Shown in pieces: positions 1-64,000 of a DNA stretch of 64,000 nucleotides. Every line of letters starts with the position of its first letter. Position 1 is the first letter of the stretch. The stretch is from Pedococcus aerophilus (GTDB taxonomy: Bacteria; Actinomycetota; Actinomycetes; Actinomycetales; Dermatophilaceae): contig NZ_BAAARN010000001.1 in the NCBI RefSeq assembly GCF_039532215.1, forward strand, positions 124,001-188,000, read 5' to 3'. Made by a program: the position numbers and the translations under genes. The notes beneath the pieces were generated by a model, which worked only from the letters and a program-made list of their open reading frames with translations, had not been told where the DNA came from and did no database searches.

Positions 1-344
1 CGCTCGCGGCCCGGACGGGACCGGCTGTCGTGGGGCTGATCCTCGTGGGGGTGGCCCTGTCCCTCGTGGCGGGGTGGGTCGGGCTCGCGGCGACGGTCGT
101 CGGCGGTGCCGTCGCCCACCTCACCGGACGGCTGTGGGCCGGGTGGACGCGGTCGGCGGCGGCAGCGGCCCTCGCCCTGTCCTCGGGTGTGGTCGTCGCC
201 GCGCAGCCGTGGACCGGTGGTGCGGCCGCCACCGACTCGGTGCTGGCTCAGGGACTGGTGCTCGCGGGGGTGGTCGTCGCGGTCGGGATCGCCTCACCGG
301 CACCGTCGAGGTCGTCCAGGGACGAGGAGCGGCGCACGTCGTAG
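1..344 (+). CDS. C-terminal end of a polytopic membrane protein (partial)
   Basis: The reading frame is open from the window edge (first full codon at base 3) to a TAG at 342-344. The visible 113 or so residues are strongly hydrophobic: at least three membrane segments rich in Val, Leu, Ala and Gly, then a short polar tail ending in Arg-Arg-Thr-Ser. The pattern Gln-Pro-Trp followed by Gly-Ala and a last membrane helix recalls the end of actinobacterial arabinofuranosyltransferase-like GT-C proteins. That resemblance is weak and I do not assign a function. Its last 97 bases overlap, tail to tail, the acyltransferase gene on the other strand. The envelope-gene neighbourhood fits a cell-surface polysaccharide role by inference. 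Confidence 0.55.
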   Translation, partial: LAARTGPAVVGLILVGVALSLVAGWVGLAATVVGGAVAHLTGRLWAGWTRSAAAAALALSSGVVVAAQPWTGGAAATDSVLAQGLVLAGVVVAVGIASPAPSRSSRDEERRTS

Positions 345-1489
345 CCCCGGTCGCGGCGTCCCCGGCGCATGAGCGGTCGTTCGAGCAGGTGGTAGCTCGC
401 GCTGGCCACGGCTGCCGTGACCAGGAGCGTGCCGACCCACAGGCGCAGGAAGTCGCCGTCGAAGGGGCGGTGGTCGAGGACCCGCTCCAGCCAGGCCAGC
501 ACGGTCACGTGGTAGAGGAAGAAGCCGTAGGAGATGCCGCCGGCGAACGCCCAGGGAGCCGAGCCGAGCGAGCGCACAGGACCTGCTTCGTCCTGCCGTC
601 TCGTGGCGCTCACGGTCGGGAGGACCACGAGGGCAGCGACGAGGCCGTAGGCCAGCGACTTGGTGAAGGCGGCGCCCGGGGTGGTCTCGGTGAGGCCGAG
701 CGGACCCGCCACGGGCGTGGTCAGGAAGGCGTAGGCCGCGGCGGCGAACGCCCAGCAGGTCCACGGGTGCGCTGCCAGCTCGTCGAGCCGAGGGGTGCTG
801 GCGTGCCCCGAGGCCCGGGCCACGTTCCACACCGCGAGGGCCATGCCCAGCCCGAACCACCCGAGGTACCCGGGCAGCCACAGACCCCACAGGCTGTGGT
901 CGGTCGCGGTGACCGCGGCCATCCAGGCGGGTCCGGCCAGCACGGTCAGGGCCAGCACGGCTACGGTGGACCCGGCCCAGCGGCGGGGGCTGCCGGGGAG
1001 CCGGTGCAGGAGCACCGCGGCGCCGGGCAGCAGGAGGTAGAAGGCCGCCTCCGTGGCGAGGCTCCACAGCTGCGTCAGTCCGGCGACCTGCTGCCCGTCC
1101 TGGTAGATCTGGACGAGGAGGGCGTGCCGCAGGTAGCGCGAGAGGCCCACGTCGTCCGCGTGCGGGAGGGTCACCGCCGCGAGGAGGACGGCCACCCACA
1201 GCGCAGGGAGGATGCGCACGGCCCGGTGCCAGAGGTAGGGCCGGGTGGACGGGGACGCGGTGTCGAGCATCCGTGCGACGACGTGGGGTCGGTAGAGCAG
1301 GAACCCGGACACGACGAAGAACAGCGCCACGCCGATGTCGAGGCGGGCGAGGAAGCCTCCCCAGGCCCCTTGCACCGAGGCTCCGCTGGTGAACCCGACG
1401 TGCGTGGTCATCACGGCGAGCGCCCCGATGGCGCGCAGGCCGTCGACGGCCGGGAAACGGTCCCGGAGCGTGATGTCGTGGAGCCTCAT
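248..1489 (-). CDS. acyltransferase 3 family membrane protein (OafA/YrhL-like)
   Basis: The 413-residue product looks like an integral-membrane O-acyltransferase of the acyltransferase_3 family, which moves acetyl or other acyl groups onto surface sugars. It opens with the family hallmark FPAVDGLRAIGALAV followed by the conserved His in MTTHVGF. It then shows about ten membrane helices, an Arg-rich loop (YLWHRAVRILPALW) and the C-terminal YHLLERPLMRR motif. I chose the ATG at 1487-1489 because it overlaps the stop of the upstream gene as ATGA. An in-frame ATG 14 codons earlier lies inside that gene. It is therefore coupled to the large membrane protein at 1486-3303. The acceptor cannot be read from sequence. 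Confidence 0.85.
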   Translation of the reverse strand: MRLHDITLRDRFPAVDGLRAIGALAVMTTHVGFTSGASVQGAWGGFLARLDIGVALFFVVSGFLLYRPHVVARMLDTASPSTRPYLWHRAVRILPALWVAVLLAAVTLPHADDVGLSRYLRHALLVQIYQDGQQVAGLTQLWSLATEAAFYLLLPGAAVLLHRLPGSPRRWAGSTVAVLALTVLAGPAWMAAVTATDHSLWGLWLPGYLGWFGLGMALAVWNVARASGHASTPRLDELAAHPWTCWAFAAAAYAFLTTPVAGPLGLTETTPGAAFTKSLAYGLVAALVVLPTVSATRRQDEAGPVRSLGSAPWAFAGGISYGFFLYHVTVLAWLERVLDHRPFDGDFLRLWVGTLLVTAAVASASYHLLERPLMRRGRRDRGYDVRRSSSLDDLDGAGEAIPTATTTPASTSP

Positions 1490-3303
1490 CGGGTCGGCTC
1501 CACGAGGCCGACCTCGGTGGTCCCGATGCACACCGACGTCGAAGGGTCGGTGGACACGAGCCGGATCTCCGTCGCGGGCTTGCCGACCACCGCGAGCGGG
1601 TCGTTGAGGTAGGCCGTGAGCAGCCCGGACGGCCAGGCCTCGGTGTGGGAGGTCAACGCCGAGACGCTGCCGTCACGGGCGTCCACGAGCTCGACCCGGA
1701 CCCGCGCGTCGGGGTTCGCCAGGTAGGCCATCTTCACGTACCAGTTCGCTTCGGGGACCGGGTGGTCCAGGGGGATCGTCACGGTACCCGCGCCGACCAG
1801 CTTGAGCCCACAGTCCGGGGGCACGACCCCCGTGGCCCAGACCTGGAAGTCGGCGGGGCGCAGGCGCCCGCTCTCGTCGACGACCCTGGGCGCACCGTCC
1901 GGCTGCTGGAACCGCACGTCGATCCCGGCGACGGACAGGATGTCGCCGAGTCGCCGGTGCTCGTTGATGAAGGGGGCGATCGTCGTCGGGACGGTGGTGT
2001 CCCAGATGTTCGGCGGGCTGCCGGCCTCGTCGACCTCGTCGGCCAGCGTCGCGAAGTAGGCCGGAGCCGGGTTCTGCCCCCACATCGCCCCGAAGGTCAC
2101 GTGGGAGACGACCGCGCCGACGAACCAGGCGCCCACGAGGGGGACGACCAGCCTCGTCGGGAGCCCGCGTGGGACGTGGCGCTCCGAGGCGACCAGCCCG
2201 GGGCGGCCACCCGTAGGCCACGGCAGGGCCCGGTGCAGGGTGAGCACGGTGGCCAGGACCAGGGGCAGCCCCAGGTCGGACCAGTAGTGGTAGTGCCTCG
2301 TCAGGCTGTCGCCGAACTGGAAGTAGCGCCCGACCGACACGAGCAGGACGGTGGCCACCACGAACACGGCGGCCGAGAGCCAGAGCAGGAGCACCGCGCG
2401 GTGGTGTCGCCAGGTCAGGACGAGCAGGAACAGCAGGACCACTGCGCCGAGCAGCTGCGCGACGACCGGAGGGTCGGCGAAGCCGTACGGTGCGGTGTCG
2501 GTCCACGTCCAGGGCCCACCGACGAAGGGCATCAGCACCGACTCGCGCACCGAGTCGAAGAGCAGGCGCAGCTCCACCTCGACCCCCGGCCAGCGCGCCG
2601 TGTCGGCACGGCGCCGGGGGAGGACCACCGCGGCATACGCGACGACGGGCACCAGCATGGTCACCGACCACAGGGCCACGTCCACGAGGCGCCGTCGGAC
2701 GCCGACCCTGCTGATGATCCAGCCCAGCGCCAGGGCGGTGGTGACGACCAGACCAGCCTTGAGCCAGAAGGACAGGACCAGTGCCAGCGCGACGGGTCCC
2801 AAGACGAGGGCCCGCCGACGGTGGTCCGCGAACCAGTCGACGGCGCAGTGCAGCAGGACGAGGGCGAAGAACTGGGCGTGGACGTCGTTGACACCGGCCG
2901 AGAGCTGGGCGAACGCCTGGAGCAGCAGCGGGGAGACCCCGTACCAGGCCGCACCGAGCAGGGCCCAGGTGCTCGAGCCGACCAGGCGGAACAGCAGCGA
3001 ACCCAGCAGGAAGATGTCGGCGGCGAGGAAGAGGCAGCGCCACACGACCGTGAACGTGTAGCTGAAGTCCCCGAACTCGGCGAACACGGCGAACACCACC
3101 CGCAGCCCCGGGACGATGTGGTCGTTGGCCGGGGCGAACAGGACGCCGGGGGAGAACCCGCGCTGTCCGTACACGAGCAGGTCGAGGTCGTCGGCGAACC
3201 ACGACCCGCGCGCCGTCGCGAGCCCCAGCACGAGGGGGACCACAATGGCGACCACCGCCAGTCGTGTGGCGAAGTCACGCGAGCTGGGTGCCCACCGGCG
3301 CAT
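1486..3303 (-). CDS. large membrane protein, GT-C glycosyltransferase-like
   Basis: The 605-residue protein has a short cytoplasmic start, about 11-12 membrane helices and then, from about residue 400, a soluble C-terminal domain of about 200 residues that probably faces outward. The first extracytoplasmic loop carries the acidic pair in SWFADDLDLL, the position where GT-C glycosyltransferases using lipid-linked sugars keep their catalytic acids. The C-terminal part reads like a beta-rich carbohydrate-binding or accessory domain. I do not recognise a named family. It is coupled (ATGA overlap) to a surface acyltransferase, so sugar transfer followed by acylation of an envelope glycan is a reasonable inference. 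It is divergent from the DUF3068 gene and shares an 85-bp promoter region with it. Confidence 0.7.
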   Translation of the reverse strand: MRRWAPSSRDFATRLAVVAIVVPLVLGLATARGSWFADDLDLLVYGQRGFSPGVLFAPANDHIVPGLRVVFAVFAEFGDFSYTFTVVWRCLFLAADIFLLGSLLFRLVGSSTWALLGAAWYGVSPLLLQAFAQLSAGVNDVHAQFFALVLLHCAVDWFADHRRRALVLGPVALALVLSFWLKAGLVVTTALALGWIISRVGVRRRLVDVALWSVTMLVPVVAYAAVVLPRRRADTARWPGVEVELRLLFDSVRESVLMPFVGGPWTWTDTAPYGFADPPVVAQLLGAVVLLFLLVLTWRHHRAVLLLWLSAAVFVVATVLLVSVGRYFQFGDSLTRHYHYWSDLGLPLVLATVLTLHRALPWPTGGRPGLVASERHVPRGLPTRLVVPLVGAWFVGAVVSHVTFGAMWGQNPAPAYFATLADEVDEAGSPPNIWDTTVPTTIAPFINEHRRLGDILSVAGIDVRFQQPDGAPRVVDESGRLRPADFQVWATGVVPPDCGLKLVGAGTVTIPLDHPVPEANWYVKMAYLANPDARVRVELVDARDGSVSALTSHTEAWPSGLLTAYLNDPLAVVGKPATEIRLVSTDPSTSVCIGTTEVGLVEPTR

Positions 3304-3388
3304 CGATGCCTCTTCGTTCGGATTGACGACGGCGTCAGGCTACCCGCTGGTAGGGTCCAGCAACCTCATATCTCAAGGAGATCCGCAC

Positions 3389-4378
3389 ATGCGTCGAGTG
3401 CTGGGCAGCGTTGCCACAGTTCTGGGAGTTCTGTTGTTGGGCATCGGCATCCTCGCCAAGCCCGTCCTCTATGACCGGCTTGCGACGGTGAGCCTCGACC
3501 AGCGATCGACCTCCACGTCGGAGGGCTCCGGCATGTCTGCGCTCTACGCGCACGAGGTGGACGGCGCCGCGGTCTTCGACAAGCTCGAGAACGTCACCCT
3601 CCGCAGCACCCGTCAGGTGATCGGCATCCCCGGTCGCGCCAAGGCCGCGGGCAAGGAGGGCGAGCAGGCGTTCTGGCAGACCACGGTGCGCTCGCAGGCG
3701 CAGATCGACGGGCAGTGGACCGACCTCAGCTACAGCAACGAGGGCGTCTCCTTCTCCCGCAAGACCGGCACGGCCACGAACTGCTGCGGTGACTACAAGT
3801 CCGCCGGGGACCTCGACAACCCCGACAAGACGGTGCCGGTCCAGCACCAGGGCAACTTCTTCAAGTTCCCCTTCGGCGTCGAGAAGAAGACCTACCAGTG
3901 GTGGGACGGCGACCTCGGCCGGGCGACCGACATCCAGTTCGTCCGCGAGGAGAAGCTCGAGGGCCTCACCACCTACGTCTTCCGGCAGACGATCGACAAG
4001 GGCGAGGTCGCCCAGCGCGAGGTCCCCAAGGGGATCTTCGGCGACAAGACCTCCGGCAACGTCCAAGCGTCGGTGATGTACGGCAACATCCGCACCCTGT
4101 GGGTGGAGCCGAACACCGGTGTCCTCATCAAGGGCCAGGAGCAGGTCGAGAAGTCCCTGTCGGCCGACGGCTACGACGACGTCGCGACCACGCTGGGCAC
4201 CATCGGCTACAGCGACGCCACCGTGAAGAAGAACGTCGAGGACTGGTCCAGCAAGGGGGCGCTGCTGGGCTTCATCGGCGGCGCGCTCACGCCGGTCGGC
4301 ATCGGCCTGGGCATCCTGCTCATCGCCGTGGGCATCTTCCTCACCCTCGGCGCCCGTCCGGGGCGCCGCACGGCCTGA
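3389..4378 (+). CDS. DUF3068 (PorA-family) envelope protein
   Basis: The 329-residue protein matches the layout of the actinobacterial DUF3068/PorA family: one N-terminal membrane anchor (residues about 5-25), a long extracytoplasmic domain rich in beta strands, and one C-terminal membrane helix (about 295-320) ending in basic residues. Conserved-looking blocks are YQWWDGDLGRATDI and the Cys-Cys in GTATNCCGDY. The start is the ATG at 3389, eight bases after a clear AAGGAG at 3375-3380. A longer in-frame extension exists upstream but crosses the divergent gene and has no ribosome site. The molecular function of the family is not firmly known; an envelope or pore role has been suggested. A strong terminator follows. 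Confidence 0.85.
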   Translation: MRRVLGSVATVLGVLLLGIGILAKPVLYDRLATVSLDQRSTSTSEGSGMSALYAHEVDGAAVFDKLENVTLRSTRQVIGIPGRAKAAGKEGEQAFWQTTVRSQAQIDGQWTDLSYSNEGVSFSRKTGTATNCCGDYKSAGDLDNPDKTVPVQHQGNFFKFPFGVEKKTYQWWDGDLGRATDIQFVREEKLEGLTTYVFRQTIDKGEVAQREVPKGIFGDKTSGNVQASVMYGNIRTLWVEPNTGVLIKGQEQVEKSLSADGYDDVATTLGTIGYSDATVKKNVEDWSSKGALLGFIGGALTPVGIGLGILLIAVGIFLTLGARPGRRTA

Positions 4379-4398
4379 CGCGCCTCACGACCCACGCC

Positions 4399-4431
4399 CG
4401 AGGGCCCGACCGGACACCGGTCGGGCCCTCG
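4399..4431 (+). terminator. intrinsic-type hairpin after the DUF3068 gene
   Basis: A perfect 15-bp inverted repeat (4399-4413 and 4417-4431) with a 3-base ACA loop lies 20 bases after the stop codon. There is no U-tract, as is common for actinobacterial terminators. Confidence 0.85.
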
Positions 4432-4630
4432 TGTCGTCGGGCGACGAGGAGGGCCGTGGGGTCGGCGGAGTGGCTGCTCCCTGCCGACCCGACGGCCGCG
4501 GCGGTGCCGGTCGCAGCTCGCGTCGGTGGGGGATGACGCGGTTGCTGCGAGGGGCACGGAACGAAATGTGGTCTTTCAGGTATAGCGCGACATCGTCGAG
4601 TTGTCGCGGCGAGCGTCCACGGGACAGGAC
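4432..4630. other. intergenic stretch without a recognised gene
   Basis: Between the two terminators at 4399-4431 and 4631-4666 there are about 200 bases with no supported reading frame. The stretch 4555-4600 is AT-richer than its surroundings and could hold a promoter or small RNA, but I see no clear signal. Confidence 0.4.
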
Positions 4631-4666
4631 TGCGCCCCGGACCCTTGGAGCAGGATCCGGGGCGCA
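4631..4666 (-). terminator. hairpin terminator after the MFS transporter gene
   Basis: A perfect 11-bp stem (4631-4641 with 4656-4666) and a 14-base loop lie about 20 bases beyond the minus-strand stop at 4686. Confidence 0.8.
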
Positions 4667-4685
4667 GGCGGCAGCCGCGAGACCG

Positions 4686-6218
4686 TCAGGCCGTCGAGGG
4701 TTGCGGCGACCGCGGCCCCGTCCCGGCACTCCCTCCGGAGCTGCCGTCGGTCGGTCCGGAGGAGCCGTCCGCCTCGTCGGCCGTCAGGGGCTGGGCGATG
4801 CTCTCCAGCGACTGGCCCTCGGCCTTGACGCCGAGCAAGGCCTCCGCGAGGCCACCGGCGACCATCAGGGCGGCGCCGAGGAAGTAGCCGACCGCGAGAC
4901 CGGTGATGTCCTTGGACTCCGAGGCGTTGTCGATGAGCTTGCCGAACAGCAGGGGACCGCTGATGCCACCGGCGGCCGTGCCGATCGCGTAGAAGAAGGC
5001 GATGCACAGCGCCCGCGTCTCCAGCGGGAAGACCTCGCTGGCCGTCAGGTAGGCGGCGCTGGCCCCGGCGGAGGCGAAGAAGAAGATCACGCAGCCGAAG
5101 ATGGTCAGGGTGACGGCGCTCAGGCCGCCCAGGCTGAAGCCGGCGATGGCGAGGAGCACGCCCGACAGGATGTACGTGCCCGTGATCATCCGCACCCGGC
5201 CCACGGAGTCGAACAAGGGGCTGAGCAGGATCGCCCCGAGGAAGTTGCTCACCGCGAACACGGCGATGTACCACCCGGTCTGCTCGACCCCGAAGAACGT
5301 CGAGAGGCTGTCGCCGTAGGTGAAGAAGAACGCGTTGTAGAGGAACGCCTGTCCCACGAACAGCGAGAAGCACAAGATGGTGCGTCGCGGGTAGAGCGTG
5401 AAGACGGTCTTGGCGATCTCGGGGATGGAGATCGTCCGACGCTGACGGATGGTGATCGGCTCGTCCTCGACCTCGGGGAGGTCGCGCCCGGTGTCTTCGT
5501 GGACCTTGCCCTCGATGTCCTTGACGATCTGCTCGCCCTCCTCCTCACGGCCGTGGATGAAGAGCCAGCGCGGGCTCTCCGGCACGTGGCGCCGGACGAT
5601 GAGGATGCCGATGGCAAGGATCGCGCCGAGGCCGAACGCGAGGCGCCAGCCCAGGGCCGGGTCGAGCAGCTTCGGGTCGAGCAGCGGGATGGTGAGCAGC
5701 GAACCGGCCGCGGCCCCGATCCAGAAGGAGCCGTTGATGGCGACGTCGACCCGTCCGCGGTAGGCCTTGGGGATGAGCTCGTCGATCGCGGAGTTGATCG
5801 CGGCGTACTCCCCGCCGATGCCCATACCCGTGATGAAGCGGGCGATGAAGTACCAGAGCGGGTTGGGCGCGAACGCCGTGAGGACCGTGGCGAAGGTGTA
5901 GACGCCCAGGGTCAGCAGGAACAGCTTCTTGCGACCGAACCGGTCGGTGAGCTGTCCGAAGAACAGTGCCCCCAGACATGCTCCGGCGACGTAGACCGCG
6001 CCGGCCAGGCCGATGTCCGAGCTGCTGAGCCCGAGACCGGTGCCTTCCGGCTTGAGGGCCTCCGACATGGAGCCGACGATGGTCACCTCGAGGCCGTCGA
6101 GGATCCACACCGTCCCCAGCCCGATGACGACCATCCAGTGCCACCGCGCCCAGGGCAGCCGGTCCAGCCGGGCCGGGATGTCGGTGGTGATGCGTCCTGT
6201 CTCGACGTCTGACGCCAC
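4686..6218 (-). CDS. MFS transporter, sugar/metabolite:H+ symporter type
   Basis: The 510-residue product is a 12-helix major facilitator of the metabolite:H+ symporter (sugar porter-like) branch. Visible signatures are GQLTDRFGRKKLFLLT in the loop after helix 2, MGIGGEYAAINSAIDELIP in helix 4, the PESPRWLF motif after helix 6, and ASEVFPLETRA in the second half. Residues about 225-275 form a long charged central loop. The last 35 residues are a Ser/Gly/Pro tail. Translation starts at a GTG (6216-6218) preceded by a strong GAGGAGGAA. The substrate is unknown; aromatic or sugar acids are typical for relatives with the GGEY motif. It appears to be transcribed alone. Confidence 0.85.
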   Translation of the reverse strand: MASDVETGRITTDIPARLDRLPWARWHWMVVIGLGTVWILDGLEVTIVGSMSEALKPEGTGLGLSSSDIGLAGAVYVAGACLGALFFGQLTDRFGRKKLFLLTLGVYTFATVLTAFAPNPLWYFIARFITGMGIGGEYAAINSAIDELIPKAYRGRVDVAINGSFWIGAAAGSLLTIPLLDPKLLDPALGWRLAFGLGAILAIGILIVRRHVPESPRWLFIHGREEEGEQIVKDIEGKVHEDTGRDLPEVEDEPITIRQRRTISIPEIAKTVFTLYPRRTILCFSLFVGQAFLYNAFFFTYGDSLSTFFGVEQTGWYIAVFAVSNFLGAILLSPLFDSVGRVRMITGTYILSGVLLAIAGFSLGGLSAVTLTIFGCVIFFFASAGASAAYLTASEVFPLETRALCIAFFYAIGTAAGGISGPLLFGKLIDNASESKDITGLAVGYFLGAALMVAGGLAEALLGVKAEGQSLESIAQPLTADEADGSSGPTDGSSGGSAGTGPRSPQPSTA

Positions 6219-6339
6219 AGTTCCTCCTCGTTGAGTTCACCGGCGCGGGCCCCGGTGGGGGCGGGCGCCGCGAGAACGCTAGGACCAACCGAGACGATCC
6301 GCACCCCGAGGAGCGCAACGCAGGCGGGGAACCCGCAGG

Positions 6340-7143
6340 TCAGGGCCGGTAGCAGACGAAGATCGCCGTCCCGGGGAAGAGCCCGCCACGCAACGGTGAC
6401 CACCCGCCCCAAGGTTCGTCGTTGCGATCGGGCCACTCGGGCTCGACGAGGTCGACGAGGAACATCCCGGCCGCGACGAGCTCGCGGACCCGGTCGCCGA
6501 GGGTCCGGTGGTGCTCGACGTAGGTGGCCTCGCCGTCGGAGTCGCTCTCGACGTACGGCGTGCGGTCGAAGTACGACTGGCCCACCGTGAGCCCGGCGGG
6601 GCCGGGGTCGTCGGGGAAGGCCCAGCGGAACGGGTGGGTCGTGGAGAAGACGAACCGTCCGCCCGGTCGCAGCACCCGGGCGACCTCGCGCATGAGCAGG
6701 GCGGTGTCCGCGACGAAGGGAACGGCACCGTATGCAGTGAAGACGGTGTCGAAGCTGGCCTCGGCGAACGGGAGCGCCACGGCGTCGCACTGGGCGAACG
6801 GCACCGCGGTGGAGCTGGACCTCATGTTGAGGTCGAGGCCCTGGCGCACCATGCCGGCGGACAGGTCGGTGGCCACGACGGTGCCGCCGGCCGCGGCGAC
6901 CCACCGGGCGCACTGCCCTGCGCCGGCCCCGATCTCGAGCACCCGCTTGCCGGCCACGTCACCCAGCAGGGTGAGCTCCTCCTCGCGCCAGCCCTCGGGT
7001 CCCCAGACGAACTGCGCGTCACCGAGGAAGGTGCCGTGCTCGGCGTAGTACTCGCCCGCCTCGGCGTCCCACCAGGAGCGGTTCGCGGCGGCCGTCTCCT
7101 CGGCTCCGGCCTCGCGACGGCTGACCTGCGCAAACTCGCTCAC
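6340..7143 (-). CDS. class I SAM-dependent methyltransferase
   Basis: The 267-residue protein has the Rossmann methyltransferase core: motif I VLEIGAGAGQCARWVA (about residue 70), an acidic end of strand 2 in VVATDLSAGM, a motif IV region FDTVFTAYGAVPFV, and the VLRPGGRFVFSTTHPF block. The N-terminal WWDAEAGEYYAEHG segment and the C-terminal EPEWPDRND region are typical of a conserved actinobacterial methyltransferase found near rpsA and polA. I chose the GTG at 7141-7143 because GAGAGG lies just upstream. The longer in-frame ATG would start inside the rpsA promoter region. It is divergent from rpsA. The acceptor is unknown. Confidence 0.85.
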   Translation of the reverse strand: MSEFAQVSRREAGAEETAAANRSWWDAEAGEYYAEHGTFLGDAQFVWGPEGWREEELTLLGDVAGKRVLEIGAGAGQCARWVAAAGGTVVATDLSAGMVRQGLDLNMRSSSTAVPFAQCDAVALPFAEASFDTVFTAYGAVPFVADTALLMREVARVLRPGGRFVFSTTHPFRWAFPDDPGPAGLTVGQSYFDRTPYVESDSDGEATYVEHHRTLGDRVRELVAAGMFLVDLVEPEWPDRNDEPWGGWSPLRGGLFPGTAIFVCYRP

Positions 7144-7161
7144 CGGTGGTCCTCTCGTGTT

Positions 7162-7191
7162 TTGACCGCGCGGGGACCGCGTCGGTAGTGT
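7162..7191 (+). promoter_or_regulatory. probable housekeeping promoter of rpsA
   Basis: A -35 box TTGACC (7162-7167) and a -10 box TAGTGT (7186-7191) are separated by 18 bases. Transcription would start near 7198, leaving a leader of about 100 bases before the rpsA start. Confidence 0.7.
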
Positions 7192-7301
7192 GGGGGAGCA
7201 CATCCGTGTGCGCGCTTCGTCGTGTCGCCGTCCGGTGGCCCGACAAGCGTGAGCACAACAACCCTCTTCTATTCACTGTCCATCATCGGAGTTCCTACTA
7301 C

Positions 7302-8813
7302 ATGACTGCCAGCACGGTCGAAAAGACCGCCCCTCAGGTTGCCATCAACGACATCGGCACCGAGGAAGAACTGCTTGCCGCGATCGACGCGACCATCAAG
7401 GATTTCAACGACGGCGACATCGTCGAAGGTGTCATCGTCAAGGTCGACCGGGACGAGGTCCTGCTCGACATCGGTTACAAGACCGAAGGTGTCATCCCCT
7501 CCCGCGAGCTGTCGATCAAGCACGACGTCGACCCCTCTGAGGTCGTCAAGGTCGGCGACGAGGTCGAGGCCCTGGTCCTCCAGAAGGAGGACAAGGAAGG
7601 TCGCCTGATCCTGTCCAAGAAGCGTGCGCAGTACGAGCGCGCCTGGGGCACGATCGAGAAGATCAAGGAAGAGGACGGCGTCGTCACCGGCACCGTCATC
7701 GAGGTCGTCAAGGGTGGACTCATCCTCGACATCGGCCTGCGAGGCTTCCTCCCCGCGTCGCTCGTCGAGATGCGTCGCGTCCGCGACCTCCAGCCCTACG
7801 TGGGCAAGGAGATCGAGGCCAAGATCATCGAGCTCGACAAGAACCGCAACAACGTGGTCCTGTCGCGTCGTGCGTGGCTCGAGCAGACCCAGTCCGAGGT
7901 GCGCACCACGTTCCTCAAGGAGCTCCAGAAGGGGCAGGTCCGTTCCGGCGTCGTCTCCTCGATCGTCAACTTCGGTGCGTTCGTGGACCTCGGCGGCGTC
8001 GACGGTCTCGTCCACGTGTCCGAGCTGTCCTGGAAGCACATCGACCACCCGTCCGAGGTCGTCGAGGTGGGCCAGGAGGTCACCGTCGAGGTTCTCGACG
8101 TGGACATGGACCGCGAGCGTGTCTCCCTGTCGCTCAAGGCGACGCAGGAGGACCCGTGGCAGCACTTCGCCCGGACCCACGCGATCGGTCAGGTCGTCCC
8201 GGGCAAGGTCACCAAGCTCGTCCCGTTCGGTGCGTTCGTGCGCGTCGACGACGGCATCGAGGGCCTGGTCCACATCTCCGAGCTGGCCGAGCGCCACGTG
8301 GAGCTGCCGGAGCAGGTCGTCACGGTCGGTTCCGACATCTTCGTCAAGGTCATCGACATCGACCTCGAGCGTCGCCGGATCTCGCTGAGCCTCAAGCAGG
8401 CCAACGACGACAGCGCGCCCGTCGCCGAGTTCGACCCGACCCTCTACGGCATGGCCGCGGAGTACGACGAGGCCGGCAACTACAAGTACCCCGAGGGCTT
8501 CGACCCGGAGACCCAGGAGTGGCTCGAGGGCTTCGACACCCAGCGCGAGAAGTGGGAGAAGCAGTACGCCGAGGCCCACACCCGCTGGGAGGCCCACAAG
8601 GCCCAGATCGAGGAGGCCACCAAGGCCGACGCCGAGGCTGCCGCCAACGCCGGTGCCGCGACGTCCTACTCCTCGGACTCGGGTTCGTCCTCCTCGTCGG
8701 CGTCCGACAGCGACTCGGGCAGCAGCAGCCGCCCGGCCGCCCCGGCGTCCGAGGGCACCCTGGCCTCCGACGAGGCCCTCGCCGCACTGCGCGAGAAGCT
8801 CACCGGCAACTGA
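7302..8813 (+). CDS. rpsA: 30S ribosomal protein S1
   Basis: RpsA binds mRNA on the small ribosomal subunit. The 503-residue product has four S1 RNA-binding repeats, beginning near residues 35, 122, 208 and 295. They can be followed by their DIGYKTEG, DIGLRGFLP, NFGAFVDLGGVDGLVHVSE and PFGAFVRVDDGIEGLVHISE cores. This four-repeat form is the usual actinobacterial one. A charged region and a low-complexity Ser/Gly-rich tail follow (about residues 445-485). The start is the ATG at 7302; the upstream in-frame extension covers the promoter and is not coding. A terminator hairpin follows at 8857-8896. Confidence 0.97.
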   Translation: MTASTVEKTAPQVAINDIGTEEELLAAIDATIKDFNDGDIVEGVIVKVDRDEVLLDIGYKTEGVIPSRELSIKHDVDPSEVVKVGDEVEALVLQKEDKEGRLILSKKRAQYERAWGTIEKIKEEDGVVTGTVIEVVKGGLILDIGLRGFLPASLVEMRRVRDLQPYVGKEIEAKIIELDKNRNNVVLSRRAWLEQTQSEVRTTFLKELQKGQVRSGVVSSIVNFGAFVDLGGVDGLVHVSELSWKHIDHPSEVVEVGQEVTVEVLDVDMDRERVSLSLKATQEDPWQHFARTHAIGQVVPGKVTKLVPFGAFVRVDDGIEGLVHISELAERHVELPEQVVTVGSDIFVKVIDIDLERRRISLSLKQANDDSAPVAEFDPTLYGMAAEYDEAGNYKYPEGFDPETQEWLEGFDTQREKWEKQYAEAHTRWEAHKAQIEEATKADAEAAANAGAATSYSSDSGSSSSSASDSDSGSSSRPAAPASEGTLASDEALAALREKLTGN

Positions 8814-8856
8814 GCCCACGTCCGCGGCATACCTCGGTATGCAGCGGGCACGGCTT

Positions 8857-8896
8857 CGAGAGGCCCGGTTCCCCTGCGGGGGTGCCGGGCCTCTCG
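8857..8896 (+). terminator. terminator hairpin of rpsA
   Basis: A perfect 12-bp stem (8857-8868 with 8885-8896) encloses a GC-rich 16-base loop that can pair further. Just before it, 8827-8842 is a short palindrome, GCATACC-TC-GGTATGC. Confidence 0.8.
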
Positions 8897-8912
8897 GCCT
8901 TCCCCGTGTCGG

Positions 8913-9548
8913 GTGCGGCCGCACCCACCCGGCGTGCTGACCGTGGACGTCGTCGTGGGAGTGCTCGGGGTGCTGCTGTGGCGCCACGTCGTGGCGCTGC
9001 CGGTGCGGGACCTGCTGCCCTCCCTCGTCGCCAGGCTCCTCCCGGTCCCGGCCGCCACCCGACCGCGCGACCTGCCGCTGCTGGCCGGGGCGGTCGTCGT
9101 GGGCGCGGTCACCCACGTGGTCTGGGACGCCTTCACCCACCCGGGCAGGTTCGGGGTCCGGTGGATCGGGTGGCTCGGCGACGACCACGGCGGGGTGCCG
9201 GGGCACCAGTGGGCCCAGCTGGCGAGCGGTGCGGTCGGTGGGGTCGTGGTGCTCGGCTGGGTGGTCGCCCGCCTGTGCAGGGACGACTCCACGGCACCGC
9301 CGCGACAGGGCTCGGCCCGGCTGGAGGAGCAGCTCGGCGCACTGCTCGTCGTGCTCGTGGCACTGCTCGTCGGGTCGCTGGTCGGGCTGGTGACCTCGCC
9401 CCCGGACCTTGAGTCGATGCTGTTCCGGCTGGTGACCCGCGGCGGGCTGGGTCTCGGGCTGGGGCTGCTCGCGGTCTGCCTCGTCTGGCACGCCCGGGAA
9501 CGGGCGGGGCGCCGGACCCGAGTGGGCGCGGAGGGGCCCGGCCGGTAG
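8913..9548 (+). pseudogene. 5'-truncated DUF4184 family membrane protein
   Basis: The frame encodes up to 211 residues with about five membrane helices. It matches the middle and end of DUF4184 proteins: a GVLTVDVVVG helix, a THVVWDAFTH motif and a final pair of hydrophobic helices. Full family members are about 240-270 residues and begin with roughly 60 residues (MPFTLSHA-type start, Ala/Pro/Asp-rich middle) before the Ser-His-x-x-Pro-Gly-Val-Leu-Thr-Val block. Here that front part is absent: the frame joins directly to the rpsA terminator region, and no ribosome site stands before the possible GTG starts at 8913 or 8934. I read it as a remnant left by a deletion. Expression from the GTG at 8913 cannot be excluded. 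Confidence 0.6.
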
Positions 9549-9558
9549 CGTTCCCACC

Positions 9559-10023
9559 ATGGCACGCAGCATCGCGACGAACACCGAGGTCGACCTTGAA
9601 GGGCTGCTGGACTTCGTCCGGCCGCGCCACCAGATGGTCGTCATCACCACGCGCTCCGACGGGCGCCCGCAGGCCTCGCCGGTGACCGGTGGCGTGGACC
9701 AGGAGGGTCGGATCGTCATCTCGTCCTACCCGGAGCGCGCCAAGACGAACAACGCGCGCAAGCGTCCCGAGGTCAGCGTCATGGTGCTCTCCGACGACTT
9801 CGGCGGGGCGTGGGTGCAGGTCGACGGCGACTGCGAGGTCATCGACGCACCGGATTCGGTGGAACCCCTGGTGGACTACTTCCGGTGCATCTCGGGAGAG
9901 CACCCCGACTGGGACGAGTACCGCCAGGCCATGCTCGACCAGGGCAAGTCGATCCTGCGGCTCACCCCGACGCGGTGGTCGCCCATCGCGACCGGCGGTT
10001 TTCCCGCCCGCCTCGCGAACTGA
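9559..10023 (+). CDS. PPOX class F420/FMN-dependent flavoprotein
   Basis: The 154-residue protein belongs to the split-barrel pyridoxamine-5'-phosphate-oxidase-like superfamily, many of whose actinobacterial members use coenzyme F420. The core DFVRPRHQMVVITTRSDG, followed by PQASPVTGG and ISSYPERAKTNNARKRPEV, is typical of the cofactor-binding first half. The end TRWSPIATGGFPARLAN is also characteristic. The ATG at 9559 has no ribosome site, but a -10-like TAGCGT lies at 9546-9551, seven bases upstream, so the transcript is probably leaderless. The substrate is unknown. Confidence 0.85.
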   Translation: MARSIATNTEVDLEGLLDFVRPRHQMVVITTRSDGRPQASPVTGGVDQEGRIVISSYPERAKTNNARKRPEVSVMVLSDDFGGAWVQVDGDCEVIDAPDSVEPLVDYFRCISGEHPDWDEYRQAMLDQGKSILRLTPTRWSPIATGGFPARLAN

Positions 10024-10056
10024 CTCGCGAACTGACGGCAGGTCTAGGCTGACGGC

Positions 10057-11247
10057 ATGTTGCGCGTCGGCCTCACCGGAGGCATCGGGTCCGGCAAATC
10101 CACTGTGGCCCAACGGCTTTCGACCCTCGGGGCGGTCGTCATCGACTCCGACGTCCTGGCTCGCGAGGTCGTCGCCCCGGGGTCGGCGGGCCTCACCGCG
10201 GTGGCCGAGCGTTTCGGTGAGGACGTGCTCGAGGCCGACGGCTCGCTCAACCGAGCCGCCCTCGGTGCCATCGTGTTCGCCGACGCGCAGGCCCGCAGGG
10301 ACCTCGAGGAGATCACCCACCCCCTGATCGCGAGGCGGACGGCAGAGCTGGCCGAGCAGGCGGGGGAGCGGTCGGTCGTCGTCCACGACGTGCCGCTGCT
10401 CGTCGAGAAGCACATGGGTCCGGGCTACCACCTCGTCGTGGTCGTCGGCGCCGCTGAGTCGACGAGGACCAAGCGCCTGGCCGCCACCCGGGGCATGACG
10501 CTGGAGGAGGCACAGAGCCGCATCGCTGCCCAGGCCACGGACGACGAGCGCCGGACCGCCGCCGACGTCTGGCTCGACAACGACGGGTCTCGGGACGAGC
10601 TGCTGGCCGCCGTCGACCTTCTCTGGAGCGAACGGCTCGTGCCCTTCGAGCACAACCTCCGTACCGGCACCCGGTCGCGTCGCCCGGAGCGACTCGCCCT
10701 GCACGAGCCCGACCCCGCCTGGCCGGAGCAGGCGGAGAGGTTGCTCGGCAGGTTGCGCCGGGCCTTCGGTGACGTGCTCGTCACGGCCGACCACGTGGGC
10801 AGCACAGCGGTGCCGGGACTCATCGCCAAGGACGTCATCGACCTCCAGATCGGGGTGCGCTCACTGACCGACGTGGACGACCCGGAGCTGCTCGAGCGGC
10901 TCCGCGCGGCAGGGTTCCCGGACGTCGCGGAGAACCGGCAGGACAACGGGAAGGACGGGACGGTCTGGCCCAAGCGCTTCCTGGGCAGCGCCGACCCGGG
11001 GAGGGTCGCCCACGTCCACGTCCGGGAGGTCGACAGCCCGGGGTGGCGGTGGGCCCTGGCCTTCCGCGACTGGATGCGGGCAGACCCGGGCGCCCGTGAA
11101 GAGTATGCGGCCGAGAAGCGCCGCCTCGCCGCCACCCTCAGCACGGTGGGCGAGTATGCCGACGCGAAGGAGCCGTGGTTCGACAGCGTGCACGAGCGCG
11201 CGACCGCGTGGGCCGAGGCCTCCGGCTGGAGCCACCCGCGTGGCTGA
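10057..11247 (+). CDS. coaE: dephospho-CoA kinase fused to a GrpB/UPF0157 domain
   Basis: CoaE phosphorylates dephospho-CoA in the last step of coenzyme A synthesis. Residues 1 to about 200 carry the P-loop GGIGSGKST, the DSDVLAREVV substrate motif and the HDVPLLVEK lid region. Residues about 205-396 form a GrpB-like nucleotidyltransferase-fold domain (VTADHVGSTAVPGLIAKDVID). The same fusion is known in mycobacteria, where the second domain helps folding or stability. The ATG at 10057 lies six bases after a TAGGCT -10 box (10045-10050), so the mRNA is probably leaderless. The gene overlaps the next GTG start by 8 bases, which suggests coupling to the DUF202 genes. Confidence 0.95.
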   Translation: MLRVGLTGGIGSGKSTVAQRLSTLGAVVIDSDVLAREVVAPGSAGLTAVAERFGEDVLEADGSLNRAALGAIVFADAQARRDLEEITHPLIARRTAELAEQAGERSVVVHDVPLLVEKHMGPGYHLVVVVGAAESTRTKRLAATRGMTLEEAQSRIAAQATDDERRTAADVWLDNDGSRDELLAAVDLLWSERLVPFEHNLRTGTRSRRPERLALHEPDPAWPEQAERLLGRLRRAFGDVLVTADHVGSTAVPGLIAKDVIDLQIGVRSLTDVDDPELLERLRAAGFPDVAENRQDNGKDGTVWPKRFLGSADPGRVAHVHVREVDSPGWRWALAFRDWMRADPGAREEYAAEKRRLAATLSTVGEYADAKEPWFDSVHERATAWAEASGWSHPRG

Positions 11248-11629
11248 GGACGACCACCCCCTGCGCAGCCCCCGCAGCGTCTACGGCGTGGGGGAGGAGC
11301 CGGACCCCCGCTTCTCCCTCGCCAACGAACGCACGGCGCTGGCGTGGATGCGGACCGCGCTGGCCCTCGTCGGTGGCGGTGTCGCCATGGTGTCGTTGGC
11401 CAGTCTCGACACCCTCCCGGCCTGGACCGCGCTGGTCGGGGCGGCTGCCTGCCTCGGCGGTGGAGCCCTGGCGCTGCGCACGGTGGGGGCCTGGGCCGCC
11501 GTCGAACGCGCCCTGCGGCTCCACCAGCCGCTCCCGGCGCCCCGGGCCCTCGCGGTCCTCGCGGGCGGGGTCGTGGTCCTCGGGGTCCTGACCCTGGTGC
11601 TCGCCCTCGTCGAGCTGGGTCGGCGATGA
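11240..11629 (+). CDS. DUF202 (YidH-type) membrane protein
   Basis: The 129-residue product has the family start (DPRFSLANERTALAWMRTALALVGGG), in which the NERTxLAWxRT block precedes the first of three membrane helices. I chose the GTG at 11240, which overlaps the end of coaE by 8 bases. Longer in-frame starts lie inside coaE. The function of the family is unknown. It forms a pair with the next DUF202 gene, a common arrangement in actinobacteria. Confidence 0.85.
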   Translation: MAEDDHPLRSPRSVYGVGEEPDPRFSLANERTALAWMRTALALVGGGVAMVSLASLDTLPAWTALVGAAACLGGGALALRTVGAWAAVERALRLHQPLPAPRALAVLAGGVVVLGVLTLVLALVELGRR

Positions 11630-11687
11630 CGGCTCCCACCACCGCGCCGGCCGGCGGACCGGACGCCGCAGCCTGCCCCCCTCGCTC

Positions 11688-12008
11688 GTGAGCCCGATCC
11701 CGCAGCGCAGCGCCCTGCAGCCCGAGCGCACCGCGCTGGCCTGGCAGCGCACGGCGATGACGGCCCTGGTCTGCTTCGTCCCACTCGTCGTCGTGGCGCT
11801 GCGCCTGGACCTGCCCGTGGTCGCCGGTGGCGGCGGGGTGGCCATGGTGGTGAGCGGGGTGCTCGTCTTCTCGGTGCGGACCCGGCTGCGCCAGCTCGCG
11901 GACGACGACCGTGGCTACTCGCCCGCGCCGCCGCTGGTGCAGGTGGCTGCCGTGACCGTCCTGTGCGCGGTGGGCGGCGTGGCCGTGGGCATCGCGCAGC
12001 TCAGGTGA
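11688..12008 (+). CDS. DUF202 membrane protein, second copy
   Basis: The 106-residue protein repeats the family motif (LQPERTALAWQRTAMTALV) followed by three hydrophobic helices. The GTG at 11688 gives a full-length product. Between this gene and the first DUF202 gene lies a 21-codon frame (ATG 11626 to TGA 11691) that begins in an ATGA overlap with the first gene and ends in a GTGA overlap with this one. It may be a coupling leader that hands ribosomes from one gene to the next. The last 8 bases overlap the convergent MFS gene. Confidence 0.8.
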   Translation: MSPIPQRSALQPERTALAWQRTAMTALVCFVPLVVVALRLDLPVVAGGGGVAMVVSGVLVFSVRTRLRQLADDDRGYSPAPPLVQVAAVTVLCAVGGVAVGIAQLR

Positions 12009-13218
12009 GCTCGCGCTCCTGCCGCACGGGGACGAGCGGGAGGGCCGCAGCGGCGAACCCGGCCGCGAGACCGAAGGCCGCGGCATACCCGGCGTGGGTG
12101 GCGACCAGGCCCGCCACCGGGGGCACGCACGCGGCCACCAGGAACTGGCCGGTGTTCTGCAAGCCCAGCGCGCGTCCGCTCCAGAACGGTCCGGCCCGTT
12201 CCGCCACCGCGGTGAAGGCGAGGCCGTTGTCGGCCACTGTCACCGTCGAGGCGACGACGAGCAGCACGACGGCGGCGTCCCAGCCCAAGCGGGCCGTGAT
12301 CCCCAGCGCGGCCATCGCGACCACGGCACCGAACGCCACCCACCGCAGCGGGCGCATCCGGCTCCCGACGACGTCCGACAGCTGGCCGACCCCGATGCGT
12401 CCCAACGCACCGGCCACCTGCGTCACGGCGACGAGGACCCCCGCGGCGCCCGGCGACCAACCACGTTCGGAGACCAGCCAGACCAGTGCATAGGTCCAGA
12501 CGACGAACTGGGGCACCACCAGCAGCATCGAGACGCCGTGGATCCGCGGCAGGTAGCGGTCGCGCACGTACGGGCTGTCAGCGGGCTGCTCGGGGCGCGC
12601 CGGTCGCGGCGGGTCGACCACGACGGCGGAGACGAGCACGATGCCCAGGGCGGCGGCGGCGGTCGGCACCCACAGGGCGGCGGAGACGCCGTGCGCGTCT
12701 GCGACGACCGCCATGCTCACGGCCGCGACGCCGACCCCGAGGGGCTGGGCCATCTGCCGGATCCCCATGGCGAGCCCGCGGCGCTGCGGCGGGAACCACC
12801 CGACGATGACGCGTCCGCTCGCGGCGTTCGCCGACGCGGCGGCCGCTCCCGCGAGGAAGAGGGCGAGAGCAAGGGTGGTCGTCCCCCTCGACAGCACCCC
12901 GACCAGCGACGCCGCGCCGGTCGCGGCCAACCCGACCAGCAGGACCAGCCGTTCGCCGCGACGATCCACCACGGCGCCCCAGGCGACGAGGGTGAGCATC
13001 GTCCCCAGCACCGGGGCGGCCGCGACCAGCCCTGCCTGGGCGAGCGTCAGCCCGGACCGGGCGACGAGGGCGGGGATGAGGAACGCCGGGCCGTGGACCG
13101 CGACCGCGGATGCCGCCTGGGCCACGGTCGTGGCGCCGAGCATGCCCCAGCGGCGGGCCGACGCCACCTGGGCGACCGGTTCCGCAGCGGGACGGGTGGC
13201 GGGCACCGCCCCAGTCAA
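12001..13218 (-). CDS. MFS transporter (nitrate/OFA-like exporter type)
   Basis: The 405-residue protein has 12 membrane helices. The motif-A-like WGAVVDRRGERLVLLVG follows helix 2, GFPPQRRG-like GWFPPQRRGLAMGIRQMAQP leads into helix 5, and a second basic loop (GQLSDVVGSRMRPLRW) follows helix 8. The most upstream start is a TTG at 13216-13218 with no good ribosome site. A GTG four codons later and an ATG at residue 26 are alternatives, so the N-terminus is uncertain. The substrate is unknown. The stop overlaps the convergent DUF202 gene by 8 bases. Confidence 0.8.
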   Translation of the reverse strand: MTGAVPATRPAAEPVAQVASARRWGMLGATTVAQAASAVAVHGPAFLIPALVARSGLTLAQAGLVAAAPVLGTMLTLVAWGAVVDRRGERLVLLVGLAATGAASLVGVLSRGTTTLALALFLAGAAAASANAASGRVIVGWFPPQRRGLAMGIRQMAQPLGVGVAAVSMAVVADAHGVSAALWVPTAAAALGIVLVSAVVVDPPRPARPEQPADSPYVRDRYLPRIHGVSMLLVVPQFVVWTYALVWLVSERGWSPGAAGVLVAVTQVAGALGRIGVGQLSDVVGSRMRPLRWVAFGAVVAMAALGITARLGWDAAVVLLVVASTVTVADNGLAFTAVAERAGPFWSGRALGLQNTGQFLVAACVPPVAGLVATHAGYAAAFGLAAGFAAAALPLVPVRQERELT

Positions 13219-13352
13219 CGTCGGCCGGGTGGGTGGCGCAGCCGCGTCTCACCGGATGGTGGGACGGCGTCCGTACGGCGCGTGGACGCCGCGGGCGAGC
13301 CCCCCGGGGTCCGCCGGCGGCGGCTGTCGGTGGCGAGGCATACGGTTGACCC

Positions 13353-15461
13353 ATGCGTCCCACGACTGACCTGCAGCGCACGGTCGCCCCGTTCGAGGTC
13401 GTCTCCGAGTTCAAGCCAGCCGGTGACCAACCGACGGCCATCGCCGACCTCGCCAAGCGGGTCCGTGCCGGCGAGCAGAACACCGTGCTGCTCGGCGCCA
13501 CCGGCACCGGCAAGTCGGCGACGACGGCCTGGCTGATCGAGGAGGTGCAGCGACCGACCCTGGTCATGGCGCCCAACAAGACGCTGGCAGCCCAGCTGGC
13601 CAACGAGTTCCGTGAGCTGCTGCCCAACAACGCGGTCGAGTACTTCGTGTCGTACTACGACTACTACCAGCCCGAGGCGTACATCGCGCAGACGGACACC
13701 TACATCGAGAAGGACTCCTCGATCAACGAGGAGGTCGAGCGGCTGCGCCACAGCGCGACCAACTCGCTGCTCACCCGCCGCGACGTCATCGTCGTCGCCT
13801 CGGTCTCGTGCATCTACGGCCTGGGCACGCCCCAGGAGTACGTCGACCGGATGGCCCGGCTCAAGGTCGGCATGGAGGTCGACCGCGACGAGCTGCTGCG
13901 ACGGTTCGTCCAGATGCAGTACACCCGCAACGACCTGGCCTTCACCCGCGGCACCTTCCGCGTACGCGGCGACACCGTCGAGATCATCCCGGTCTACGAG
14001 GAGCTCGCCGTCCGCATCGAGTTCTTCGGCGACGAGGTGGAGCGGATCTACACGCTGCACCCCGTCAGCGGCGAGATCGTGCGCGAGGAGACGGAGATGT
14101 ACGTCTTCCCGGCGACGCACTACGTGGCAGGTCCCGAGCGCATGGAGCGGGCCATCCGGGGCATCGAGCTCGAGCTCGCCGACCAGCTCGCGACCTTCGA
14201 GAAGCAGGGCAAGCTCCTCGAGGCCCAGCGGCTGCGGATGAGGACGACCTACGACGTGGAGATGATGCGGCAGGTCGGCTCGTGCTCGGGCATCGAGAAC
14301 TACTCGATGCACATCGACGGCCGCGCCCGCGGGACCGCACCGAACACCCTGCTCGATTACTTCCCTGAGGACTTCCTCCTCGTCATCGACGAGTCCCACG
14401 TGACGGTCCCCCAGATCGGGGCGATGTACGAGGGCGACATGTCGCGCAAGCGCCAGCTCGTCGACCACGGGTTCCGCCTGCCCTCGGCCATGGACAACCG
14501 GCCGCTGCGGTGGGAGGAGTTCCTCGAGCGGATCGGCCAGACCGTCTACCTCTCGGCGACGCCGGGGACCTACGAGCTCGCCCAGAGCACCGGCGTGGTC
14601 GAGCAGATCATCCGCCCCACCGGCCTGATCGACCCCGAGGTCGTGCTCAAGCCGACCAAGGGCCAGATCGACGACCTGCTCCACGAGATCGGCGAGCGCA
14701 CGGCGAAGAACGAGCGTGTGCTGGTGACGACCCTGACCAAGAAGATGGCCGAGGACCTCACCGACTACCTCCTCGACAAGGGGGTGCGGGTGAGGTACCT
14801 GCACAGCGAGGTCGACACCCTGCGCCGCGTCGAGCTGCTCCGGGAGCTGCGGATGGGGGAGTACGACGTCCTGGTCGGCATCAACCTCCTGCGTGAGGGG
14901 CTCGACCTCCCGGAGGTCTCGCTCGTGAGCATCCTCGACGCCGACAAGGAAGGGTTCCTGCGCTCGGCCCGGTCGCTCATCCAGACGATCGGCCGCGCGG
15001 CCCGCAACGTCTCCGGCCAGGTGCACATGTATGCCGACAAGATCACGCCCTCGATGGCCGAGGCGATCGAGGAGACCTCCCGTCGGCGCGAGAAGCAGAT
15101 CGCGTACAACCTCGCCGCCGGGGTCGACCCGCAGCCGCTGCGCAAGAAGATCGCCGACATCACCGACCTGCTCAACCGTGAGGACGCCGACACCGAGGCC
15201 CTCATCGGGTCGGGTCGCAGCCAGTCGCGGGGCAAGGGCGGTGGCCGTGGTGGCCGCGGCACCGTGCAGGCCGACGCGGGCGTGGCGACCGACCGGCTGC
15301 GCGGGATGCCGGCCAACGACCTCGCGAACCTCATCCAGGAGCTGTCGACGCAGATGCACCAGGCCGCGACGGACCTGCACTTCGAGCTGGCGGCCCGGCT
15401 CCGCGACGAGATCGGCGACCTGAAGAAGGAGCTCCGTCAGATGTCGAACGCGACCTCCTAG
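13353..15461 (+). CDS. uvrB: excinuclease ABC subunit B
   Basis: UvrB verifies DNA damage delivered by UvrA and loads UvrC in nucleotide excision repair. The 702-residue protein has the P-loop GATGTGKS (about residue 48), the strand-separating beta-hairpin with [11 protein letters not shown], the DESH helicase motif (about 347), the motif V-VI region with [14 protein letters not shown] and QTIGRAARN, and a C-terminal UVR coiled-coil (about 660-700). A Gly/Arg-rich linker near residue 625 (GRGKGG-like) is low complexity. The ATG at 13353 lies six bases after a TACGGT -10 box (13341-13346) and has no ribosome site, so the mRNA is probably leaderless. I saw no GAAC-N4-GTTC LexA box. Confidence 0.97.
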
Positions 15462-15617
15462 CAGCCGGTGCGCGGTGCAGCGGCATGGGCTCCGGCGTCG
15501 GCTGCGCGTCGTCAGGTGGACCCGAATCGAGGTTCTGGGCGATCTCTGGGAGACTGATCGACGGCCCCGGCCGGGACGGCACGCACGCCCACCGGCAGGG
15601 TCAGGTTTGTGTTTGTT

Positions 15618-15643
15618 CATCGGAGGGGCGGGTCCCCCCGATG
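15618..15643 (+). repeat. hairpin carrying a partial copy of the riboswitch 5' strand
   Basis: The 17-mer TTTGTTCATCGGAGGGG occurs at 15612-15628 and again at 15654-15670, start to start 42 bases. In the first copy CATCGG (15618-15623) pairs with CCGATG (15638-15643), closing a hairpin whose GGGG and CCCC runs also pair. The region from the end of uvrB to this point shows no gene. Confidence 0.65.
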
Positions 15644-15662
15644 ATGCTTGTGATTTGTTCAT

Positions 15663-15785
15663 CGGAGGGGAGTATCCCCACGCGGTGTCCTCGTCATCAC
15701 GGCAGCGTGCTGCGCGGCTTCCCGGCCTCGTGGTGCCCTGCCCGGGGAGCCGGTCCGCACCAGTCCTGGGCGGGAGAGACCTCCG
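15663..15785 (+). promoter_or_regulatory. candidate yybP-ykoY manganese riboswitch
   Basis: The leader of the TerC gene has the two conserved loops of the yybP-ykoY aptamer. The 5' side GGAGGGGAGTAT (15664-15675) follows the family GGGGAGUA motif. The 3' side GAGAGACC (15774-15781) follows the CAAGACC/CGAGACC motif. The flanks close a P1 helix: CGGAGG (15663-15668) with CCTCCG (15780-15785). TCGTCA at 15691-15696 fits the conserved internal UCGUCA. GC-rich hairpins fill the middle. In this family Mn2+ bridges the two loops. TerC-type exporters are known targets. Confidence 0.7.
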
Positions 15786-15810
15786 GCCACCTCAGTCGTG
15801 ACCGGAAGGG
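15780..15810 (+). promoter_or_regulatory. expression platform: strand that can pair either P1 or the ribosome site
   Basis: CCTCCGG (15780-15786) forms the 3' half of P1 but can instead pair with CCGGAAGG (15802-15809), the ribosome-binding site of the TerC gene (7 bp with one bulged A). Mn-bound P1 would free the site, giving translation ON with metal, as known for alx and mntP. Confidence 0.6.
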
Positions 15811-15818
15811 TCGTGCTT

Positions 15819-16862
15819 GTGAATTCCCTCGTCTATGCCGCTGCTGATGCGGACCAGATGGATGTCGCCCCGTGGGTCTGGTACCTCACCATCGGGCTGA
15901 TGGCCGCGGTCCTGCTCTTCGACGTCTTCATCATCGCGCGGCGTCCCCACGTGCCCAGCACCAAGGAGGTCAGCGTCGCGCTGGCCGCCTACGTCGGTGC
16001 GGCCGTGCTGTTCGGCCTCGGTGTCTGGTGGTTCACCAAGGACGCCCACGGCGCGAAGTTCATGACGGAGTACTACGCGGGCTGGCTGACCGAGTACTCG
16101 TTGTCGATCGACAACCTGTTCATCTTCCTGCTGATCATGGCGCGGTTCGCCGTGCCGGAGAAGCTCCAGCAGTCGGCCCTGCTCATCGGCATCATCATCG
16201 CCATCGTCCTGCGCGGCATCTTCATCGCCGTGGGCGCCGCGGCGATCAACAACTTCGCCTGGGTCTTCTACATCTTCGGTGCCTTCCTCATCTACACCGC
16301 CGTCAAGCTCGCCAAGGAGGGCGAGGGTGACGACGACGAGTACGAGGAGAACCGCTTCATGAAGTTCGTGGAGAAGCGCTTCCCGGCGACCAAGGAGTAC
16401 GACGGCGCCAAGCTCTTCACCAAGGTCGACGGCAAGAAGCTGGCCACGCCGATGTTCATCGTCATCATGGCGCTGGGCACCACGGACCTGCTGTTCGCGC
16501 TGGACTCGATCCCCGCGATCTTCGGCCTGACCAAGGACCCGTACCTCGTCCTCACCGCGAACCTGTTCGCCCTGATGGGCCTGCGCCAGCTGTACTTCCT
16601 CATCGGCGGTCTGCTCAAGCGCCTCGTCTACCTCAGCCTCGGACTCGCCGTCCTGCTCGCCTTCATCGGCGTCAAGCTCGTGCTGCACGCCATGCACGAG
16701 AACGAGCTCCCGTTCATCAACGGTGGCGAGCACATCGAGTGGGCCCCGGACATCCCGATCTCGGTGTCGCTCGGCGCCATCGTCCTCATCCTCGGTGTCA
16801 CCACGGTCGCGAGCCTGCTCAAGACCCGCAAGGACGACAAGGCGGCCACGCCCAGCGCCTGA
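15819..16862 (+). CDS. TerC/Alx family integral membrane protein (probable Mn exporter)
   Basis: The 347-residue protein has about nine membrane helices. The TerC hallmark is clear: EYSLSIDNLFIFLLIM in the first half and TTDLLFALDSIPAIFGLT in the second, each with the acidic and Asn or Ser residues thought to bind the metal. A highly charged cytoplasmic loop (about residues 165-205) lies between the halves. Members such as E. coli Alx and related MeeY/MeeF proteins lower cytosolic manganese. I chose the GTG at 15819 because GGAAGGG (15804-15810) ends eight bases upstream; GTGs at 15798 and 15813 are worse placed. The manganese riboswitch candidate directly upstream supports the Mn assignment. 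Confidence 0.88.
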   Translation: MNSLVYAAADADQMDVAPWVWYLTIGLMAAVLLFDVFIIARRPHVPSTKEVSVALAAYVGAAVLFGLGVWWFTKDAHGAKFMTEYYAGWLTEYSLSIDNLFIFLLIMARFAVPEKLQQSALLIGIIIAIVLRGIFIAVGAAAINNFAWVFYIFGAFLIYTAVKLAKEGEGDDDEYEENRFMKFVEKRFPATKEYDGAKLFTKVDGKKLATPMFIVIMALGTTDLLFALDSIPAIFGLTKDPYLVLTANLFALMGLRQLYFLIGGLLKRLVYLSLGLAVLLAFIGVKLVLHAMHENELPFINGGEHIEWAPDIPISVSLGAIVLILGVTTVASLLKTRKDDKAATPSA

Positions 16863-16882
16863 CCAGCTGCTGTCGGCCCCCT

Positions 16883-16920
16883 CGTGCCCGCTGTCCGGCC
16901 CTGTGCCGGCAGCGGGCACG
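16883..16920. terminator. terminator hairpin between terC and the EamA gene
   Basis: A perfect 11-bp outer stem (16883-16893 with 16910-16920) and an inner 5-bp stem (16895-16899 with 16905-16909) make a long GC hairpin. It sits between convergent genes and could serve both strands. Confidence 0.8.
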
Positions 16921-16926
16921 AGCGCG

Positions 16927-17799
16927 TCACCCGCCGGCTGCCGCGGGCTCCCTGCGCTGCCCGGCACCCATGACCAGGACGCTGGCGAGCACGACCAGGG
17001 CCATGCCGACGAACTGGCGCCCGGTGAGCCGCTGGTGCAGCACGAGGAAGCCGGCCAGGGCTGCAGCGGCTGGTTCCAGGCTCAGCAGGATCCCGAACGC
17101 CCTGGCGCTCAGGTGCCGCAGGGCGGCGAGCTCGAGCGAGTAGGGGAGCACCGAGGACAGCACGGCGATGCCGAGCCCCTTGAGGACCGACTCCCCGCTC
17201 CACTGGGGCACGGTGCGCAGCCCGAGCGGGAGCGTCACGACGAAGGCGACCGTCATCGCCAGGGCCAGTCCGTCGAAGCTCGCGAACTCCCGCCCGGCCC
17301 GGCCGCTCGCGAGGATGTATGCCGCCCAGCAGGCGCCCGCGGCGGCCGCCAGGGCCAGCCCGGTCCACTCCACCGACGCCAGGGGCACCTCGAGGGCGCG
17401 GGAGATCAGGACGACGCCGACCGCGGCCGCGGCGACGGCCGCCAGGTCGCGGACCCGACGGGCCAGGACGGTGGCCAGGGTCAGCGGGCCCAGGAACTCG
17501 ACCGTCACCGCCACCCCGATCGGCAGGTGCTCGAGCGAGGCGTAGAACGCGAGGTTCATCAGCCCCAGGGCCAGGCCGAAGGCGACGACGGTGCGCCAGG
17601 CGGTGGGGGAGTGGCCCCGCAGCGACGGCCTCGCCCAGGCGAGCAGGATGGCGGTGGCGAAGAGCAGACGCAGCGTGACCGATCCGGCCGCCCCGATCTC
17701 CGGCACGAGCGTCGCGGCCAACGCGCCGCCGAACTGCACGGACACGACAGCGGTGAGGACGAGCAGCAGCGGGGAGGCCGGGGCTCGCGTCGTCGCCAT
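16927..17799 (-). CDS. EamA/DMT family transporter (RhtA-like)
   Basis: The 290-residue protein has ten membrane helices in two EamA repeats. Characteristic segments are FYASLEHLPIGVAVTVEFLGPL, reported here only by its core IGVAVTVEFLGP, and the second-repeat PYSLELAALRHLSARAFG and LLSLEPAAAALAGFLVLHQ. These match the RhtA-type exporters of threonine, homoserine and other small amines. I chose the ATG at 17797-17799: a -10 box TACAGT (17811-17806) stands six bases upstream, so the mRNA is probably leaderless. Longer in-frame starts would run into the repeat array upstream. The real substrate is unknown. Confidence 0.85.
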   Translation of the reverse strand: MATTRAPASPLLLVLTAVVSVQFGGALAATLVPEIGAAGSVTLRLLFATAILLAWARPSLRGHSPTAWRTVVAFGLALGLMNLAFYASLEHLPIGVAVTVEFLGPLTLATVLARRVRDLAAVAAAAVGVVLISRALEVPLASVEWTGLALAAAAGACWAAYILASGRAGREFASFDGLALAMTVAFVVTLPLGLRTVPQWSGESVLKGLGIAVLSSVLPYSLELAALRHLSARAFGILLSLEPAAAALAGFLVLHQRLTGRQFVGMALVVLASVLVMGAGQRREPAAAGG

Positions 17800-17805
17800 G
17801 GCGCG

Positions 17806-17811
17806 ACTGTA
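17806..17811 (-). promoter_or_regulatory. -10 box that sets a leaderless start for the EamA gene
   Basis: TACAGT on the minus strand is separated from the ATG (17799) by six bases, leaving no room for a ribosome site. An overlapping TATACA lies two bases further up. Confidence 0.6.
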
Positions 17812-17814
17812 TAG

Positions 17815-17829
17815 AGCGTGACCGGCGGG
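17815..17829. repeat. left arm of a 15-bp inverted repeat near the EamA promoter
   Basis: AGCGTGACCGGCGGG (17815-17829) is the exact reverse complement of 17896-17910, which itself leads into the tandem array. GGTCACGC is the shared core. The arm lies directly upstream of the EamA -10 box, so it may be an operator. Confidence 0.5.
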
Positions 17830-17901
17830 CGAGGGACGTGGTCCACGCCCGCCGGGTGAGGGGCGCGTGACGGCGCAGGCGCCATACGGGCACGCCCCGC
17901 C

Positions 17902-17969
17902 GGTCACGCTATGTCGGTCACGCCATGTCGGTCACGCCATGTCGGTCACGCCATGTCGGTCACGCCTCG
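17902..17969. repeat. 14-bp tandem repeat, four copies plus a partial
   Basis: GGTCACGC(T/C)ATGTC is repeated at 17902, 17916, 17930 and 17944, and a fifth partial copy starts at 17958. Copies 2-4 are identical. The array lies between the EamA gene and the end of the MBL-fold gene. Confidence 0.9.
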
Positions 17970-17973
17970 CCGC

Positions 17974-18636
17974 TCACCAGCCGCGGTCGCGCCACTCCTG
18001 CAGGTGGGGCCGTTCGGCACCCAGGGTCGTGTCGTCGCCGTGGCCGGGGTAGACCCACGTGTCGTCGTCGTAGACGTCGAAGACCCGAGTCGACACGTCC
18101 TCGATGAGCGACGCGAAGCTCTGCCCCTCGTTCTTGGTGTTGCCCACACCGCCGGGGAACAGAGAGTCGCCGGTGAAGAGGTGGGTGTGCCCGTCCGGGT
18201 CGTCGTAGGCCAGGGCGATCGACCCCGGGGTGTGCCCGCGCAGGTGGATGACGTCGAGCACCACGTCACCGAACGTGATCTGGTCGCCGTGCCCCACCGT
18301 CCGGTCGGGGGGCACGGGGAGGCCGTCGGCGTCGTCGGCCCCGCAGATGCTCGTCGCCCCCGTCGCCTCGAGGATGTCGGGAAGCGCGCGGTGGTGGTCC
18401 CAGTGCTGGTGCGTCGTCACCACGGCGTCGAGCCGGCCCGAACCCTCGTCGACGAGCTCCAGGAGGCGCTGCGACTCGTCCGCCGCATCGATGAGCAGCT
18501 GTGCGCCGGTCCGGGCACATGCCAGAAGGTAGGCGTTGTTGTCCATCCCTGAGACCGAGATCTTCCAGATGCTGAGAAGATTGAGGGTCCTTTTTTCACT
18601 TGGACCCGCCGTTTTCACATGTCCGTCGTAGGTCAT
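17974..18636 (-). CDS. MBL-fold metallo-hydrolase (glyoxalase II-like)
   Basis: The 220-residue protein carries the metallo-beta-lactamase zinc motif HxHxDH as TTHQHWDHH, a downstream His in IHLRGHTPGSIAL, the bridging Asp in FTGDSLFPGGVGN and the last His in YPGHGDDTTLG. The SGMDNNAYLL start is typical of small actinobacterial hydrolases annotated as glyoxalase II-like; the true thioester substrate is unknown. I chose the ATG at 18634-18636, which fits the family start and has CAGAAT (18649-18644) seven bases upstream, again suggesting a leaderless mRNA. An upstream in-frame ATG is possible. The promoter region is shared with the divergent kinase operon. Confidence 0.85.
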   Translation of the reverse strand: MTYDGHVKTAGPSEKRTLNLLSIWKISVSGMDNNAYLLACARTGAQLLIDAADESQRLLELVDEGSGRLDAVVTTHQHWDHHRALPDILEATGATSICGADDADGLPVPPDRTVGHGDQITFGDVVLDVIHLRGHTPGSIALAYDDPDGHTHLFTGDSLFPGGVGNTKNEGQSFASLIEDVSTRVFDVYDDDTWVYPGHGDDTTLGAERPHLQEWRDRGW

Positions 18637-18809
18637 GTCACGCATTCTGCCGTGAGACCACGCAATCATGCCGAATCAGTAGGTTGGCCTAGTTCGTATT
18701 GACTATTGCTGCTCAGCTTTTTGAACCCATACGTTTATCCCGTCGCGGAAGCAACGGGGGCCTCACAGGGGGTGCAGTCTCCCGTCCGCGGGTTGGTGAG
18801 GGATACAAC

Positions 18810-19475
18810 ATGGCTGCATCAATTGAGGACTACCCGCGCCCGGTCGCGGGTGGAGAGATCGACACCGTCCGAGCACTGCTGCACGACCTGCGGCAACCGC
18901 TGGCCGCCATTCTGCTCCTCTCGGGGACCGAGGGTGGGGACAACGGACGAAAGATGGATCTGATCGAAGGCCAGGCTCGTTGGATGGCCGAGCTCGTCGA
19001 GGCGGTGCTGGTCGACGCGTCCGAGGACGACGTCCAGAGCATCGACCTCACCACTCTGGTCCACAGGACCGTTGACCGTGCACAGGTGACTGCCTCGTGC
19101 CCGATCAAGATCGATGTCGTGGGTGCGCCGCAGGCTTGGGCGCGACCGGTGGCTCTGGGACGTGCGCTGGCGTGCGTCCTGGACAACGCCGTCCGGGCAG
19201 CTGGTGGAGAGGGTCACGTCACCGTGACCGTCCACACCGATGGCGCCGGCGTCCACGTGACCGTGCGAGACGACGGGCCCGGCCTCGGGCGCATCGCCTC
19301 TGTCACATCGCTTGGACTCACGACCACGCGCGCCATGGTGGCTGCTTGCAAGGGGTCCTTCCGTCTCTACACGGCCGACGAGGGTGGAGTCATCGCTGAC
19401 ATCTGCCTCCCCCCGTCCGTGTCCGACCGCGAGGCGCTCCCGGCGCTTCCGACCCTTCAGGTGGTTGCATCATGA
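18810..19475 (+). CDS. sensor histidine kinase without a visible sensor domain
   Basis: The 221-residue protein is a soluble two-component kinase. The H-box is ALLHDLRQPLAAILLLSG (about residue 25-40) with the phospho-accepting His. The ATP-binding part shows an N-box CVLDNAVRAAGGEG and a G-box VRDDGPGLGR. There are no membrane helices and no PAS, GAF or HAMP domain, so input must come from the few N-terminal residues or a partner. I chose the ATG at 18810, preceded by GAGGG at 18798-18802. A longer frame back to 18699 covers an AT-rich promoter-like region. Its stop overlaps the next ATG (ATGA), so it is coupled to the response regulator at 19472. Confidence 0.8.
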   Translation: MAASIEDYPRPVAGGEIDTVRALLHDLRQPLAAILLLSGTEGGDNGRKMDLIEGQARWMAELVEAVLVDASEDDVQSIDLTTLVHRTVDRAQVTASCPIKIDVVGAPQAWARPVALGRALACVLDNAVRAAGGEGHVTVTVHTDGAGVHVTVRDDGPGLGRIASVTSLGLTTTRAMVAACKGSFRLYTADEGGVIADICLPPSVSDREALPALPTLQVVAS

Positions 19476-20122
19476 GGATCGTCGTCTGCGATGACCATCT
19501 CCTCCTTCTCGAGGCCCTCGGCCTCGCCCTCGGAGCCAAGGGGCACGACGTCGTCGCCCTGGCCGGTACGCCGGACGAGGCCATCGCCGCAGTGGCGATG
19601 CACCGGCCCGAGGTCTGTCTGCTCGACGTCAACTTCCCCGGTGGCAACTCCGTCGCGGCGATCCACCAGATCAGGGAGATCTCGCCGGAGACCAAGGTCG
19701 TCATGCTCTCGGCCGAGGCCGACCACGCCGTGGTCGGTCGCGCCATCGCCGAAGGTGCCTCCGGGTACGTCGGCAAGGAGAAGCCGATCGTCGAGATCAT
19801 CGAGATGCTGGACCGTGCCGTGCGCGGCCAGCTCGCGGTGGAGCCGGCGCTGCTGCAGCGCGCGCTGCGCCCGCAGAAGACCACCGAGGACCCGCTGTGG
19901 GCCCTGCAGTTCCTGACCGACCGTGAGTGGCAGGTCATGCGCTGCATCATGGAGGGACAGACCACCGAAGAGATGGCCGGTGCCCTGGGCGTGCAGCGGA
20001 GCACCGCGCGCACGCACGTCCAGAACCTGCTGACCAAGCTCGGGGTCCACTCCCGTCTCCAGGCAGCGGCGCTCATGTCCGCGCACGGCTCGCACGAGTC
20101 GTGGCCGGTCCACCTGCGCTGA
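19472..20122 (+). CDS. LuxR/NarL-type response regulator, partner of the kinase
   Basis: The 216-residue protein has a receiver domain (acidic pair in CDDHLLLLEAL, phospho-acceptor Asp in EVCLLDVNFPGG, conserved Lys in YVGKEKPIVE) and a C-terminal LuxR-type helix-turn-helix (LTDREWQVMRCIMEG through TARTHVQNLLTKLGV). It is translationally coupled to the kinase, which makes it the likely cognate regulator. The turn of the DNA-binding unit reads GVQRSTARTHV, less standard than the SPNTVRTHV of the next regulator, so the two probably bind different sites. A strong terminator follows. Confidence 0.9.
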   Translation: MRIVVCDDHLLLLEALGLALGAKGHDVVALAGTPDEAIAAVAMHRPEVCLLDVNFPGGNSVAAIHQIREISPETKVVMLSAEADHAVVGRAIAEGASGYVGKEKPIVEIIEMLDRAVRGQLAVEPALLQRALRPQKTTEDPLWALQFLTDREWQVMRCIMEGQTTEEMAGALGVQRSTARTHVQNLLTKLGVHSRLQAAALMSAHGSHESWPVHLR

Positions 20123-20140
20123 GCTGCACCCGCGTGAACA

Positions 20141-20179
20141 GGGCCCCGGTACCGACGTCCAGCGTCGGTACCGGGGCCC
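20141..20179 (+). terminator. strong hairpin terminator of the kinase-regulator operon
   Basis: A perfect 17-bp stem (20141-20157 with 20163-20179) and a 5-base loop lie 19 bases after the stop. Confidence 0.9.
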
Positions 20180-20309
20180 GGCTCGCTGTGTCGGTGGTGG
20201 CCGTTTCGGGGCCACTGGGCCGGTCCGGGAAGAAATCACCCTTTTGACGTAGGGGGTTCTCCAGCACCAGTTGGTGGGGAAATCGGTCCGGAGACGAGAT
20301 GGTGAGGCC

Positions 20310-20984
20310 ATGCCTGCCCCCACGCGCATCCTCGTCGTTGATGATCACGAGGTCTTCGTCGACGCCCTGGCTGTCTGTCTCGGTGACTTCGACGGTGTGG
20401 CGGTCGTGGGCACGGCCACCAGCCTGGAGTCCGGGATGCGCCTGCTCGACCAGGCTGCCTACGACGTCATGGTCCTCGACCTGGACCTCGCCGGCGAGGA
20501 CGGCCTCCGGCTGGCTCGGGAGGCGCTGCGCCTCAACCCCGGCGCCGGGGTGGTCGTCGCCACCGGGCTCGACGCGTCCGACCGCGTGGTCGAGGCGGTC
20601 CAGCTCGGCGTGCGCGGCTGGGTCACCAAGACCGTCACCCCCGAGGAGCTCGTCGACGCCATCAAGGGCGTGGCCCGTGGTGAGACGCGGATCCCGGCCG
20701 ATCTCCTCGCCGGGGTGCTGGTCTCGTTCTCCCGTGAGCAGCGGGCACCGCTGGAGCACGTCCAGGGCATCCGCGACCTCACCACCCGTGAGCTCGAGGT
20801 GCTGGGCTGCCTCGTCGAGGGCATGAGCCGCACCGAGATCGGTGAGCTGCTGCACGTCTCGCCCAACACGGTGCGCACCCACGTGCAGAGCATCCTGCAC
20901 AAGCTCAAGGTGCACTCGGCCCTCGCTGCGGTGGCCATCGCGCGCCGCGCCGGCGTCACCGGAGCCTCCATCCTCACCAGCTGA
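20310..20984 (+). CDS. second LuxR/NarL-type response regulator (orphan)
   Basis: The 224-residue protein has a receiver domain (VVDDHEVFVDAL, Asp in MVLDLDLAGEDGL, Lys in WVTKTVTPEEL) and a classical NarL helix-turn-helix (LTTRELEVLGCLVEG, SPNTVRTHVQSILHKL). I chose the ATG at 20310 because the receiver fold starts right after it; GGTGAGG lies just upstream. A GTG at 20271 is an alternative. It is separated from the kinase operon by a terminator, so it has its own promoter (TTGACG at 20244-20249 is a candidate -35). It has no kinase of its own in the window and may share the kinase at 18810 by inference. Confidence 0.88.
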   Translation: MPAPTRILVVDDHEVFVDALAVCLGDFDGVAVVGTATSLESGMRLLDQAAYDVMVLDLDLAGEDGLRLAREALRLNPGAGVVVATGLDASDRVVEAVQLGVRGWVTKTVTPEELVDAIKGVARGETRIPADLLAGVLVSFSREQRAPLEHVQGIRDLTTRELEVLGCLVEGMSRTEIGELLHVSPNTVRTHVQSILHKLKVHSALAAVAIARRAGVTGASILTS

Positions 20985-21004
20985 CGAGCAGGGGAGCCCT
21001 GGGG

Positions 21005-21724
21005 TCAGGCTCCGCGGGGCAGTCCGGGCACCGTGCCCTCCGGGCTCGTCACGCCGGTGTCGATGCGGCGCGACAGCCACAGCACCAGTCCGCCGAGGCT
21101 CCCGCGGACGGTGGTCGTGCCCGCACCGACCTGCCACGAGTCGCCCTCGTCGGCCACGAGCGTCACGTCGGGTGGGGTCCTCCCCACGGCCAGGCGGTCC
21201 ACGGCGTCACCGACGAACCCGCGCAACAGCTCGGGCTGCACGTCGTCGAACGAGAACCCTGCGTCGAGGTCGACGTGGTGGAACACGACCTCGCGCAGGC
21301 GCAGGAACGGCAGCCGCACGGCGGCGACCTCGTACCCGCCACGCATCTCGACGCGTTCGGCGGCCAGAGGCCCGTCCAGGGCCTCCAGCGCCGGTTCGAG
21401 GGACCGGGCCGTCCGCGTGAGGTCGGCCAGCTGCTCGGCGGGACCCCGGCCGGCTCCGGCCTCGATCTCGGCGTCCCGGGACGCGGTCCCGCCGGGGTAC
21501 ATGTCCTGGCGTTCCCCGGTGACCGCCCAGCCTGCGAGCCGCTCGATCGCCTCGGCGTTCCGGGCGAGGTGGGCCAGGACGTGACCTCGGCTCCAGCCGT
21601 CGCACAGGGACGGCGCCGAGACGTCGTCCAGCCGGGCTGTGGTGGCAAGCAGGCGCGCCGTGTGGTCGGCGAGCAGGTCGCGGTCGTGGGCGGGGGACAC
21701 GTCGTCGGGGTTCACGTCGGTCAC
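21005..21724 (-). CDS. maleylpyruvate isomerase-like, mycothiol-dependent enzyme family (DinB fold)
   Basis: The 239-residue protein matches the MDMPI/DinB-like family: a four-helix N-terminal part with the metal-binding His residues in SRGHVLAHLARNAEAI and in REVVFHHVDLDAG, then a C-terminal SCP2-like alpha/beta part. Family members isomerise maleylpyruvate or perform other mycothiol-dependent reactions, but most are uncharacterised. Start is GTG at 21722-21724, one base after the stop of the GH15 gene, so the two are probably cotranscribed. It converges with the response regulator at 20310. Confidence 0.85.
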   Translation of the reverse strand: MTDVNPDDVSPAHDRDLLADHTARLLATTARLDDVSAPSLCDGWSRGHVLAHLARNAEAIERLAGWAVTGERQDMYPGGTASRDAEIEAGAGRGPAEQLADLTRTARSLEPALEALDGPLAAERVEMRGGYEVAAVRLPFLRLREVVFHHVDLDAGFSFDDVQPELLRGFVGDAVDRLAVGRTPPDVTLVADEGDSWQVGAGTTTVRGSLGGLVLWLSRRIDTGVTSPEGTVPGLPRGA

Positions 21725-21725
21725 G

Positions 21726-23558
21726 CTAGTCCGCGGGCGTGCCGTGGGCAGCCCGAGCCGCCTTCTCCTCGGCCGCGGCCAAGGCGTGGGCGGCGCCGAT
21801 GAAGGTGAGGTGGGAGAACGCCTGGGGGAAGTTGCCGACCATCCGGCGGTTCACGGGGTCGTACTCCTCGGACACCAGCCCCACGTCGTTGAGCAGGCCG
21901 ACGAGGCGGTCCATCAGGACCCGGGCGTCGTCGACCCGGCCGCACGCTGCATACGCCGTCACGAGCCACCACGAGCAGGCCAGGAACGGGTGCTCGTCCC
22001 CGGACAACCCGTCCACCCCGGACTCGGTGCGGTAGCGCAGCAGGAAGCCGTCCCGCATGAGGTCGGTCTCGACCGCGCGCACCGTGCCGAGCACGCGGGG
22101 GTCGTCGGCGGGCAGGAAGCCGACGAGCGGGATGAGGAGCAGGGACGCGTCGACCTCGTGGGTGTCGTAGTGCTGGGTGAAGGTGCCGCGCCCCGGGTCG
22201 AACCCCTTGGCCAGGACCTCCGCGTGCACGGCGTCGCGGACCTCGCGCCAGCGCTCCACGGGGCCCTCGAGGCCGTGCTCCTCGACGGTGCGGACCGCCC
22301 GGTCGAAGGCCGCCCAGACCATCACCCGCGAGTGGGTGAAGTGGCGCAGCGGACCGCGGATCTCCCACAGGCCGTTGTCCGGCTGGTCCCAGTGCGTGGC
22401 GAGGTCGTCGACCAGTGCCCGCTGCATCGCCCAGCCCTGGGCCGACACCTCGAGCCCGGCCCGTCGTGCCTCGTCCAGCGCGATCATCACCTCGCCGAGC
22501 ACGTCGGACTGGCGCTGGTCCACGGCGCCGTTGCCGATCCGCACCGGGGTGGACCCGGCGTAGCCCGGGAGGTGGTCGAGGGTGCGTTCGGGGAGCCGTC
22601 GCGACCCGTCGATGGCGTACATGATCTGCAGGTCCTCGGGGTCACCGGCGACCGCGCGGATGAGCCAGTTGCGCCACAGCCGGGCCTCGTCGAGGTAGCC
22701 CGAGGCGACGAGCGCCTCGAGCGTGAGGGACGCGTCGCGCAACCAGCAGAAGCGGTAGTCCCAGTTGCGCTCGCCGCCGAAGTCCTCGGGCAGGCTCGTC
22801 GTGGGGGCGGCGACGATCCCGCCGTAGCGCGAGTGCGTCATCATCCGCAGGGTGAGCAGGGAGCGGACGACCTCCTCGCGGTAGGGCCCGTCGTAGGTGC
22901 ACCGGTGCGCCCACGCGTTGGAGACGTCGACCGTCTCCTTGATCCGGGAGTCGATGTCGAGCGGCTCCGGCACCGGCTCGTGCGAAGGGAACCATGTCGT
23001 CGAGAACGTGTAGGTCTCCCCGGCGGCGACGTCGAACTCGTCGACGTGGTGGCCGTCCTCCGGCTCGGGGAGGCGGGTGCCGCGGAGCACGAGCATGTCC
23101 GGTCCTGCGATGGCCGTGATGACGTCGCTGTCGAGGCGGTGCCCCACGCCGCGCGAGACCCAGGGGCGGACCTTGCCGTAGTCGAACCGGACGACCCACT
23201 CGTGCCGCATGCGCACGGTGCCGCGATCGCCCCGGACGCTGCGGATGATGTCGGCCCGGCCGTCGCCGATGGGCATGAGATCGGTCACGGTGACCGTGCC
23301 GGAGTCGGTCTCGTGGACGGTCTCGAGGACGAACGAGTTGTCGACGTAGCGGCGGGTGCTGCGGGCCTCCTGCACGGGGCCGAGCAGCCAGCGCCCGTGG
23401 TCGCGCGTGCCCAGGAGGGCGGCGAAGCACGCGGGGGAGTCGAACCTCGGCAGGCAGAGCCAGTCGATCGACCCAGCCCTGCTCACGAGGGCGGCGGTCT
23501 CGGTGTCGCCGAGGACGGCGTACTCCTCGATGGGCGTCGGCTGCAGCGGCGTCGTCAC
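21726..23558 (-). CDS. glycoside hydrolase family 15 protein (trehalase/glucoamylase-like)
   Basis: The 610-residue protein opens with the family start PIEEYAVLGDTETAALV and GSIDWLCLPRFDSPACFA. It has an N-terminal beta-sandwich of about 250 residues and then the (alpha/alpha)6 barrel. NWDYRFCWLRDASLTLEAL and the acidic SEEYDPVN carry the expected catalytic region of GH15. Actinobacterial members split alpha,alpha-trehalose or alpha-1,4-glucans in the cytosol. I chose the GTG at 23556-23558: TACGGT (23570-23565) lies six bases upstream, and longer frames would run into uvrA. It is followed by the MDMPI-like gene after one base. Confidence 0.9.
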   Translation of the reverse strand: MTTPLQPTPIEEYAVLGDTETAALVSRAGSIDWLCLPRFDSPACFAALLGTRDHGRWLLGPVQEARSTRRYVDNSFVLETVHETDSGTVTVTDLMPIGDGRADIIRSVRGDRGTVRMRHEWVVRFDYGKVRPWVSRGVGHRLDSDVITAIAGPDMLVLRGTRLPEPEDGHHVDEFDVAAGETYTFSTTWFPSHEPVPEPLDIDSRIKETVDVSNAWAHRCTYDGPYREEVVRSLLTLRMMTHSRYGGIVAAPTTSLPEDFGGERNWDYRFCWLRDASLTLEALVASGYLDEARLWRNWLIRAVAGDPEDLQIMYAIDGSRRLPERTLDHLPGYAGSTPVRIGNGAVDQRQSDVLGEVMIALDEARRAGLEVSAQGWAMQRALVDDLATHWDQPDNGLWEIRGPLRHFTHSRVMVWAAFDRAVRTVEEHGLEGPVERWREVRDAVHAEVLAKGFDPGRGTFTQHYDTHEVDASLLLIPLVGFLPADDPRVLGTVRAVETDLMRDGFLLRYRTESGVDGLSGDEHPFLACSWWLVTAYAACGRVDDARVLMDRLVGLLNDVGLVSEEYDPVNRRMVGNFPQAFSHLTFIGAAHALAAAEEKAARAAHGTPAD

Positions 23559-23564
23559 CCGCTC

Positions 23565-23570
23565 ACCGTA
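23565..23570 (-). promoter_or_regulatory. -10 box that sets a leaderless GTG start for the GH15 gene
   Basis: TACGGT on the minus strand is followed by six bases and then the GTG at 23558. Confidence 0.6.
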
Positions 23571-23603
23571 GGCGCCCGTGACGCGCCTGTCAGTGCGGGC
23601 ACC

Positions 23604-23609
23604 TAGCAT
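23604..23609 (+). promoter_or_regulatory. -10 box that sets a leaderless GTG start for uvrA
   Basis: TAGCAT is followed by seven bases and the GTG at 23617. The ATG at 23608 would fall inside this box. The divergent GH15 start is only 58 bases away, so the two promoters overlap. Confidence 0.6.
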
Positions 23610-23616
23610 GAAGCGC

Positions 23617-26790
<3,174 letters not shown>

Positions 26791-26825
26791 CGGTATGGCG
26801 CCCGGGTGACCCGGGCGCCATGCCG
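26791..26825. terminator. bidirectional terminator between uvrA and livF
   Basis: A 16-bp stem (26791-26806 with 26810-26825) containing one G-U wobble and a 3-base loop fills the gap between the convergent stops. Confidence 0.85.
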
Positions 26826-26828
26826 GTC

Positions 26829-27548
26829 TCAGACGTCGCCGCCGAGGTAGGCGGCCTTGACCGCCGGGTCGTTGGCGAGCTCCTTGCCGGAGCCCTCGCG
26901 GACGATCTCGCCGGTCTCGAGGATGTAGGCGCGGTCGGCGCGCTTGAGCGCCTGCGCGGCGTTCTGCTCGACGAGCAGCACCGTCGTGCCCTGGTTGTTG
27001 ATCTCGGTGATGATGTCGAAGATCTGCTGGATCAGCTTGGGTGCCAGGCCCATCGACGGCTCGTCCAGCAGGAGCAGCTTGGGGTTGGCCATGAGGGCGC
27101 GCCCCATCGCCAGCATCTGCTGCTCGCCACCGGACATCGTGCCGGCTACCTGGGTGCGTCGTTCCGCGAGCCGCGGGAAGAGGCCGAACACGCGGTCGCG
27201 GTCCTGCCCGATCTTCGGGGACTTGCGGTCGGGGCGCGCGTAGGCGCCCATGTCGAGGTTCTCCTGCACGGTCATCCCGATGAAGCAGCCGCGGCCCTCG
27301 GGGGACTGCGCGATGCCCAGCACGGGTCGCTCGTGGGGAGGCATCGCGGTGATGTCCTGCCCCTGGAACTTGATCGTGCCCTGCCGGACCGGTCGCAGGC
27401 CCGACACGGTCTTCATGGTCGTCGTCTTGCCGGCACCGTTGGCCCCGATGAGGGTGACGATCTCACCCTCATCGATGGTGAAGGAGATGTTGCGGATGGC
27501 CTCGATGCGCCCGTAGTTGACACAGAGGTCGTCGACCTCAAGAAGCAT
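26829..27548 (-). CDS. livF: branched-chain amino acid ABC transporter, ATPase LivF
   Basis: The 239-residue ATPase has Walker A GANGAGKTTTMK, signature MSGGEQQMLAMGRALM, Walker B KLLLLDEPSMGL and the LivF-typical GMTVQENLDMGAY loop. It energises the Liv importer with LivG. Two in-frame ATGs (27554 and 27548) lie in the end of livG; I chose 27548 because GGGAG lies nine bases upstream. It overlaps livG by 11 bases, so it is the last gene of a coupled operon livK-H-M-G-F. Confidence 0.93.
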   Translation of the reverse strand: MLLEVDDLCVNYGRIEAIRNISFTIDEGEIVTLIGANGAGKTTTMKTVSGLRPVRQGTIKFQGQDITAMPPHERPVLGIAQSPEGRGCFIGMTVQENLDMGAYARPDRKSPKIGQDRDRVFGLFPRLAERRTQVAGTMSGGEQQMLAMGRALMANPKLLLLDEPSMGLAPKLIQQIFDIITEINNQGTTVLLVEQNAAQALKRADRAYILETGEIVREGSGKELANDPAVKAAYLGGDV

Positions 27549-28455
27549 CTTCATCAACTCCCAGGTAGGCGGCGATGACCGCCGGGTTGTTCTGGATCTC
27601 CGACGGGACGCCCTCGGCGATCTTCTTGCCGAACTCGAGCACGACGATCCGGTCGGTGACACCCATGACGAGCTTCATGTCGTGCTCGATGAGGAGCACG
27701 GTGTAGCCCTGGTCGCGGATGGACCGGATGAGCTCCATGAGGCGAGCCTTCTCCGCCGGGTTGAAGCCGGCAGCCGGCTCGTCGAGGCAGAGGAGCTTGG
27801 GGTTGGTCGCCAGGGCCCGGGCGATCTCCAGACGACGCTGGTCGCCGTAGGGGAGGTTGCGCGCGAGCTCGTCGGCGCGCTTCTCCAGGCCCATGAACTT
27901 GAGCAGCTCGTAGGCCCGCTCCATCCCCTCCTTCTCCTCCTCGTGGTGCTTGCGCAGCCGCAGCAGCGCCGAGCCCATTCCGGTGGAGTGGTGGGCGTCG
28001 GCCCCGACGAGCACGTTCTCCAAGGCCGTCATGTTGTGGAACAGACGGATGTTCTGGAAGGTGCGGGCGATGCCCATCTTGGTGATCTGGAACTTCTTGC
28101 GACGACCCAGCGGCTCACCCATGAACTTCACCCCACCCGAGGTGGGCTGGTAGACGCCGGTCATCACGTTGAAGCACGTGGTCTTGCCGGCACCGTTGGG
28201 ACCGATCAGGCCGAGGATCTCGCCGGTGTTGATGTGGAACGAGACCCCGTCGAGCGCCGTGACACCGCCGAAGCGGAGGGTGACGTCGTCGACCTCGAGC
28301 ATCTTGCCCTTCGGGAGGTCGGCGACCTCCTCGACGGAGATGTCGACCGACGTGTCGGGCACGGCCTCCTCGTCGGGGGCCAGGGGGGTGTCGTCGTCGA
28401 CGCGGGCGCCGCGGGTCTCGTCCGCGCCGCTCGAGCCGGCAGTCGTGTCAGGCAT
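27538..28455 (-). CDS. livG: branched-chain amino acid ABC transporter, ATPase LivG
   Basis: The 305-residue ATPase has Walker A GPNGAGKTTCFN, the LivG ARTFQNIRLFHNMTALENV block, a variant signature LPYGDQRRLEIARAL (Tyr-Gly in place of Ser-Gly-Gly, usual for LivG), and Walker B LLCLDEPAAGFNP. The first 50 residues are an acidic, low-complexity extension (many Asp and Glu) not present in most LivG proteins. A shorter start at the Met before LEVDDV (about residue 52) would remove it. The ATG at 28455 overlaps the end of livM by 8 bases. Confidence 0.92.
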   Translation of the reverse strand: MPDTTAGSSGADETRGARVDDDTPLAPDEEAVPDTSVDISVEEVADLPKGKMLEVDDVTLRFGGVTALDGVSFHINTGEILGLIGPNGAGKTTCFNVMTGVYQPTSGGVKFMGEPLGRRKKFQITKMGIARTFQNIRLFHNMTALENVLVGADAHHSTGMGSALLRLRKHHEEEKEGMERAYELLKFMGLEKRADELARNLPYGDQRRLEIARALATNPKLLCLDEPAAGFNPAEKARLMELIRSIRDQGYTVLLIEHDMKLVMGVTDRIVVLEFGKKIAEGVPSEIQNNPAVIAAYLGVDEDAS

Positions 28456-29578
28456 GCGCTGCCCCTTCCTCGAGGACCTCGGTTTCTTCGTCTGCCCGCT
28501 TGGCGCGGACCGATCTGCGCGGCGGCAGCAGGCCCTGCGGGCGGAAGATGGCCAAGGCCATCAGCGCGAGCCCGAAGAGCAGGAAGCGCGCGTCCGACAG
28601 GAAGCGGAACTTCTCGGGCGCCCACGTGAGCAGGGCGGCGGCGAGGATGACGCCCCACCGGTTGCCCTGGCCACCGACGACGACCATGGCGACGAAGAGC
28701 ACGGAGTACAGGATCGTGAAGTTGTCGGGGTTGATGAACTGCTGCTTGGTGGCGAACAGCGCCCCGGAGAGCCCACCGACGGCCGCGCCGGTGGCGAAGG
28801 CCAGCAGCTTGAACCGGAAGGTGGGTACGCCCATGAGCTCGGCGGCGTCCTCGTCCTCACGCGTCGCCTCCCAGGCCCGGCCGACGCGGGAGTTCTGCAT
28901 CCGCCAGTCGAGGAACAGGACGATGAAGACCAGGGTGAGGGCCAGCCAGTAGTACGGGATCGAGTCGGTCACCGAGAACTCGATGAACCGGGTCTGGTTG
29001 CTCAGGTCGATCTTCGCGACGAAACCGTCCCACACCAGGTGCGGCACCCCGAACAGGTCCAGGCTCGGGGGAGTCGGGATGTTGGAGATGCCGCGCGAGC
29101 CGCCGGTGAGGCCGTCGGCGTTCACGAGGACGAGGCGGACGATCTCACCGAAGCCCAGCGTCACGATGGCGAGGTAGTCGCCCCGCACCCGCAGCGTCGG
29201 TGCGCCGAGGACGATGCCGGAGAACAGCGTGACGGCCATCGCGATCGGGATGCACAGCAGCAGCGGGATGTTGCCGTGCGCCGAACCGAGGATGCCCACG
29301 GTAAAGGCGCCGATGGCGAAGAAGCCGATGTAGCCGAGGTCGAGCAGACCTGCGTACCCGATGACGATGTTGAGCCCGATCGCGACCAGGGCGTACAGCG
29401 CACAGAGGAACAGGACGGCACCGAAGTCGGAGTCCGTCGTCGTGATGAGCGGCGGGTTGATGATCGGCAGGAGGTAGACGAAGAGCGCCGCCGCGATGGC
29501 AAGGACGATCTTGGCCCAGCGGGGCAGCGCGCGGAAGCGGTCACCCACCCCGTGGAGGAAGTTCCTGACGGCGTTCAT
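28448..29578 (-). CDS. livM: branched-chain amino acid ABC transporter, permease LivM
   Basis: The 376-residue permease has about ten membrane helices. The family blocks NIVIGYAGLLDLGYIGFFAIG and LAIVTLGFGEIVRL are visible (first one given by its core GYAGLLDLGYIGFFA), as is the coupling-loop region RVGRAWEATREDEDAAELMG. It ends in a charged tail. It forms the inner-membrane channel with LivH. The ATG overlaps the livH stop as ATGA. Confidence 0.93.
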   Translation of the reverse strand: MNAVRNFLHGVGDRFRALPRWAKIVLAIAAALFVYLLPIINPPLITTTDSDFGAVLFLCALYALVAIGLNIVIGYAGLLDLGYIGFFAIGAFTVGILGSAHGNIPLLLCIPIAMAVTLFSGIVLGAPTLRVRGDYLAIVTLGFGEIVRLVLVNADGLTGGSRGISNIPTPPSLDLFGVPHLVWDGFVAKIDLSNQTRFIEFSVTDSIPYYWLALTLVFIVLFLDWRMQNSRVGRAWEATREDEDAAELMGVPTFRFKLLAFATGAAVGGLSGALFATKQQFINPDNFTILYSVLFVAMVVVGGQGNRWGVILAAALLTWAPEKFRFLSDARFLLFGLALMALAIFRPQGLLPPRRSVRAKRADEETEVLEEGAAHA

Positions 29579-30561
29579 GCGCGTGCCTTTCCGAGGGACT
29601 CACCGAGCAGGCCGGTCGGGCGGAACAGGAGGATGACGACCAGGAGCGTGAATGCGACGACGTCGCGCCACTCCCCACCGAAGACGGCCTGGCCGTAGTT
29701 TTCGGCGACGCCGAGGACGAAGCCACCCAGCAGGGCGCCCCGCAGGTTGCCGATGCCGCCGAGGACGGCGGCGGTGAAGGCCTTGACGCCGAGGATGAAG
29801 CCCGAGTTGTACCGGATCTGGCCGACCTTGAGCAGGTACATGACCGCGGCAGCTCCGGCCATCGCACCACCGAGGACGAAGGTGAGGCGGATGACGCGGT
29901 CCCGGTTGACGCCCATGAGGGCAGCGGCCTCGGGGTCCTGGGCGACGGCGCGGATGCCGCGGCCCAGGCGGGACCGGCTGACGAACTGGTCGAGGACGAC
30001 CATCATGACGATCGCCGCACCGAGGACGATGAGGTCGATGTTCGAGACGTGGTAGTCGAAGATGTAGAACAACCGGGTGGTCTCGATGCCGAGCGGGAAC
30101 GGCGACGCCTCACGGGGCCGACCGACGTACTCGACGAAGTCGGCGTCGGCGCCGAACCACTTGAAGGGCTTGTCGCGCAGACCCATGGCCTCGGCGAGGG
30201 CGAACGATGCGCCGATCGCCGAGATGAGGGCGATGAGCGGGGGAGAGTTGCGCTTGCGCAGTGGACGGTAGGCCACGAACTCCAGGACGAGGGCGACCAG
30301 CGCCGACATCGCCATGGCGGTCGCGAAGGCGACGACGAGGAAGCCGGCGGTGCCGAGTCCGGTCGCCTTGCTCGCACCGAGGGCGGTGAGGATCCAGACC
30401 GAGGCGAAGCCTCCGTACATGAAGACCTCGGAGTGCGCGAAGTTGATCAGGCGAAGGACGCCGTAGACGAGCGTGTAACCCAGGGCGATGAGGGCGTAGA
30501 TGGCTCCGTAGGCCAGCCCGGTGATCGTGAGTTCCCAGAAGTTGTTGAGCAGAAGATCCAT
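29575..30561 (-). CDS. livH: branched-chain amino acid ABC transporter, permease LivH
   Basis: The 328-residue permease has about eight membrane helices, the start YGAIYALIALGYTLVYGVL, RLINFAHSEVFMYG, and the coupling segment SRLGRGIRAVAQDPEAAALM, all typical of LivH. The ATG at 30559-30561 follows GGAGG. A 131-base gap with a hairpin separates it from livK. Confidence 0.93.
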   Translation of the reverse strand: MDLLLNNFWELTITGLAYGAIYALIALGYTLVYGVLRLINFAHSEVFMYGGFASVWILTALGASKATGLGTAGFLVVAFATAMAMSALVALVLEFVAYRPLRKRNSPPLIALISAIGASFALAEAMGLRDKPFKWFGADADFVEYVGRPREASPFPLGIETTRLFYIFDYHVSNIDLIVLGAAIVMMVVLDQFVSRSRLGRGIRAVAQDPEAAALMGVNRDRVIRLTFVLGGAMAGAAAVMYLLKVGQIRYNSGFILGVKAFTAAVLGGIGNLRGALLGGFVLGVAENYGQAVFGGEWRDVVAFTLLVVILLFRPTGLLGESLGKARA

Positions 30562-30642
30562 CAGACCTCCGAGTAGGGGGGCGTCTCAAACCTGGGTCAG
30601 GGGAAAGACCAGGCTGGTCCCGCGCGTCCGGGTGGGAACACG

Positions 30643-30684
30643 GTAGCGGCCAAGGCCCCCGATGCCGAGAGCCTTGGCCGCTAC
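30643..30684 (-). terminator. hairpin between livK and livH (partial terminator or processing site)
   Basis: A perfect 14-bp stem (30643-30656 with 30671-30684) with a 14-base loop lies just after the livK stop at 30693. It would let the binding protein be made in excess over the membrane parts. Confidence 0.75.
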
Positions 30685-30692
30685 GCGTGGAA

Positions 30693-31832
30693 CTACTTGA
30701 TTTCCTGGTCCGGGACGATCTTGCCGTCGGTGACCTTGTAGGCCCAGACCGACACCTCGGCCGGCTCGCCCTTGGCGTCGAACTTGACGTTCTTGGTGAC
30801 GCCCTGGGCCGAGTAGGAACCGATGAACGCGGTCATGTCCGCCGACGCGGTCTTGCCCGCGGCGATGCCGGCGAGGAAGACGTTGGCCGCGTCGTAGGCC
30901 TCGGCCGAGTAGGTGGCGGGCTCGGAGTTGTAGGCCTTCTTGTAGGCCTCGACGAACTCCGGAGCCTTGTCCGGGGGGAGGCACGGGCAGGTGATGATGG
31001 CACCCTCGGCCGCCGCGCCGGCGCCCTTGATGAAGCCGTCGTCCTTGACGCCGTCAGCCGCGACGAAGGTGCCGGTGAAGCCACCGTCCTTCAGCTGCTT
31101 GGCGAGCTTGGAGGCGTTGGAGTAGTAGCCGCCGTAGAAGAACACGGTGGCGCCCGAGGACTTGGCCTTGGTGACCGTCGCGGAGAAGTCGTCCTGCTTG
31201 CCGTCGGCAGCAGTCTGGTCGGTGCCGGCCACAGCCGAACCGAGGTCCTTCTTCACGATGTCGGCCAGGCCCTTGCCGTACTCCGAGGTGTCGTCGGAGA
31301 CGAAGACCTTGTCGGCCTTGAGGATGTCCTTGATGTACTTGGCAGCCGCCGGGCCCTGCGTGGCGTCGTTGCCGAGGATGCGGTGGAAGGTCTTCCAGCC
31401 GTTCTCGGACAGCGCCGGGTTGGTGGCGGAGGCCGAGATGGTGTTCAGGCCAGCCTGCTCGAAGATCGGGTCGGCCGCCTTGGACTCACCGGAGAACGCG
31501 GGGCCGACGATGCCGACGAGCTTCTTGTCGGTGACGGCCTTCTGGGCCAGACCGGGCGCGATGGCCGGGTCGCCCTGGCTGTCGAACGAGGTCAGGGTGA
31601 CCTTGCAGTCGGCGTTCTTCTCGTTGTACTGGTTGACGGCGAGCTCGGCACCGTTCTTGATGTTGATGCCGAGGTTGGCGGCGTCACCGGTCAGTGCACC
31701 GAAGAAGCCGATCTTGAGGTCGCAGGCCTTGCCACCGCTGGTGGACTCGGCGTCGTTGGTGGTGCCGCCACAGGCACTCAGCGCGAGCGCGGCCGCCACG
31801 AGGGGCGCGCCAATCTTGAACACGGAACGCAA
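30693..31832 (-). CDS. livK: branched-chain amino acid ABC transporter, binding lipoprotein
   Basis: The 379-residue protein is a periplasmic-binding-type lipoprotein. A signal peptide ends in the lipobox LSAC (Cys at about residue 20), then LKIGFFGALTGDAANLG begins the Leu/Ile/Val-binding fold, with GIVGPAFSGES, DDTSEYGKGLAD and TYSAEAYDAANVF as later blocks. I chose the TTG at 31830-31832: AGGAGGAG stands immediately upstream, and the start gives a standard signal peptide. A longer frame reaching ATG 31859 spans this ribosome site and is not favoured. Ligand identity is inferred from the operon. Confidence 0.92.
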   Translation of the reverse strand: MRSVFKIGAPLVAAALALSACGGTTNDAESTSGGKACDLKIGFFGALTGDAANLGINIKNGAELAVNQYNEKNADCKVTLTSFDSQGDPAIAPGLAQKAVTDKKLVGIVGPAFSGESKAADPIFEQAGLNTISASATNPALSENGWKTFHRILGNDATQGPAAAKYIKDILKADKVFVSDDTSEYGKGLADIVKKDLGSAVAGTDQTAADGKQDDFSATVTKAKSSGATVFFYGGYYSNASKLAKQLKDGGFTGTFVAADGVKDDGFIKGAGAAAEGAIITCPCLPPDKAPEFVEAYKKAYNSEPATYSAEAYDAANVFLAGIAAGKTASADMTAFIGSYSAQGVTKNVKFDAKGEPAEVSVWAYKVTDGKIVPDQEIK

Positions 31833-32197
31833 GACTCCTCCTGAAGTCACATGGTGCACGTGGAGGCGGCAGGGTCACAGCGCCCACGGTCCCCGGTTGG
31901 GGTATGGGCAGACTATGACCCCGGAGGTCGCGGGGTTGGGGACTTCGGCCTCAGGCGTGACCGTGTCGTTATCACAGGTCTTGCTGTTTGGCGCAACGAG
32001 ACGGCGACATCCTCCGGCGGTGTAGGGAAACGAGAAACCGATCTGCGCCGGGCGAGCGCCACGGGTGGGACCGTGAGAACCCGTGTCCCGCAAGGCGAAC
32101 TCCACGGGCTCCTCACTCGTCTACACAGTGTGGCGCTGCATACTTGGCACCACGTGTCTGTCCTCAGCGAGGGGCCATCCCACCGAAAGGCGTACCC
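31833..32197. other. divergent intergenic region, livK / Rieske protein
   Basis: These 365 bases hold no gene I can support. They contain the liv promoter (31968-31996, minus strand) and, near the Rieske gene, CATACT at 32139-32144 as a possible -10 box without a convincing -35. Confidence 0.6.
31968..31996 (-). promoter_or_regulatory. probable promoter of the liv operon
   Basis: On the minus strand TTGCGC (31996-31991) and GATAAC (31973-31968) are 17 bases apart. The leader to the TTG start is about 130 bases. Confidence 0.65.
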
Positions 32198-32668
32198 ATG
32201 ACCCACACCGACGAGCCCACCACGGCACCGTCCACCTCCCCCCTGGCGGCCACCGGTCCGAGCCGTCGGGTGCTGCTGGCCTCAGCGGGCATCGGCGCCG
32301 TCGCCCTGAGCGGGTGCGGCGCGGCCGAGCAGGCGGCCAACGACGTGGCGAGCAGCGCGTCCAACGCCGCGACCGACGCCGTCAAGGACGCCATCTCGAA
32401 GGCGACGATCCCCGTGGGCGGTGGCAAGGTGTTCCCGGACCATAAGGTCGTCGTCACCCAGCCCGCCTCGGGGGAGTTCAAGGCGTTCAGCGCCGTCTGC
32501 ACGCACCAGTCGTGCGTGGTCGCGGACGTCGCCGACGGCACGATCAACTGCGCCTGCCACGGCAGCAAGTTCGACATCACCACCGGTGCCGTCAAGAACG
32601 GCCCGGCCACGTCCCCGCTCCCCGAGAAGTCGGTCACCGTGAGCGGCGACGGGATCTCCGTCAGCTGA
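32198..32668 (+). CDS. Rieske 2Fe-2S lipoprotein
   Basis: The 156-residue protein has a twin-arginine-like signal (SRRVLLASAGIGAVAL) ending in a lipobox LSGC, an Ala/Ser-rich linker of about 40 residues and a C-terminal Rieske domain. Cluster ligands are in CTHQSC and CACHGSKFD, i.e. the Cys-x-His and Cys-x-x-His pairs. It should sit on the outer face of the membrane and pass electrons. Such small actinobacterial proteins stand alone and their partner is unknown. The ATG at 32198 follows GAAAGG; an in-frame extension upstream is intergenic. A hairpin terminator follows. Confidence 0.9.
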   Translation: MTHTDEPTTAPSTSPLAATGPSRRVLLASAGIGAVALSGCGAAEQAANDVASSASNAATDAVKDAISKATIPVGGGKVFPDHKVVVTQPASGEFKAFSAVCTHQSCVVADVADGTINCACHGSKFDITTGAVKNGPATSPLPEKSVTVSGDGISVS

Positions 32669-32688
32669 GTCGACAACGGCGTCGGCCG

Positions 32689-32721
32689 GGGGTGTGCTCC
32701 GCGGTCCGCGGGGCACACCCC
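32689..32721 (+). terminator. terminator hairpin after the Rieske gene
   Basis: A 9-bp outer stem (32689-32697 with 32713-32721) and an inner CCGCGG pairing form one long hairpin, 30 bases before the uvrC -10 box. Confidence 0.8.
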
Positions 32722-32750
32722 TCGACGTGGGCGGCGTCGGTGCCGCTCCA

Positions 32751-32756
32751 TAGAGT
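32751..32756 (+). promoter_or_regulatory. -10 box that sets a leaderless GTG start for uvrC
   Basis: TAGAGT is followed by six bases and the GTG at 32763. No ribosome site fits. Confidence 0.65.
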
Positions 32757-32762
32757 GGTGCC

Positions 32763-34745
32763 GTGGCTGATCCGTCGACCTACCGTCCTGCGCCGGGGGA
32801 GATCCCGGTGGACCCGGGCGTCTACCGGTTCAGGGACTCGGCGCGACGCGTCATCTACGTCGGCAAGGCCAAGTCGCTCCGGCCCCGGCTCTCCTCCTAC
32901 TTCCAGGACCTCTCCGCCCTGCACCCGCGGACCGCGACCATGGTCACCACCGCGGCCAGCGTCGAGTGGACCGTCGTGTCGACCGAGGTCGAGGCCCTCC
33001 AGCTCGAGTACTCCTGGATCAAGGAGTTCGACCCGCGGTTCAACGTCAAGTACCGCGACGACAAGTCCTACCCCTACCTCGCCGTGACGATGGGCGAGGA
33101 GTTCCCGCGCGCCCAGGTCATGCGCGGCGCCAAGCGCAAGGGCACCCGCTACTTCGGGCCGTACGCCCATGCCTGGGCGATCCGCGAGACGCTCGACCTG
33201 CTGCTGCGAGTCTTCCCGGTACGCACCTGCTCGTCGGGGGTCTTCAAGCGCGCCGGCCAGGTGGGCCGTCCGTGCCTGCTCGGCTACATCGACAAGTGCT
33301 CGGCGCCCTGCGTCGGTCGGGTCAGCCCCGAGGAGCACCGCGAGATCGCCGACGACTTCTGCGACTTCATGGCCGGCAACACCACCCGCTTCGTCAAGCG
33401 GCTCGAGCGCGAGATGGCCAACGCCTCCAAGGAGCTCGAGTTCGAGCAGGCTGCCCGCCTGCGTGACGACCTCGTCGCCCTCGGCAAGGCGCTGGAGAAG
33501 TCAGCCGTCGTCCTCGGCGACGGCACGGACGCAGACGTCTTCGCCCTCGAGGACGACGGCCTCGAGGTCGCCGTCCAGGTGTTCCACGTCCGCGGCGGCC
33601 GGGTCCGGGGCCAGCGCGGCTGGGTGGCCGAGATGGACGCCGAGACCGTCCCCGAGATCGTCCGGCACCTCCTCCAGCAGGTGTATGGCGGCGAGTCCGG
33701 TGAGGGCGTGCCTCGCGAGGTCCTCGTGCCCGTCCTGCCCGAGGACCCCGAGGCCGTCTCGTTGTGGCTGAGCGCCCTACGCGGGTCGAACGTCGACCTG
33801 CGGGTGCCGCAGCGCGGCGACAAGAAGACGCTCCTGGAGACGGTGCACCGCAACGCCAAGCAGTCGCTGGCCCGGCACAAGCTCGCGCGGGCCGGCGACC
33901 TCACGGCCCGCAGCGTGGCGCTCCAGCAGCTCCAGGAGACCCTCGACCTGCCCGACGCCCCGCTGCGCGTCGAGTGCTACGACATCAGCCACATCCAGGG
34001 CTCGCAGGTCGTCGGCTCGATGGTCGTCTTCGAGGACGGCCTGGCCCGCAAGAGCGAGTACCGCCGCTTCGTCATCCGCGGCGAGGAGGTCGACGACACC
34101 GCCGCCATGGACGAGGTCCTCACACGTCGGTTCAGCCGCTACCTCGAGGAGCGGGACCAGTCCAGCGACCTCGAGCTCGGACGCGACCCCGACTCCGGAC
34201 CCGAGCGCATCGACCCCGACACCGGGAAGCCGAAACGCTTCGCCTACCCGCCGAACCTCGTCGTCGTCGACGGTGGCCTGCCCCAGGTCAACGCCGCGAA
34301 GGCCGCGCTGGCGGCCCTGGGCATCGACGACATCGCCGTGGTCGGCCTCGCCAAGCGGCTCGAGGAGGTGTGGGTGCCGGGCCAGGACTACCCCGTCATC
34401 CTGCCGCGCACGAGCGAGGGCCTGTACCTCCTGCAGCGGCTGCGCGACGAGGCGCACCGGTTCGCCATCACCTTCCACCGCCAGCGCCGGTCCAAGGCGA
34501 TGACCGCCAGCGTGCTCGACGCCATACCGGGCCTGGGGGAGACCCGGCGCAAGGCCCTGCTGCGCCACTTCGGGTCGGTGAAGAAGATCCGGGCGGCGAC
34601 GGCCGAGGAGCTCACCGAGGTTTCTGGCATCGGGCCTGCGCTCGCGGCCACGATTGCGGCAGAGTTGGCCACGCAGGGATCGGGCACGCCAGCCGTCAAC
34701 CTCATGACCGGCGAGATCATCGACGAGGACGGAGCAGCGCAGTGA
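32763..34745 (+). CDS. uvrC: excinuclease ABC subunit C
   Basis: UvrC makes the two incisions in nucleotide excision repair. The 660-residue protein has an N-terminal GIY-YIG nuclease ([19 protein letters not shown]), Cys residues in [14 protein letters not shown], a UVR domain (about 205-240) for UvrB contact, an RNase H-like second nuclease ([19 protein letters not shown]), and a C-terminal helix-hairpin-helix pair ([18 protein letters not shown]). It starts at GTG 32763 behind a TAGAGT box and is probably leaderless. It is the first gene of an operon with rapZ, yvcK and perhaps whiA; the stop overlaps the rapZ start (GTGA). Confidence 0.97.
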
Positions 34746-35668
34746 CCAGCGCGCCAGGGACAGGCTCCACCGGAGCAGACGACGACGGGTCGACGACGCC
34801 CAGACCCGAGCTCGTCATCGTCACCGGCATGAGCGGGGCCGGGCGGTCCACGACGGCCAACGTCCTGGAGGACTCCGGCTGGTACGTCGTCGACAACCTG
34901 CCGCCGCACCTGCTCGTCTCGCTCGCCGACCTGGCCAGCGGGGTCGGCCGCAGCGCGGACCTCCCGCGCATCGCCGCGGTCGTCGACGTCCGCGCTCGCG
35001 GGTTCTTCGCCCACCTGCAGACCGCGCTCAACGAGCTGCGGCTGCGCGACTGGCACCCCAACCTCGTCTTCCTCGACGCGACGGACGAGGCCCTGGTCCG
35101 CCGGTTCGAGTCGGTGCGTCGACCGCACCCGCTCCAGGGCGAGGGACGCCTGCTCGACGGGATCGTGCGGGAGCGCGAGCTGCTCGCCGACCTGAGGGCG
35201 GTCGCTGACGTCGTCATCGACACGTCCGGCCTCAACGTCCACCAGCTCGCCAAGAAGGTGCACCCGGTCTTCGCTGACGGCGATTCCGGGCCCAAGGTGC
35301 GGATCGCGGTGATGTCGTTCGGGTTCAAGTACGGCGTGCCGCTCGATGCCGACTTCGTCTTCGACATGCGCTTCCTGCCCAACCCGTTCTGGATCCCCGA
35401 GCTGCGCAACTTCACCGGTCAGGACGCCCCGGTCGCCGAGTTCGTGCTGGGCCAGGAAGGCGCGCCGGAGTTCGTGGAGCGTGTCGCCGCCCTGATGGAA
35501 CCCGTGGTGGCTGGCTACGTCCGCGAGGGGCGCCGGTACGCCACGGTCGCCGTGGGGTGCACCGGCGGCAAGCACCGTTCGGTGGCCGTGGCCGAGGCGC
35601 TGCGGACCCGGCTGACCAGCGACGACGTGGCGACGTTCGTGGTGCACCGCGACCTGGGGCAGGAGTGA
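34742..35668 (+). CDS. rapZ: RNase adapter RapZ / P-loop nucleotide-binding protein
   Basis: The 308-residue protein has the P-loop GMSGAGRST (about residue 29), [30 protein letters not shown] and the C-terminal [17 protein letters not shown] block that are typical of the RapZ/YvcJ family. In E. coli RapZ guides RNase E to the GlmZ RNA and so controls GlmS. In actinobacteria it always accompanies yvcK and whiA, but its target is not settled. The GTG at 34742 overlaps the uvrC stop by four bases, and the stop overlaps the yvcK start by four. Confidence 0.95.
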
Positions 35669-36600
35669 CGGGTCCTGCGGTCGTCGCCCTCGGAGGGGGG
35701 CACGGCCTGGCCGCGTCGCTGGAGGCCCTCAAGCTCGTCTGCGACGACATCACCGCGGTGGTCACGGTGGCCGACAACGGCGGCTCGTCCGGCCGGTTGC
35801 GCGACGAGTTCGAGATCCTCCCGCCCGGCGACCTGCGGATGGCGCTCACCGCGCTGTGCGACGACACCGAGTGGGGCCACACCTGGCGAGACGTCCTCCA
35901 GCACCGGTTCCGCGGGGAGGGACCGCTGGGTGGTCACGCCCTCGGCAACCTCCTCATCGCCGCCCTGTGGGACCTGCACCACGACCCCGTCGCCGGGCTC
36001 GACCTCGTCGGCCGGCTGCTCAACGCGCGCGGCCGGGTGCTGCCCATGGCGGCCGTCCCCCTGGAGATCACCGCCCAGATCGCCGGCACCGACCCGGGCG
36101 ACCCGGAGCGGGTGGACACGGTGCGCGGTCAGGTCGCGGTGGCGAGCACCCGTGGGCAGGTGCGCAGCATCGCCCTCGAGCCGGCCGACCCGCCGTCGGC
36201 GCCCGACACCATCGACGCCGTCCGAGAGGCCGACTGGGTCATCCTCGGTCCCGGGTCGTGGTTCACGTCGGTGATGCCCCACCTGATGGTCCCCGCGCTG
36301 CGCGACGCCCTGCACGACACCTCGGCCAAGCGGCTGCTGACTCTCAACCTCGAGCACTCGGGGGAGACCGCCGGCTTCTCGTGCGCGCGCCAGGTCGACG
36401 CGCTGGCCGACCACGCGCCCCGGCTGAGACTCGACGTCGTGCTCGCCGACCCCGGTGCGGTCGACGACGAGGCGCAGCTGCGCGAGGCCGCCGCCCGGCT
36501 CGGCGCAGAGGTCGTCGTCGCGGCGATCGCCCAGCGCGGAGCGCCCGGCCACCACGACTCCTTGCGGCTCGCCGCGGCGTACCGTGACATCTTCGGGTGA
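35665..36600 (+). CDS. yvcK: YvcK/CuvA family gluconeogenesis factor
   Basis: The 311-residue protein has the glycine-rich start [17 protein letters not shown], the [15 protein letters not shown] motif, [15 protein letters not shown], and [14 protein letters not shown]. The family binds UDP-sugars and is needed for wall synthesis on gluconeogenic carbon in Bacillus and mycobacteria. The fold resembles CofD. The GTG at 35665 overlaps the rapZ stop as GTGA. Confidence 0.95.
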
Positions 36601-36696
36601 GGCCACCCGGGTCGGGCGGCACCCCGACGGCAGAACAGTTCACCCCGGGTCCGCGGACCCGACCGAAGCACCACGGCGAGATGGCAGGATGACGGC

Positions 36697-37677
36697 ATGG
36701 CGATGACGGCGCGGGTCAAGGACGAGCTGAGCAGACTCGACGTCACGAAACCGTGCTGCCGCAAGTCGGAGGTGGCGGCGACCCTGCGGTTCGCGGGTGG
36801 ACTGCACATCGTCGGCGGGCGGATCGTGGTCGAGGCCGAGCTCGACACGGCCAACGCGGCCCGGCGGCTCCGCAAGAACATCGGCGACCTCTACGGCCAC
36901 CCGTCCGAGGTGCTCGTGCTGGCGGCCGGTGGCCTGCGCAAGGGCAGCCGCTACGTCGTGCGCGTGGTCCAGGACGGCGAGGCCCTGGCCCGCCAGACCG
37001 GTCTCATCGACGCGCGGGGTCGCCCGGTCCGTGGGCTGCCCCCCAAGGTCGTCAGTGCCTCGGCCTGCGACGCCGAGGCGGCCTGGCGCGGTGCCTTCAT
37101 CGCGCACGGTTCGCTCACCGAGCCCGGTCGGTCCTCAGCCTTGGAGATCACCTGCCCCGGTCCGGAGGCCGCACTGGCCCTCGTCGGTGCCGCCCGACGC
37201 CTCGGCATCCAGGCCAAGGCCCGCGAGGTGCGTGGCGTGGACCGCGTCGTCATCCGTGACGGTGACGCCATCGGCGCGATGCTCACCCGGCTCGGCGCCC
37301 ACGAGGCGGTCCTGGCGTGGGAGGAGCGCCGGATGCGTCGCGAGGTCCGGGCCACCGCCAACCGCCTGGCCAACTTCGACGACGCCAACCTGCGCCGCTC
37401 CGCCCGGGCCGCCGTGGCAGCCGGGGCCCGGGTCCACCGGGCGATGGAGATCCTCGGCGAGGAGATCCCCGACCACCTCCGCGAGGCGGGGGAGCTGCGG
37501 CTCCAACACAAGCAGGCGTCCCTGGAGGAGCTCGGCCAGCTCGCCCAGCCGCCGATGACCAAGGACGCGGTCGCCGGGCGGATCCGCCGACTGCTCGCGA
37601 TGGCCGACAAGCGAGCCCAGGACCTCGGCATCCCCGGTACGGACGCGAACCTCACCGCTGACATGCTGGACGCATGA
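36697..37677 (+). CDS. whiA: sporulation/division regulator WhiA
   Basis: The 326-residue DNA-binding protein has the degenerate LAGLIDADG homing-endonuclease-like N-terminal domain and a C-terminal helix-turn-helix ([15 protein letters not shown]). It also has the typical [19 protein letters not shown] start and an [15 protein letters not shown] segment. WhiA controls division genes such as ftsZ in actinobacteria together with WhiB. The ATG at 36697 lies six bases after CAGGAT (36685-36690), so it may have its own leaderless transcript besides read-through from uvrC-rapZ-yvcK. Its stop overlaps the next ATG (ATGA). Confidence 0.95.
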
Positions 37678-38846
37678 CACAGATCGCCGTCGTCGGCACC
37701 GGGTACGTCGGACTCTCGATCGCGGTGCTGCTGTCCCGGCACCACCCGGTGGTGGCGCTCGACATCGACGCCGCTCGTGTCGCGGGCCTCAAGGACGGGC
37801 GCAGTCCCATCCACGACGCCGAGATCGAGGCGGCACTCGCCACCGACGACCTCGACCTCACCTTCACGACCGAGGCGGCGGAGGCCTACGCGGGCGCGGA
37901 GTTCGTCGTCGTCGCCACCCCCACCGACTACGACCCCGACACCAACTACTTCAACACCTCGTCGGTCGAGGCGGTGCTCAAGGACGCCGCGGCGCACAAC
38001 CCGTCGGCCACCCTGGTGGTCAAGTCCACCGTGCCGGTCGGCTTCACCCGCGACGTCTCGGACCGCCTGGGCCTGGACACCGTGGTCTTCAGCCCGGAGT
38101 TCCTGCGCGAGGGCAAGGCGCTGTGGGACCTCCTGCACCCGTCCCGCATCGTCATGGGGGAGCGCAGCGAGCGGGCCCAGCACTTCGCCGACCTGCTCTC
38201 GGAGGCGGCGCTCGAGGACGACGTGCCCGTCCTGCTCACGGACAGCACCGAGGCCGAGGCGATCAAGCTCTTCGCCAACACCTTCCTCGCGATGCGGGTG
38301 GCGTTCTTCAACGAGCTCGACACCTTCGCGGCGACCCACGGCCTCGACAGCCGACAGATCATCGACGGGGTGGGCCTCGACCCGCGCATCGGCAGCCACT
38401 ACAACAACCCGTCCTTCGGGTACGGCGGCTACTGCCTGCCCAAGGACACCAAGCAGCTGCTGGCCAACTACCAGAACGTGCCGCAGAACCTCGTCGAGGC
38501 GATCGTCAACGCCAACGCCACGCGCAAGGACTTCGTGGCGAACGACATCCTGTCCCGCCGCCCCGGCGTCGTGGGCATCCACCGCCTCATCATGAAGGCG
38601 GAGTCGGACAACTTCCGGGCCAGCAGCGTGCAGGGGATCATGAAGCGCATCAAGGCCAAGGGCGTCGAGGTGATCGTCTTCGAGCCCGCCGTCGCCGACG
38701 ACCACTTCTTCGGCTCCCGGGTCGTGCGCGACCTCGCCGAGTTCAAGGCGGCCTCCGACATCATCGTCGCGAACCGCGTGGTGCCCGAGCTCGCCGACGT
38801 CGTGGACAAGGTCTACACGCGCGACCTGTTCGGCGGCGACCAGTAG
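37674..38846 (+). CDS. nucleotide sugar dehydrogenase (UDP-glucose 6-dehydrogenase type)
   Basis: The 390-residue protein oxidises a UDP-sugar twice with NAD, most likely UDP-glucose to UDP-glucuronate. Visible are the Rossmann start [48 protein letters not shown], the Lys/Asn motif [20 protein letters not shown], and the catalytic Cys in [14 protein letters not shown]. At 390 residues it fits the short subgroup. It is coupled to whiA by an ATGA overlap. That is not the usual neighbour of whiA and may place surface-polymer precursor supply under the same transcript. Confidence 0.92.
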
Positions 38847-38917
38847 GTCGACCAGTGGGTCCCAGGGTTACCCGCCCGTACACCGGACCGTCCTGTCGGC
38901 ACCACACGGCGATCCAA

Positions 38918-38957
38918 TAGGGTCGGGAACGACTCCACGTGCCGCGTCACGCGGCAC
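38918..38957 (+). promoter_or_regulatory. gap leader: -10-like box and a perfect hairpin
   Basis: TAGGGT (38918-38923) is a plausible -10 box. Sixteen bases on, GTGCCGCG (38939-38946) and CGCGGCAC (38950-38957) form a perfect 8-bp stem with a TCA loop in the 5' leader of gap, about 30 bases before its start. Confidence 0.5.
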
Positions 38958-38972
38958 ACCGTCCCCACCTGA

Positions 38973-39992
<1,020 letters not shown>

Positions 39993-39995
39993 CGC

Positions 39996-41210
39996 ATGCA
40001 GTCGATCTCCGAGCTGGGCGACCTGCGCGGGAAGCGCGTCCTCGTCCGGTCTGACCTCAACGTGCCGCTCGACGGCACCACGATCACCGACGACGGCCGC
40101 ATCCGTGCCTCCGTCCCGACGATCAAGGCTCTCTCCGAGGCGGGCGCACGCGTCATCGTGTGCGCCCACCTCGGGCGGCCCAAGGGCGCGCCGGAGGACA
40201 AGTACTCCTTGGCTCCCGTCGCGACCCGCCTCGGCGAGCTGCTGGGCCGGGACGTCACCTTCGCCACGGACACGGTGGGGGACAGCGCCCGCTCGGCCGT
40301 CGACGGCGCGCAGGACGGCGACGTCGTGCTGCTCGAGAACCTGCGGTTCAACGCGGGGGAGACGGCCAAGACGGACGAGGAGCGGGCCGAGTTCGCGGGC
40401 CAGCTCGCCGGGCTCGCCGACGTCTTCGTCTCCGACGGGTTCGGGGTCGTGCACCGCAAGCAGGCCAGCGTCTACGACGTCGCCCGGCTGCTGCCGTCCG
40501 CCGTGGGTGGCCTCGTCGAGACCGAGGTGGGCGTGCTCAAGCGCCTCACCGAGGAGCCCGAGCGCCCGTACGCCGTGGTGCTCGGTGGCGCGAAGGTGTC
40601 CGACAAGCTCGGGGTCATCGACAACCTCCTCGGCACCGCCGACCGCCTGCTCATCGGCGGCGGCATGGTCTTCACCTTCCTGGCCGCCCAGGACTACGAG
40701 GTGGGCAAGTCCCTCCTCGAGGCCGACCAGCTCGACGTCGTCCGCGGCTACATCGAGCAGGCCAAGGAGCGTGGCGTCGAGATCGTCCTGCCCGTCGACA
40801 TCGTCGCCGCGACCGAGTTCTCGGCGGACGCCGAGCACGACGTGGTGCCGGCCGGCGCCATACCGGCTGACCGGATGGGACTGGACATCGGACCGGAGTC
40901 CGGGGTCCTGTTCGCCGAGAAGCTCAAGGACTGCAAGACGGTGTTCTGGAACGGGCCGATGGGCGCGTTCGAGATGGAGCCGTATGCCGCGGGCACGGCT
41001 GCCGTGGCCAAGGCCCTGGTCGAGGTCACCCAGAAGGGCGCCCTCACCGTCGTCGGTGGTGGCGACTCCGCCGCCGCCGTCCGCCAGCTCGGCTTCGAGG
41101 ACGCGCAGTTCGGGCACATCTCCACCGGTGGCGGGGCGAGCCTGGAGTACCTGGAGGGCAAGGAGCTCCCCGGCCTGACCGTGCTCGACGAGACGAAGGA
41201 CCCCGCCTGA
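39996..41210 (+). CDS. pgk: phosphoglycerate kinase
   Basis: The 404-residue kinase makes ATP from 1,3-bisphosphoglycerate. It shows [15 protein letters not shown] at the N-terminal substrate site, [18 protein letters not shown], and the C-terminal nucleotide loop [11 protein letters not shown]. It lies three bases after the gap stop, and its TGA overlaps the tpiA ATG by one base. Confidence 0.97.
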
Positions 41211-42016
41211 TGGCAGCCAAGACCTCCGGCCGTGTCCCGCTCATGGCGGGCAACTGGAAGATGAACCTCGACCACCTCCAGGCCACCCACCTGGTCCAGA
41301 AGCTCGACTGGACCCTCAAGGACGGGCGGCACGACTTCAAGGCCGTCGAGGTCGTCGTCCTCCCGCCGTTCACCGACCTGCGTTCGGTCCAGACCCTCAT
41401 CGACGGCGACCGGCTCGAGCTGCGCCACGGGGCCCAGGACCTGTCCGCCCACGACCCGGGTGCCTACACCGGGGAGATCTCGGGAGCGTTCCTCGCCAAG
41501 CTCGGCTGCACCTACGTCACCGTGGGGCACAGCGAGCGGCGCGAGTACCACGCGGAGTCCGACGAGGTCGTCAACACCAAGGTGAAGATGGCCTACAAGC
41601 ACGGACTCACACCGATCTTCTGCGTCGGGGAGGGCCTCGAGGTCCGTCAGGCCGGTGAGCACGTCGCCCACGTCCTCGCGCAGGTCGAGGCCGGTCTCGC
41701 CGGGGTCACCGCCGAGCAGGCGAAGTCCGTCGTCGTCGCCTACGAGCCGGTCTGGGCGATCGGCACCGGCGAGGTCGCGACGCCCGAGGACGCGCAGGAG
41801 GTCTGTGCCGCCATCCGCACCAAGCTCGCCGAGCTGTACTCGGGCGACCTCGCGGACGCGGTGCGCGTGCTCTACGGCGGGTCGGTGAAGGCCAACAACG
41901 TCGCCGCCATCATGGCCCAGGAGGACGTCGACGGCGCACTCGTCGGTGGCGCCTCGATCGTCCCCGAGGAGTTCTCCTCGATCTGCCGCTACCGCGACCA
42001 CAACAAGACCAGCTGA
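41210..42016 (+). CDS. tpiA: triosephosphate isomerase
   Basis: The 268-residue TIM barrel has the substrate Lys in [11 protein letters not shown], the catalytic His in [11 protein letters not shown], the catalytic Glu in [14 protein letters not shown], and the phosphate loop [11 protein letters not shown]. It interconverts dihydroxyacetone phosphate and glyceraldehyde-3-phosphate. The ATG at 41210 overlaps the pgk stop by one base. Confidence 0.97.
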
Positions 42017-42035
42017 GCCAGATCGGCGCGGTCGG

Positions 42036-42064
42036 TTCAGCCCGGCGTGGCGAGAAGGTATCCT
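42036..42064 (+). promoter_or_regulatory. probable promoter of secG
   Basis: TTCAGC (42036-42041) and TATCCT (42059-42064) are 17 bases apart, about 55 bases before the secG start. Confidence 0.55.
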
Positions 42065-42117
42065 GACCGCTGCTGCCGATTCGGTGGCGAACTGTTGTCG
42101 ACGAAGATGGGTGAACC

Positions 42118-42363
42118 GTGGAAGCCGTACGCATTGGCCTGCAGGTCCTGCTGGTCATCGGTGGTCTGATCCTGACCTTGCTGATCCTGCTGCACAAGGG
42201 CAAGGGTGGCGGTCTGTCCGACATGTTCGGTGGTGGCATGTCCACCTCGCTGGGCTCCTCGTCCGTCGCCGAGCGCAACCTCGACCGCTTCACCGTCGCT
42301 GTCGGCATCGTCTGGTTCGCCTGCATCGTCGGCATCGGTCTCATCGACCGCTTCTCCGCCTGA
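42118..42363 (+). CDS. secG: preprotein translocase subunit SecG
   Basis: The 81-residue protein has two membrane helices joined by the glycine-rich cytoplasmic loop HKGKGGGLSDMFGGG and a short C-terminus, as expected for SecG, which helps SecA-driven export through SecYEG. The start is a GTG at 42118 after GGGTGA. It follows tpiA as in most actinobacteria and precedes rbpA by 21 bases. Confidence 0.95.
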   Translation: MEAVRIGLQVLLVIGGLILTLLILLHKGKGGGLSDMFGGGMSTSLGSSSVAERNLDRFTVAVGIVWFACIVGIGLIDRFSA

Positions 42364-42384
42364 CCCGAAAGGAAGCACTCCAAC

Positions 42385-42735
42385 ATGGCAGGTGGCAACG
42401 CAATCCGAGGCAGCCGAGTCGGCGCCGGACCCATGGGCGAGGCGGAGCGCGGCGACGCAGCCCCCCGGGTCTTCATCTCCTACTGGTGCGCCAACGGCCA
42501 CCAGACCCGTCCGAGCTTCGCCGAGGAGCCCGGCCTGGCCGTCCCCGAGACGTGGGACTGCCCGCGCTGCGGGTTCCCCGCCGGGCAGGACGAGGCCAAC
42601 CCCCCGGCCCCGCCGAAGGTGGAGCCGTACAAGACGCACCTCGCCTACGTGAAGGAGCGCCGCTCGGACGCCGACGGCAAGGCCATCCTCGACGAGGCGC
42701 TGGCCACGCTGCGCGACCGCAAGCTCATCCAGTAG
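42385..42735 (+). CDS. rbpA: RNA polymerase-binding protein RbpA
   Basis: The 116-residue protein is an actinobacteria-specific transcription factor that binds the principal sigma factor and stabilises the open complex. It shows the Zn-ribbon-like pair of cysteines in YWCANGHQTRP and DCPRCGFPAG, then the basic linker and the sigma-interaction region THLAYVKERRS with EALATLRDRK at the end. The ATG at 42385 follows GAAAGGAAG. A strong terminator follows. Confidence 0.96.
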   Translation: MAGGNAIRGSRVGAGPMGEAERGDAAPRVFISYWCANGHQTRPSFAEEPGLAVPETWDCPRCGFPAGQDEANPPAPPKVEPYKTHLAYVKERRSDADGKAILDEALATLRDRKLIQ

Positions 42736-42753
42736 CAGCACGCACGACCCGCT

Positions 42754-42790
42754 CGAAGGGCGCCCGGACCACGGTCCGAGGCGCCCTTCG
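42754..42790 (+). terminator. terminator hairpin of the secG-rbpA unit
   Basis: A perfect 10-bp outer stem (42754-42763 with 42781-42790) and an inner 6-bp stem (42765-42770 with 42773-42778) lie 18 bases after the rbpA stop. Confidence 0.85.
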
Positions 42791-42925
42791 CCGTACCCGC
42801 CCCGTGGTGCGAAGGAATCTGCTCGGTCAGGGGTTTGGACCGGGCCGCAGCGGGCACACACCGTGTGGGTGGACGGCTTCCGGCGACTGCTCATGTGGCG
42901 CCCGCCCACCAGTCAGGAGATGCCT

Positions 42926-44017
42926 GTGGCCCCCGAACCGTCCGACCCCGCCTGGGTGTCCCTGGCCCCCGACGCGGCCGCTGACCGGCCTGCTGGGGCG
43001 GCAGGAGGCCAGGATGGGCTGCTGACGCGAGCCACCGCCGCAGCCGGGGACGTCCCGGCGGCGATGGCGCTGCTCCCCCACCTCGCCTCGACGCCGCTGC
43101 CCGGTCGGGGGCGCACCCTCGACCTCTGGTCCACGCTGGCGTCCCTGGCAGCTGTCGACCTGACCGTCGCCCGCGTGGTCGAGCCGCACCTCGACGCCCT
43201 CGCGATCATGGACCAGGCCGGTCTGGCGCCGCCCGCACCCGACAGCACCTGGGGGGTGTGGGCGGCACACGCGCCTGGTGCACGCCTCGACGCGACCCTG
43301 ACCGACGACGGGTTCCGGCTCGACGGGACCAAACCGTGGTGCTCCCTGGCGCAGCACGTCACCCACGCCGTCGTCACGGCCCACACCTCCGACACCACGC
43401 GGAGGGCCTTCGTCGTCGACCTGGCTCACCCCGGCGCGACGCACGACGACCCCCGGGGATGGGTGTCGCGCGGCCTGGTCGAGCTCGTCTCCGTGGCCAC
43501 CCATTACGACGGCGTGCCCGCCGTCGCCGTGGGCGCGGACGACTGGTACCTCTCCCGACCCGGGTTCGCCTGGGGTGGCATCGGGGTCGCTGCGTGCTGG
43601 TACGGGGCCGCTGTCGGCCTCGCCCGCACGCTCGCCGGCGCCTGCGGCCGGCGTGAGCCCGACCAGGTGGCCCTGATGCACCTCGGCGCGGTCGACGCCC
43701 GCCTGCACGCGGCCCGGTGCGCTCTCGCCGAGGCAGCCGACACCGTGGACACCGGTGGTGCCGACGGTGACGCCGGGGCCCTGCTCGCCGCCCGTGTCCG
43801 GGCCGTCGTGGCGGCCACCTGCGAGGACGTGCTCACGCGCGTCGGTCACGCCCTGGGGCCCGGGCCGCTCACCGCCGACGCAGCCCACGCGGCGCGCGTC
43901 GCCGACCTCACGGTCTACCTGCGCCAGCACCACGCCGAACGGGACGACGCGGCGCTGGGGCGACAGGCGCTGACGGGGTGGCTGGGGCAGACCCCCGCCT
44001 CGCGGCCCACCACGTGA
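42926..44017 (+). CDS. acyl-CoA dehydrogenase-like protein
   Basis: The 363-residue product resembles the acyl-CoA dehydrogenase fold: an alpha-helical first third, a beta middle (FRLDGTKPWCSLAQHVTHAVV is represented here by its core DGTKPWCSLA) that matches the FAD-binding GxKxWCS region, and a helical C-terminal third with VGLARTLAG. The usual catalytic Glu and the YTGAEIEE-like motifs of fatty-acid enzymes are not evident, so the substrate may not be a normal acyl-CoA. I chose the GTG at 42926, six bases after CAGGAG. An ATG at 42920, and GTG 42863, are alternatives. It is coupled (GTGA) to the PIG-L/methyltransferase gene. Confidence 0.75.
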   Translation: MAPEPSDPAWVSLAPDAAADRPAGAAGGQDGLLTRATAAAGDVPAAMALLPHLASTPLPGRGRTLDLWSTLASLAAVDLTVARVVEPHLDALAIMDQAGLAPPAPDSTWGVWAAHAPGARLDATLTDDGFRLDGTKPWCSLAQHVTHAVVTAHTSDTTRRAFVVDLAHPGATHDDPRGWVSRGLVELVSVATHYDGVPAVAVGADDWYLSRPGFAWGGIGVAACWYGAAVGLARTLAGACGRREPDQVALMHLGAVDARLHAARCALAEAADTVDTGGADGDAGALLAARVRAVVAATCEDVLTRVGHALGPGPLTADAAHAARVADLTVYLRQHHAERDDAALGRQALTGWLGQTPASRPTT

Positions 44018-45396
44018 CCGGCTCCGACGCGCCTGCGGGGTTCGACCCGCACGCGCCCGGGACACCGGAGGCCCACTGGACCCGGGTGCTGGACGACGTG
44101 GCACGGCCGGTGACCGCTCCCGACCTCCTCCCATCCGGCAGTGACCTCGTGGTGCTCGCCGCCCACCCCGACGACGAGTCCCTCGCCGCGGGCGGCCTGC
44201 TCGCGGAGGCTGCGGCCCTGGGACGACGGGCGATCCTCGTGGTCGCGACCTCCGGTGAGGGATCGCACCCACGGTCCGCGACCCATACCCCTGCGCAGCT
44301 GGCGGCCGTCCGGGAACGTGAGGTCACGGCCGCGCTGCGGGCCGTCCACCCGGGTGCTCTGCTCGTGCTCCTGCGGCTGCCCGACGGGGGACTGGCCGGT
44401 CAGCGGGCTGCCCTGGCCGAGTCGCTGGCCGGGGTGGTCGGGCCCCGGACGGTGCTCGCCGCGCCCTGGCGTCGGGACGGCCACACCGACCACGACACCG
44501 CCGGTGCGGTCGCGGCCGAGGTGGCGACCGCGGTCGGGGCGACGCTGCTCGAGTACCCCGTGTGGCTGTGGCACTGGGGCAGCGGGTCGGATCTGGCCGG
44601 TGAGGTCGTGGTGCGGCTGCCCCTCGGTGTCGAGGCGCTCACGCGAAGGGCCGCGGCCCAGGCGGCGCACGTCTCCCAGGTGCACGCGCTCTCCCCGCAG
44701 GCGGGCGACGAGGTGCTGCTCCCCGCGCACGTCCTCGAGCGGTTCACCCGTCCCCACGAGGTCTTCATCGCCTCGCTCACAGAACGCTCGGCCACCCGGC
44801 ACTCGGACGCCGCCTTCGACGACATGTTCGACGGCTCCGACGACCCGTGGCGGTTCGAGTCCAGCTGGTACGAGCAGCGCAAGCGGGCGGTCACGCTGGC
44901 AGCCCTCCCGCGAGAGCACCTCGGCGCGGTCCTCGAGGTGGGCTGCTCGACCGGGGTGCTGACCAGCGCCCTGGCGCAGCGGGCCACGACGGTGGTCGGG
45001 ACCGACGTCAGTGCGCGCGCCGTGGACCGCGCCCGTGCCCGGCTGGCCGGTAACGACGCGGTGACGATCAGGCAGCTGCGGTCGCCGCAGCAGTGGCCCG
45101 AGGGCAGCTTCGACCTCGTCGTGCTGTCCGAGGTCGGCTACTTCTGGCAGCCCGACGAGCTCGACCGGGCCCTGGCCCTGTCGGTGGGTTCGCTGACCGA
45201 GGACGGGTTGCTGCTGCTGTGCCACTGGCGGCACCCGGTGGACGGGTGGCCGCTGGACGGCGACATGGTCCACGAGGCCGCGGTCGGCCTCCCGGGGCTG
45301 CGGGTGGTGGTCAGCCACGTCGAGACCGACTTCCGCCTCGACGTGCTGGCCGCCGGTGCATGGCAGACCCCGGCCACCCGCGAGGGGCTCGCGTGA
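44014..45396 (+). CDS. PIG-L deacetylase fused to a class I SAM methyltransferase
   Basis: The 460-residue protein joins two enzymes. Residues about 30-245 are a PIG-L/LmbE-type zinc deacetylase (metal motif AAHPDDESLAAGG, and WRRDGHTDHDTAG with the later His). Residues about 270-450 are a SAM methyltransferase (motif I VLEVGCSTGVLTSALAQ, then VVGTDVSARAVDRARARL and FDLVVLSEVGYFW), related to the NodS family of N-methyltransferases. PIG-L enzymes remove acetyl from GlcNAc-type sugars. The fusion could deacetylate an amino sugar and then methylate the freed amine (inference). The GTG at 44014 overlaps the previous stop, and its stop overlaps the next GTG. Confidence 0.88.
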   Translation: MTGSDAPAGFDPHAPGTPEAHWTRVLDDVARPVTAPDLLPSGSDLVVLAAHPDDESLAAGGLLAEAAALGRRAILVVATSGEGSHPRSATHTPAQLAAVREREVTAALRAVHPGALLVLLRLPDGGLAGQRAALAESLAGVVGPRTVLAAPWRRDGHTDHDTAGAVAAEVATAVGATLLEYPVWLWHWGSGSDLAGEVVVRLPLGVEALTRRAAAQAAHVSQVHALSPQAGDEVLLPAHVLERFTRPHEVFIASLTERSATRHSDAAFDDMFDGSDDPWRFESSWYEQRKRAVTLAALPREHLGAVLEVGCSTGVLTSALAQRATTVVGTDVSARAVDRARARLAGNDAVTIRQLRSPQQWPEGSFDLVVLSEVGYFWQPDELDRALALSVGSLTEDGLLLLCHWRHPVDGWPLDGDMVHEAAVGLPGLRVVVSHVETDFRLDVLAAGAWQTPATREGLA

Positions 45397-46157
45397 GCAC
45401 CGTGACCTCGGTCGCCGTCGTCGTGCCGGCTCGGGACGAGGAGCTCGTCCTCGCAGACTGCCTCGGCTCCCTCGAGGCTGCCCGGCAGGAGCTGCACCGC
45501 CACCGACCGGACGTCAGGGTGCAGGTCCTCGTGGTCCTGGACCGTTGCCTCGACGGCTCTGCCTCGGTGGTCGCGCGGCAGCCGGGTGTCGAGAGCCTGA
45601 TGGTCTCGGCCGGCTGCGTCGGGACGGCGCGGGCCACGGGCGCCTCTCACGTCCTCTCGGGGTACGACACCCACGACCAGCTGTGGCTGGCCAGCACCGA
45701 CGCTGACACGGTCGTCCCTGCGCACTGGCTCGTCACCCAGGTCGAGCTCGCGGAGAACGGCTGGGACCTGGTCCTCGGCACGGTGGAGCCGCACGACCTC
45801 GACGACCACCTGCTCGGCCGGTGGGCCAGACGCCACCGGCTGCTCGACGGGCACCCGCACGTTCACGGCGCGAATCTCGGCGTGCGCGCCTCGCGCTACG
45901 TCGAGGTCGGCGGTTTCCCCGGGGTCGCCCTGCACGAGGACGTGCTGCTGGTCGAGGCGGTCAAGGCCACCGGCGCCCCCTGGCTGGCCACGGACACGAC
46001 GCGGGTGCGGACCGCCGGACGGCTCGACGCCCGCGTCACCGGCGGTTTCGCCACCTACCTGCGCGACCTCGCCGACGCCGTCACCACCCCGGACCCGGCT
46101 GTCCACCCCGTCACAGTCCTGACCCCCACCGCGACCACCCCGGCCTTGTGCGACTAG
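45393..46157 (+). CDS. family 2 glycosyltransferase
   Basis: The 254-residue GT-A glycosyltransferase has the nucleotide-sugar start VAVVVPARDEELVLADCL, the metal-binding DxD as STDADTVVP, and the acceptor-side acidic motif LHEDVLLVEAV. No membrane helix is visible, so it acts in the cytosol. The GTG at 45393 overlaps the previous stop by four bases. It closes the three-gene cassette. The donor and acceptor are unknown. Confidence 0.88.
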   Translation: MSTVTSVAVVVPARDEELVLADCLGSLEAARQELHRHRPDVRVQVLVVLDRCLDGSASVVARQPGVESLMVSAGCVGTARATGASHVLSGYDTHDQLWLASTDADTVVPAHWLVTQVELAENGWDLVLGTVEPHDLDDHLLGRWARRHRLLDGHPHVHGANLGVRASRYVEVGGFPGVALHEDVLLVEAVKATGAPWLATDTTRVRTAGRLDARVTGGFATYLRDLADAVTTPDPAVHPVTVLTPTATTPALCD

Positions 46158-46212
46158 CGCTCGTCAGGACGCTGCGTCACGCCGCGACCAGCGAGCGTCA
46201 TCGGCACGAAGC

Positions 46213-46247
46213 GGGGTGAGGGCGGGGTGGGGTGAGGGTGGGGTGGG
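46213..46247 (+). repeat. G-rich 16-bp tandem repeat (G-quadruplex candidate)
   Basis: GGGGTGAGGG(C/T)GGGGT is repeated at 46213 and 46229 and followed by GGG, giving eight runs of three or four Gs on the plus strand. It lies between the convergent GT2 and pgl genes, where no classical terminator is visible. Confidence 0.85.
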
Positions 46248-46259
46248 CTCGTGGCTGGG

Positions 46260-47012
46260 TCAGGAGAGCTCGGAGGCGGCGTCGGCGTCGAGCAGCCAGA
46301 GGGTCTCGCGCCGGCCCTTGACCTGGGCGGCGGAGGACTCCGCCGGAGCAGCACCGGCCACCGAGACCTTGACGGCGTGCGCCTTGTCCGCACCGGCCAC
46401 GATGAACCACGTGCGCTCGGCCCTGGCCAGCGCCTCGAAGGTCAGGGTGACCCGGGTCGGCGGCGGCTTGGGGGAGTCGTGCACCGGCGCGGCAGCCACC
46501 CCGGCGGTCAGCTGGTCCGGGTGGCCGGGGAACAACGACGCGACGTGGGCGTCGGGACCGACCCCGAGCAGGAGCACGTCGAACGTCGGGGACGGCGCAC
46601 CGTCGCCCGCAGCGGCGGCCAGCTCGGCGGCATACCGGGTCGCGGCTGCGGCCACGTCGTCACCGTCGGGTCCGTCCGGACCCGGCATGGCGTGCACCTT
46701 GGCCGGGTCGAGCGGGACGGCGTCGAGCAGCGCCTCGCGGTTCTGGGTCTCGTTGCGGTCGGCGTCACCGTCGGGCAGGAAGCGCTCGTCACCCCACCAC
46801 ACGTGCAGGCGGGTCCAGTCGACCGCGTCGCGGGCCGCGCTGGCTGCGACGGACGCGAGGATCGCCGAACCCATCGTGCCGCCGGTGAGGACGACGTGGG
46901 CCTCGCCGCGTGCGTTCTGCGCGTCGACGAGGGCCGTGATGAGCCGGGCTGCCGCAGCGTCGGAGAGCAGCTGCTTGGTGGCGTGGACGAGGACGACGGG
47001 ATCGCTGCTCAC
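46260..47012 (-). CDS. pgl: 6-phosphogluconolactonase
   Basis: The 250-residue enzyme hydrolyses 6-phosphogluconolactone. It shows VVLTGGTMGSAILA, HVWWGDERFLPDGDADRNE and FDVLLLGVGPDAHVASLFPG, the DevB-type Pgl motifs. The start is a GTG at 47012 overlapping the opcA stop. It is the last gene of the operon tkt-tal-pgi-zwf-opcA-pgl. Confidence 0.95.
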   Translation of the reverse strand: MSSDPVVLVHATKQLLSDAAAARLITALVDAQNARGEAHVVLTGGTMGSAILASVAASAARDAVDWTRLHVWWGDERFLPDGDADRNETQNREALLDAVPLDPAKVHAMPGPDGPDGDDVAAAATRYAAELAAAAGDGAPSPTFDVLLLGVGPDAHVASLFPGHPDQLTAGVAAAPVHDSPKPPPTRVTLTFEALARAERTWFIVAGADKAHAVKVSVAGAAPAESSAAQVKGRRETLWLLDADAASELS

Positions 47013-48235
47013 GAGTCCGCCTTCTTCGCCGCAGCCTTGCCAGCCGCCGCCTTCTTGGCTGCAGGAGCCTTCGCGGCCGGAGCCTTGGTCGGAGCCGTCT
47101 TCCCACCGGTCGACCGGGCGGCCTTGGCCTTGCCGAGCTTGCGTGCGGCCGCCTTCTTGACCGTCGCCGTGCTGCTCGTCTTCTGCTCGGGATCGGGGGC
47201 CTGCACCATCGCAGCGCTCCCGGCCTTGTGGGCGCGGGACAGCTTGCGTGCCTCTGCGGCCGCTTCCGCCGTCGACGGGGCCTCGCCCTCACGGACGGCC
47301 TCGCTGGCGGTCACGCCCTTGCGTCCGACTCGGGGCAGGCCCTTGCGGATGGTCTCTTCGTAGATGTCGTCGGGGTCGAGGCGTCGCAGCTCGTCGGCCA
47401 GGCACTCGGCCGTGGCCCGACGGGCCAGGGTGATGCGCCGCACCGGCTGGCCCGGCTGGCTGAGGGTGGCGACCGTGCCGTCGGGACGGACCAGGTCGAC
47501 AGGACCACTCTTGCGGTCGAGCCGGACGCTGATCATCCCGGTGCCGGCACGGCTGCGCGCGCGAGTCACCTTGCAGCGCAACGTCTGCGCCAGCCAACCG
47601 GCCAGGAGGTCGGTCGACGGGGAGTCGCTGCCGCCGGTGACGGTGGCCTCCGTGACCGGCTCGAACGGACGCTGGTCGAGCGCCGCCGCGAGCAGGCCAC
47701 GCCAGAGGGTGACGCGGGTCCACGCGAGGTCGGTGTCGCCACCGGCGTAGGTCTCGGCGCGGTTCGCCAGGGCATTGCGCGGGTTCTTGGCCTCGGCCGC
47801 GTCGGTGATCCGGCGCTGGGCCATCGAGCCGATCGGGTCCTTCGACACGTTGGCCGGGGCCTCGCGCGGCCACCACGCGACGACGGGGGAGTCGGGCAGC
47901 AGCAGCGGCGTGACGACGCTGCGGCCGTGGTCGGTCAGGGCGCCGTACAGCCGGGCCACGACGACCTCGCTCGCGCCGGCGTCGCCACCCACGCGGATCT
48001 GGGCGTCGATGCGCGAGGCGCCGCGCTTGTTGCCGATGACGACGGCGATGATGCGGCAGGGGTGCTGCCGGCTCGCGTCGTTGGCGGCCTCGATCGCCTC
48101 GTCGGCATCCTGCTCGTCGACGACGATGATCAGGGTGAGCACGCGTCCGAGCGCCATCGCGCCGGTGTCCTGGCGCAGGGCGACGAGCTTCTTGCTGATC
48201 GCCACGGTCGAGGTGCTGGGCAGGTCGATGATCAC
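47009..48235 (-). CDS. opcA: glucose-6-phosphate dehydrogenase assembly protein OpcA with basic tail
   Basis: OpcA is needed for activity of G6P dehydrogenase in actinobacteria and cyanobacteria. The 408-residue protein begins MIIDLPSTSTVAISKKLVAL and contains PDSPVVAWWPREAP, the characteristic family segment. After about residue 315, where the family normally ends, there is a tail of about 90 residues that is Ala/Lys-rich over its last 60 (repeats of the type APAAKKAAAGKAAAKK). It starts at GTG 48235, 55 bases after zwf, and overlaps pgl. Confidence 0.94.
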   Translation of the reverse strand: MIIDLPSTSTVAISKKLVALRQDTGAMALGRVLTLIIVVDEQDADEAIEAANDASRQHPCRIIAVVIGNKRGASRIDAQIRVGGDAGASEVVVARLYGALTDHGRSVVTPLLLPDSPVVAWWPREAPANVSKDPIGSMAQRRITDAAEAKNPRNALANRAETYAGGDTDLAWTRVTLWRGLLAAALDQRPFEPVTEATVTGGSDSPSTDLLAGWLAQTLRCKVTRARSRAGTGMISVRLDRKSGPVDLVRPDGTVATLSQPGQPVRRITLARRATAECLADELRRLDPDDIYEETIRKGLPRVGRKGVTASEAVREGEAPSTAEAAAEARKLSRAHKAGSAAMVQAPDPEQKTSSTATVKKAAARKLGKAKAARSTGGKTAPTKAPAAKAPAAKKAAAGKAAAKKADS

Positions 48236-48290
48236 CGGGGTCCCCGTTCAGTATCGGAGTGAGGCACGAACGCAGAACTGGATGGGGTGG

Positions 48291-49835
48291 TCAAGGCATT
48301 CTCCAGACGCGTCCGTCGCGGTGCATCATCTCGTCGGAGCTGGCCGGTCCCCAGCCGCCCGACAGGTACGGCTCCACCGAACCCTTCTGCTTGGACCAGA
48401 ACGCCTCGACCGGGTCGAGGATCTTCCAGGAGAGCTCGACCTCCTCGTGGCGCGGGAACAGCGGCGGGTCGCCGAGCAGCACGTCGAGGATGAGACGCTC
48501 GTAGGCCTCGGGGCTGGACTCGGTGAAGGCGCGGCCGTAGCCGAAGTCCATCGTCACGTCGCGGACCTCCATCTGCGCGCCGGGCACCTTGGCGCCGAAG
48601 CGCATGGTGATGCCCTCGTCGGGCTGCACGCGGATGACGATGGCGTTCTGCCCGAGCTCCTCGGTCGCCGTGTCGTTGAACGGCAGGTGCGGGGCCTTCT
48701 TGAACACCACGGCGATCTCGGTGACACGCTTGCCGAGGCGCTTGCCGGTGCGCAGGTAGAAGGGGACACCCGCCCAGCGGCGGGAGTCGATCTCGAGCTT
48801 CAGCGCGGCATACGTTTCGGTGCGCGAGCCGGGGGCGACGCCGTCCTCGTCGAGGTAGCCGCCCACCTCCTCGCCGCCCTGCCAGCCGGCGGCGTACTGC
48901 CCGCGGGCGGTGGCCTTCGACAGGTCCTTCGGGAGGCGGACCGCGGAGAGCACCTTCTCCTTCTCGGCGCGCAGGTGCTCCGCGGCGAAGGAGACAGGCT
49001 CCTCCATGGCGGTCAGCGCGAGGAGCTGGAGGAGGTGGTTCTGGATGACGTCACGGGCGGCGCCGATGCCGTCGTAGTAGCCGGCGCGGCCACCGATGCC
49101 GATGTCCTCGGCCATGGTGATCTGCACGTGGTCGACGTAGTTGGCGTTCCAGACCGGCTCGAACATCTGGTTGGCGAAGCGCAGCGCCAGGAGGTTCTGG
49201 ACCGTCTCCTTGCCGAGGTAGTGGTCGATGCGGAACACCGAGTCGGCGGGGAAGACGCTCTCGACGATGTCGTTGAGCTCACGCGCGCTCTTGAGGTCGT
49301 GACCGAACGGCTTCTCGATGACGACCCGGCGCCACGAGTCACCCTCGGGGCGGCTCAGGCCGGAGCGCTCGAGCTGCTCGCAGACCGTCGAGAACGAGCC
49401 CGGTGGGATGGACAGGTAGAACGCCTGGTTGCCCCCGGTGCCACGCTCCTCCTCCAGCGACTTGACCGTCTCGGCCAGCAGGTCGAAGGCGTTCGGGTCG
49501 TCGAACGTTCCCGGCACGAAACGGAATCCCTCGGCGAGGTTGCGCCACACGCTCTCGCGGAACGGCGTCCGCGCGTGCGCCTTGACCGCGTCGTACACGA
49601 TCTTGCCGAAGTCCTGGTCGGCCCAGTCGCGACGGGCGAAGCCGACGAGCGAGAAGCCCGGCGGCAGCAGGCCGCGGTTGGCCAGGTCGTAGATGGCCGG
49701 CATCAGCTTCTTGCGGGCCAGGTCGCCGGTGACCCCGAACAACACCAGGCCGCAGGGCCCGGCGATGCGGGGGAGGCGCTTGTCACGCGGGTCACGCAGC
49801 GGGTTGTTCTCCTGCGTCACACGGGTGGGACTCAT
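48291..49835 (-). CDS. zwf: glucose-6-phosphate 1-dehydrogenase
   Basis: The 514-residue enzyme starts the oxidative pentose phosphate pathway. It has the NADP loop LFGVTGDLARKKLMPA, the catalytic RIDHYLGKETVQNLLALRF block and EPWIxxEG-related KRLGKRVTEIAVVFK later on. The ATG at 49835 overlaps the pgi stop as ATGA. The neighbour opcA supplies its assembly factor. Confidence 0.97.
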   Translation of the reverse strand: MSPTRVTQENNPLRDPRDKRLPRIAGPCGLVLFGVTGDLARKKLMPAIYDLANRGLLPPGFSLVGFARRDWADQDFGKIVYDAVKAHARTPFRESVWRNLAEGFRFVPGTFDDPNAFDLLAETVKSLEEERGTGGNQAFYLSIPPGSFSTVCEQLERSGLSRPEGDSWRRVVIEKPFGHDLKSARELNDIVESVFPADSVFRIDHYLGKETVQNLLALRFANQMFEPVWNANYVDHVQITMAEDIGIGGRAGYYDGIGAARDVIQNHLLQLLALTAMEEPVSFAAEHLRAEKEKVLSAVRLPKDLSKATARGQYAAGWQGGEEVGGYLDEDGVAPGSRTETYAALKLEIDSRRWAGVPFYLRTGKRLGKRVTEIAVVFKKAPHLPFNDTATEELGQNAIVIRVQPDEGITMRFGAKVPGAQMEVRDVTMDFGYGRAFTESSPEAYERLILDVLLGDPPLFPRHEEVELSWKILDPVEAFWSKQKGSVEPYLSGGWGPASSDEMMHRDGRVWRMP

Positions 49836-51502
49836 GCACTGCCCTTAGGGTCGTCGTCGCCACCGGAGGCCGCGGCAGCGAGGGACTCGCGCACCTGGGC
49901 CAGTCCGGCGTCGTGGTCGGTGAGGTGGAGCTGCAGGACCGGACGCCCGTGCTCCGCGAGGACCTGGGCGTCACCCGCGGCCTGGGAGGCCACGAACTCA
50001 CCGAAGCTGAACTCGCGTCCGGGGACCGAGAGGTCCTCGTGCGGCGCCGTCGTGATCTGCAGGTAGACCCCGGTGGCCGGTCCACCCTTGTGGAACTGGC
50101 CGGTGGAGTGCAGGAAGCGCGGCCCCCAGCCGAAGGTCACCGGGCGGTGGGTACGGCGTGCCAGCCCGGGCCGCACGGAGGCGAGCTCCGCGTCGGCGAT
50201 CCGGTCGAGGTAGGCCATCACGGCGAGGTAGCCGCGGTCGGCGTCGAGCTGGGCGAAGAGGGCGTCGATCGCCTGCGGGACGGTGGTCGCGTCGCCGAGC
50301 CAGTCGCCACCCAGGGCGCGGATCTCGACGGCGCCGTCCGTGGCGGCGGGCTCGTCGCCGGCCCCCATGCCCTGGTCGAGCAGCGCGCGGGACGCCTTCT
50401 TGGCGCTCTCCACGTCGGGCTGGTCGAACGGGTTGATCCCGAGCAGCCGTCCGGCGGCCGCGGTGGCGACCTCCCAGAGCAGCAGCTGGGCGCCGAGGGG
50501 ACCGCTGACGGCGACGTCGGAGCGGTCGGCCTGGACCAGCTCGTCAGCGCTGTCGGAGTCCTCGTCGTCGCCCTTGAGGCGCACGACGGTCACGTCGGCG
50601 TCGGGGTGGGCGACCTCGGGGTCCTCCTCGGACCCCACGACGACCGGCAGGATGCCGGTGCCCTGCTTGCCGGTGCTCTCGGCGATGAGCTGCTCGGCCC
50701 AGTCGGGGAGACCGACGATGCCGGAGCCGTCGTCGACGAGGACGAGCTTGTCGCGCAACGGGTTTGTCGCCGCCATGGCGGCAGCCAGGCGCAGCGCCGG
50801 GTTGCCGTCGTCATCGGCGCTGAGCACGTCGGCCACGGCCTCGGCGTCGTCGAGGAGGGCCTCGATGTCGGCACCGGCGAGACCGGACGGGACCAGCCCG
50901 AACGCGGTCAGGGCTGAGTAGCGGCCACCGACGTTGGGGTCGGCGTTGACGACGCGGTAGCCGTCGGCGCGCGACTGATCGTCGAGCGGGCTGCCCGGGT
51001 CGGTGACGATGATGATCCGGGTCGTCGGGTCGATCCCCTTCTCCTCGAACGCCGCCTGGAACGCACGCCGCTGGGAGTCGGTCTCCACCGTCGAGCCGGA
51101 CTTGCTCGAGACGACGACGGCCGTGCGCTCGAGGTCGACGATCGCGTCGCGGACCATGTCCGGCTGGGAGGAGTCGAGGACGACGAGGTCGACCCCGGCC
51201 GTCGCGCAGATGACCTCGGGCGCGAGGGACGAACCGCCCATGCCGCACAGCACGATGCGGTCGACGCCGTCACCGCGGAGCTGGTCCCGCAGGGCGGCGA
51301 TCTCGCCGAGCAGTGGCCGCGAGGTGCGGGCGAGGTTCACCCAGGACAGCCGGATGGCCGACTCGGACTCCGCCTCGGGACCCCAGAGCGTCGCGTCCTG
51401 GGCGAACAGCTTGCTCGCGAACTGCGCCTCGACCAGGACCGGGACGGATGCAGCGATCGCGTCCGCGGCGGGGCCGGAGGCGACCACACCGAGGGAGCTC
51501 AC
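49832..51502 (-). CDS. pgi: glucose-6-phosphate isomerase
   Basis: The 556-residue protein has the two SIS subdomains of phosphoglucose isomerase: ICGMGGSS-like [29 protein letters not shown] and the ends [12 protein letters not shown] and STGQFHKGG. It belongs to the actinobacterial type that occurs with, and in some genomes fused to, transaldolase. Here the two are separate but overlap by four bases (GTGA), so the fusion state could arise or be lost by a small change. It links glucose-6-phosphate to fructose-6-phosphate inside the operon. Confidence 0.93.
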
Positions 51503-52674
51503 CGGTCGACCTGCTCCGAGTGGCCGGACTCGTTGTCGGGCGTGTCGGCGCCCACGTCGGCACGGGCGAGGTCGATGTCCTTCTGGACCTCGTCGAGCAG
51601 CTCGCCCCAGGCGACCTCGAACTTGTCGACGCCCTCGCGCTCGAGCTGCGAGGTGACGTCGGAGTAGGAGATGCCCAGGCCCTCGAGGGCGTCGAGCACC
51701 TCGGCGGCGTCGGCGTACTCGCCGGTGATCGTGTCACCGGTGACGTCGCCGTGGTCGACGACCGCGTCGAGCGTCTTCTCGGGCATGGTGTTGACCGTGT
51801 TCGCGGCGACCAGCTCGGTGACGTAGAGAGTGTCAGAGTAGGCCGGGTCCTTGACGCCGGTAGAGGCCCACAGCGGGCGCTGCGCGTGGGCGCCGTCGTC
51901 CTCGAGGTTCTTCCAGCGCGGGGTCGAGAAGACCTCCTCGTAGGCCTGGTAGGCGAGGCGGGCGTTGGCGACGGCGGCCTTGCCCTTGAGCGCCTTGGCC
52001 TCGTCGGTGCCGAGCGCGTCGAGGCGCTTGTCGATCTCGGTGTCGACGCGGGAGACGAAGAAGGACGCGACGGAGTGGATCTTCGACAGGTCCTTGCCCT
52101 TCTCACGGGCCTGCTCGAGGCCGGTGAGGAAGGCGTTCATCACCCCGCGGTAGCGGTCGAGGGAGAAGATCAGCGTGACGTTGACGCTGATGCCCTCGGC
52201 CAGCACCTGCGAGATGGCCGGCAGGCCCTCGACGGTGGCAGGGATCTTGATGAGGACGTTGGGGCGGTCGACCGCCTCGACGAGCTTCTTCGCCTCGGCG
52301 ACGGTCTTGCCGGTGTCCTTGGCCAGGCGGGGGTCGACCTCGATCGACACGCGGCCGTCGACGCCGTCGGTGGACTCGTAGAGCGGCAGGAACAGGTCGC
52401 AGGCGTTGCGGACGTCCTCGGTGGTGAGGCCGAACACGGTCTCGTCCACGGTCTTGCCGTCGGCGGCGAAGGCACGCAGGTCGGCGTCGTACCGTTCGCC
52501 CTTGGCGAGGGCCGCCTGGAAGATCGACGGGTTCGTCGTCACGCCGACGACCCCCTTGTCGATGAGGTCCTTGAGGTTGCCGGTCTCGATCCGTTCGCGC
52601 GACAGGTCGTCGAGCCAGACGGAGACGCCCTGGTCGGCGAGGGCCTTGAGTGCGTTGTCAGTCACGTGGGTCAC
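51499..52674 (-). CDS. tal: transaldolase
   Basis: The 391-residue enzyme moves a dihydroxyacetone unit in the non-oxidative pentose phosphate pathway. It shows [17 protein letters not shown] and [13 protein letters not shown] at the start, the Schiff-base Lys in [14 protein letters not shown], and [16 protein letters not shown] chose the GTG at 52672-52674, which overlaps the tkt stop as GTGA, the pattern seen throughout this operon. A second GTG at 52663-52665 is better spaced from AAAGGGA and would shorten the protein by three residues. Confidence 0.95.
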
Positions 52675-54968
52675 TTCCCTTTGGATGCAGCGCTCTTCGT
52701 TGCGGCGCTGCGCTTGGTCGTGGTGTCGGTCGCCTTGGTCGGCGAGACCGCGGCGCGGGGCCGGGTCTGGTTGACGGCAGGTGCGGCGCTCTTGCGCGCC
52801 GTCGCCCTGGCGTCCTTGAGGGAGTCCTTGGCCGCCTTCACGACGGCCTCCGGGGTGATCCCGAACTCGCGGTACAGCGTCTTGTAGTCGGCCGAGGCAC
52901 CGAAGTGCTCGAGGCTGATGCTGCGACCGGCGTCGCCGACGAGGTCGTGCCAGCCCATCGACACCGCGGCCTCGACGCTGACGCGCGCCCGGACCTCCGG
53001 CGGGAGGACGCGGTTCTGGTAGGCCTTGCCGGCCTGCTCGAACCACTCGCGACACGGCATGGACACCACACGAGTGGCAACGCCCTGGCGCTCCAGAGAT
53101 TCCCGCGCGTCGAGGGCGATGGCGACCTCGGACCCTGTGGCGATGAGGATGACGTCCGGAGCGGACTTGCCGTCCTTGCCGCCGTCGATGAGGACGTAGG
53201 CGCCCTTGGCCGCGTTCGACGCCTTGGCGAAGACCCTGCGGTCGAGGACCGGCACGTTCTGGCGGGTGAGGGCCAGCGCTGCCGGGCGGGCGTTGCGCAG
53301 GACCTGGCCCCACACGGCTGCGGTCTCGTTCGCGTCCGCGGGGCGGACGACGTCCAGGCCCGGTATGGCGCGCAGGGACGCGAGGTGCTCCACCGGCTGG
53401 TGGGTCGGCCCGTCCTCGCCGAGGCCGATGCCGTCGTGCGTCCACACGTAGGTGACAGGGATCTGCTGGATGGCAGCGAGCCGCACGGCGGGGCGCATGT
53501 AGTCGGAGAAGACGAGGAACGTGCCGCCGTAGGGACGGGTCAGTCCCTCGAGCGCGATCCCGTTGAGGATCATGCCCATGCCGTTCTCGCGGATGCCGAA
53601 GTGCAGGGTGCGGCCGTAGGGCCCGCCCTTCCACTCACGCGTCTGGCGGTTGACGGGGATGAAGGACGGCTCGCCCTCCATCGTCGTGTTGTTGGACTCG
53701 GCGAGGTCGGCCGAGCCGCCCCACAGCTCGGGCATGACGCCGGCGAGGGCGGACAGGACCTTGCCGGACGCGGCGCGCGTCGCCATGCCCTTCTCGGCGT
53801 CGGCCTCGAAGACCGGCAGCGCCGAGTCGAGCCCGGCGGGCAGCTCACCGGCGACGAGGCGGTCGAGCAGGCCCGCACGGTCGGGGTTGGCCTTGCGCCA
53901 CGCGGCATACGTCTTGTCCCACGCCTTGTGCGCCGCCTTGCCGCGCTTGCCCGCCAGGCGGGTGTGGGTCAGCACCGCACGGTCGACCTCGAAGGTCTTC
54001 GCGGGGTTGAAGCCGAGCAGCTCCTTGGTGGCCTCGATCTCGGCGTCGCCGAGGGCCGAGCCGTGCGACTTGCCGGTGTCCTGCTTGGTCGGCGAGGGCC
54101 ACGCGATGATCGTGTGCAGCTGGACCAGCGTCGGGCGCTTGCCCTTCTTCGACTTCTCCAGGGCGGCGAGCAGCGCGTCGACGTTCTCGACGTACGCGGC
54201 GCCGTCACCGTCGCCGCGCCAGTCGACGTCGACGACGTCCCAGCCGTAGGCGCGGTAGCGCGCGGCGACGTCCTCGGAGAACGAGATGTCGGTCTGGTCC
54301 TCGATCGAGATCTGGTTGGCGTCGTAGATGACGGTGAGGTTGCCGAGCTGCTGGTGACCGGCGAGCGAGCTGGCCTCGGCCGTCACGCCCTCCATGAGGT
54401 CGCCGTCGGAGGCGATGACCCAGATGTGGTGGTCGAACGGGCTCTCGCCGGCCTTCGCGTCGGGGTCGAGCAGGCCGCGCTGGCGACGCTGCGCCATGGC
54501 CATGCCGACGGCCGAGGCCATGCCGGAGCCGAGCGGCCCGGTGGTGATCTCGATGCCCGTGGTGTGGTGCACCTCGGGGTGGGCCGGGGTCAGGGATCCC
54601 CACGTGCGCAACGACTTCAGGTCGTTCAGCTCCAGGCCGTAGCCCGACAGGAACAGCTGGACGTACTGCGTCAGGCTGGAGTGGCCGGCCGACAGGACGA
54701 AGCGGTCACGGCCGAGCCATGCGGCGTCGGTCGGGTCGTGCTTCATGACGTTCTGGTAGAGCAGGTAGGCCGCGGGGGCCAGGCTCATGGCGGTGCCGGG
54801 GTGGCCGTTGCCGACCTTCTGGACGGCGTCCGCGGCGAGCAGTCGCGCGGTGTCGACCGCGCGGACGTCGAGGTCGGTCCAGCCGGCCTTGCGGGCCACG
54901 GGACGGCGCAGCGTGGTGCTGCGCTTCCTCGCGGCGGTGGCCTTGGTGGAACGGGTGGTGGTGGGCAC
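52671..54968 (-). CDS. tkt: transketolase with basic low-complexity ends
   Basis: The 765-residue thiamine-diphosphate enzyme exchanges two-carbon units between sugars. It has [17 protein letters not shown], the cofactor motif [13 protein letters not shown]...NQIS, given here only by its core [31 protein letters not shown] and the [14 protein letters not shown] loop. Typical length is about 690-700. The excess is an N-terminal basic stretch of about 27 residues and a C-terminal tail of about 45 residues rich in Ala, Lys, Thr and Ser. The start is GTG 54968 behind GAGGAGAA. It is the first gene of the minus-strand pentose phosphate operon. Confidence 0.96.
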
Positions 54969-55133
54969 TGATGGTTCTCCTCACACTGAGTTGCACAGGC
55001 GGCTCGAGGCTTCGTGACGAGACTAGTCCTGAGCGTGACCGCCGTCGCATCCAGTCCCGGCGCAGCGCGGTGTCCGGACGGGGATAGACTTGCCCCGCCC
55101 GTGAGACCCCCAGCAGCACCCGCGAAGGACGCC

Positions 55134-56075
55134 GTGACCGCACTCGATCCGACTGCCCGGATCTCCGCGTCCCCGATGCCGCCTCGGCGCAAGGCCGCTG
55201 CGTACCTGGCGCTGACCAAGCCACGCATCATCGAGCTGCTGCTCGTGACGACGGTGCCGGTCATGTTCCTCGCCGAGGGAGGCGTCCCCTCCCTGTGGCT
55301 CATCGTGGCCACCCTGGTCGGTGGCGCGCTCAGCGCCGGCGCCGCCAACACCTTCAACTGCGTCTACGACCGCGACATCGACGCCGAGATGCACCGCACC
55401 AGCAACCGGCCGATGGTGACCGGCGAGATCACGCCGCGTGAGGGCCTGGTCTTCGGTGCGGTCCTCACCCTCGCCTCCACGGTGTGGTTCGCCCTCGTCG
55501 TCAACTGGCTGTCGGCGGCCCTGTCGCTCGGCGCCATCGTCATGTACGCCGTCGGCTACACCATGCTGCTCAAGCGCCGCACCGCCCAGAACATCGTGTG
55601 GGGAGGGGCCGCCGGGTGCATGCCCGTCCTCATCGGGTGGTCCGCCGTGGCGAACTCGGTGTCCTGGTCCGCGGTGGTCCTCTTCCTCGTGATCTTCTTC
55701 TGGACGCCGCCGCACTACTGGCCGCTGTCGATGAAGTTCAAGGACGACTACGCCGCAGCGCACGTGCCGATGCTCCCGGTCGTCGAGAAGTTCGTCGTCG
55801 TCGCCCGGCAGATCGTCGCCTACTCGTGGGCGATGGTGGCGGCCTCGCTGCTGCTCGTCTGGGTCCACCCGATGGGGTGGTTGTACCTCGTCACGGCGAT
55901 CGCCACCGGCGCGCTCTTCCTCGCCGAGGCCCACCGCCTGCAGCGTGCCGCCAAGGCCGGTGAGGGACCGAGCGTGCTCAAGCCGATGCGGCTCTTCCAC
56001 TTCTCGATCACCTACGTCGGGATCCTCTTCCTCGGCGTCGCGCTCGACCCCCTGTTCTACCTTCCGCTCCGCTGA
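55134..56075 (+). CDS. ctaB: protoheme IX farnesyltransferase (heme O synthase)
   Basis: The 313-residue UbiA-type prenyltransferase attaches farnesyl to protoheme to make heme O. Both Asp-rich motifs are visible: [19 protein letters not shown] and [19 protein letters not shown], within about nine membrane helices. I chose the GTG at 55134, after GAAGGA; a GTG at 55101 is possible, and TAGACT (55085-55090) may be the -10 box. The gene is divergent from tkt. Its last 19 bases overlap the convergent MFS gene. Confidence 0.94.
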
Positions 56076-57328
56076 GCAGGCATCTCGCGCAGGCCCCGGA
56101 GCGGGCTCCAGAACATCGCCAGGCAGGCCAGGGTGTGGGTGCCGGCCATGACCAGGATCGTGGGCCGCAGCCCGAAGTGGGTGCCGAGGACCCCGGCGAC
56201 CAGGCCGGCGACGGGCATGGTCCCGTAGTTGACGACCTGCGCCGTGGTGACCTGGCGGGCGAGCATGGCCTCCGGCACGTAGCGGTTGCGCCAGGCCCCC
56301 CGGACCACGTTGCCCGCGACGACACCGGTGCCGACGAGCAGCTGTCCGGCAACGAGGAAGGCAACGCCCGGACCGGGGGTGGCCAGGGGGATGAGCAGGG
56401 ACGTGGGACCGGCCAGGACCTGGAGCCAGAGCAGCGCCCGCGCGCTGCCCAGCCGCGCCGACACCCTGGTCGCCAGGGCCGCCCCGAGGAACCCGCCAAT
56501 GCTCCCCGTGGCCATGACGATGCCGACCGCAGCCGGTGACAGGCCCAGGTCCCGCACGAGGAAGAGGACGAGCAGCGCGCCATACCCGGTGAGCCCGAAG
56601 TTGGACGCGCCGCCCACGACGGTGAAGAACCGCAGGATCCGGTCGCCACGGATGTAGTCCACGCCCTCGCCGATGCTGGTCCGCAGGCTCGGACGGGCGG
56701 TGACGGTGTCGGGGTCGGTGCCGCCGGGGGAGAGGCGGAGCCTCGCGAGGCAGGCGGCCGAGACGAGGAAGCTCGCCGCGTCGACGACGAGGCCGAGGGC
56801 GGCCGAGCCGAGCTGTGCGAGCAGGCCACCCACACCGGGGCCGGCCACCTGCATGGCCGACTCGGTGCCGAAGAGGCGGGCGAACGCCTGCTCCTGCTGC
56901 TGGGCCGGGGCGACCTGTCGGACGAGGGCCGGGTATGCCGCGCGGAAGAAGACGGTGCACACCCCGTTGCCGAGGGCGGCCAGGACCACGTGGGTGAGGG
57001 TGAGGTGCCCCAGGGCCCCGGCGATCGGGACGCTGGCGAGGACGGCGGCAGCGACGAGGTCGCTGGCCACCATGACCCGTCGTGCAGGGAGCCGGTCGAC
57101 CAGGGCCCCCGCCGGGAGCCCGATGACCAGCCAGGGGAGCCAGGCGGCAGCGGTGAGGATGCCCATCCACCCCGGGCCGGCGTCGAACGCGACGACGGCG
57201 AGCAGGGGGAGCAGGACCGACGTGGTCGCGTTGCCGAGGACGCTGACGCCCTCGCCGAACCAGAGCAGGCTGAAGTCCCGGTTGCGGCGCAGGGGGAGCG
57301 CGGCGACCGGTGCGGGTCGGGAGGTCAT
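56057..57328 (-). CDS. MFS exporter (EntS-like), coupled to an ArsR-type regulator
   Basis: The 423-residue protein has 12 membrane helices with [21 protein letters not shown] at the start (core given: [13 protein letters not shown]), [21 protein letters not shown] as the motif-A loop, and [14 protein letters not shown] before the second half. This layout is typical of EntS-type and macrolide-type exporters. The ATG at 57328 overlaps the stop of the ArsR-type gene (ATGA), so export is very probably controlled by that repressor. The substrate is unknown. The stop lies within the end of ctaB. Confidence 0.88.
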
Positions 57329-57909
57329 GGTTGGGCCGGGAACCCTCGGGCGAAGACGAACACGGGCTCGCGCTCCTGCCCGTCGTCGGGCAGCTCGCGA
57401 CCGGACCAACGCATGAGGACCGCGACGATCTCGGCCGACACCTCGTCGAGCTCCGTGGGCGTCAGCCGCAGCCAGTTCTGGGTGGCGAAGGCGGCGGAGT
57501 CCCACTCGGGTGCCGACTCGGCGTTGGCGTTCCACTGCTGGGTGCGCTCGAACTGGCGCTGCAGGGCCAGGGCCTCGGCGGCGTGGGCGGCGGTGACGGC
57601 TGCGGTGTCGTCGGCGAAGTCGGCCCGAGACCAGCGGGTGCCGGGGTCGACCAGGCGCCACCAGCGTTCGCGACGGTCCTTGGCGAGCTCGGGTGCCTCC
57701 TCGACGAGCTCGGCCTCGGCAAGCACCTTGAGGTGGTGGCTCGCGCTGCCGACGGCCTGCCCGGTGCGCTGGGCCAGGCCCGAGGCGGTGGAGGGTCCGT
57801 CGACCTTGAGGGCGTCCATCATCCGCGACCGGAAGGGGTTGGCCATCGCAGACAAGGCCTTCGCCTCGGTGACGCGGCGCACGCCGTCGTGCTCTCGGGG
57901 ACTGTTCAT
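57325..57909 (-). CDS. ArsR-like winged-helix transcriptional regulator
   Basis: The 194-residue protein has an N-terminal winged helix of the ArsR/SmtB type: ALSAMANPFRSRMMDAL, then GPSTASGLAQRTGQAVGSASHHLKVLAEA with the SxSxHLxxL recognition helix, and the wing region RRERWWRLVDPG. No metal-binding Cys pair is present, so the ligand is probably organic. The C-terminal half is helical and may form the dimer or ligand pocket. I chose the ATG at 57909: TAGTCT lies seven bases upstream. It heads a two-gene operon with the MFS exporter and has a palindromic operator in its promoter. Confidence 0.88.
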   Translation of the reverse strand: MNSPREHDGVRRVTEAKALSAMANPFRSRMMDALKVDGPSTASGLAQRTGQAVGSASHHLKVLAEAELVEEAPELAKDRRERWWRLVDPGTRWSRADFADDTAAVTAAHAAEALALQRQFERTQQWNANAESAPEWDSAAFATQNWLRLTPTELDEVSAEIVAVLMRWSGRELPDDGQEREPVFVFARGFPAQP

Positions 57910-57916
57910 GCCCCTG

Positions 57917-57945
57917 AGACTAGATGCACAAGACCTATTGCACAA
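57917..57945 (-). promoter_or_regulatory. promoter of the ArsR-MFS operon
   Basis: TTGTGC (57945-57940) and TAGTCT (57922-57917) on the minus strand are 17 bases apart. The -10 box is seven bases from the ATG, so the mRNA is probably leaderless. Confidence 0.7.
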
Positions 57946-57965
57946 GAGTCCTTGTGCAATAGGTC
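57925..57965. promoter_or_regulatory. palindromic operator of the ArsR-type regulator
   Basis: Perfect 15-bp arms (57932-57946 and 57951-57965) around AGTC form a dyad with half-site TTGCACAAG. A third direct copy of TGCACAAGA lies at 57925-57933, 14 bases before the one in the palindrome. The dyad covers the -35 box and the third site reaches the spacer. Confidence 0.85.
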
Positions 57966-58155
57966 AGCGCTGGCAAGTCACCGGGACCTGGACGAGCCCA
58001 CTCGCCGGCATGGCCGACTCGACGGCGTTGCCCTTGCCCCACTGGGTGCACTCGGGTGTCGGCTGGGCGGCCTGCCAGAACGCCCAGGCCAGGATGACGA
58101 GCACCACCACGCGAAGTGCGACAGTGCGGTTGATGGTCCCCCGCAACGTGGTCAT
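57964..58155 (-). CDS. small membrane-anchored protein, hypothetical
   Basis: A 63-residue product begins MTTLRGTINRTVAL, has one hydrophobic helix (VVVLVILAWAFWQAA) and an extracytoplasmic tail of about 35 residues with two Cys (in PECTQWG and VTCQR) that could form a disulfide. I chose the second Met (58155); an ATG five codons earlier is possible. It is on the same strand as, and upstream of, the ArsR operon, and its stop codon lies in the right arm of the operator. I do not recognise a family. Reality is moderately supported by the clean membrane-plus-Cys layout. Confidence 0.5.
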   Translation of the reverse strand: MTTLRGTINRTVALRVVVLVILAWAFWQAAQPTPECTQWGKGNAVESAMPASGLVQVPVTCQR

Positions 58156-58195
58156 GCCACGAGTGTGCATCCATAGGTGCGGTGGCGACAGGGTT

Positions 58196-59137
58196 TCAGG
58201 CTGCGTGCTGGAGCAGCGTGCTGCGCTGGCTGTGGACCGCCCGCGTGAGGGCCACGACCAGCAGGGTGGCCAGGAGCATGTGCACCACGACGACGGCCCA
58301 GGGCAGGCCGGTGAAGTACTGCGTGTAGCCGACGAGTCCCTGGACGACGGTGACCGCGAAGACGCCGGCCCACGCTCGCCCGGGGCGGGAAGAGGTCCCG
58401 GTGAGGCGGGCCGCGACCCAGGTCGCCACGAGCAGCCCGACGAACAGCATCACGGCATCCGCGTGCAGCCAGGACACGGTGCGGGGGTCGAAGCCGAGGC
58501 GGGCCGGCTCGTCGGCGTCGCCGGAGTGCGGGCCCGAACCCGTGACGACGGTGCCGAGGGCCAGGACGACCGCGGCCACGCCGCAGGTGACCCAGCCGAG
58601 CCGCTCGACCAAGGGGTGCACCGTCAGCGCGCGGGGGCCAGCCGGTTCCTGTGCACGGAAGAACAGCAGCGCTGCAGCGGTGACCAGGACCATCGAGACG
58701 AGGAAGTGCGCCGCCACGGTGACGGGGCTCAGGCCGGTCAGCACGGTGATCCCACCGAGGACGGCCTGGAACGCGACGCCACCGAGGACGACGAACCCGG
58801 GCACGAGCAGGTCGCGGCGCCGGTCCGCCCAGCGCCACACGGCGACGATGGCCAGCAGGGCGGCGATGCCGACGACGCTGGTCAGCGTCCGGTTGCCGAA
58901 CTCGATGTAGCGGTGGAAGCCCTCCTCCTGGTGCGGCACGGGGGTGTAGGACCCGGGGACGCACTGCGGCCAGGTGGGGCAGCCCAGACCGCTGCCGGTG
59001 AGCCGGACGAGGCCACCGGTGACGACGATGAGCACCTCGACGACGAGGTTGAGCAGCAGGATCCGGGGTAGCCAGACGGCTCCGGTCGAGGCCGCCGGAG
59101 CGGTGGTGGAGGGGGCCGAGAGGGGTGGTGCGGTCAC
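58196..59137 (-). CDS. ctaA: heme A synthase, COX15/CtaA family
   Basis: The 313-residue protein has eight membrane helices and oxidises heme O to heme A. The extracytoplasmic Cys pair is in GSGLGCPTWPQCVPG, the first heme His region in EGFHRYIEFGNR and later His in VAAHFLVSM, WLHADAVM and VVVHMLLA. The start is GTG 59137, six bases from TACCCT (59149-59144), so the mRNA is probably leaderless. It works with CtaB, 2.1 kb away. Confidence 0.92.
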   Translation of the reverse strand: MTAPPLSAPSTTAPAASTGAVWLPRILLLNLVVEVLIVVTGGLVRLTGSGLGCPTWPQCVPGSYTPVPHQEEGFHRYIEFGNRTLTSVVGIAALLAIVAVWRWADRRRDLLVPGFVVLGGVAFQAVLGGITVLTGLSPVTVAAHFLVSMVLVTAAALLFFRAQEPAGPRALTVHPLVERLGWVTCGVAAVVLALGTVVTGSGPHSGDADEPARLGFDPRTVSWLHADAVMLFVGLLVATWVAARLTGTSSRPGRAWAGVFAVTVVQGLVGYTQYFTGLPWAVVVVHMLLATLLVVALTRAVHSQRSTLLQHAA

Positions 59138-59143
59138 AGGACG

Positions 59144-59149
59144 AGGGTA
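59144..59149 (-). promoter_or_regulatory. -10 box that sets a leaderless GTG start for ctaA
   Basis: TACCCT on the minus strand is followed by six bases and the GTG at 59137. Confidence 0.6.
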
Positions 59150-59226
59150 CGTCTCAGGTGGAACCCTGACGTCGCTGGGGGAGGCCCCCGATGGTCGTGG
59201 CCGTCGACCGCTGGCTGACTGGGGCC

Positions 59227-60153
59227 ATGACGAGAAACGCCTGGAGGCTGAGCGCCGCGTGGATGCTGCTGTTCGCGGGGATCCACACCTACTGGGGGCT
59301 CGGCGGCACGGGCCTCCTGCCGCCCGGGGTCGTGGTCACGGAGCACCCCGCGCTGCTGGTCATCGACCTCGTGGCGATCCCGCTGTGCCTCGCCGGCGCC
59401 GTGACCGCGTGGCTGCTGCGGCCCGGACAGCGCGCCGGCAAGCTGCGCCACCGGGCGTGGCTGCTGTGGCCGGCCCAGGTGGGCACGGCCGTGATGCTGG
59501 GCCACGTCCTGTCGAACATCGCCTTCGCCCTCCCGGGGGTCGCCGCAGGCAACGGGGTGAGCGACGCCCGGTGGCGGTACGTGCTGGTCTACGAGCCGTT
59601 CTGGCTGCTCGGCGGTCTCGCGCTGGGGGCGACGGTGGTCGCCTTCCGTCGGGAGCTCGCGACTCAGTCGCTCCAGCGGAACAGGCGCCGGGCGAGCGCG
59701 GTCGCGACTATGCCCCACACGGCCAGGACCGCCCAGTGGGCCGGGCTCGCGGCCCCGTCGACGAGTGCGGCGCGCAGGCTGTCGCCGAGCGCTGCCGACG
59801 GCAGCAGCCCGACGACCGGCGCGAACCGGTCCGGCAGCTCGCTGCCCGCCACGACCACCCCACCGAGGGCGAGCAGGACGAGCCACACGAGGTTGGCCAG
59901 GGCGAGCACGCCCTCGGCGCGCAGCGTCCCCCCGAGCAGGAGGGCGAGGGCCACGAACGCCCATGTGCCCAGCAGTGTCGAGACCAGCGCAGCCGGTATG
60001 CCGCCCCAGCGCGGCTCCCAGCCGAGCACGAGGCCGACCCCGGCGATGACGACGAACTGGAGGGCGATGACGGCGAGCACGGCGGTCGCCTTGGCCAGCA
60101 GGAGGCCGGTCCGCCCCAGCGGCGAGACGCCGAGCAGGCGCAGCACGCCGTAG
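59227..60153 (+). CDS. DUF3995-like membrane protein with a run-on C-terminus
   Basis: The first 145 or so residues (59227 to about 59670) look like a DUF3995 protein: four membrane helices, with AAWMLLFAGIHTYWGLGG as the first and a final helix ending in VVAFRRELA. Family members end there. In this frame no stop occurs, and the frame runs another 160 codons antisense through the ABC permease gene. That part is Arg/Ser/Pro/Thr-rich and has no look of a domain. Either the stop was lost by mutation or the annotated end is a sequencing-level frameshift. A start at ATG 59227 fits the family; 59191 is an alternative. Confidence 0.5.
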   Translation: MTRNAWRLSAAWMLLFAGIHTYWGLGGTGLLPPGVVVTEHPALLVIDLVAIPLCLAGAVTAWLLRPGQRAGKLRHRAWLLWPAQVGTAVMLGHVLSNIAFALPGVAAGNGVSDARWRYVLVYEPFWLLGGLALGATVVAFRRELATQSLQRNRRRASAVATMPHTARTAQWAGLAAPSTSAARRLSPSAADGSSPTTGANRSGSSLPATTTPPRASRTSHTRLARASTPSARSVPPSRRARATNAHVPSSVETSAAGMPPQRGSQPSTRPTPAMTTNWRAMTASTAVALASRRPVRPSGETPSRRSTP

Positions 60154-60446
60154 CGCCGGTCGAAGCCGACGGAGATGGCCTGTCCGGTGAAGGCCGACGA
60201 GATCACGCAGAGGGCCAGCACGCCGGGCACGACCAGGTCGACGCGGCGCCCCTGACCGACCGAGATGCCCGTGGTGTGGACGAGGCCGATGAGGACGGCG
60301 ACCGGCAGGACCAGGGCGACGAGCAGCTGCTCGCCGTTGCGCAGGAGCGTGGTGGCCTCGAACCGTGCCTGGGCCAGCACCCGGTCGCGGGCCCGCGCCG
60401 CTGCAGGCGTGACGCGGGTCTCCGGTGCGTCGGACGCGGCGCTCAT
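59664..60446 (-). CDS. ABC-2 type transporter permease
   Basis: The 260-residue protein has six membrane helices and the ABC-2 layout, with FEATTLLRNGEQLLVALVLP before the first helix (core FEATTLLRNGEQLL) and SVGFDRRYGVLRLLGVSPLGR in the second loop. With the neighbouring ATPase it makes an exporter. The ATG at 60446 overlaps the ATPase stop (ATGA). This pair next to ctaA is a conserved actinobacterial arrangement; its substrate is unknown and may relate to heme or cytochrome assembly. Confidence 0.88.
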   Translation of the reverse strand: MSAASDAPETRVTPAAARARDRVLAQARFEATTLLRNGEQLLVALVLPVAVLIGLVHTTGISVGQGRRVDLVVPGVLALCVISSAFTGQAISVGFDRRYGVLRLLGVSPLGRTGLLLAKATAVLAVIALQFVVIAGVGLVLGWEPRWGGIPAALVSTLLGTWAFVALALLLGGTLRAEGVLALANLVWLVLLALGGVVVAGSELPDRFAPVVGLLPSAALGDSLRAALVDGAASPAHWAVLAVWGIVATALARRLFRWSD

Positions 60447-61153
60447 GCGGCGGACCTGCGGGTCAGGGCGAAGTAGCGGTCCTCGAGGCGCTCGCCCGCG
60501 GTGACCTCGGCCAGCGAGCCCTGCGCGACGACCTGCCCGGAGGCGACGACGACGATGTGGTCGGCGAGGCGCTCGGCCTCCTCGAACGAGTGCGTCGTGA
60601 GGACGACCGCGGCGCCGGCATCCGCGACCTCCCGGACGAGGTCCCAGACGTCCAGCCGGGCGTGCGGGTCCAGCCCGGCACTCGGCTCGTCGAGGAACGC
60701 GACCTCGGGGCGTCCGACCAGGGCGGCCGCGAGCGCCACGCGTTGCTTCTGGCCACCGGAGAGGCGCCGGACCGAGGTGCTCGCGAAGTCGGCGATCCCG
60801 AGGCGGGTGACCAGCTCGTCGAGGGGAGCCGGGGCGGCATACAGCGAACGCAGGTGCCGCAGCAGGGGGAGGGGACGCGCGGCGTTCGGGAGGCCACCGT
60901 CCTGGAGCATCACGCCGACACGGGCGCGGTGGTCGGCGCCCGCGTTCCACGGGTCGGTGGACAGGACGCGGACCTCGCCGGCGTCACCGCGGCGCAGGCC
61001 CTCGCAGCACTCGACCATCGTCGTCTTGCCGGCGCCGTTCGGGCCGAGGACGGCGGTGACCTGCCCCGACTGCGCCGACCAGGAGGCCCCGTCGAGGGCG
61101 ACGACGCCGCCGTAGCGCTTGACGAGGCCGGACACGGCGACTGCAGGTGGCAC
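60443..61153 (-). CDS. ABC transporter ATP-binding protein
   Basis: The 236-residue ATPase has Walker A GPNGAGKTTMVE, Q-loop VGVMLQDGGLP, signature RLSGGQKQRVALAAALV, Walker B VAFLDEPSAGLDP and the switch His in LTTHSFEEAE. It pairs with the ABC-2 permease. Start GTG 61153 lies six bases from TACACT (61165-61160), so it is probably leaderless. Confidence 0.92.
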   Translation of the reverse strand: MPPAVAVSGLVKRYGGVVALDGASWSAQSGQVTAVLGPNGAGKTTMVECCEGLRRGDAGEVRVLSTDPWNAGADHRARVGVMLQDGGLPNAARPLPLLRHLRSLYAAPAPLDELVTRLGIADFASTSVRRLSGGQKQRVALAAALVGRPEVAFLDEPSAGLDPHARLDVWDLVREVADAGAAVVLTTHSFEEAERLADHIVVVASGQVVAQGSLAEVTAGERLEDRYFALTRRSAA

Positions 61154-61159
61154 GGCCCG

Positions 61160-61165
61160 AGTGTA
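61160..61165 (-). promoter_or_regulatory. -10 box of the ABC exporter operon
   Basis: TACACT on the minus strand is followed by six bases and the GTG at 61153. Confidence 0.6.
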
Positions 61166-61247
61166 GGTCCGCGCACGCCCGCGGCCCGCCTCGGGTGCTG
61201 CGGGGCCTCAGGCGGTCGTGCGACGCCAGGACGCGGGCCCGGACTGG

Positions 61248-61282
61248 GCACCTGCCCCATGTGGAGGGGCACCTCAGGCGCG
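61248..61282 (+). promoter_or_regulatory. 35-bp upstream element, copy 1
   Basis: This element and 61561-61595 agree at 28 of 35 bases. The conserved parts are GCA(C/T)CTGCCCCATGTGG, a 5-base gap and CACCTCAG, then CGCG. It lies 89 bases (start to start) before the first micro-protein gene. In this copy TGCCCC and GGGGCA also form an inverted repeat. Confidence 0.8.
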
Positions 61283-61289
61283 AAGTCTC

Positions 61290-61323
61290 GGTCCTGCCGC
61301 ACCCGCCCGGACGCGGCAGGACC
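61290..61323 (+). promoter_or_regulatory. leader hairpin touching the ribosome site
   Basis: A perfect 11-bp stem (61290-61300 with 61313-61323) ends directly at GAAGGAG (61324-61330), the ribosome site of the first micro-protein gene. Confidence 0.65.
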
Positions 61324-61336
61324 GAAGGAGTCGACC

Positions 61337-61528
61337 ATGAGCCTCACCGCCCACCCGTACGTCGTCCTCGCCGAGCAGCAGTGGAAGCAGCAGAGCCTCG
61401 GCCACGCGAACCTGGCGCCCCGTCGCCCGTCCAGGACCCGCATCCGGCTGCGGTCCGTGCTGGGACTCGCCCTGACAGGACTGCACGTCCAGCGGCACGA
61501 CGCACGGCACCGCGCACGGCCCGTCTGA
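61337..61528 (+). CDS. basic micro-protein 1 (63 residues)
   Basis: The product begins MSLTAHPYVVLAEQQWKQQS, is rich in Arg and His in its second half and ends RHDARHRARPV. There is no clear membrane helix, though a short hydrophobic patch (SVLGLALTGLHV) is present. The ATG has a good GAAGGAG six bases upstream. It resembles the next micro-protein: MS-x-x-A-x-P...AE near the start and LHxxRHxAR near the end. I do not recognise the family. It has its own 35-bp element upstream and a hairpin terminator downstream. Confidence 0.65.
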   Translation: MSLTAHPYVVLAEQQWKQQSLGHANLAPRRPSRTRIRLRSVLGLALTGLHVQRHDARHRARPV

Positions 61529-61534
61529 GGTGTC

Positions 61535-61555
61535 CCGGACCGGTCGCCGGTCCGG
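61535..61555 (+). terminator. terminator hairpin between the two micro-protein genes
   Basis: A perfect 9-bp stem (61535-61543 with 61547-61555) and a TCG loop lie six bases after the stop and six bases before the second 35-bp element. Confidence 0.8.
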
Positions 61556-61560
61556 ATAAG

Positions 61561-61595
61561 GCATCTGCCCCATGTGGCCCCCCACCTCAGCCGCG
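61561..61595 (+). promoter_or_regulatory. 35-bp upstream element, copy 2
   Basis: This is the second copy of the element at 61248-61282, with the same internal spacing, 84 bases (start to start) before the second micro-protein gene. Confidence 0.8.
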
Positions 61596-61644
61596 CAGCG
61601 TGGGACCCGTCGAAGCACCACCACGAGAAACCGAGGAGAACACC

Positions 61645-61821
61645 ATGAGCATCAGTGCAGACCCGCTGTCCGTCGCCGCCGAGGTCGCCTACCGCCGCGA
61701 GAGCCTGTCCGCCGGGCTGCCGACCGTGGGTCGGGCCCGTCGCCACCACGGCCTCGTCGAGAGCCTCCTGCAGCGCAGCCCCCGCCTGCACCACCGCCAC
61801 GGTGCCGCGCGTCCGGCCTGA
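61645..61821 (+). CDS. basic micro-protein 2 (58 residues)
   Basis: The product begins MSISADPLSVAAEVAYRRES and ends LHHRHGAARPA. It shares start and end patterns with micro-protein 1, so the two are probably a diverged duplication. The ATG has GAGGAG upstream. There is no membrane helix. No family recognised; the His/Arg-rich end could bind nucleic acid or metal (inference). Confidence 0.65.
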   Translation: MSISADPLSVAAEVAYRRESLSAGLPTVGRARRHHGLVESLLQRSPRLHHRHGAARPA

Positions 61822-61927
61822 CGTGGGCAGCGCGGCCGTCGTGGGCGTCGTGGGCACCGCGACAGGGTCCCCGTCGGCGCTTCGGACCCACCCCGCCGGG
61901 GCGAACGCCTCTGACATGATCGACGGC

Positions 61928-64000
61928 GTGGGTCTGGATGCCGGCGGGAGCAGCCTGTTCGTGGGGCGGGCCGAGGAGGCCCGCCGCCTCGTCGCCCTCA
62001 CCGGAGTGGGCTCGCCTGGGGTCGGTGGTCCTGGCGCCAGTGGTCCCGGTGCTGGTGGTCCCGGTGCTGGTGGTCCCGGTGCTCGTGGTCCCGGTGCCGG
62101 GGCTCCCGGTGCCAGGCACGGCAGCGTCGTCCTGTCCGGGGATGCGGGGATCGGCAAGACGCGCCTGCTCGCGGAGGTTGCCCGCACGGCCCGCGACCAG
62201 GGCTGGACGGTCCTCGTCGGGCACTGCCTGAGCGAGGCCGGGCAGTCGCTGCCCTACCTGCCCTTCCTCGAGCTGTTCGGCCGGCTCGAGGCGCTCGTCC
62301 CCGAGCAGGTCGAGCGATCCGCCAGAGCGCACCCCAGCCTGTCCCGGCTCCTGCCGGGCCACCGGTCGGAGGCCTACGCCCCGGGGATCCCCGGCGCGAA
62401 CGGGCCGAGTGCGAACGGCCCCGGCGCGAACGGCCCCGAGGCCACCGACCGCGGCGACCTCGTCGCAGCGGTGCACGCCGCCCTCGACGAGATCGGGGCC
62501 ACCACGCCCCTGCTCGTCGTCATCGAGGACGTCCACTGGGCCGACCAGTCCTCGCGCGACCTGCTGACCCTGCTGTTCACGCGCGGCTTCACCCACCCCG
62601 TGAGCGTCGTCGTCTCCTACCGCAGCGACGACCTGCACCGCCGACACCCGTTGCGCGCGACGCTGGCGCACTGGTCCCGGCTCGCCGAGGTCGAGCGCCT
62701 CGACCTGCCGCCGCTGCCCGACGCCGCGGTCCGCGAGCTCGTCCACGGTCTCCAGACGCACCCGCTCGACGACGGCGACGTCCGGGCCGTGGTCGAACGC
62801 GCCGAGGGCAACGCGTTCTTCGCCGAGGAGCTCGTGGCCGCCTCGGCCCTCGGGGGCGCCCGCCTCGCCGAGGACCTGTCGCGGCTGCTGCTCGTGCGCT
62901 TCGACCAGCTGGGTACATCGGGGCAGCACGTCGTGAGGATGGCCTCGGCCTCCGGACGGCACGTCTCCCACCGGCTGCTCGCCGCGGTCGCGGACCTCCC
63001 CGAGCACGAGCTCGACGCCGGGCTGCGCGACGCCGTGGAGCACCACGTCCTCGTGCCGCTCGACACCGGCGGGTACGCCTTCCGCCACGCGCTGCTCGGC
63101 GAGACGGTCTACGACGACCTGTTGCCGGGGGAGCGCGTGCGCGCCCACGAGAGGTATGCCGCGGCCCTCACCGCCGCCCTCACCGGAGATCGCGCGGCGG
63201 GGTCGTGGGCGGAGCTGGCGCGCCACGCCTCGGCCGCCGGGCAGCGGGACGTCGCCAGGGACGCCAGCGTCCGGGCGGGGGACGCCGCCCTGCGGATGGC
63301 CGGTCCCGAGGAGGCCTGGCGGCACTTCAGCCACGCCCTGTCGCTCACCCCGGACCACGCCCCGGACGACGAGGTGGACACGGTGACCCTGCGGGCGGCC
63401 GCCGCAGCCGTCGCCGTCGGGCGGCAGCACAAGGCGCTCGACCTGCTCCAGGAGCGCCTCGACCGGCGATCCGCCGATGCACCGCTGGTGGGGCGTGCCG
63501 AGCTGCTCGCCGCCCTCGCGACCGCCGCCCGCATCACCGAGAGCACCCTCGACACGCTGGCCACGACGACCGAGGGGCTGACGCTGCTGGATGGCGACGA
63601 CGGGCACCACCCCCGTGTGCGGGCCAAGCTCCTCGCAGCCCGGGTCCAGGCGCTCGCCGACCGAGGACGCGACGAGGAGGCCCTCGTCGGGATCGACGAG
63701 GCCGTGGCCGCCGCGCGGGCCGCAGGGCTCGACGAGCTCGCCGAGGAGGTGCGGGTGGTCGCCGCCCGCATCACGGAGAAGGCCGGTGATCCCGAGGGGT
63801 CGCGACGCGCCCTCGAGGCTCTCGTCAGCTCACCCGGCCCCCTCGGCGAGGCCGCCGAGGCCCGCGCCTTCCACCACCTCGGGTGGCTCCACCACCGCGC
63901 CGGGCGGCTCGACGAGGCCGTGGACGTCTACCTGCGGGGGACCCAGCGGGCCCGCACCGCGGGACGGCCGTGGGCGCCGTACGCCTTCGACGGTCGGCTC
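61928..64000 (+). CDS. large STAND/AAA-type ATPase regulator (incomplete, cut by window end)
   Basis: The frame is open to the last base; about 690 residues are visible. Residues about 10-30 start an AAA_16-type module (SLFVGRAEEARRLV), Walker A is GDAGIGKTRLLAE, Walker B LLVVIEDVHWADQSSRDLL, and after about residue 400 the protein is a run of helical TPR-like repeats. This is the layout of MalT/LuxR-type STAND regulators, whose DNA-binding helix-turn-helix lies at the C-terminus, beyond the window. I favour GTG 61928, seven bases after CATGAT, as a leaderless start; ATG 61916 is in frame. Two 15-bp tandem repeats interrupt the ATPase part. Confidence 0.8.
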   Translation, partial: MGLDAGGSSLFVGRAEEARRLVALTGVGSPGVGGPGASGPGAGGPGAGGPGARGPGAGAPGARHGSVVLSGDAGIGKTRLLAEVARTARDQGWTVLVGHCLSEAGQSLPYLPFLELFGRLEALVPEQVERSARAHPSLSRLLPGHRSEAYAPGIPGANGPSANGPGANGPEATDRGDLVAAVHAALDEIGATTPLLVVIEDVHWADQSSRDLLTLLFTRGFTHPVSVVVSYRSDDLHRRHPLRATLAHWSRLAEVERLDLPPLPDAAVRELVHGLQTHPLDDGDVRAVVERAEGNAFFAEELVAASALGGARLAEDLSRLLLVRFDQLGTSGQHVVRMASASGRHVSHRLLAAVADLPEHELDAGLRDAVEHHVLVPLDTGGYAFRHALLGETVYDDLLPGERVRAHERYAAALTAALTGDRAAGSWAELARHASAAGQRDVARDASVRAGDAALRMAGPEEAWRHFSHALSLTPDHAPDDEVDTVTLRAAAAAVAVGRQHKALDLLQERLDRRSADAPLVGRAELLAALATAARITESTLDTLATTTEGLTLLDGDDGHHPRVRAKLLAARVQALADRGRDEEALVGIDEAVAAARAAGLDELAEEVRVVAARITEKAGDPEGSRRALEALVSSPGPLGEAAEARAFHHLGWLHHRAGRLDEAVDVYLRGTQRARTAGRPWAPYAFDGRL
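62024..62113 (+). repeat. 15-bp coding tandem repeat, six units
   Basis: Units of GGTGGTCCCGGTGCT (with variants) occupy 62024-62113. They encode Gly-Gly-Pro-Gly-Ala pentapeptides between the start of the AAA module and its Walker A motif. Confidence 0.9.
62393..62437 (+). repeat. 15-bp coding tandem repeat, three units
   Basis: Units of GGCGCGAACGGCCCC (with variants) at 62393, 62408 and 62423 encode Gly-Ala-Asn-Gly-Pro repeats ahead of the Walker B region of the same protein. Confidence 0.85.

Follow-up and report, generated by a model that had tools for sequence, protein, structure and literature searches.

A conserved promoter-like element accompanies a LAL regulator gene and micro-protein genes in many actinobacteria

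A duplicated sequence element in the genome of Pedococcus aerophilus is, judged from its sequence, a real promoter-like element that is conserved in many actinobacteria. We think it likely that this element is the core of activator-dependent promoters and that a large ATP-binding LuxR (LAL) regulator, encoded beside one of the copies, switches these promoters on by direct action, that of its own gene among them. Computation established the conservation and fixed geometry of the element, its linkage to the regulator gene and their co-occurrence, as well as coding constraint on the accompanying micro-ORFs in one genus. We found no published description of the gene-control system that the element marks: the literature searched, which under-represents subscription journals, held no account of a system combining the element, a LAL regulator, micro-ORFs and WhiB7, in agreement with the initial annotation, which knew of no described system of this kind. 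Among the papers listed by the search, the letters CTGAGGTAG occurred only in an unrelated one.

Architecture and spread of the element

The window analysed here is a stretch of 64 kb (G000:C1:124001-188000) from a genome of 4.02 Mb, and it holds two copies of the element (Table 1). In the register of the initial annotation, in which the copies begin at 61248 and 61561, our recount gave the same figure as reported there, 28 identical bases of 35, and the distances of 89 and 84 bases from element start to ORF start also matched. No third copy was found on either strand of the 64-kb window, where the next best place agreed at 23 of 35 bases. Random occurrence throughout the genome, named in the initial annotation as grounds for abandoning the idea, was not what we saw; the pattern as first described had two matches in the 4.02-Mb genome at up to three mismatches, and its reversed control had none. 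The element is thus real and duplicated as proposed, but its true length exceeds the 35 bp first described. Alignments of 24 copies (A1, gap-free over 75 columns) and of 46 copies (A2, with few gaps) give a full element of about 55 bp whose 3′ end is NANNNT. Its consensus is GATAMGGCA-NN-YG-CCCSATGTGG-N5-YACCTCAG, followed seven columns on by an invariant A (A52) and four columns later by a conserved T (T56), which is invariant in the 24 copies and present in at least 90% of the 46. The GATAMGG block is absent from copy 1, which has GGACTGGGCA in its place.

Table 1. Features of the two units and the adjoining regulator gene (window coordinates)
Feature	Position	Strand	Basis
Element copy 1, 75-base footprint (alignment A1)	61233..61307	+	Pattern scan, alignment
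Element copy 1 core, GGGCACCTGCCCCATGTGG-N5-CACCTCAG	61246-61277	+	Sequence
Element copy 2, 75-base footprint, GATAAGGCATCTGCCCCATGTGG-N5-CACCTCAG	61546..61620	+	Pattern scan, alignment
Putative degenerate −10 of unit 1, AAGTCT	61283..61288	+	Deduced; alignment columns 51-56
Putative degenerate −10 of unit 2, CAGCGT	61596..61601	+	Deduced from alignment of copies
CCTCAG (inverted form) upstream of element 1	61206..61211	+	Sequence
CTGAGG 5′ of element 2; candidate half-site for the regulator, sharing bases with the micro-ORF 1 stop codon	61525..61530	+	
9-bp GC hairpin between units, no T-run	61535..61555	+	Sequence, fold
Micro-ORF 1, 63 aa with a basic C-terminal region	61337..61528	+	ORF list, alignment
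Micro-ORF 2, 58 aa	61645..61821	+	ORF list, alignment
Regulator gene of the LAL (large ATP-binding LuxR; MalT) type, 1030 aa counted from ATG 61916, continuing past the window	61916..64000	+	Domain search

The initial annotation had noted that no normal −10 box fits the element and had invoked an activator or an alternative sigma factor. We likewise found no consensus sigma-70 promoter and no consensus −35 at the window elements, but the fixed NANNNT would fit a degenerate −10 that keeps the two most important positions, with a transcription start expected near column 63. Because this degenerate −10 is present, an alternative sigma factor would not be required, and of the two possibilities the activator is favoured. 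That an alternative sigma factor reads the element, with the LAL gene merely its most conserved target, appears improbable to us. Such a factor would account for an element that covers the −35 region at a fixed distance from NANNNT and has no consensus −35, but A52 and T56 are what an ordinary −10 would show, the gene lists that we inspected have no sigma gene next to their loci, the presence of the element follows that of the LAL gene, and the phased repeats upstream suit an activator. These repeats have the form CTNAGG. In the 90-mers upstream of 49 copies we counted 58 such hexamers, with at least one in 37 of the 49, compared with a mean of 3.9 (maximum 10) in 100 shuffles, a test that overstates independence because many of the 49 copies are related. 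The sites cluster near −28, −40 and −51 relative to the element in these 49 copies, and a phased array of this kind would suit a multimeric activator.

The element probably acts at the DNA level, since folding of 24 copies with RNAalifold returned three pairs and no double-sided change, and a search of window positions 61000-62000 with the Rfam 15 covariance models gave no match at E≤1. An RNA element was rejected on the same two results. Control at the RNA level, in which the element would belong to a 5′ leader (a riboswitch or attenuator) and the micro-ORF would encode a leader peptide for the regulator gene, is accordingly the least probable of the readings that we weighed. The micro-ORF does usually precede the regulator on the same strand, GATAMGG is readable as an upstream −10, and leader ORFs are known for whiB7 genes; yet no regulator gene lies directly behind micro-ORF 1 of the window or the micro-ORF of locus L184, and at L028, L136 and L270 the element stands directly before a whiB7-like gene with no micro-ORF between them. 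The terminator that had been placed between the two units did not hold up. We found only a GC hairpin there, a terminator search returned zero terminator-like sites, the fold z-score was −1.6, and a canonical intrinsic terminator was rejected.

In the family, a 29-base pattern with up to three mismatches was found in 18 of 186 genomes, at 21 places, against 3 for the reversed pattern. With one exception, each family copy has an ORF of some 50-67 codons beginning 65-127 bases further on. Two of the places, one each in G161 and G165 (L040, L041), were dropped as chance matches, as no element with an ORF was found there, and so were two spurious weak matches at L036:2011 and L037:15866 and an opposite-strand match in L039. 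Models trained largely on copies adjoining the regulator widened the range, the sequence-only model R1 giving matches at E≤0.01 in 56 of the 297 genomes of the order (with 25 places at E<1e-6 among the matches listed) and the broader model R2 giving matches in 100 of the family's 186 genomes (E≤0.001) and in 114 of the 393 genomes of the class (E≤0.002), including families with genomes of 6-11 Mb. Finally, a scan of 84,980 species genomes, possibly omitting the window's own, recovered the exact pattern in 46 stretches (47 copies), mostly from Nocardioides and also from Phycicoccus, Pedococcus, Knoellia, Janibacter, Flexivirga, Allobranchiibius and Aeromicrobium; Nocardioides dominates these stretches and all copies share ancestry, so the counts are not independent. 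Two metagenome-assembled genomes labelled Acidimicrobiales, which is another class, also carried the exact element (L202, L213), with mis-binning a possibility. One of these two held a distant regulator homologue (31%) and the other held none.

The LAL regulator gene and its linkage to the element

The large gene behind the second copy, which runs past the end of the window to G000:C1:189008, is predicted to encode a regulator of the LAL/MalT type by its ATP-binding domain and its C-terminal helix-turn-helix. Pfam AAA_16 matched residues 67-232 at 84.7 bits (cut-off 32.6), and GerE, the LuxR-type helix-turn-helix, matched residues 967-1023 at 65.7 bits (cut-off 23.5). The regulator alignment contains the Walker A motif GDAGIGK, and the domain search gave a weak TPR match in the middle of the protein. 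The initial annotation had described a STAND/AAA gene at this place; the large gene and its AAA_16 domain were confirmed, but the STAND and NACHT models remained below their curated cut-offs (nSTAND3 19.8 against 27.2, NACHT 19.9 against 26.7, nSTAND_NTPase5 15.9 against 34), and Pfam gave no match to a SARP domain. In-frame repeats, GPGAGG- and ANGPG-like, lie in the N-terminal part (window 62015-62110 and 62385-62440). A search of the window's genome for homologues of the regulator gave a single match at E≤1e-10.

The suggestion that this neighbour regulates the shared element was strongly supported by comparison, both of loci and of whole genomes. In 42 of the 46 exact-pattern stretches, tblastn (E≤1e-5) placed a regulator homologue downstream of the element on its strand, mostly behind a micro-ORF, and the distance from element to regulator is 255-672 bases in all of these but one, in which it is 2470. 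An ORF led by a Shine-Dalgarno sequence follows 40 of the 47 copies, although one of these ORFs is the whiB7-like gene itself and that of L202 is doubtful. In the other four stretches we found a whiB7-like gene (L217 and L220) or nothing recognisable (L213), or the stretch stopped 250 bases past the element (L228). Three further sets of loci were compared. The regulator was on the element strand in 35 of 44 loci, the other nine comprising whiB7-like genes in L027, L028, L090, L134, L136 and L140 and weaker cases in L087, L091 and L133. It was found in 19 of 20 loci in a second set, L184 having a micro-ORF only. In a set of 40 loci picked to include second copies it lay downstream in 18 and upstream in L287, while the other 21 were made up of eight whiB7-like genes, six loci of a DUF1206 type (L262-L267) and seven lone micro-ORFs, contig ends or unclear cases. 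A micro-ORF with no regulator within the stretch examined was seen at L184, L276, L277 and L296, and the element matches at L087, L091, L133, L284 and L292 were weak or unclear.

The element and the regulator also occur together in genomes. From the 186 genomes of the family we compared 27, nine of them picked for having the element and 18 for lacking it, and found the regulator (E≤1e-30) in eight of the nine and in one of the 18 (Fisher p=3.5e-5); genera g3, g5 and g30 each hold both states. The two exceptions are G017, which has no element and shows partial regulator matches (best 2e-37), and G005, which has an element and a micro-ORF and in whose genome a regulator homologue was not found. 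At the G005 locus (L299, G005:C5) the ORFs after the micro-ORF resemble pieces of a desaturase by sequence reading.

whiB7-like genes and other candidate targets

We sought whiB7-like genes in 53 genomes, most of them picked for element matches, and found the element, as model hits, 19-286 bases upstream of such a gene in 15 genomes from seven genera (G076, G077, G079, G080, G062, G206, G110, G112, G115, G122, G131, G033, G043, G044 and G168). An ORF intervenes between the two in G076, G079 and G044. Pfam Whib was confirmed in eight of the 15 encoded proteins, and several of the putatively element-driven genes encode WhiB family proteins ending in RGRPRK or GRPRK, which we take to be an AT-hook-like motif. 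In this ending they resemble WhiB7/WblC, as compared with the available part of PMC3905903; unlike WhiB7/WblC, the promoter here would be the element and not the AT-rich whiB7 promoter.

The regulator is present in all 15 of these genomes, on another contig than the whiB7-like copy in ten and 352 kb to 3.8 Mb away from it in five. A second strong whiB7-like match exists in 13 of the 15, with none in G043 and G062, and at L027 two whiB7-like genes lie about 5 kb apart (G076:C8:4218 and 9215). Among 37 genomes examined, five had no whiB7 match at E≤1e-8, and in G399, G219, G272 and G413, which have no whiB7 match, the element nevertheless adjoins the regulator. The presence of the regulator in 15 of 15 genomes, together with genomes that have no whiB7 match and yet keep both element and regulator, indicates that the constant partner of the element is the regulator and not WhiB7.

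In place of the element, the main whiB7 gene of the window's genome (L142, G000:C1:1267000-1277000) and one whiB7 gene of G077 show a promoter rich in AT, together with a short ORF upstream and a GC hairpin that runs into a string of T's; in the window's genome this leader resembles an attenuator. With the regulator as constant partner and a whiB7 gene that lacks the element in the window's own genome, we rejected WhiB7 as the main reader. It is very improbable that proteins of the WhiB7 family bind the element as a GC-rich variant of the promoters that depend on WhiB7, with the LAL gene among the WhiB7 targets. Such a reading would explain the element before whiB7-like genes in 15 genomes and fits the activation by WhiB7 of its own gene described in the part of PMC3905903 available; the same part states, however, that known WhiB7 promoters require an AT-rich stretch next to the −35, whereas the element is GC-rich in this region (CCCSATGTGG) in the 46 aligned copies. 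It also sits poorly with the whiB7 genes of the window's genome and G077 and with the four genomes that have element and regulator and no whiB7 match.

In genus g50, six genomes (L262-L267) have a second, weaker element followed by a micro-ORF and a DUF1206 membrane-protein-like gene, with a Pfam match to DUF1206 in L265 and the same N-terminus in the other five. A partial element-like match in L133:8980-10833 precedes a predicted secreted protein with legume-lectin-like and PKD domains.

Micro-proteins and the proposed mechanism

The starts of micro-ORF 1 and micro-ORF 2 are preceded by GAAGGAG and GAGGAG, respectively. Their products had been described as paralogous; at 63 and 58 codons they are related but not close, being 35% identical in alignment, mostly through the N-terminal MS(I/L)xA(D/H)P...AE. 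An alignment of 37 micro-proteins shows a near-invariant Glu and an adjacent aromatic-basic pair near the N-terminus (E-h-x-[YW]-[RK]), the rest being Arg-rich and variable, and the micro-proteins of the large-genome families align poorly. Pfam had no match for the two micro-proteins of the window and that of L027 and none that was credible for ten relatives (one chance-like match at 0.066, below the cut-off), and NCBIfam had no match for four micro-proteins. Protein-coding constraint is clear in genus g30, where dN/dS was 0.09-0.47 in 36 pairs and differences by codon position were 250/168/592. For the window's genus the values point to moderate constraint on micro-ORF 1 (dN/dS of 0.17-0.65 in 15 pairs) and weak constraint on micro-ORF 2 (0.35-1.36 in 28 pairs; 469/524/637 by codon position). 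We consider it most likely that the micro-proteins serve the regulator as partners or feedback ligands, with a role as effectors nearly as likely.

From these comparisons we infer that the LAL protein binds directly and that it activates and does not repress, and we likewise infer the −10, the part played by the micro-proteins and the signal. An ATP-bound, multimeric LAL protein would bind the element and the phased upstream CTNAGG half-sites and recruit ordinary (primary-sigma) RNA polymerase to the weak −10. Unit 2, consisting of the element, micro-ORF 2 and the regulator gene, would then be autoregulated, and unit 1, consisting of the element and micro-ORF 1, would be a second target of the same regulator. 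The micro-proteins would be translated and would act with or on the regulator, for example as a feedback ligand, rather than serve as mere leaders. The loci support a predicted regulon of the regulator itself and small genes and, elsewhere, of whiB7-like genes and, in one genus, a DUF1206-linked micro-ORF; the regulator's own gene and the micro-ORFs would be targets everywhere and the whiB7-like genes in some lineages. The whiB7-like and DUF1206-linked targets of relatives would lend this regulon a stress-response flavour, and because of the association with whiB7-like genes our guess is that antibiotic or translation stress is the signal. A class-wide actinobacterial stress regulon, in which the LAL protein would sense antibiotic stress, translation stress or a comparable threat, activate its own promoter and in several lineages call up an extra WhiB7, while the micro-proteins, as a dedicated family, bind it directly through their conserved N-terminal patch, is a tentative and rather unlikely extension.

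Parts of this arrangement recall known systems. MalT of E. coli binds arrays of short asymmetric sites and is held back by small partner proteins. The regulator described here resembles MalT in its ATP-binding domain, TPR-type middle and LuxR helix-turn-helix, but the match of its helix-turn-helix to the MalT model reached 39.5 bits against a cut-off of 537, and the recognition sequence differs. With LAL/MalT-type regulators in general it shares its size, the N-terminal ATP-binding domain and the C-terminal LuxR helix-turn-helix. From its size and a position near gatB, we guess that SCO5506 of S. coelicolor is the orthologue of the window's regulator. LAL regulators are called poorly studied in the available part of PMC3282765, which counts 14 putative LALs in S. 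coelicolor, among them SCO5506 (1091 aa); within the literature searched, SCO5506 appeared only in a table of that paper. The LALs covered in that part are tied to antibiotic clusters or pleiotropic effects, and none of them is reported there together with the element, micro-ORFs or whiB7-like targets. The SARP-LAL regulator PimR offers a further parallel, in that short sites recur upstream of a promoter that is activated; according to the available part of PMC5930380, however, PimR has no LuxR helix-turn-helix and binds heptameric CGGCAAG direct repeats through its SARP domain, whereas the repeats here have the form CTNAGG, and for this regulator Pfam reports GerE but not SARP.

LAL regulators are common in actinobacteria, and the hosts here include Nocardioides, Phycicoccus, Knoellia and large-genome families. 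The analysis points to one orthologous group of LAL proteins to which belong a precise signature in the DNA, a regulon predicted to be controlled in trans and a family of micro-proteins that has no name. It also suggests that activators of the intrinsic antibiotic response of the WhiB7 type may be under a second regulator in at least seven genera. As the element can be read from genome sequence, the regulon may be mapped in any host, which would provide a direct route to the signal of the LAL protein.
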